From positions 1-24,480 of the forward strand of contig JAGLYR010000019.1 of the NCBI GenBank assembly GCA_023132135.1: a stretch of 24,480 nt of DNA. The letters run 5' to 3'. The stretch comes from Candidatus Eiseniibacteriota bacterium. GTDB taxonomy: Bacteria > Arandabacterota > Arandabacteria > JAGLYR01. A program made the translations under genes and the position numbers. How positions within the stretch are numbered: the first letter of the stretch is position 1; the number at the start of each line of letters is the position of its first letter. Shown in pieces: positions 1-24,480 of the stretch. The notes beneath the pieces were generated by a model. The model searched no databases and had not been told where the DNA came from. It saw nothing but the letters and a program-made list of their open reading frames with translations.

Positions 1-34
1 CTCTTGTCCGGGATCTATTCTCTATTAGCTACTT

Positions 35-94
35 CTCTATTGCTCTGCCTGGACTGTGTGCGAATCCATCCGGATTCGTGCATAGTCCAGGCTA
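35..94 (-). repeat. Palindromic intergenic element, copy A
   Basis: Arms at 47-67 and 72-92 pair around a 4-base loop with about three mismatches in 21. The element begins exactly at the TAG stop (92-94) of the glycosyltransferase gene. Beyond the stem, + strand 35-52 matches the 18-bp tail shared with the copies near 16,624 and 19,015 (CTCYATTGCTCYGCCTGG; this copy differs at two Y positions). There is no T-run after the stem on the transcribed strand, so a classical intrinsic terminator is not supported. It resembles REP-type repeats. Bases 1-34 show only AT-richer sequence with short TCTATT-like motifs and no gene. Confidence 0.7.
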
Positions 95-1177
95 CGGCAT
101 CCATCCCCGGTCCCGGTAAAGACCGTAGAGCGCACTCACCACCGAAGCCGCGTCGTGATACTTCACAACCCACCCCCGCCCTTCCTTCCCCTTCCGCTCA
201 CGGTAGCCGCGATCTTCGACCAGCTCAATCAGCTTCTGCTTCAGCGTCTCCCGATTTACATTGATGAAGGGATGGTCCGGCATGAAGGCTTCGAGATCCT
301 CTCGCATCTCCGTACACGTGGCGATTTCCATCGAGAGTGTCTCCAGGGAGTTCACACCGTAGCCCACCCCACCCATGTCCCCTACCTGGTCGATGGCGAT
401 ATCGCACGTCATCTTGGTTTCCAACGCCTCCTGGTGGGATCGTCCCTCAATCAGGACAAGTTCCACCGGGTAATCTCTTTCCAACTCCTTCACCTGACGG
501 ATGATGATATCGCTCCCCTTGAATCGGCGGTTCCTCGGCGCGTGGCAAACGCGGACTCTCTCACTTCCCTCCTGGCGTTTCGGCTGAAACCTCTCCGTCT
601 CGAAAGGCATGTAGAAGAACTGGATGCTCGAATGCAGAGCCAAGTGGTCAAACTCGCAGGTCAGATTAAAATCGCTGAGCGCGTCCACCTCGGGAATCAG
701 GCCCCGTTCCCGCAGGTCCGTTCCCAGGTAGTAGCACACGAGTTTCTTGCCCCTGCGTTTCAGCTCCTTGAGAATCCGGCAATCGCGGAAGAAGCCGATG
801 CCCGACTCCAGATGGTAGATGTCATAGTTCAGGAGATCGTATCGTTCGATGGCTTCGTAGATCGGACGTTCCCACAGCCGATCCCGGAGACGGAACAGAA
901 CGTTTTCGAAGGGACTCCGCGGCTTCCATACGCGAAGACCCTCTTCCGTCGACCACTTGGGTCGGCCCCTGTGCAGCCAGGACACAATGTCCTTCATCCT
1001 CATGTCCAGTCTCGTCCCCTTGACAAAGGGGAGATGGAGACAGATGTCCTCATCGTACCCCTGCGCGCACTGGGCCAGAGTCACCATGCGGCTCTCGTGG
1101 CCGAAGCGGCGATGCATCTTGACAAAGGTCGAAGCCGTGCCGACCCAGTTCTGGTCGCAAAGATGAAGAATCCGCAT
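92..1177 (-). CDS. GT-B fold glycosyltransferase (GT4-like)
   Basis: Predicted cytoplasmic sugar transferase of 361 residues. The N-terminus MRILHLCDQNWVGTAS resembles the first beta strand and glycine loop of GT-B enzymes. Near residues 280-300, GVNSLETLSMEIATCTE resembles the donor-binding acidic region of GT4 enzymes, though the usual E-x7-E is not clear-cut. An open frame continues upstream to 1246, but that stretch overlaps the amidohydrolase gene and does not look like a GT start, so ATG at 1177 was chosen; this leaves 16 bases after the upstream TAG. The Shine-Dalgarno is weak (GGA six bases before ATG). This is the last gene in the window, followed directly by palindromic element A. 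Fold assignment is fairly safe; donor and acceptor are unknown. Confidence 0.75.
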   Translation of the reverse strand: MRILHLCDQNWVGTASTFVKMHRRFGHESRMVTLAQCAQGYDEDICLHLPFVKGTRLDMRMKDIVSWLHRGRPKWSTEEGLRVWKPRSPFENVLFRLRDRLWERPIYEAIERYDLLNYDIYHLESGIGFFRDCRILKELKRRGKKLVCYYLGTDLRERGLIPEVDALSDFNLTCEFDHLALHSSIQFFYMPFETERFQPKRQEGSERVRVCHAPRNRRFKGSDIIIRQVKELERDYPVELVLIEGRSHQEALETKMTCDIAIDQVGDMGGVGYGVNSLETLSMEIATCTEMREDLEAFMPDHPFINVNRETLKQKLIELVEDRGYRERKGKEGRGWVVKYHDAASVVSALYGLYRDRGWMP

Positions 1178-1193
1178 TTCAGGTCCGTTTCCA

Positions 1194-1919
1194 CTAGCCG
1201 GAAATGACCGACAAGACCGTCTCCCGGCAAATCCACCGCCGCTCATTCTCCGCGAGGTCCAGCGCGTCGATTACTCCCAGGTACATCTTCGGATGCCCAA
1301 TTGGGTAGTCACTGCCGAAGATGACCCGCTCGGCGCCCAGATCATCTATCACCCTGCGAATCAACCAGTATTCCCGAATTCCTTCCATCCCGAGCCACAC
1401 ATTCCGGAGGTTCCCGGAAGAGAGCGCCTGGCAGGTGGCCTTTACCAGATCCGGTTGGTCTCCTCCCATGTGAGCGAAGACAAACCGGACCCCGGGGTGT
1501 TTTCGCGCCGCTTCCAGCGCGTACCGATAGCTGGCCATTTCCTGCCACCGACCGCAGTGAACCAGCACAGGCAGGTTCCGCTCCTCCGCATACTCCAGGA
1601 AAGGCTCGCACCGCTGATCCGTGATCCGGATCTCGTCGCATGACGGGTGGAACTTGAGACCTGAGACCCTCGAACCCCACTCTTCCAGTCGCTGCAGTCC
1701 GCCTTTGTCAGCAGGGTTGACCCATGCGAAAAACCAGTACCGGAGCCGGGCGCGTTCGATTTCCCGAAGCACAAGCTCGTTGTCCCGCAGGTCGGTGGCC
1801 GTCACCACGGCTCCCTCGAAACCACAGCTGCCCAGCACCTCATCGGTACGATCCAGCCCGACTTCCAGGCCAAAGAAACGTTCGCTCCACCTGCCGATGT
1901 GAATATGTCCATCAATCAT
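1194..1919 (-). CDS. Amidohydrolase family 2 metallohydrolase
   Basis: A 241-residue TIM-barrel hydrolase of the Amidohydro_2 (COG2159) type. Visible metal and active-site residues are H5 and H7 in the N-terminal HIH motif, K89/H91 in GLKFHP, H121 in VLVHCG, H150 in FAHMGG and D204 in FGSDYP, so the site looks complete. Known relatives are decarboxylases and hydrolases; the substrate here cannot be read from sequence. In this cluster a role in trimming or deacylating a sugar intermediate is possible but only inferred. The start was chosen at 1919 because the HIH motif must sit at the very N-terminus. That ATG is the last of four near-identical ATGs in a 37-bp tandem array. The ancestral start probably overlapped the FemAB-like gene's stop at 2027-2030. 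A TTG at 1952 would add 11 residues encoded entirely by repeat DNA. Confidence 0.82.
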   Translation of the reverse strand: MIDGHIHIGRWSERFFGLEVGLDRTDEVLGSCGFEGAVVTATDLRDNELVLREIERARLRYWFFAWVNPADKGGLQRLEEWGSRVSGLKFHPSCDEIRITDQRCEPFLEYAEERNLPVLVHCGRWQEMASYRYALEAARKHPGVRFVFAHMGGDQPDLVKATCQALSSGNLRNVWLGMEGIREYWLIRRVIDDLGAERVIFGSDYPIGHPKMYLGVIDALDLAENERRWICRETVLSVISG

Positions 1920-2052
1920 CCTGACACCATTCCCAACCGATATGTCCATCAATCATCCCAACACCATTCCCAACCGATATGTCCATCAATCATCCTGACA
2001 CCATTCCCAACCGATATGCCCATCAATCATCCCGACACTATTCCCAACTGAT
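1905..2052 (-). repeat. Four-copy 37-bp tandem repeat over a translation start
   Basis: Units lie at 1905-1941, 1942-1978, 1979-2015 and 2016-2052. Units 1 and 3 are identical, unit 2 differs at two bases, and unit 4 (nearest the upstream gene) differs at four. On the minus strand every unit carries GGGATGATTGATGG or CAGGATGATTGATGG, so the array holds ATGs at 2030, 1993, 1956 and 1919. Only the ATG at 1919 opens the amidohydrolase. The other three each open a mini-ORF of 14 codons (MIDGHIGWEWC, then QDD or WDD) ending at 1986, 1949 and 1912. Each mini-ORF ends in a TGA that overlaps the next start within ATGATTGA. The FemAB-like gene ends inside unit 4 (TGA at 2027-2029). Confidence 0.95.
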
Positions 2053-2998
2053 ATGCCTCCCTCAGAAACGGGGTCGAACCCCACTTCCCCTTGAACCGGA
2101 GAAGGCCGGGATTGGGCACCCCCCCCAGGGAACTGGTGCCCAGATCATAGTAGGCGGCGCCCCACCTGATCGCGGCAAGGATCGACTCCGCCATCACTGC
2201 GTCCGCCGGCCGATACCGACCGGCGCCCTCCACATGGCACAGGTAGAAGTTCATCACCACGCGCTGATTGCAGAGAAAAATGAGAGCACCACCCAACACA
2301 TCTCCCTCCCGGTAGGCCAGCAGCAACTTGAGACGATCCGGAACCAGTTCGAACAACCGGCGGAGCTGGGCCAGTGTGTGAGTGGGCCTGGCTCCATGCC
2401 TCAACCGATTTTCCTCGAGAATCGGGTAGAACAGATCGAGGTCTCCCGATTCACGGACCACCATGCCTGCCTCCTGTGATTTCCGAACCGCCTTCCGGGC
2501 GCTGGCCTGCCATTGTTCCTTTACTCCGTCCTCCCCCCCCTGAAGGGGAATGACGTCCGTTACCTCGTAGCGGAATCTGTCGAATCCCTTTGACAGCAGA
2601 ACAAATTCCATCAGCTGATTGGGACTCCGCATGTAGATACCCGGAGCATGCGTCAGCTCAATCCCGTCAATCTTCTGCTCCCGGCACCATACCAACAGGC
2701 TGTCGACGAGAGCCTCGACAGTCTCGTAGCTCTCGCCCCCGCGCAGAACGAAACCACCAAAGGACCCGCCCCAAGGCGACACAAGAATCACCTCACCGTC
2801 CCGATGCATCAGGGCTCCCGGCAGAAGCGCCAGAGTTCTGCCGGAGCGCCGGAACAGGAGAGACCGCGAATCCACATCTCCCGGCTCATGGTAGGCCAGG
2901 AATTTCAAACTGTGAAAGAGGGTGCCGTTGTTCGAGTCCTCCACGAACTCGTCCCATGCACCTGCATCTTCGGCCGGTACTTCGACGATTTCAATCAT
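2027..2998 (-). CDS. FemAB/GNAT-like acyltransferase
   Basis: A 323-residue protein resembling the FemAB-like half of the GNAT superfamily (Acetyltransf_6 type). Supporting segments are QASARKAVRKSQEAGM near residues 160-175, LGGALIFLCNQRVVMNFYLC in the core, and a C-terminal YYDLGTSSLGGVPNPGLLRF followed by KGKWG, which resembles the substrate-closing end of lipid II aminoacyltransferases and related enzymes. Family members transfer an acyl or aminoacyl group to an amine. Next to an aminotransferase and a formyltransferase, an amino sugar is a plausible acceptor, but this is inference. ATG at 2998 was chosen because upstream frame lies in the formyltransferase gene; GGAG sits 13 bases before it. 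The stop lies inside the 37-bp array, so the last few residues are encoded by repeat unit 4. Confidence 0.75.
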   Translation of the reverse strand: MIEIVEVPAEDAGAWDEFVEDSNNGTLFHSLKFLAYHEPGDVDSRSLLFRRSGRTLALLPGALMHRDGEVILVSPWGGSFGGFVLRGGESYETVEALVDSLLVWCREQKIDGIELTHAPGIYMRSPNQLMEFVLLSKGFDRFRYEVTDVIPLQGGEDGVKEQWQASARKAVRKSQEAGMVVRESGDLDLFYPILEENRLRHGARPTHTLAQLRRLFELVPDRLKLLLAYREGDVLGGALIFLCNQRVVMNFYLCHVEGAGRYRPADAVMAESILAAIRWGAAYYDLGTSSLGGVPNPGLLRFKGKWGSTPFLREAYQLGIVSG

Positions 2999-3032
2999 GC
3001 GGGTTTGCAATCTCCGGACTAGCCCGTATTTC

Positions 3033-3977
3033 TTACCATTCCAATTCCGAGGGATCCAGTCCAAGGGAAACCCCGGCGCGCCGCAACACCTTCCATGCCA
3101 GCCTGGGCTCCCCGGAATCACGCTGAACCTCCTCGACCAGCAGGTATCCGGACCCTGTGGAGACGACCACTCCTTTCCCAGGCCGACAGCCAACCACGGT
3201 TCCAGGGAAACAGTCCGGCAGTTCGCTCGGGAGGCAGCTCGTCCTCCAGACGGTAAGCTTCCGTCCCCGGTACAGAGTCCACGCACCCGGGTAGGGCCTC
3301 GACAGGGCCCGCACCTGATCGTGAATCCGGGCGGCGGGCCTCGCCCAGTCAATCCGGGCGTGGGCCGGAGTGACAAGCGGGAAGCACATGGCCCGTTCTT
3401 CATCCTGGGGTGTACCCTCAACCGGGCCTGCCTCCATCCGATCTACGACTTCCATGACAAGTCCCGGGATATCCAACTGAATCCGCTGGTACAGCTCACC
3501 CGACGTTTCGTTTTCCCCGATCGCGTATTTCCGTTGGGCGATGACGGGTCCCGAATCCACACCCTCATCGATGACGTGAATGGAGAGCCCCGCTTCTTTG
3601 TCCCCGTTCATGATAGCCCACGCCAAGGGTGCGCGGCCGCGGTATCGCGGCAATAGTCCCGCATGGATGTTGATGAAACCCCGACGCGGGATTTCCAGCA
3701 GGGACGGCCGGAGAATCGACAGGTACCCCACTACTACTCCCAGATCGACGTTCCATCCGCGAAACGTGGCGAGGAACTCCTCGTCGATCTCTTCCGGGGT
3801 TTCCAGGGGAACCCCGGCCTCGCCCGCCAGCGCGCGCACCCGTGCAGACCATTCGGGATCAGAGAGAACGCTGTCCTCCGGGTGCGCAACGATCCCTACT
3901 ACCTCCCTGCCCCCGGAGAGCATCGCTTCCAGCGGTCCGCAGGCAATGGACCTGTGTCCGAAGTAGGCAATCCTCAT
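3033..3977 (-). CDS. Formyltransferase, probably sugar N-formyltransferase
   Basis: A 314-residue enzyme with the Fmt/ArnA-type fold using a 10-formyltetrahydrofolate donor. The catalytic triad is visible as N103 and H105 in NIHAGLLPRYRG and D141 in DEGVDSGPVI. The C-terminal third (from about residue 207, ARIDWARPAARIHDQ) resembles the OB-fold domain of methionyl-tRNA formyltransferase. Housekeeping Fmt is normally beside peptide deformylase. Here the gene overlaps a DegT aminotransferase by 4 bases (ATGA at 3974-3977), so N-formylation of a nucleotide-linked amino sugar is the better guess. GAGG eight bases before the ATG supports the start. The stop is TAA at 3033-3035. Family is secure; substrate is inferred from context. 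Confidence 0.85.
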   Translation of the reverse strand: MRIAYFGHRSIACGPLEAMLSGGREVVGIVAHPEDSVLSDPEWSARVRALAGEAGVPLETPEEIDEEFLATFRGWNVDLGVVVGYLSILRPSLLEIPRRGFINIHAGLLPRYRGRAPLAWAIMNGDKEAGLSIHVIDEGVDSGPVIAQRKYAIGENETSGELYQRIQLDIPGLVMEVVDRMEAGPVEGTPQDEERAMCFPLVTPAHARIDWARPAARIHDQVRALSRPYPGAWTLYRGRKLTVWRTSCLPSELPDCFPGTVVGCRPGKGVVVSTGSGYLLVEEVQRDSGEPRLAWKVLRRAGVSLGLDPSELEW

Positions 3978-5086
3978 CCCCGCGCCCTCACCGCCTCACT
4001 CAATGCATCGCACACCTTCGCCACGTCTCCCGTCGTCATCGCAGGGTACAGAGGGAGAGACAGCGTCTTCCGGAAAGCCCAGTCCGAGACAGGCAGCTGT
4101 CCCTCCCGGTATCCGTACTCCCGCCGGAACAGAGGTTCCCGGTGCAGCGCGTAGGTCCCAATGGTCGTTTCCACTCCCAGATCCCTCATCCTCTCGATGA
4201 GCCCATCTCGCTCCACGTCATCCCCCACACTCACTACAAGAGATTGGTGACAGTCCCGGCCGTGTTCGAAGGAGGGTAGCATCAGCACCCCTTCAACTCC
4301 GCCCAGCCGGGCGCGGTATTGCTTCACAATCTCTTCCTTGCGCGCGATGATTTCATCCAGCCGTCCGAGTTGGCCCAACCCCAACACCGCGCCAATCTCC
4401 GTCATGCGGTAGTTGAAACCGGCCGAGGTGAATTGCAGACGCCCCGACGCCGTGGGATCGGCGCCGTGGGATCGGAGACTGCGAACCCGCCGGCACAGAT
4501 CGCGATCCGACGAGGCAATCGCCCCTCCCTCGCCTGTGGTGATGCTCTTCCTGGGATGGAAACTGAAACAGCCAGCACTGCCCAGCGTCCCGCACTTGGC
4601 GCCGTTGACGTGCGAGCCCAGAGCGCAGGCTGCATCTTCTATGATAGCCAGCCCATTCTCGCGGGCAACCTTCCCGATTGCATCCATCACGACCGGCCGG
4701 CCGAAAGCGTGGACCGGAAGGATGGCCCGCGCGCGGGGCGTGACACATGCCCGCGCTGCCTCCGGATCCATGTTGAGGGTGCCTCGCTCCACATCCACAA
4801 GGACGGGGACCGCACCGCAGTGAATCACAGCATTGGCCGTGGCTGGAAACGTGAAATCGGAAACGAGAACCTCATCGCCCGCACCAATTCCTGAGGCCAG
4901 GAGCGCCAGATGAAGAGCGGCGGTCCCGGACCCGACCGCAACCACCTCACCATCTCCAACATAGCCGGCCAGGGCCTCCTCGAATTCACCGACCTTCCGT
5001 CCCTGGACCAGGAAACCCGAGGCGAGTACTTCGTCGACGGCTCGGATATCCTCCTGGGCAATCTCCGGCACCGTGAGCCTAATCAT
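3974..5086 (-). CDS. DegT/DnrJ/EryC1 sugar aminotransferase
   Basis: A 370-residue PLP enzyme that would transfer an amino group, usually from glutamate, to a keto-sugar nucleotide. Visible features are SGTAALHLAL at 53-62 (phosphate-binding loop), EDAACALGS at 150-158 with D151 facing the pyridine nitrogen, and FSFHPRKSITTGEGG with Schiff-base K180. A C-terminal LPLYPAMTTGDV is typical of the family, and the length is normal. The gene overlaps the SDR gene upstream by 8 bases and the formyltransferase downstream by 4. GGAGG lies just before the ATG. The adjacent SDR plus this enzyme and the formyltransferase form a logical keto-sugar, amino-sugar, formamido-sugar series. Which carbon is aminated is not visible. 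Confidence 0.93.
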   Translation of the reverse strand: MIRLTVPEIAQEDIRAVDEVLASGFLVQGRKVGEFEEALAGYVGDGEVVAVGSGTAALHLALLASGIGAGDEVLVSDFTFPATANAVIHCGAVPVLVDVERGTLNMDPEAARACVTPRARAILPVHAFGRPVVMDAIGKVARENGLAIIEDAACALGSHVNGAKCGTLGSAGCFSFHPRKSITTGEGGAIASSDRDLCRRVRSLRSHGADPTASGRLQFTSAGFNYRMTEIGAVLGLGQLGRLDEIIARKEEIVKQYRARLGGVEGVLMLPSFEHGRDCHQSLVVSVGDDVERDGLIERMRDLGVETTIGTYALHREPLFRREYGYREGQLPVSDWAFRKTLSLPLYPAMTTGDVAKVCDALSEAVRARG

Positions 5087-6047
5087 CCTCCTCCATTCCT
5101 ATCCGCCGGTACCACTCGATGGTCCTGAGGAGTCCTTCTTCGAGATCAACCTGCGGCCTGTACCCGAGGATATTCTGCGCTTTCTTGATGGAGGGGATTC
5201 TCAGTTCAACATCCGGGTAGCCGATCTCGTCGAACACGACAGGTGAGTCCGACGCCGAGAGTCGTTTGATCTGTTCGGCCAGGTGCGCCGTCGTAATGGT
5301 GGCTCTCGGATTGCCAATGTTGAAAACGTGACCCACGGCCTCTTCCTTTTCCAGGCAGAGCAGCGCCCCGGCCACCATGTCATCCACGTAGCACCACGAA
5401 CGGATCTGGTTCCCGTCGCCGTGGATCAGGATCTCCTTACCCTTGAGAGCCCGCACGACGAAAACGTGGATAGCCCCGATCCCGACCTGCTGCGGCCCGT
5501 ACACGTTGAAAGGACGGATGGTCACGGTCTGGATCCCGTGCTCCTTGTGATAGCTGTAGGTCATGTGTTCTGCGGCCAACTTGCTCACCGCATAGGTCCA
5601 GCGGGATTCACCAACCTCTCCCAGCTGAGTGGCGGTGTGCTCCTCCGCTTTGTAGACGTAGCTTCCGAAGACCTCACTTGTAGAAAAATCCACCATGCGG
5701 CTAACCTTGTGCTCCACGCAGGCATCCAGTACGTTCAGGGTGCCGAAGAGATTGACTCGCATGCAGTGACTCGGCATGGACATGACCATATCGACACCGG
5801 CAATGGCCGCCAGGTGCACAACGATATGACTTCCTGCAATGGCCTTGCTCACGGCTTCACGGTCCAGAACATCTCCCCAGATGACCGTGAGATTGGCATG
5901 GTTCTCGAGACTCGCATGCTTCAGAGCGTTGCGGTGGCCATTGTCGTAGATCACAACCTCGTTTTTCTCCACAAGTCTCTTTGCGAGCTGGGACCCGATG
6001 AACCCGGCGCCCCCGGTCAGCACAATTCGTTTGCCTTCTATGGCCAT
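5079..6047 (-). CDS. NAD-dependent epimerase/dehydratase (extended SDR)
   Basis: A 322-residue nucleotide-sugar enzyme with a Rossmann fold. TGGAGFIGS at 11-19 binds NAD, FSTSEVFG at 121-128 carries the catalytic Ser/Thr, and Y152 with K156 (YAVSK) form the YxxxK pair. RPFNVYGP and RSWCYVDDMV are typical of UDP-sugar and dTDP-sugar SDRs. It could be a 4-epimerase, 4,6-dehydratase or decarboxylase; the motifs do not separate these with confidence. GAGG seven bases before ATG supports 6047. It heads the SDR, aminotransferase, formyltransferase, FemAB-like block and overlaps the aminotransferase by 8 bases, which suggests it supplies or reshapes that enzyme's substrate. Confidence 0.9.
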   Translation of the reverse strand: MAIEGKRIVLTGGAGFIGSQLAKRLVEKNEVVIYDNGHRNALKHASLENHANLTVIWGDVLDREAVSKAIAGSHIVVHLAAIAGVDMVMSMPSHCMRVNLFGTLNVLDACVEHKVSRMVDFSTSEVFGSYVYKAEEHTATQLGEVGESRWTYAVSKLAAEHMTYSYHKEHGIQTVTIRPFNVYGPQQVGIGAIHVFVVRALKGKEILIHGDGNQIRSWCYVDDMVAGALLCLEKEEAVGHVFNIGNPRATITTAHLAEQIKRLSASDSPVVFDEIGYPDVELRIPSIKKAQNILGYRPQVDLEEGLLRTIEWYRRIGMEEDD

Positions 6048-6075
6048 CGCCAGTCCTCTCCCCTGTCACACGTCC

Positions 6076-8292
6076 CTACCGAATCACGGCGACCTTCCCC
6101 ACCTTGAACCCGCCGCGGGAATCCCTGCCTCTGAAAAAGTACAAGCCGCTTGCCACAGCCTCCCCGTCCCCGTTCGTGGCTTGCCACACCCGGTCCTCGC
6201 CGGCGGGAAGCACAATGATTCTTGCTCCCTCAATGGTGAGAATCTCAATCTCGAACAGTGGATCCAATCCCGAGAATCGCACCTCATTATGGCCCTCACC
6301 GGGCCGGAAAGGGTTCGGGTATGCGTATGCATCGGGTCCGGCTGCAACCGCCGTGTCCGGCAGCTCGAACGTCCATCGGCTCACGCCCCCACCCCAGGTT
6401 CCGATCCAAAGGGTGTTCCGGACCCAATCGTACGCCAGAGACATGATGTCGTCGGCTGCGATACCGCCTTCGCCCGAGACATACTGCGTCCACGTGTTGT
6501 CCCGCCACTCTCCGAGCCCCTGGGAACCCGCAATCCAGATGCCGCTCTTGCGATCCACAGCTATCGAACGCACTTCGCCAACCACACCTCCGGTACACGC
6601 TTCGCCTACCGGCACCCATGACTCTCCGTCAGTCCAGGCAATGCCTCCCGGGACACCCAACCAGACGCCGCCGCCCGGGACACAGGCCACCGCGTGCAAC
6701 GGCACACTCCCGCCCCACAGGGTCGCAGAGAATATCGCTATCTCATCATCATCCTTGTCCGCCAGAGTCCCCTTCGTATCCAGCCGGGTCAATGTGGGAA
6801 GATCGCTCGCCCCCTCAAGCCCGTACGACCCTGCCCAAACTCGCCCAAGGGAATCGACCGCAAGAGACCGGAAGAAAATGCTCGGGAGCCCATCGTTTGG
6901 CCCGAAGTGACTCGTGGCCCCGTCGGGTGCCACGACCCCGATACCAAAACCATAGTCTCCAAACCAGACCTCGCCGTTCTTGCCCGGAACCAGCGCCGAG
7001 ATCACATTGAATGGGGACCGCAAATCCCCGCTGGCAAACGTGAGCGTGTCCCAGACCGAGGAAACCGGATTGAAGTGGATCAACCCCGCGCCCCACGTTC
7101 CGACCCAGACTCCACCCTCACCATCGGATGCAACACGGTATGTATTGTCCATGGGCAGGGGAGAATCGGCTTGCCGGTAGCTCGACCACTGGCCATCGTG
7201 AAATCCCAAGAGGCCTCCGGTCGTCACTTCCAATGGAAGTGGAAAGAAATTGCCATCCGAACCGGCGCCGCACCACAGATCACCGTCTGGATCCACGGCC
7301 AGATCGCTTAGGTAGTTGGTCCCCGGACTCGACGGTCGCCTGGGTTCCCATTGTGCGCCGCTCCACCACGCCACGCCATCGCCCCCGGTTCCGACCCAGA
7401 CTCCAAGACCCGCCCGACAGTCCAGAGATGTCACCCGCCGGTCGAGCAATCCATTGGTCTCGGGAACCCATTGCTGCGCGTTTTCATCGTACCAGGCCGG
7501 GCCGCCCCCCGTGCCCGCCCACAGCACCGTGTCGGCCAACACAAGGCCGAAAACGTCGGGATCAGGGAGTCCCGTCGAGGTCTGTGTCCATCCCGCTCCA
7601 TCACGCCGGTACAATCCGGACTCAGCTGCACCCCAGACAACTCCGTACCGATCCTGAACCAGGGAGCGAACTTCCGACCCCGCGAAATGGTCCTCCCAAC
7701 CCACTGTGGTGCGCAGGCTCAGGCCCTCCGTCGTGCCGAACCAGATGCTGTCCGCGGCTGCCACGAGCACAGTGAGAACATCACCGCCGAGGAGTCCCGC
7801 TCCCGACCAAACCGTCTCCACGCGGGTGTCGCCCATGAAGTAGGACGCCCCATCCGTTGTCCCGATCCAGACCCCGGCGTCCCACGGGTCCAGAGACGTG
7901 ATTTCGTTGGAGGGGAGACCGTCAAAAGCTTTTATCACGTGCAGGTTTCCCGATGGACTGATCCACCACACACCCTCCCGATCCGTGCCGTACCAGACCG
8001 ATCCCGAGGCATCGATCCCGATGGCCGTCAGGTTGTTGGATCCCAACCCGTCCGCTTCCGTGAGCGTGGCATAGAGCGAATCAGCGGGGCGGAAGCTCCC
8101 CGCCCCCCCTCTGGAACTCCAGTGAACCGCATCATCACCCACAGCCACGGCGGTCACGGCCCGCGTGCTCAGAAAGATGTCCACCTCCTGAGCGGACACA
8201 CCGACCGGCAAAATGGCCAGCCAACCCAGAACAACCAGCCAACCCGGAACAACAAGAACCCGCATGTCCCCGCGCACTCCTCTTCTACCCAT
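6076..8292 (-). CDS. Secreted double beta-propeller protein with YPNPF C-terminal sorting-like domain
   Basis: A 738-residue predicted exported protein. Residues 1-35 form a signal peptide (basic start, hydrophobic VLVVPGWLVVLGWLAILPV, then VSAQE). About thirteen blades follow, each with a W-x-G motif such as VWYGTDREG, VWIGTTDG, IWFGTTEG, VWVGTWGAG and LWIGTWGGG, as in two-component-regulator propeller repeats. That number suggests two seven-bladed propellers. The last 90 residues begin with AYPNPFRPGEG and end in a strand-rich tail (GLYFFRGRDSRGGFKVGKVA), like T9SS/FlgD-type C-terminal domains of FCB bacteria. No kinase, helix-turn-helix or internal membrane segment is present. ATG at 8292 was chosen because GGGGAG lies eight bases upstream; it overlaps the upstream gene by 8 bases. 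Function is unknown; carbohydrate or surface binding is a guess. Confidence 0.85.
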   Translation of the reverse strand: MGRRGVRGDMRVLVVPGWLVVLGWLAILPVGVSAQEVDIFLSTRAVTAVAVGDDAVHWSSRGGAGSFRPADSLYATLTEADGLGSNNLTAIGIDASGSVWYGTDREGVWWISPSGNLHVIKAFDGLPSNEITSLDPWDAGVWIGTTDGASYFMGDTRVETVWSGAGLLGGDVLTVLVAAADSIWFGTTEGLSLRTTVGWEDHFAGSEVRSLVQDRYGVVWGAAESGLYRRDGAGWTQTSTGLPDPDVFGLVLADTVLWAGTGGGPAWYDENAQQWVPETNGLLDRRVTSLDCRAGLGVWVGTGGDGVAWWSGAQWEPRRPSSPGTNYLSDLAVDPDGDLWCGAGSDGNFFPLPLEVTTGGLLGFHDGQWSSYRQADSPLPMDNTYRVASDGEGGVWVGTWGAGLIHFNPVSSVWDTLTFASGDLRSPFNVISALVPGKNGEVWFGDYGFGIGVVAPDGATSHFGPNDGLPSIFFRSLAVDSLGRVWAGSYGLEGASDLPTLTRLDTKGTLADKDDDEIAIFSATLWGGSVPLHAVACVPGGGVWLGVPGGIAWTDGESWVPVGEACTGGVVGEVRSIAVDRKSGIWIAGSQGLGEWRDNTWTQYVSGEGGIAADDIMSLAYDWVRNTLWIGTWGGGVSRWTFELPDTAVAAGPDAYAYPNPFRPGEGHNEVRFSGLDPLFEIEILTIEGARIIVLPAGEDRVWQATNGDGEAVASGLYFFRGRDSRGGFKVGKVAVIR

Positions 8293-10300
8293 CGTTTTTG
8301 CTCCCCGACGTCCCCCTGCAGGGTTTTCGCAGGCTCTCCAGGAGAATCCGCAGATCCATCCCCGGTGACCAGTTCTGGATGTAGAAGGCGTCGAGCAAGT
8401 CCTTCTCCCCAGATCCCAGCGCCAGGCCCGCCGTCGCCCACGGACCCGTGAGCCCGGGGCGGGGTCGGTAGTCTCTTCCCGCTCCATCCGCACAGCTGAG
8501 CTCCGCTCTGGGTCCGACGAAGCTCATCCGCCCCCGGAGAATTTCCCAGAATCCGCTCAGCCATCTGGTGAACCGCGCCCCCCTCCCTGCCAGCACCGCC
8601 ACCCCGGCGACCGGAGCAATCACGACCAACCCCAGAACCGCACCGATTGCATCGAGCCCCCTTTTCACGGCGGCATTCATGCCGAAAAGGGCGCTTCGCT
8701 CAAAGAACGCGACGGGGACTCCCAGGAATTCCTCGACCCGGGCGGTTCGAGTCAGCACGTCGCTCAGATTTGCTACGATTCTAACATCGACACCGTACTC
8801 GCGGCTCTTGAGGAGGAATTCGGCAACTTTTTCCTCGGAAATCCCAGGATCTGCAAGAATGACCTCATGGATCTTCATTTCCCTCACAATGCGAGCCACA
8901 TCTTCGGGCCGCCCCAGCACCGGCACATAGGCTTCGACCATCGGTTCAGAGGACAGGACACCGACCAGCTCGCAGCCCAAGCGGGGATTCTCACGGATCC
9001 TCTGCTGGATTTCCATGGCTCTCACACCGCCGCCCACCAGCAGCACTCTTCGCAGATCAAACTGGAACCCGCGCAGTTCAAGATGGACACGAAGCAGGAA
9101 CACCCGTCCCAGGGAAGCCAGCACAATCACCGAGGGCCAGAAAACGGCGACGAGTGTCCGGGAGTAGAACTGGGTCTGGGACATGAACGTGGCCGCCATC
9201 AGAACCAGGAAACTCGCCGAGGCTCCCTTCGCCACGGCCAGGACCTCGTCGACCCAACTGGCCGCCCGCGTGCGGTAGAGACCCAGAGCGGCGAAGACCA
9301 GCAGTGTGGTGACGTTGATGAAGAGAAGAAGATCCAGGTACATCCCCATGCCGAACAGCGGCTTGACAAGAACAGACCGCAGAAGGCAACGCACGAGATA
9401 GGCAACCATGAACGCAAGGTTGACAGCCACAATGTCCGACAGCAGGAACGCAATGGTCCGAACCAGCTTCCGGTGCCTCTTGACAGACTGCAGAGAGCCG
9501 CCCCACTTGTCGTAAAAGTGAAACACGCTGTTCAGGTGCCAGAGCTTTGGGCGATTGATCACTCGCCGGGCCGACTCCCTGCGGTGATGGTGGTACATGA
9601 CGGCATCGGGTACGTACACGACGCCCCAGCCGCGCTGCTTCATCTTGTAGCAAAGATCCACGTCCTCGAAGTACAGAAAGTACCGCTCGTCCATCAACCC
9701 TACATCCTTCGCAGCGGACCGCCGGATCATGAGACAGGCGCCCAGGAGCCAGTCCACCTCGCGGACATCGTCGTGGTCCCAGTCCAGCATGAGGTGGTCC
9801 CGGAGCGCTTTCGCACCGGGGAACAGACGCCCGAGGAAAGTCCGTCTGAGAAGGAGAATCCGGAAGTTGTAGAAAGTCCGCGCAGAATGCTGGAGACTGC
9901 CGTCGGGGTTCAGCAGCTTGCCCCCCGCCACCCCGGTCCGGGGGCTGGAATCCATGAACCGGATCAGGGCGTCCACCGCCCCCTCGATCACGACCATGTC
10001 GGGATTGACCACCAGGACATAGGGGGCCGTTGTGCTCCGGAAACCCTCATTGACCGCGCGGGAGTACCCGGCGTTATCCCGGTTTTCCACCAACCGCACG
10101 CGCGGGAATTGCTGCCGGATCATCTCCCTGGTACCGTCGTCCGATGCATTGTCCACCACGCAGATCTCGAACGGTGCGCTCGGTGGATGCTCGTATATCG
10201 AGCGCAGGCAAGCCTCCAGCAGGTCCCGCGTCTGGTGGCTGACAATCACCACAGAAACCACCGGAGATCCCATGGTGTTCACATTTGCTCCGCCCGCCAT
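8285..10300 (-). CDS. GT2 fused to a catalytically truncated polyprenyl glycosylphosphotransferase-like domain
   Basis: A 671-residue fusion. Residues 12-270 are a WbbL-like GT2 (VSVVIVSHQTRDLLEACL, CVVDNASDDGTRE, VVNPDMVV, FEDVDLCYKMKQRGW). Residues 280-410 hold hydrophobic segments and 415-515 a nucleotide-binding-like domain (RRVLLVGGG), as in WbaP/WcaJ proteins. The C-terminus starts normally (VKRGLDAIGAVLGLVVIAPV at 545-564) and ends normally (GRMSFVGPRAEL, RPGLTGPW, YIQNWSPGMDLRILLESL). Between about 572 and 580 the usual 60-75 residues are absent, including the GPVFFxQ-like stretch, KFRSM and the catalytic acid dyad. The frame is intact. The GT2 half looks active; the transferase half probably is not. 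ATG at 10300 has a poly-G-rich SD 11 bases away; ATG at 10273 is an alternative. Confidence 0.85.
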   Translation of the reverse strand: MAGGANVNTMGSPVVSVVIVSHQTRDLLEACLRSIYEHPPSAPFEICVVDNASDDGTREMIRQQFPRVRLVENRDNAGYSRAVNEGFRSTTAPYVLVVNPDMVVIEGAVDALIRFMDSSPRTGVAGGKLLNPDGSLQHSARTFYNFRILLLRRTFLGRLFPGAKALRDHLMLDWDHDDVREVDWLLGACLMIRRSAAKDVGLMDERYFLYFEDVDLCYKMKQRGWGVVYVPDAVMYHHHRRESARRVINRPKLWHLNSVFHFYDKWGGSLQSVKRHRKLVRTIAFLLSDIVAVNLAFMVAYLVRCLLRSVLVKPLFGMGMYLDLLLFINVTTLLVFAALGLYRTRAASWVDEVLAVAKGASASFLVLMAATFMSQTQFYSRTLVAVFWPSVIVLASLGRVFLLRVHLELRGFQFDLRRVLLVGGGVRAMEIQQRIRENPRLGCELVGVLSSEPMVEAYVPVLGRPEDVARIVREMKIHEVILADPGISEEKVAEFLLKSREYGVDVRIVANLSDVLTRTARVEEFLGVPVAFFERSALFGMNAAVKRGLDAIGAVLGLVVIAPVAGVAVLAGRGARFTRWLSGFWEILRGRMSFVGPRAELSCADGAGRDYRPRPGLTGPWATAGLALGSGEKDLLDAFYIQNWSPGMDLRILLESLRKPCRGTSGSKNDG

Positions 10301-10346
10301 ATCTCGTTTGATCCCCCGTTCCGGTCTCGGTCAATCCCCCAGGCTA
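10285..10346 (-). other. Possible degenerate palindromic element (site D)
   Basis: The TAG stop at 10344-10346 is followed on the minus strand by CCTG, giving the same + strand junction (CAGGCTAGT) as copies B and C. At 10285-10294, TTGCTCCGCC matches part of the conserved tail. The sequence between does not form a convincing stem. It may be a decayed copy or a chance match in GC-rich DNA. The presumed start of the fusion gene (10300) lies inside it. Confidence 0.3.
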
Positions 10347-11069
10347 GTGTTTCCTCTTGAGTCTCGATATTATGTCCCCGAGCCGCAGACGCCAGACCAT
10401 CCATGCCGCTTCGCCGATGATACGCTTGGACATCTTTGAGGTACCCGCGTGCCGGTCCACAAAAACGATGGGAATCTCGCACAGCCGGAAGCCAGCCCTC
10501 CAGCACTTGAAGTTCACCTCGATCTGAAAGGCATACCCGTCCGACTTCATGTCGGCGAACTCAACCGATTCCAACACCTTCCTCCGAAAACACTTGAAGC
10601 CGCCGGTAAGATCCCGGATCGGGACACCAGTGACAATCCGGCTGTAGACGTTGGCGCCGACGCTCAGAATCAGGCGCGACAAGGGCCAGTTGACCACGTT
10701 CACTCCGTCCAGATACCGGGATCCCAGGACGACATCGTACTGTCCGATTTTCCGCAGGAATTCCGGAATGTACTTGGGGTCGTGGGAGAAGTCGGCGTCC
10801 ATCTCGAACACCAGCTCCGCCCCAAGGTCCAGCGCAATCCGGAATCCGTCCACGTACGCAGACCCCAGACCCATCTTCCCCGGTCGGTGCAAGACATGGA
10901 TCCTCGAATCTCCATCCCTCATCCGATCCACCAGGTCACCCGTCCCGTCCGGAGAATTGTCGTCCACGACCAGAACCTCAATACCGTCGCCCGCGCTGAG
11001 CACTTCAGGTATCAACCGGGAGATGTTCTCTCGCTCGTTGTATGTCGGAATAACGATGACGGTTTTCAT
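10344..11069 (-). CDS. Polyprenyl-phosphate hexosyltransferase, DPM1-like GT2
   Basis: A 241-residue GT2 without C-terminal membrane segments, resembling dolichol-phosphate mannosyltransferase. MKTVIVIPTYNERENI opens the fold, VVDDNSPDGT at 34-43 binds nucleotide, and MDADFSHDP at 90-98 carries the metal-binding DxD. DLTGGFKCFRR and a basic C-terminus are typical. It would move a sugar from GDP or UDP to polyprenyl phosphate at the inner face of the membrane. ATG at 11069 overlaps the YfhO-like gene's TGA by 4 bases (ATGA) and has GGGGAG nine bases upstream. An 18-residue upstream extension lies inside the neighbour and was rejected. The YfhO-like GT-C protein encoded just upstream is a plausible user of its product; that pairing is inferred. 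Confidence 0.9.
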   Translation of the reverse strand: MKTVIVIPTYNERENISRLIPEVLSAGDGIEVLVVDDNSPDGTGDLVDRMRDGDSRIHVLHRPGKMGLGSAYVDGFRIALDLGAELVFEMDADFSHDPKYIPEFLRKIGQYDVVLGSRYLDGVNVVNWPLSRLILSVGANVYSRIVTGVPIRDLTGGFKCFRRKVLESVEFADMKSDGYAFQIEVNFKCWRAGFRLCEIPIVFVDRHAGTSKMSKRIIGEAAWMVWRLRLGDIISRLKRKH

Positions 11070-13570
11070 TCCGGGCCACTCCCCTTCCTGGAAAACCGGC
11101 GTCCCAGGTGAACAACCATCCACCCAAGGACAAGCACACCGAAAGCTCCGCTCACGATCCCCCCTGCAACAAGTGGTTCGGAACGATATCGGAGCACGAC
11201 CTCGTGGGATCCTGCCGGTACGGGGACCGCCCGGAACGCGCAGTCACACCGCAAAACCGGCACCGCACGGCCATCAACCGACCCGCGCCAGTACGGGAAA
11301 TAGTTGTCACCGAGAAAAAGAAGCCCCGGTGCTTCGGTCCGGGTACCAACGCGAATCTCATTGGGCCCATAGGCCAGAACTTCTGCCTGGACAGGATCCC
11401 GGCTCTGATCGGCCGTCAGTCCCGGCGGATGTTCTGCGAGAATCAGGGTACGGCGATAGTCGAATTCCGGTTCCAGCAACCGCTCCATCGCGTCCGCACC
11501 TTGCGGAATCACCTCGTAGTCGAACACCACGAAGGCTCTCGGAAGGACGGTCCGGTTCCGGTACAGGTGCAGATCCCCCATGGTCATGACTTCCTCAAAA
11601 GCTCCCCCGGTAAGCCGACGACCCGTTATCACGTACTTCGTGTTGTACAGATCGAGGATCCGCGGATTCAGGAGACGGCCCTCACCCGTGATTTCATCGT
11701 ACACTCGAAGCCGGTTATCGTGAAACCCGTTCAGAGTCTGAAAACCGAAAATCGGGAGGTAGTTCCGGTCGTACATCGTGCTGCCCGTCAGCGGCAGCAC
11801 GCGAAACAGGTCCTCATCCTTGGCCATGGTCTGAATTATCGGATCCCGGCGGACGAAGTCCTCCACCCGCACGTACTGGATGAAGTCCCGGTCCAACGGC
11901 CATACCGACGCCACAACGAGCAGCCCCAACCCGGCCATCGCCCACCGCACGCGACCTCTCAACCGTACAGCTACCCAGGAGCAGAACGCCGTTCCCGCCA
12001 ACAGGACTATCGCCACCATCAGACCACGCAGGAACTTCGGGTAGTTGGCCTCGAGAATGGACCGCTTTGGGCCCAAGTCGGGATACAAACCACGATTCCA
12101 CAACTCAATTGCCTGCTCCCGCCCTACCGCCAAGACGATGAGAACAACCACGCCCCCCATTGTTGTCCACAGGAGATTCCGGACAATGCGATCTCCCTCC
12201 GGCAACCCGGCGATGGACTGAAGTCGGTCTGCACCCACGCCTGCCAGAGCAGCGCTGGCAAACAGAAAAAGCATCATGATCGTGCTGGGGGCCCGAAAGA
12301 ACTCGACTCCCGGAATCACGTGGAAGAAAACCCGGTAGGCGGGAGTGTGCGCTCCAACCGAATAGAAAAGGGCAAAGACCGAGATCAACAGAAAGAAGGC
12401 CAGGTCGCGCGCCCGGACGATGGCAAAGATAAAACCGGCGAGGCTGAGAACAACCACAATCCCCTGCACCGCGGAAGTGGTCACCATTGCCACGAAGAAC
12501 AGCAGGAGAGAGGCGACGAACACCGCGCCGGCGCGTTGAGACCACCGATGGCACAGGGCGACTGCGGCCAGTATGAGCACGATGAAACCGGGCGCTTCGC
12601 AGTTCAGCTTGAATGGATTCCGACCCCAGTAGTCTCCGAGGTAATGCACAAACTGCGGGATGACCAGGGAGACGATCTCCTCTGGATGGAGCGACCACGA
12701 CGTGGCGAACTCGTAGCTCACACCTCCGGCCCGCGGCGAGAAACCCTTGGTGTAGATGTACGACGGCAGGAACTGGACCAACCCCAACGCGAACCCGATT
12801 CCGATTCCCAGAACAAAGAGAACGGCCGGGCGCAAGCAAACCTTCCAGGACCCTTCCCCCCGACCCACCTCCACGAGCCGGAAGACGACGTACAGGCCCA
12901 GACCCCAGAGGGCGTACGCCGCCATCTGAACGTGCGACGTGAGAAACATCAGTCCCACACTTCCACCCATCATCGCGAAGTGGAACATCCTCCGGGTCTG
13001 AAGACCTTTCTCCAGGCAGTAGAAGGCCAGCGGGAGCAGCGCCGTAACGTACAGCTTTGCGTCATGACCGGCGTACATGAGGGACACAATATACGGGGCG
13101 AACATGTAGCCCATCCCGCCCACTCCGGAGGCCAGCCGTTCCAGGCCGCGGGCCCGGAGAAAGGCGTACATGCAGATTCCGGCCAGAAAAATGTGCAGCA
13201 CGAGTTTCGCCCCGATGAAGCGGTGGACGGGCATGATGAAATTCATGAGGGTCGCGGGGTAGAGGGCGGGGCCGTGCAACGCGTCGATGAAGGGAAGGCC
13301 TCCCAGGATGTACGGATTCCAGAGGGGTAGACCGCCTCCCGACACCAGGAACTCCGTGTACACCTTGCGGGCCATGTACCCCCCGGGTATGATGTCGGTC
13401 CCGAAGAACATGCGGTTGGAGAACAGGAACCCGTGGAACAGGATCACCGTCAGCACAGCAAGGACGGCAGCGACGAGGAGATCCTGCTGCGCGCCCGAGA
13501 AACCCGCTGTTTCCTCCCTGTGAAACTCACGCGCGCCACGGCCCGCGCCCCCTTTTTCCGACCTACCCAC
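11066..13570 (-). CDS. YfhO-family integral membrane GT-C-like protein
   Basis: About 834 residues with a dozen or more hydrophobic segments over the first 570 residues and a soluble C-terminal domain. MFFGTDIIPGGYMARK followed by WNPYILGGLPFIDALHGPAL is typical of YfhO-type proteins, as is the C-terminal pattern with DNYFPYWRGSVDGRAVPVL then FRAVPVPAGSHEVVLRYR. B. subtilis YfhO is implicated in glycosylating lipoteichoic acid from a lipid-linked sugar; activity here is inferred. The start is uncertain. No ATG with a good SD lies near the hydrophobic core. GTG at 13570 overlaps the wecB stop and is preceded by an 11-G tract. ATG at 13666 would add 32 residues that look like wecB read in another frame. 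Loss of one G would fuse it to WecB. Confidence 0.8.
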   Translation of the reverse strand: MGRSEKGGAGRGAREFHREETAGFSGAQQDLLVAAVLAVLTVILFHGFLFSNRMFFGTDIIPGGYMARKVYTEFLVSGGGLPLWNPYILGGLPFIDALHGPALYPATLMNFIMPVHRFIGAKLVLHIFLAGICMYAFLRARGLERLASGVGGMGYMFAPYIVSLMYAGHDAKLYVTALLPLAFYCLEKGLQTRRMFHFAMMGGSVGLMFLTSHVQMAAYALWGLGLYVVFRLVEVGRGEGSWKVCLRPAVLFVLGIGIGFALGLVQFLPSYIYTKGFSPRAGGVSYEFATSWSLHPEEIVSLVIPQFVHYLGDYWGRNPFKLNCEAPGFIVLILAAVALCHRWSQRAGAVFVASLLLFFVAMVTTSAVQGIVVVLSLAGFIFAIVRARDLAFFLLISVFALFYSVGAHTPAYRVFFHVIPGVEFFRAPSTIMMLFLFASAALAGVGADRLQSIAGLPEGDRIVRNLLWTTMGGVVVLIVLAVGREQAIELWNRGLYPDLGPKRSILEANYPKFLRGLMVAIVLLAGTAFCSWVAVRLRGRVRWAMAGLGLLVVASVWPLDRDFIQYVRVEDFVRRDPIIQTMAKDEDLFRVLPLTGSTMYDRNYLPIFGFQTLNGFHDNRLRVYDEITGEGRLLNPRILDLYNTKYVITGRRLTGGAFEEVMTMGDLHLYRNRTVLPRAFVVFDYEVIPQGADAMERLLEPEFDYRRTLILAEHPPGLTADQSRDPVQAEVLAYGPNEIRVGTRTEAPGLLFLGDNYFPYWRGSVDGRAVPVLRCDCAFRAVPVPAGSHEVVLRYRSEPLVAGGIVSGAFGVLVLGWMVVHLGRRFSRKGSGPE

Positions 13571-14750
13571 CGTGCGACCCCCCCCCCCGGGAAACCCGGC
13601 GTTGAGGCGGAGCGGCAAACCGGCGAAGAATCGCCCGGACAATGCGCTCGGCCGCGCGCCCGTCACCGTACGGGTTCCGCTTTCTTACCATGGCGCGGTA
13701 GGCGCTCTTCGATCTCAGGAGTTCGAGCGCCGCGTTCCTGATCTTCTGCCGTGATGTCCCCACCAGGAGCGCGGTGCCCGCCTCCACGGCTTCCGGGCGT
13801 TCGGTGACTTCCCGGATCACCAGCACCGGTTTCCCCAGGGACGGCGCTTCCTCCTGGATGCCACCGGAATCGGTGATGATCAAGTTACAGCGTTTCATCA
13901 GGTAGACAAAGCCCTCATAGTTCTGTGGATCGATTAGGTGAACCCTGTTCACCCCGTCCAGCTCAGGGCGAACGGTTTCCTGGACAGCCGGATTGAGGTG
14001 TACGGGGAAAACAACCTCAGCATTCGGCTCTTCGGCAACGATGTCCCGGAGAGCACGACAGACGTCTCGCAGCTTCGCCCCCCAGGACTCCCGCCTATGC
14101 GCGGTGACCAGGATCATTTTCCCCGCCGGTTGCATCCGGGGAAGACCAACCACACTCTCCCGCCGCGCGCGCCGCGCCGTGTCCAGGAGCGCGTCGATAA
14201 CGGTGTTCCCCGTCTTCACAATGTCCCTCGGCCGGACGCCTTCTTTCTTCAGAGCCAGCACCGCCGCGCGCGTTGGAGCAAAGTGGAGATCCGTCAGAAC
14301 ACTCGTCAGACGGCGGTTGATCTCTTCCGGATACGGGTTCATCCTGCAGCCGGTCCTGAGGCCCGCCTCCACGTGCCCCACCGGGATACGGGAGTAGCCG
14401 GCGGCCAGCGCTCCGGCAAAGGTGCTGGTGGTGTCTCCCTGCACCAGCACAAGGTCGGGAGCCTCCTCGCGAATGACCTTCTCAAGCCCCAGCAGTACAC
14501 GGGACGTCGTCTGAAACAGCGTCTGCCTCGGACTCATGACATCCAGATCGTAGTCCGGCCGAATGGAGAAAATCCTCAGCATCTGGTCGACCATCTCCCT
14601 GTGCTGAGCTGTCACCACGATCAGCGGATGGGTCCCGCGCGCCCGTCCAAGCGCTTTGATGACAGGCGCCATCTTGATGGCTTCGGGGCGGGTCCCCACC
14701 ACAGTCATGACCTTCAGATCACCCAGGCGTGCACTACCGCTCTTTTGCAT
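13563..14750 (-). CDS. wecB: UDP-N-acetylglucosamine 2-epimerase (non-hydrolysing)
   Basis: A 395-residue enzyme interconverting UDP-GlcNAc and UDP-ManNAc. GTRPEAIKMAPVI at 19-31 is the family signature. Catalytic residues fit D106 (QGDTTST), E129 (GHVEAGLRT), an acid in PEE at 141-143 and H218 (TAHRRE); TDSGGIQEEAP near 293-303 binds UDP. The family's usual length is about 370-380; the extra residues are 12 N-terminal ones and a Gly/Arg-rich tail encoded over the poly-G tract. ATG at 14750 has GGGAG seven bases upstream and overlaps the GT4 gene by 17 bases; ATG at 14708 lies too close to the signature. No WecC-type dehydrogenase is in the window, so the product may be used as ManNAc. Confidence 0.96.
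   Translation of the reverse strand: MQKSGSARLGDLKVMTVVGTRPEAIKMAPVIKALGRARGTHPLIVVTAQHREMVDQMLRIFSIRPDYDLDVMSPRQTLFQTTSRVLLGLEKVIREEAPDLVLVQGDTTSTFAGALAAGYSRIPVGHVEAGLRTGCRMNPYPEEINRRLTSVLTDLHFAPTRAAVLALKKEGVRPRDIVKTGNTVIDALLDTARRARRESVVGLPRMQPAGKMILVTAHRRESWGAKLRDVCRALRDIVAEEPNAEVVFPVHLNPAVQETVRPELDGVNRVHLIDPQNYEGFVYLMKRCNLIITDSGGIQEEAPSLGKPVLVIREVTERPEAVEAGTALLVGTSRQKIRNAALELLRSKSAYRAMVRKRNPYGDGRAAERIVRAILRRFAAPPQRRVSRGGGSHGG
13578..13588 (-). repeat. 11-base G homopolymer near the wecB 3' end
   Basis: Eleven consecutive C on the + strand (G on the coding strand) lie five codons before the wecB TAG. As written, WecB ends RVSRGGGSHGG. With ten G the frame runs on as GRTVGRSEKG, which is the YfhO-like frame, giving one fused product. 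With twelve G a third frame runs roughly 40 codons before a stop. The tract also lies just upstream of the presumed GTG start of the YfhO-like gene. It could be a slippage site or a sequencing error. Confidence 0.9.
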
Positions 14751-15846
14751 CAATGAGCTCCCGATAGATCTCCTCATGTATCTCCGCCATTCGCTGCACA
14801 CCCCATTGGGCTACAACCCGCTCCCTCGCTCTGCGCCCCATCTCCCGCCGGTAATCTGCCCTGAGAAAATCGACAACCTTGCATGCGAGATCCGCGGGGT
14901 TTCCGCTCTCGAACAAAACCCCCGAATCCTCTGTGATGATCTCGGGCAAGCCACCGATGCGGGAAGCCGCCACCGGAACCTCGCAGGACATTGCTTCCAG
15001 GGCCGATATGGAAGTAGCCTCCACGAGAGAAGGGATCACCACGACATCGGCCGAGGACAGGTACCCGGGGATTTGAGCGTTGGGAATCGTCCCCAGGAAC
15101 ACGGTTTTCTCCGCGACACCCAGGTCCCGGGCAAGAGTCTCCAGATCCCGGCGAAGGGGCCCGTCGCCGATCAGATACAGCCGGGCGTTCTCCTGCTCGA
15201 GAATCATGGGCATGGCCCGGATCAGGAACTCGACGCCGTTCTTCTCCACCAGCCGCCGCGTGGTCAGGAGGATTCGCTCTTCCCCCTTCCGCTGCAACGT
15301 CCCACCTCCCGGCTTGAACAACTCGGTATCCACCCCATTGACGATGGGCTGCGCGCGGACCTCCGGATGGGTCGATCGGCAGGCTTCGGCCAGCTCCTCC
15401 GAGGTTGTGAGCACGTGGTCGGCTCCCTTCAGGACCAGACCCAATCCCCACCGCCACCCAGGCCTCTGGACGAGACGCAGGAAATGAGAGCTGTGGATCG
15501 TAACTACGAGCGGCTTGCGGAACAGGCGCGCAGCTATCCGGGGCCCCAGCGCCGACTGAAAGGTATGGGCATGAAGAACGTCGGCGTCCCGGCTGCGCTC
15601 CAGAAGCGGGGCGAGTGAGGTCAGCGCCAGTGCAGTCCATCCCGCGACGTTTCTGCCCAAGATGCGCTGGCGAACCACCCGGATGCCGTCCACCGTCTCC
15701 CGCAGAGGGCTCCCCGGCTCCGTTCTACCCGTGATGACTTCCACCTCATGACCGCGGCGCACCAGCTCCCGGCACAGGTAGAACACGTGGTTCTCAATGC
15801 CGCCGGCCCTGGGCGGGAAGTATATGGATTGAACAACGATTCTCAT
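14734..15846 (-). CDS. GT4 family glycosyltransferase
   Basis: A 370-residue GT-B retaining glycosyltransferase. PPRAGGIENHV at 11-21 is the N-terminal glycine loop, NGVDTELFKP at 170-179 is the family's inter-domain motif, R198 and K202 in TTRRLVEKNG contact donor phosphate, and E276/E284 form the E-x7-E motif in LVEATSISALEAM. It would add a sugar from a nucleotide donor to a lipid-linked or soluble glycan in the cytoplasm. The start leaves 3 bases after the methyltransferase stop, with a weak SD, suggesting translational coupling. The end overlaps wecB by 17 bases. Donor is unknown; UDP-ManNAc or UDP-GlcNAc is possible given wecB next door. Confidence 0.93.
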   Translation of the reverse strand: MRIVVQSIYFPPRAGGIENHVFYLCRELVRRGHEVEVITGRTEPGSPLRETVDGIRVVRQRILGRNVAGWTALALTSLAPLLERSRDADVLHAHTFQSALGPRIAARLFRKPLVVTIHSSHFLRLVQRPGWRWGLGLVLKGADHVLTTSEELAEACRSTHPEVRAQPIVNGVDTELFKPGGGTLQRKGEERILLTTRRLVEKNGVEFLIRAMPMILEQENARLYLIGDGPLRRDLETLARDLGVAEKTVFLGTIPNAQIPGYLSSADVVVIPSLVEATSISALEAMSCEVPVAASRIGGLPEIITEDSGVLFESGNPADLACKVVDFLRADYRREMGRRARERVVAQWGVQRMAEIHEEIYRELIDAKER

Positions 15847-15849
15847 GGT

Positions 15850-16563
15850 CTATCCGGGCTTGCGGCCCACTGCTACCAGCGACAGCCCCACGGGCGGATG
15901 CATCCTCTCCTCCGCCCATCGGAAAAGGGGAACCAGACGGTCGTAGAGTCCAATCTGGTTCTCGGGCAGAATCCTGCTCTTGAGAATCCGGGAGTTCAGC
16001 CACCAGCCAAAGGCCCCCGCAAAATGCATGAAGAAGATATGCTCGACGGAGAACCCGGCATGTTCGAGCTTCCGGACGATCTCCCTGCGTCCGTACCGCC
16101 GGTGGTGCTCGACATAGATATCCAGGGTTCCATAGAGTGCCTTCAGAGCGGGAACCAGAAGCAGCAACCGCCCCCCCGGCTGGAGAACCTGGATTATCCT
16201 GGTCAACGCCTTTCCGTCATCCCGGATGTGCTCCAGTACGTTGAGACAGATTGCAGTGTCGAAGTCATACGCCGTCAGCTTATCCACGGAATCCGCTTCG
16301 ATGTCCAGATTCAGTGATTCGAAACGGGTGGGCCCGCCGCTGAACCTCCTCCGCACAGTCTCAACGTACTCATCCCGGATGTCGATACTCACCAGCAGGT
16401 CTCCTCCGAGGAAAGCGCCAGTCAGGTTTCCGATCCCGCATCCGACTTCCAGAATACGCCGGCCGAAGTACGGCCGGATCACGTCCACGATCCAGCTGTT
16501 CATCGAATCCAGCCTGGAAATCCGGTCCAGAGTTTCTCTCGGTATATCCTGTTTATCCATCAT
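15850..16563 (-). CDS. Class I SAM-dependent methyltransferase
   Basis: A 237-residue methyltransferase. Motif I is ILEVGCGIGNLTGAF at 37-51, an acidic SIDI follows at strand two, and LNVLEHIRDDGKAL with LQPGGRLLLLVPA are the usual motifs of the UbiE/type-11 group. The segment YVEHHRRYGRREIV is common in methyltransferases found in polysaccharide clusters. Likely role is O- or N-methylation of a glycan or its lipid precursor; this is inferred from location. ATG at 16563 has AAGG six bases upstream; a second ATG follows at once (16560). In-frame ATGs at 16617 and 16638 lie in palindromic element B and would add residues of repeat origin. The stop is 3 bases from the GT4 start. Confidence 0.87.
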   Translation of the reverse strand: MMDKQDIPRETLDRISRLDSMNSWIVDVIRPYFGRRILEVGCGIGNLTGAFLGGDLLVSIDIRDEYVETVRRRFSGGPTRFESLNLDIEADSVDKLTAYDFDTAICLNVLEHIRDDGKALTRIIQVLQPGGRLLLLVPALKALYGTLDIYVEHHRRYGRREIVRKLEHAGFSVEHIFFMHFAGAFGWWLNSRILKSRILPENQIGLYDRLVPLFRWAEERMHPPVGLSLVAVGRKPG

Positions 16564-16591
16564 ACCCGGCCTTGATCCATCCCGAGCTCTA

Positions 16592-16649
16592 TTGATCCAT
16601 TGATCAACTTGCTCCATTGCTCCGCCTGGATCACGCATGATGCAGGCTA
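16592..16649 (-). repeat. Palindromic intergenic element, copy B
   Basis: Short arms at 16624-16632 and 16639-16647 pair with one mismatch around a 6-base loop. The right arm runs into the TAG stop (16647-16649) of the GT2 gene. The tail at 16612-16629 matches all 18 bases of the tail in copy C, and 16592-16601 (TTGATCCATT) is also shared with C. The stem is much shorter than in copies A and C, so termini and tail are conserved while the stem interior varies. Confidence 0.75.
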
Positions 16650-17330
16650 GTCGACGAAACGGAACTTGATCAAGGTCCACAGTGCCACGACCGCGTCGCG
16701 CCACGTGATCTTCTTCCCCTCTGCATAGGAGCGGCCGTTGTACGAAATGGGAACCTCGAACGTCTTGAACTTGCCCTTGAACACCTTGGCCGTCAGCTCC
16801 GGTTCGAGATCGAAGCTCCGCGACTTGAGATCGAAGCTCCGGATCACATCAATTCGGAATGCCTTGTAGCAAGTCTCCATATCCGTCAGCATCGTGTTGT
16901 ACAGCAGGTTCGTGACGAAAGTCAGGAACCGGTTGGCCATGTAGTGCCAGAACATGAACACCCGGTGCGAACCGAGAAACCGTGTGCCGTACACGACATC
17001 GGCCTTTCCGCTGACGATGGGCTCGAGAACCACCGGGTAGTCGGAGGGTGAGTACTCCAGGTCCGCATCCTGGATAATCACAATATCCCCCTCGGCGTGC
17101 CTTACGCCCGTGGCCACAGCAGCTCCCTTCCCCTGGTTATGGCTGTGATACACCCTCTTGATGTTTGAATCATCCAGGGACTCCAGAAGGTCGCGGGTTC
17201 CATCCGTCGAGCCGTCGTCGACGACGATGATTTCCCTCTCCATTTCCAGCGGCGCGTTCTGAACCGCCTCTATTACCTGCAGCACGGTGTCTTTCTCGTT
17301 GAAAACCGGCATGATAACTGACAGTTTCAA
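16647..17330 (-). CDS. Polyprenyl-phosphate glycosyltransferase-like GT2 (TTG start)
   Basis: A 227-residue GT2. LSVIMPVFNEKDTV starts the fold, VVDDGSTDGT at 37-46 and QDADLEYSP at 87-95 are the nucleotide and metal motifs, and METCYKAFR, RSFDLEPELTAKVF and FEVPISYNGRSYAEGKKI are typical of DPM1/GtrB-like enzymes in polysaccharide clusters. There are no strong C-terminal membrane segments. TTG at 17330 is chosen because the upstream TGA overlaps it (TTGA) and GGAGG lies seven bases before; the first ATG would remove the first beta strand. An open frame continues upstream to 17891 but is out-of-frame GT-C coding sequence. It ends at TAG inside element B. Likely product is a polyprenyl-phosphate sugar for the GT-C protein encoded just upstream (inferred). 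Confidence 0.88.
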   Translation of the reverse strand: MKLSVIMPVFNEKDTVLQVIEAVQNAPLEMEREIIVVDDGSTDGTRDLLESLDDSNIKRVYHSHNQGKGAAVATGVRHAEGDIVIIQDADLEYSPSDYPVVLEPIVSGKADVVYGTRFLGSHRVFMFWHYMANRFLTFVTNLLYNTMLTDMETCYKAFRIDVIRSFDLKSRSFDLEPELTAKVFKGKFKTFEVPISYNGRSYAEGKKITWRDAVVALWTLIKFRFVD

Positions 17331-18988
17331 GGCTCTTCCTCCCCCTCCCAATCCATGAATCGCATGACGATGGTCCGGGGTTCCTGCTCCGTGACATGGA
17401 CCACGGGAAACTTGTCCGGATCCGAGAGAATCGCCGGCACGAGGTAGCGAGCACTCGTTCCCGTCCACTGGAACTGATCCACGACGATGTGGGTCGCGCC
17501 CACTTCTCTGAACCCCCCCACCACTTCCTGCGGATCCTTCGAGAACTTGTAGCCCATGGCCCGCCGGCCGCTCGTCAGGTAGAACAGATAGGGTTTCCGG
17601 CACACAAAGACACTCCCCGCCGGAGTTTCGTCCCGCGCCCAGAACGCCGCGTTGAAATAGCTCTTCCAGTCCGGGGAATACCCGCGGCCCGCGCGCGCCT
17701 CGGCCCGATCCGCCAGAAGGGTCCCCATCACCATCACTGCGGCCAACCCGGCGACAACACCCTCCTGCATCCCCTTCCAGCCTCGTCGCGTGAACCACGA
17801 CAGGATAGCCCACAGACCGGTCAGCAGACAGAAAAACAGCAACGGGATCACCGGCACAATGAACCGCACCGACGCCCAGACGCTGGGCCACACGGCGCAG
17901 ATTCCAAGAAAACCGAGGAGATAGAGATCCGCAACCGTGCGGTGGCGCAGCAGACGATAGGCGAGACCCACGGCAGTCAGAGAGCTTACCACCAACCAGA
18001 GCAGCTGCACCGCCGGCCCCGGCGAAGCGCCCTCGGCGCCCGTAAAGGGAACGAGCGTCTGCGGGACAATCTGGTAGAAATAGATTTTCGCGTTGCCCCC
18101 GATCCGGGAAAGGAAATCCACTGCCGAAAGCATCCCCTCATAGGGCTTGTAGGGATCTTTCATCAGAAAATAGTCGAAGTAGGTCTGACCGCCGCCTATG
18201 CGATGCGATCGCAGCGCCCAGGGAAGGGCCAGCAGCACCACCCCTCCGATGAATCCGAAGGCCCATTTTGTCTTGCGCCGAAACAGGAGAACCAGGAACA
18301 CACCCGCGGCCAGAGCAATTCCCACCGCCTTGAGGTAGTAGGCCGTCATCACCAGGGCAAGGGCCACCGGCACCCACACACGTTCGGGCCACCGGTCCTC
18401 GCCCAAAGCAATCCATCCCAGAGCAAGGAAAGACACGAAGAGATACGGCACCTCGGCCAGAATGATACTGCTGTGGCACAGAATATCCGGGCTCAGGACC
18501 GCCAGAACCGCGGCCCCGACCGCCACGACGGGTTCGCTGCCCTTTCGGAAAACCGGATAGTACAGGGCAGCCGCTCCCACACACGCCACGACTCCCACCA
18601 GCTTCAACGCCATCAAGCTTTCCCGGGACACGGCCATCACGGCCGCCAGGATCAGTGGAAACATGAAGGGATACTTCATATCCGGCTTCTGGTCCGGCGA
18701 GTTGATATGACTCAATCCCTTTCCGGCCAGGAGAGATTTGCCCAGAACAACGTACTGCGCATTGTCCCCGATGGTGGATAGAAGCGGGTTGAAAAACAAC
18801 CCGCACAAGCCCGCGGCAACCAGTCCCAGGACAAGAGGCACACTCCAGGGCTTCCCGGCCCACGTCCGGACTCGACGCAGGGCGCCGTGCTCACCCTCCC
18901 GCGCTCCCTTTCCCTTGTCCACGCGGAGGCGTTTTCGCCTGTCGCCCCGGTTTCCCTTCTTCCGGGCATTGCCGCCAGCTTGATCCAT
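17327..18988 (-). CDS. GT-C (GT39/ArnT-like) integral membrane glycosyltransferase
   Basis: About 553 residues. After a 45-residue, strongly basic N-terminus, the first membrane helix (VPLVLGLVAAGLCGLFFNPL) is followed by the loop IGDNAQYVVLGKSLLAGKGL, whose acidic residue resembles the GT-C catalytic Asp/Glu, and HINSPDQKPDMKYPFMFPLI matches the usual ArnT/GT39 loop. Roughly ten hydrophobic helices follow, then a periplasmic domain of about 130 residues. It would transfer sugar from a polyprenyl-phosphate donor outside the cytoplasmic membrane. ATG at 18988 (MDQAGG) lies in the conserved tail of element C with GGAG ten bases upstream. An in-frame ATG at 19054 sits in the hairpin and is less likely. 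It is coupled to the following GT2 by a TTGA overlap. Confidence 0.82.
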   Translation of the reverse strand: MDQAGGNARKKGNRGDRRKRLRVDKGKGAREGEHGALRRVRTWAGKPWSVPLVLGLVAAGLCGLFFNPLLSTIGDNAQYVVLGKSLLAGKGLSHINSPDQKPDMKYPFMFPLILAAVMAVSRESLMALKLVGVVACVGAAALYYPVFRKGSEPVVAVGAAVLAVLSPDILCHSSIILAEVPYLFVSFLALGWIALGEDRWPERVWVPVALALVMTAYYLKAVGIALAAGVFLVLLFRRKTKWAFGFIGGVVLLALPWALRSHRIGGGQTYFDYFLMKDPYKPYEGMLSAVDFLSRIGGNAKIYFYQIVPQTLVPFTGAEGASPGPAVQLLWLVVSSLTAVGLAYRLLRHRTVADLYLLGFLGICAVWPSVWASVRFIVPVIPLLFFCLLTGLWAILSWFTRRGWKGMQEGVVAGLAAVMVMGTLLADRAEARAGRGYSPDWKSYFNAAFWARDETPAGSVFVCRKPYLFYLTSGRRAMGYKFSKDPQEVVGGFREVGATHIVVDQFQWTGTSARYLVPAILSDPDKFPVVHVTEQEPRTIVMRFMDWEGEEEP

Positions 18989-19065
18989 TACTCCATTGCT
19001 CCGCCTGGTGCTCCGCCTGAACCATGCACGAGCCCCGTGCCGGGGCTCGTGCATGATTCAGGCTA
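18980..19065 (-). repeat. Palindromic intergenic element, copy C
   Basis: This is the best copy. Arms at 19015-19036 and 19042-19063 are 22 bases each with a single mismatch around a 5-base loop. The outer end abuts the TAG stop (19063-19065) of the ArnC-like gene. The 18-bp tail CTCCATTGCTCCGCCTGG lies at 18991-19008, and TGCTCCGCCTG is repeated beside it (19009-19019). TTGATCCATT at 18980-18989 matches copy B and supplies, on the minus strand, the ATGGATCAA taken as the start of the GT-C gene. There is no U-tract after the stem, so REP-type is preferred over an intrinsic terminator. Confidence 0.85.
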
Positions 19066-20016
19066 GTCCAAAGTCTCCAGCACCGAGTAGTCTCGTTCAT
19101 CCGACTGCTGTATGCGCGCTATCATCTCGCCCAGCAACCCAATGGAGACAAACTGGACGCCAACCATCATCAGGAGAACACCCAACATCAACAGTGGTGT
19201 CCTTCCCTGGATGTCACCATGCTGGAATTTGAGAATCAGGAGGTAGGAATTGATAATGATGCCCACCAGGTTGAGAACTATCCCCGTCGTTCCAAACAAG
19301 TGCAGCGGCGAACGGGTATAGCGGGTGATCATGACAACCGTGAGGAGATCGAGGAATCCCCGTATGAACCGCTGGAGGCCATACTTCGTCCTGCCATACT
19401 TGCGCTCCCGATGGCGAACCTCCACCTCGGCGACGCGGAATCCCCGCCAGTGAGCCAGAACCGGCAGGTACCGGTGGAGTTCCCCATACACCGCTATCTC
19501 CCTGGTAACTGCTTTCCGGTAGGCCTTGAGTCCACAGTTGAAATCGTGGATGCGGATCCCGCTCACGCGAGACGTCACCCAGTTGAAACACCTGGACGGC
19601 CATCGTTTCGTCCACGGGTCCTGCCGCTGCCTTTTCCAGCCGGACACCAGATCGTACCCTTCGTCCATTCTCGCAAGGAGCTTCCCGATTTCCCCCGGAT
19701 CATCCTGCAGATCGCCGTCCATGGTGACGATGAAGTTCCCGCGCGCGGCTTCGAAACCGAATGCCAGGGCCGCAGCCTTCCCATAGTTCCTTCGGAACCG
19801 AATCGCCCGGATACCCGGTCTCTCGGAGTGAAGCTTCGCGACGGCATCGAACGACCCGTCCACGCTCCCGTCGTCGACAAAGATAATCTCATAGGAAAGA
19901 CCCAGTGTGGTCAGACTCTCCCGAATCCCTCTCTCCAGCTCCACCAGGCTCTCGACTTCGTTGAACAGAGGTACAACCACCGATACCTCGGGCTGGGCAA
20001 TTGCTGGTTCACTCAT
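19063..20016 (-). CDS. ArnC/GtrB-like membrane GT2
   Basis: A 317-residue polyprenyl-phosphate glycosyltransferase. VSVVVPLFNEVESL begins the GT2 domain, FVDDGSVDGS at 46-55 binds nucleotide, and MDGDLQDDPGEI at 99-110 holds the DxD. HDFNCGLKAYRK and RKYGRTKYGLQRF are hallmark segments. Two C-terminal helices (about 240-264 and 274-298) anchor it, as in GtrB and ArnC. It would load a sugar on undecaprenyl phosphate. ATG at 20016 overlaps the preceding gene's TGA by 4 bases, with GGGGG nine bases upstream. The C-terminal tail ends at TAG within palindromic element C. A GT-C enzyme lies on either side, so donor-maker and donor-user are probably paired. Confidence 0.94.
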   Translation of the reverse strand: MSEPAIAQPEVSVVVPLFNEVESLVELERGIRESLTTLGLSYEIIFVDDGSVDGSFDAVAKLHSERPGIRAIRFRRNYGKAAALAFGFEAARGNFIVTMDGDLQDDPGEIGKLLARMDEGYDLVSGWKRQRQDPWTKRWPSRCFNWVTSRVSGIRIHDFNCGLKAYRKAVTREIAVYGELHRYLPVLAHWRGFRVAEVEVRHRERKYGRTKYGLQRFIRGFLDLLTVVMITRYTRSPLHLFGTTGIVLNLVGIIINSYLLILKFQHGDIQGRTPLLMLGVLLMMVGVQFVSIGLLGEMIARIQQSDERDYSVLETLD

Positions 20017-22250
20017 GGCCTGGCACCCCCATCACGGCCTGTGTTTTGAAGATTCCTTCGAAGCGCCTGCAGGTACATTCCGGCCCGGGCATCGCGCGGG
20101 TTCAGGGCCAGCACCCGGCGCCACACACTTGCCGCCTCGGCCACGCGCCCGGCGCGCGCGTAGGCCGCTCCCATGTCACTCAGCACCGCCAGATCCTCCG
20201 GAGCCAGCAAGGCCGCTCTCTGCATCATTTCCAAAGCCGCTTCTCTCTGTCCCAGCCGCTCGAGCAAGACGCCGAGAGCCAGTGTCGCTGCCGCGTTTTC
20301 AGGATATGCCTCCAGGAAGGCCTGCAGCTCCCCCTCCGCCTCCGCCCAGTTTCCCGCACCCAGCTGCTCCAACCCGCGTTCGTAGCTCGTCGGATTGTAG
20401 CGGTTTGCGCCCGGCTCCACGCCGGCCCATCCCCGAAGACGGTACAGACTCGACTCGGTCGGCCCGATGACGTAGCGCCGGAGGAATACCAGGGAGTCCG
20501 ACACGCCTGGGAAGTCGGACTGCAGGAATTCGTTCAGGGCTCCATCCCGAAGAAGCAGGTGCGTGATGGGATAGCCCCGGAAACGCTCCACGTCCCTCTG
20601 CTTGGCAATACGCCCGTACGCCGGCAATGTCCGCATCTCATTCTGAAGGGAGAGAGTTGTTGCTGTCGTCCCGACCACAAACGCGCCGGAACCCAGGATT
20701 TCTCCCAGATCCTCCGAGACGTCCCTCAGCGAATGTCTTTCCCATGCGCGCGCGTCGCGCTGGAGACTGCCGTTGACGGCCAGAATGATTCCCATGAGCA
20801 CAATAGCGAGCGCGGCCCGGACCGGCATCCCCGCCGACCGCCCCACCGGCCGCCCCGAAAGCGCGCACACAATCCCCGCAGTAACGGCGGAGGCAACCGC
20901 AGCAACGAAAAGCACCAACCCGGGGGAGTTCACAAGATGCGACAGGGCCGTGAACACCGATCGTGGATCCAGCCCCACCGCGCGCAGTAGAGCCTGAGAT
21001 CCAATCTGGTGCCTGGCCATATATACCGGAACTTCAATCAATGCCTGGAACCATATGAATACGCTGAAGATAAACACCCGCGCGAGATGCCCCCTCCCTC
21101 GTGTGGACTCCTCCCCCGTGACCCCCGCCAGAAGCCGGCGGAGCGCCAACCCCGAAAGGAGAGCCGCCGCCGGAATAAGCTGCAGGTGATACCGGAGAGG
21201 CCGGTATTCCAGCAGGGCAAGAGCCACAACTCCCCCCACGAACCACAGGGCACAGAAGGATTCAATCCAGTACGTTCTGCCCCGCCGGGACTTCCAGTGG
21301 GATGCGAAAGAGAAAGCTGCGAACACCGCCAGAAGACCCACGACCGGCATTCTCCCGAAGAACCGCACATTGGTGCCCGCTCCCGTCAGAGCGAACAACC
21401 GATCCGTCAGGAACCCGACCACTCCACCACCATCTGCAGATCCCTCCCTGGCATAATGAGCGAGCAGATTGTGATCCAGGAAATCCCGGATCACGGCCGG
21501 ATGCGGAACCAGTATCGCCAGAATCCAGATCGCGGCTCCCGCCGCCAGACCGCAGAGAAACAACCCCGCGTTCCTCCAACCGCGATCGGCGCCAGGCTCC
21601 TCCCGAAACAGGACCAGCCACAGCACCGTCACAGGCAACAACACCAGAGCGTGCAGCTTGACGAAGAAGGCTGCCGCGGCCAGTGCGACGCCCGCAGAAA
21701 GAAGATGCCACCTCCGCAGAGGATACCGCAGCAGGAAGAATGGAACCAAGAGCACAACCAGGATCATGAGGGATTCGCACATGGGCATGCGGTTGTACGC
21801 AACCAGGAAGAAGTTCACCGCCGAGATCAGGCCCGCCATCCACGCGACCCACCAATCCTTCCGCATCCCGAGCCACATGACGAGAATCAGGATACCTATG
21901 CCCGGCAGTACACCGGTGAAATTCGCCTGCCACAACCCGACTCCGAACCCGGCAAACGCCAGGTACGCCAGTACGCTGGAAAGCGGGTAATACAGGAAGA
22001 TCGGGGCCGCCGGGTCGGTTTCCCAGGCTCCCCACAGAAGCTTCGACCTTGCCCCATCGACAATCCGGGCTCCATCCGTGTAGGGAGCATGACTCCACGT
22101 CATGCCCAACGGCGGATCCGCGGACAGATCGTAGAGGCGTAACCACAGGCCCACAGCGAGAACCAACAGCAGGAGCCCCCATTGCCAGATCGGCGGGGGA
22201 GTCCGTATCCCGGATTCTCTGTCTTTCGCCTGCGTCGTCGAAGTCTTCAC
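20013..22250 (-). CDS. GT-C-like membrane glycosyltransferase with C-terminal TPR domain
   Basis: A 745-residue protein starting with GTG. About a dozen hydrophobic helices span residues 24-490; the first loop (DLSADPPLGMTWSHAPYTDG) contains acidic residues as expected for ArnT/GT39-like enzymes, and FFVKLHALVLLPVT is typical of the family. A soluble domain follows (about 495-625), then TPR-like repeats at about 635-735 (WAEAEGELQAFLEAYPENA, REAALEMMQRAALLAPEDL, VAEAASVWRRVLALNPRDA). The transferase part would use a polyprenyl-phosphate sugar; the TPR tail suggests a partner protein. The GTG at 22250 overlaps the DUF2304 gene's TGA (GTGA) and GGAGGAGG lies 14 bases upstream. The end overlaps the ArnC-like gene. 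No catalytic test is possible from sequence alone. Confidence 0.85.
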   Translation of the reverse strand: MKTSTTQAKDRESGIRTPPPIWQWGLLLLVLAVGLWLRLYDLSADPPLGMTWSHAPYTDGARIVDGARSKLLWGAWETDPAAPIFLYYPLSSVLAYLAFAGFGVGLWQANFTGVLPGIGILILVMWLGMRKDWWVAWMAGLISAVNFFLVAYNRMPMCESLMILVVLLVPFFLLRYPLRRWHLLSAGVALAAAAFFVKLHALVLLPVTVLWLVLFREEPGADRGWRNAGLFLCGLAAGAAIWILAILVPHPAVIRDFLDHNLLAHYAREGSADGGGVVGFLTDRLFALTGAGTNVRFFGRMPVVGLLAVFAAFSFASHWKSRRGRTYWIESFCALWFVGGVVALALLEYRPLRYHLQLIPAAALLSGLALRRLLAGVTGEESTRGRGHLARVFIFSVFIWFQALIEVPVYMARHQIGSQALLRAVGLDPRSVFTALSHLVNSPGLVLFVAAVASAVTAGIVCALSGRPVGRSAGMPVRAALAIVLMGIILAVNGSLQRDARAWERHSLRDVSEDLGEILGSGAFVVGTTATTLSLQNEMRTLPAYGRIAKQRDVERFRGYPITHLLLRDGALNEFLQSDFPGVSDSLVFLRRYVIGPTESSLYRLRGWAGVEPGANRYNPTSYERGLEQLGAGNWAEAEGELQAFLEAYPENAAATLALGVLLERLGQREAALEMMQRAALLAPEDLAVLSDMGAAYARAGRVAEAASVWRRVLALNPRDARAGMYLQALRRNLQNTGRDGGARP

Positions 22251-22621
22251 CTCTGACTCGAATCCTCCTCCCGCCGTTCCCTGAATCGATCCAGATCTTC
22301 GGTGAGGAGCGCCGCCTGCTGGGCCAGCTTCTTCACCTGGTCGCTGAGTTGCGAAAGCTTAGTCGAAAAATGCAGGCTGATGACCGTGAGAAACATCAAC
22401 CCGCCGAAAAAGAGCGTCGAGGCCATGATCTTCGCCCCAACCAGATGTGTCAGCCGGACCGCAAGAGATTCCCACGTCGCAAGAACAAAGACGACAACCC
22501 CGGTCATAATCCACACCCAGGAATACTCCTCCCGCAGCCGCCGTTTTCTCACCAGTTCAACGATGACGATCAGGAGCAGCACACTCAAAGTGATCGCCAT
22601 GATCCTTATTCTCGGGTTCAT
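22247..22621 (-). CDS. DUF2304 small membrane protein
   Basis: A 124-residue protein with three predicted membrane helices (about 8-24, 34-52 and 65-84). The conserved-looking RRLREEYSWVW lies between the first two, and a coiled coil (about 85-115) forms the C-terminus. This matches DUF2304 proteins, which are commonly encoded beside DPM1-like GT2 genes; a role as membrane anchor or partner for the GT2 is a reasonable inference. GGAGG five bases before ATG at 22621 supports the start; ATG at 22600 is an alternative. It lies 36 bases after the GT2 gene and overlaps the GTG of the TPR-tailed GT-C gene by 4 bases. Confidence 0.85.
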   Translation of the reverse strand: MNPRIRIMAITLSVLLLIVIVELVRKRRLREEYSWVWIMTGVVVFVLATWESLAVRLTHLVGAKIMASTLFFGGLMFLTVISLHFSTKLSQLSDQVKKLAQQAALLTEDLDRFRERREEDSSQR

Positions 22622-22657
22622 CTCCGCCTCCTGCCCTCAGGCCCGGCTCCCGCCGGA

Positions 22658-23374
22658 TCAGTCCGGATCCAGCACGGGTTTCTCCCTTAACAGGGTGACC
22701 AGAATAGAGAGACACATCTTGAAAACATAGTAGAAAGACCCGGGCCACGACACCATGGGCGTTCCGCTCAGCCGTTCTCTCATCTCGACCGGGATTTCCC
22801 TCGAGCTCAACCCGGCGCGTTTGATCAGGATAACCGTATCTGCATCCGGGTAGTCACTGGGATAGTTCTCGGCCAGGAACCGGACGGCCCGCTCATCAAA
22901 GGCCTGAAAACCCGATGTCACATCCGTAACCCGATCGCCGGTAAGGAAACCTGCTATCGCACCGAAGAGCGCCATTCCCATCCTGCGGGTGGCGGGAATT
23001 CTGTATCTCGCCGCTCCCAGGAACCGGGATCCCCGGACGACATCCGAGTCTTCCAAACCCTCCAGCAGAGGACCAACGAATCGGGGATCATGCTGTCCAT
23101 CTCCGTCCAGAAGCACAATTCGCCGGAACCGGCCCCGTACCGCGAACCGGAACCCTGTCTGGACTGCGACACCGTAACCCAGGTTGAATGGCAGGGAGAC
23201 CACCGTCGCGCCTGCCGATCGGGCGACCTCCGCCGTGCGATCGGAGGACCCGTCATCCACTACCAGGATCCGGGCATGCATTTGGGCAGCCCGCGTCTCT
23301 TCGATGACGATTCGCAGGTTCTTCTCTTCGTTGAATGCTGGAATGATGACGAGCACATCCGAGGAATCAGCCAT
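22658..23374 (-). CDS. DPM1-like GT2 glycosyltransferase
   Basis: A 238-residue GT2 with VLVIIPAFNEEKNLRIVI at the start, LVVDDGSSDRT at 37-47 and LLDGDGQHDP at 88-97, followed by VVRGSRFLG and DVTSGFQAFDERAVRFL. This is the polyprenyl-phosphate mannosyl/glucosyltransferase pattern. It has only one weak hydrophobic segment near the C-terminus (FYYVFKMCLSILVTLL), so it probably relies on the DUF2304 protein encoded next for membrane attachment. ATG at 23374 is the only workable start after the upstream stop, 21 bases away, but its SD is weak. It is one of four DPM1/GtrB-like GT2 genes in the window. Which sugar nucleotide it uses is not visible. Confidence 0.92.
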   Translation of the reverse strand: MADSSDVLVIIPAFNEEKNLRIVIEETRAAQMHARILVVDDGSSDRTAEVARSAGATVVSLPFNLGYGVAVQTGFRFAVRGRFRRIVLLDGDGQHDPRFVGPLLEGLEDSDVVRGSRFLGAARYRIPATRRMGMALFGAIAGFLTGDRVTDVTSGFQAFDERAVRFLAENYPSDYPDADTVILIKRAGLSSREIPVEMRERLSGTPMVSWPGSFYYVFKMCLSILVTLLREKPVLDPD

Positions 23375-23395
23375 CAGGTTCTCATGCCCCCATGA

Positions 23396-24370
23396 TCAGT
23401 CCCGGGGGCCCACCGCGGCTTCCCGGATTCGCATGCCCAACACGAGACACAACAGAGAAGCGAAAGTATACAGTCTCCAACCTACGACAAGCAACACCGT
23501 TTCCTCCGGAGCCACGCCCGCCCAGACCAGAATGCCGTACCATCCCGCCTCCAGGATACCAAGTCCACCCGGGGTCACGGCCACCAGCGCGGCCACCTGG
23601 GCCAGTGGAACGCAAATGAAGGCCATCCACAGGGGCACCTCCACCCCCAACGCTCCGGCCACGAAGTAGAGCCGCAGACTCACCATCACCAGCTTTACCA
23701 CACTCAGGAGGTAGCTGGAGACCGCGCTTTTCCCCCCCAGCCCCCTTCTCTCCGGACCGGTCTCCAGTTCCGGGACCTCAGCTTTCCGCAGCCAGGGCAA
23801 AAAGCGGAAACCCCGGATCAGACCTCTGTAGAGCCGTTCCAGAAAACGGATGGCTCCCCCGTAGCGGCGCCCGACCACCGCGGGGAGGACAGCAATGACC
23901 GCAAAACCGATCCCCAGAGCAACTCTCTCGTCGAGCCGGCCGCCCAGATAGAACAGCGCAGGCACCACCAGGCAGACCAGGACAACAAGATCAAAAAGCC
24001 GGTCCAGGAGGACCGTGTACGCCGCTCCGGCAAGGGACATTTCCCGCGATCGACGCAGGGCGACGGTCCGGATCCCCATATCCGCCGCCTCCGCAGGCAA
24101 CACGAAACCCAGAACCCGGCCCATGAGGAAGTAGTGGATGAACCTGGAGAGCGGGACATCGCCGGCGCCCATAGTCTCCACCGCAATGGTCCGCCACCGG
24201 ACGCTGGCGCTCAGCACCAGCCCGGCCGTGGCCAGAAGCAGCAGGACAAGCCACGGCCATGACACATCGGAGAGACGTCCCAGCTGCGATGTGTCGCCGA
24301 GAACAAGGAAGAGTGCCACCAGTGCGACGGCGACTCCCCACTGGAGCACTCGCGCAGTCCCCTTGCTCAT
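23396..24370 (-). CDS. Flippase-like integral membrane protein (LPG synthase TM / UPF0104)
   Basis: A 324-residue, very hydrophobic protein with about seven or eight helices. FLMGRVLGFVLPAEAADMGI, then VLLDRLFDLVVLVCLVVPA and AVTPGGLGILEAGWYG are hallmarks of the lysylphosphatidylglycerol-synthase transmembrane family (PF03706). The domain is found in MprF and in stand-alone proteins beside glycosyltransferases, where roles in lipid or lipid-sugar flipping have been proposed but are mostly unproven. This protein has no C-terminal MprF catalytic domain. GGGG ten bases before the ATG supports the start. It is the first complete gene of the cluster and the only candidate transporter here, although it is not a Wzx-type flippase. 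Confidence 0.9.
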   Translation of the reverse strand: MSKGTARVLQWGVAVALVALFLVLGDTSQLGRLSDVSWPWLVLLLLATAGLVLSASVRWRTIAVETMGAGDVPLSRFIHYFLMGRVLGFVLPAEAADMGIRTVALRRSREMSLAGAAYTVLLDRLFDLVVLVCLVVPALFYLGGRLDERVALGIGFAVIAVLPAVVGRRYGGAIRFLERLYRGLIRGFRFLPWLRKAEVPELETGPERRGLGGKSAVSSYLLSVVKLVMVSLRLYFVAGALGVEVPLWMAFICVPLAQVAALVAVTPGGLGILEAGWYGILVWAGVAPEETVLLVVGWRLYTFASLLCLVLGMRIREAAVGPRD

Positions 24371-24388
24371 TTCGGCATTTCCCCTACC

Positions 24389-24480
24389 TTATCGGTTGAC
24401 ACACTGTTTCGTGTACATCAGACCCCAGAGTGTCTCGTTTTCTGCGTCAGAGTCCGAGACCGCAACGCTGCCGTTGTAGC
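24389..24480 (-). CDS. Possible C-terminal end of an upstream gene, cut by the window edge
   Basis: One minus-strand frame is open from the window edge to TAA at 24389-24391 and reads YNGSVAVSDSDAENETLWG then LMYTKQCVNR. The composition is protein-like and unlike the Arg/Pro-rich chance frames around it. The stop lies 18 bases before the next ATG, a normal operon spacing. Only about 29 codons are visible, so family and reality cannot be judged. If it is not coding, this stretch would be the cluster's leader; an inverted repeat (GTCTCG at 24432-24437, CGAGAC at 24455-24460) lies in it, and no convincing minus-strand promoter was seen. Confidence 0.35.
   Translation of the reverse strand, partial: YNGSVAVSDSDAENETLWGLMYTKQCVNR

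Follow-up and report, generated by a model that had tools for sequence, protein, structure and literature searches.

The stretch of DNA analysed here (the window, 24,480 nucleotides of a contig from a Candidatus Eiseniibacteriota bacterium) contains a tandem array between a FemAB-like gene and an amidohydrolase gene. All genes called in the cluster around the array lie on the minus strand. The features at the junction are as follows.

2027..2998, minus strand: FemAB-like / GNAT acyltransferase gene (Pfam Acetyltransf_6 5e-9, FemAB 6e-5)
1903..2055, minus strand: tandem array, 37 bp x 4.1, extending over the stop of the FemAB-like gene and the start of the amidohydrolase (TRF)
1194..1919, minus strand: amidohydrolase (Amidohydro_2; Pfam 1.8e-25), with the ancestral ATG 1919 in the fourth unit
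92..1177, minus strand: next downstream gene of the cluster (no Pfam hit)

Both the FemAB-like and the amidohydrolase proteins are intact. The amidohydrolase start aligns with the MIIDGHIH of relatives, and the HxH motif and further shared residues are preserved. The FemAB-like stop is ancestral because the C-terminus aligns with the ends of the relatives' proteins. These two alignments therefore place the array exactly between two intact proteins. Further upstream, at 3033-5086 of the window, a formyltransferase gene lies between a DegT aminotransferase gene, which it overlaps by 4 nt, and the FemAB-like gene. In several relatives an aminotransferase-like ORF immediately precedes FemAB and the formyltransferase is absent.

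TRF reports one strong array at this junction (period 37, 4.1 copies, 93% matches, score 264), 153 bp long. The head-to-tail arrangement of near-identical units of tens of bp is that of a minisatellite. Four copies with 93% identity are far beyond chance, and the observation of an array at 1903-2055 is confirmed as real. An earlier interpretation made from the letters alone (the sequence-only reading) had described four 37-bp units over the junction, and TRF and the unit listing agree with it.

2054-2018, minus strand: unit 1
2017-1981, minus strand: unit 2
1980-1944, minus strand: unit 3
1943-1907, minus strand: unit 4

The last FemAB-like codons and the TGA stop (2029-2027) are inside unit 1, and the amidohydrolase is entered from unit 4. 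Units 2 and 4 are identical; two neighbouring bases set unit 3 apart from them, and four bases unit 1. At unit positions 21-22 (within 2054-1907) unit 1 reads CG, units 2 and 4 read CA and unit 3 reads TG. CA and TG are the two products expected of a C-to-T change at one CpG on either strand, which may be chance. The motif GGCATAT, previously taken to be common to the unit boundaries, occurs at the first boundaries only; the others read GGACATAT, and what all of them share is the 5-bp CATAT. The presence of CATAT at both unit ends would fit an origin by slippage.

Other identities for the array were considered and rejected. A CRISPR or a dispersed element is ruled out by the lack of spacers and of any second copy, the array sequence occurring once in the whole genome. 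An RNA element is ruled out as well, with no Rfam match at the array and ordinary mRNA folding (z = 0.92). Promoter-like sites are absent within the array, which rules out a repeated promoter. No relative was found in the viral contigs searched.

The units multiply the start site into a ladder of short ORFs. The ATGs at 2030, 1993 and 1956 begin 14-codon frames whose TGA stops reach 8 nt into the next start (ATGATTGA), and the first of these ATGs overlaps the FemAB-like stop as ATGA, all as the sequence-only reading had it. A second ATG, which that reading missed, is present in every unit seven bases on (2023, 1986, 1949 and 1912). The two series (A and B) are listed below.

1986..2030, minus strand: mini-ORF A1, MIDGHIGWEWCQDD then stop; start overlaps the FemAB stop (ATGA)
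1949..1993, minus strand: mini-ORF A2, MIDGHIGWEWCWDD then stop; 8-nt overlap with the A1 stop
1912..1956, minus strand: mini-ORF A3, MIDGHIGWEWCQDD then stop; ends 8 nt into the amidohydrolase start
1949..2023, minus strand: second-series ORF B1, 24 codons; stop overlaps ATG 1949 as TGATG
1912..1986, minus strand: second-series ORF B2, 24 codons; ATG overlaps the A1 stop as TGATG
1194..1949, minus strand: second-series start B3, in frame, giving the amidohydrolase with a 10-aa N-terminal extension (MDISVGNGVR); ATG 1949 overlaps the A2/B1 stop as TGATG
1802..1912, minus strand: second-series start B4, 36 codons, off-frame

Stop/start overlaps of 4 or 1 nt, as in termination-reinitiation coupled pairs, occur between the FemAB stop and ATG 2030 (-4) and between the mini-ORF stops and ATGs 1986, 1949 and 1912 (-1, TGATG). 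ATG 2023 is located 3 nt past the FemAB-like stop. The ancestral amidohydrolase start at 1919 is reached through an 8-nt overlap only. Up to four reinitiations had been proposed for ribosomes travelling from FemAB to the enzyme. Four are possible, but the number ranges from two to four because the second series, with its 1-nt overlaps, offers shorter routes. The shortest uses 2023 and then 1949 (two reinitiations), and other routes take three or four. Some of the shorter routes would yield an N-terminally extended amidohydrolase, the predicted N-termini being MIDGHIH versus MDISVGNGVRMIDGHIH. The off-frame ATG 1912 may divert some ribosomes from the amidohydrolase.

The history of the junction was examined in eight genomes of the phylum including the source, and the relatives compared include Candidatus Eisenbacteria bins. 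Six of the seven other genomes encode the amidohydrolase (49-55% identity), in each case directly behind a FemAB-like gene. The nearest relatives at this level of protein identity (49-55%) belong to other families. The FemAB/amidohydrolase junction is single-copy in all six of these same-class relatives with the pair. Three of them have a 4-nt overlap (TTGA, ATGA and GTGA), and the other three show, in one genome each, a short gap, a 7-nt overlap or a junction of the TAATG type. The pair also occurs in a candidate division TA06 genome, again single-copy, with a short gap between the genes. The comparison of copy number that had been suggested as a check thus gives a single copy in all seven relatives and an array in the source genome alone. 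This upholds the idea of a single-copy ancestor with a simple overlap that was later expanded, and a single-copy, tightly coupled ancestral junction is well supported by these comparisons.

The regularity of the ladder follows largely from the local sequence. Within 8 nt of the start, the context ATGATTGATGG offers a TGA in each of the two other frames. Whenever the duplicated length is not divisible by three, every extra frame is therefore closed at the following unit. Duplication to four copies, with lengths of 25-60 bp, was simulated at thirty 4-nt overlaps of the same genome, closure being scored within 20 nt. Every extra frame closed near the next start in 29% (3n+1), 99% (3n+2) and 18% (3n) of cases. 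It had been pointed out that start and stop are recreated each time although 37 is not a multiple of three; this is true but unremarkable given the 29% for 3n+1. The ladder is mostly mechanical and by itself no evidence of design.

Arrays of this kind are not confined to the window. The sample scanned covers 1.40 Mb of the 3.40-Mb assembly (41%), with genes called by codon usage and arrays defined by 28-50-bp units and a score of at least 60, a size window picked after viewing the data. At least eight arrays lie between co-directional genes; their units measure 35, 35, 36, 37, 38, 39, 40 and 40 bp. Co-directional junctions make up 6.1% of the sequence scanned, yet they hold 8 of the 16 arrays of 28-50 bp; the junction mask slightly favours long gaps. 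A smaller sample of 649 kb had suggested that the array in the window was the sole junction array, which was overturned by the larger sample and better gene calls. The seven other junction arrays are given here by locus and contig, with gene names outside the window read off translations without a family search.

L120 (C50), 11486-11656: 39 bp x 4.4, before an hdrA-like gene
L145 (C223), 13955-14097: 40 bp x 3.6, between a pilC-like gene and the next gene
L118 (C48), 3872-3978: 35 bp x 3.1
L045 (C1), 17368-17468: 36 bp x 2.8, between an ABC ATPase-like gene and the next gene
L171 (C223), 13992-14069: 38 bp x 2.1, behind a secretin-like gene
L167 (C65), 2200-2276: 40 bp x 1.9, clpP/clpX
L131 (C129), 5081-5151: 35 bp x 2.0, behind a recombinase-like gene

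The unit sequences of the eight junction arrays are unrelated to each other. CATAT fits slippage for the array in the window, but several of the others have only 1-2 bp of such overlap at their ends. The copies within an array range from identical (L171) down to 85% alike (L120 and L145), and junction arrays of different ages therefore coexist. Short-ORF chains recur in various forms. In L118 the upstream gene stops as ATGA. Two 12-codon ORFs (MSQWRAKASNRP) come next, both of which close as ATGA, and the ladder ends with MSQ and a stop, about 8 nt before the next start. In L131 the duplicated start opens MKYFKQQPRGKR, which closes as ATGA on the second start. L045 has an in-frame leader that ends as GTGA on the next gene, and L145 has a short ORF in each unit with a 4-nt gap to the next. 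Inspection of the unit sequences of L171 and L167 gave no start/stop chain. That several of the eight keep a short-ORF chain linking both genes may reflect selection for coupling.

The hdrA-like gene behind the L120 array (11676-14168) is interrupted by an in-frame TGA (MDCSI-TGA-ILGPKM). All seven other phylum genomes share this TGA in the corresponding position, and it probably encodes selenocysteine. A GC-rich hairpin lies about 20 nt past it, with ordinary folding energy (z -0.53).

The reading frame separates two groups of arrays. All six in-gene arrays of 28-50 bp have units that are multiples of three (chance about 0.0014), whereas the junction arrays represent all three phases. This is what a mutational process would leave once reading frame had acted as a filter, and it speaks against assembly error. 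At orthologous junctions in relatives no array was found at any of 26 loci (6 clpX, 7 pilC, 7 hdrA and 6 amidohydrolase loci), one of the hdrA loci having little upstream sequence. As far as the compared genomes reach, the junction arrays appear to be lineage-specific. Ku-dependent end joining was considered as the source of the duplications and rejected, with Ku found in none of the eight phylum genomes and the control detected. Two further arrays were noted in the sample. One is an in-frame array of 39 bp x 2.2 (L170, 1137-1221) in the last codons of a gene, before a 4-nt overlap with a prfA-like gene. The other is an in-gene array of 354-bp units in 2.7 copies (L150, 4851-5800, contig C228).

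Gain or loss of units during short-read assembly would offer another explanation. The assembly consists of 345 contigs and the length of the array (153 bp) is close to that of a short read, which leaves its exact copy number uncertain. However, the units bear distinct substitutions, and the flanking genes adjoin in relatives too. The preservation of frame by in-gene arrays and the clustering of the others at junctions are not expected of assembly errors, and unit lengths of 35 to 40 bp are unlike a fixed k-mer overlap. We consider an assembly artefact very improbable.

The expected effect of the array is on translation. Among coupling overlaps, ATGA and TGATG are the two most frequent (PMC6728339, PMC10666635), and 13 of 14 overlap pairs tested in two model organisms are coupled (PMC6728339). 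In E. coli and Haloferax reinitiation drops steeply with stop-start distance, and in three E. coli pairs a distance of 38 nt removed 80-90% of it or all of it (PMC10666635). ATG 1919 now lies 107 nt from the FemAB-like stop, and coupling must therefore run through the mini-ORFs or give way to de novo starts. Shine-Dalgarno (SD) pairing is weak for the starts within the array, which reach -4.0 to -5.2 kcal/mol, while the median of 28 other 4-nt overlaps in the genome is -7.1. The output of amidohydrolase relative to FemAB would be lower, because ribosomes would have to reinitiate two to four times or start de novo with weak SD, and it would also be noisier.

It is alternatively conceivable that the array has no functional consequence, because de novo starts at 1919 or 1949 or an efficient crossing leave output unchanged. 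The E. coli bioBF pair is uncoupled despite an overlap and a very weak SD (PMC6728339), the SD match of the last array start is slightly better than that of the first (-5.2 versus -4.2 kcal/mol), and the ordinary mRNA structure reported above fits as well. Against this are the weakness of the SD at 1919 relative to other overlap starts of the same genome and the coupling of nearly all the tested overlap pairs. An array without consequence seems to us improbable.

A literature search brought up next to nothing that would serve as a direct precedent. The array is best compared with four known systems. Mycobacterial MIRU (senX3-regX3 and other operon junctions) resemble it in having repeats of tens of bp, variable in tandem copy number, between operon genes. 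MIRU ORFs reportedly overlap the stop and start of the flanking genes. The array studied here likewise lies between co-directional operon genes, and its small ORFs reach the stop of one neighbour and the start of the other. In contrast, MIRU are one sequence family at about 41 loci, whereas each array described here is local to its junction and occurs once. No shared repeat sequence of the MIRU type was found; only this locus matches genome-wide, and the units of the other arrays are unrelated to it. Supply 1997, as cited in PMC2734929, proposed that MIRU act in the differential translation of genes in a polycistronic operon.

Termination-reinitiation overlaps provide the ATGA of the FemAB stop and ATG 2030 and the TGATG of the mini-ORF stops and second-series ATGs. 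Known cases are one-step and involve two genes, whereas here several dummy ORFs lie between, together with a route through an 8-nt overlap. The TAACTGA repeats of Beggiatoaceae are also short direct repeats at start codons with a proposed translational role (PMC4679880), but they are one 7-bp sequence at many loci, unlike the locus-specific units of 35-40 bp, which may contain start and stop codons. VNTR3239 / ETR-F, between rnc and fpg in the M. tuberculosis complex, is like the present array a lineage-specific array at a co-directional junction. The junction is only 1-6 bp in several other mycobacteria, and the array varies in length, which correlates with downstream mRNA level (PMC2734929). 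It differs in its complex 55- and 79-bp units and expanded spacer, and it is not known to have a stop/start ladder. It also comes with expression data.

The mycobacterial case favours a view of the junction as a contingency locus under selection, in which slippage changes copy number and the reinitiation steps set amidohydrolase output (the rheostat of the sequence-only reading). The near-identical units would favour changes in copy number, and the stop/start chain from FemAB to the amidohydrolase is unbroken. Yet the simulation makes the ladder mechanically expected, similar arrays precede housekeeping genes such as clpX, and the second ATG series blurs a dial of one step per unit. A tunable rheostat is possible; a contingency locus under selection we regard as unlikely. 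A broader proposal is that an active process with preferred duplications of 35-40 bp keeps seeding operon junctions with arrays of start-stop mini-ORFs and makes a genome-wide set of heritable, reversible translational dials from local sequence and not from a shared element. We hold this to be doubtful.

We favour, as the likely explanation, a lineage-specific tandem duplication filtered by reading frame that probably loosens coupling. A 37-bp tandem duplication would by chance have covered the FemAB-like/amidohydrolase stop/start overlap and then expanded to four units, giving a minisatellite. The lineage appears prone to tandem duplications of 35-40 bp, a preferred size that was noticed after the fact and from 41% of one genome. 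Such duplications would survive mainly where no protein is damaged, at co-directional junctions in any phase and within genes only as multiples of three. The ladder would be the mechanical outcome of copying a start with TGA in both other frames. Translation of the amidohydrolase, ancestrally coupled in one step, would now depend on two to four reinitiations or on de novo starts with weak SD; its output relative to FemAB should fall, and part of the protein should carry the 10-aa extension. Copy number itself is presumably not under selection. The sequence-only reading is thus partly supported, and the array looks like the product of a genome-wide duplication habit and not a purpose-built dial.

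Arrays at coupled junctions are known as mycobacterial strain-typing markers, with shared sequence or long spacers. The arrays described here are made locally; their units vary little in length, and they occupy many operon junctions in a single uncultured lineage. Should the size preference hold genome-wide, it would point to a specific duplication mechanism. The junctions, with two to four copies and all three phases represented, form a natural series on the passage of ribosomes over stacked stop/start sites.
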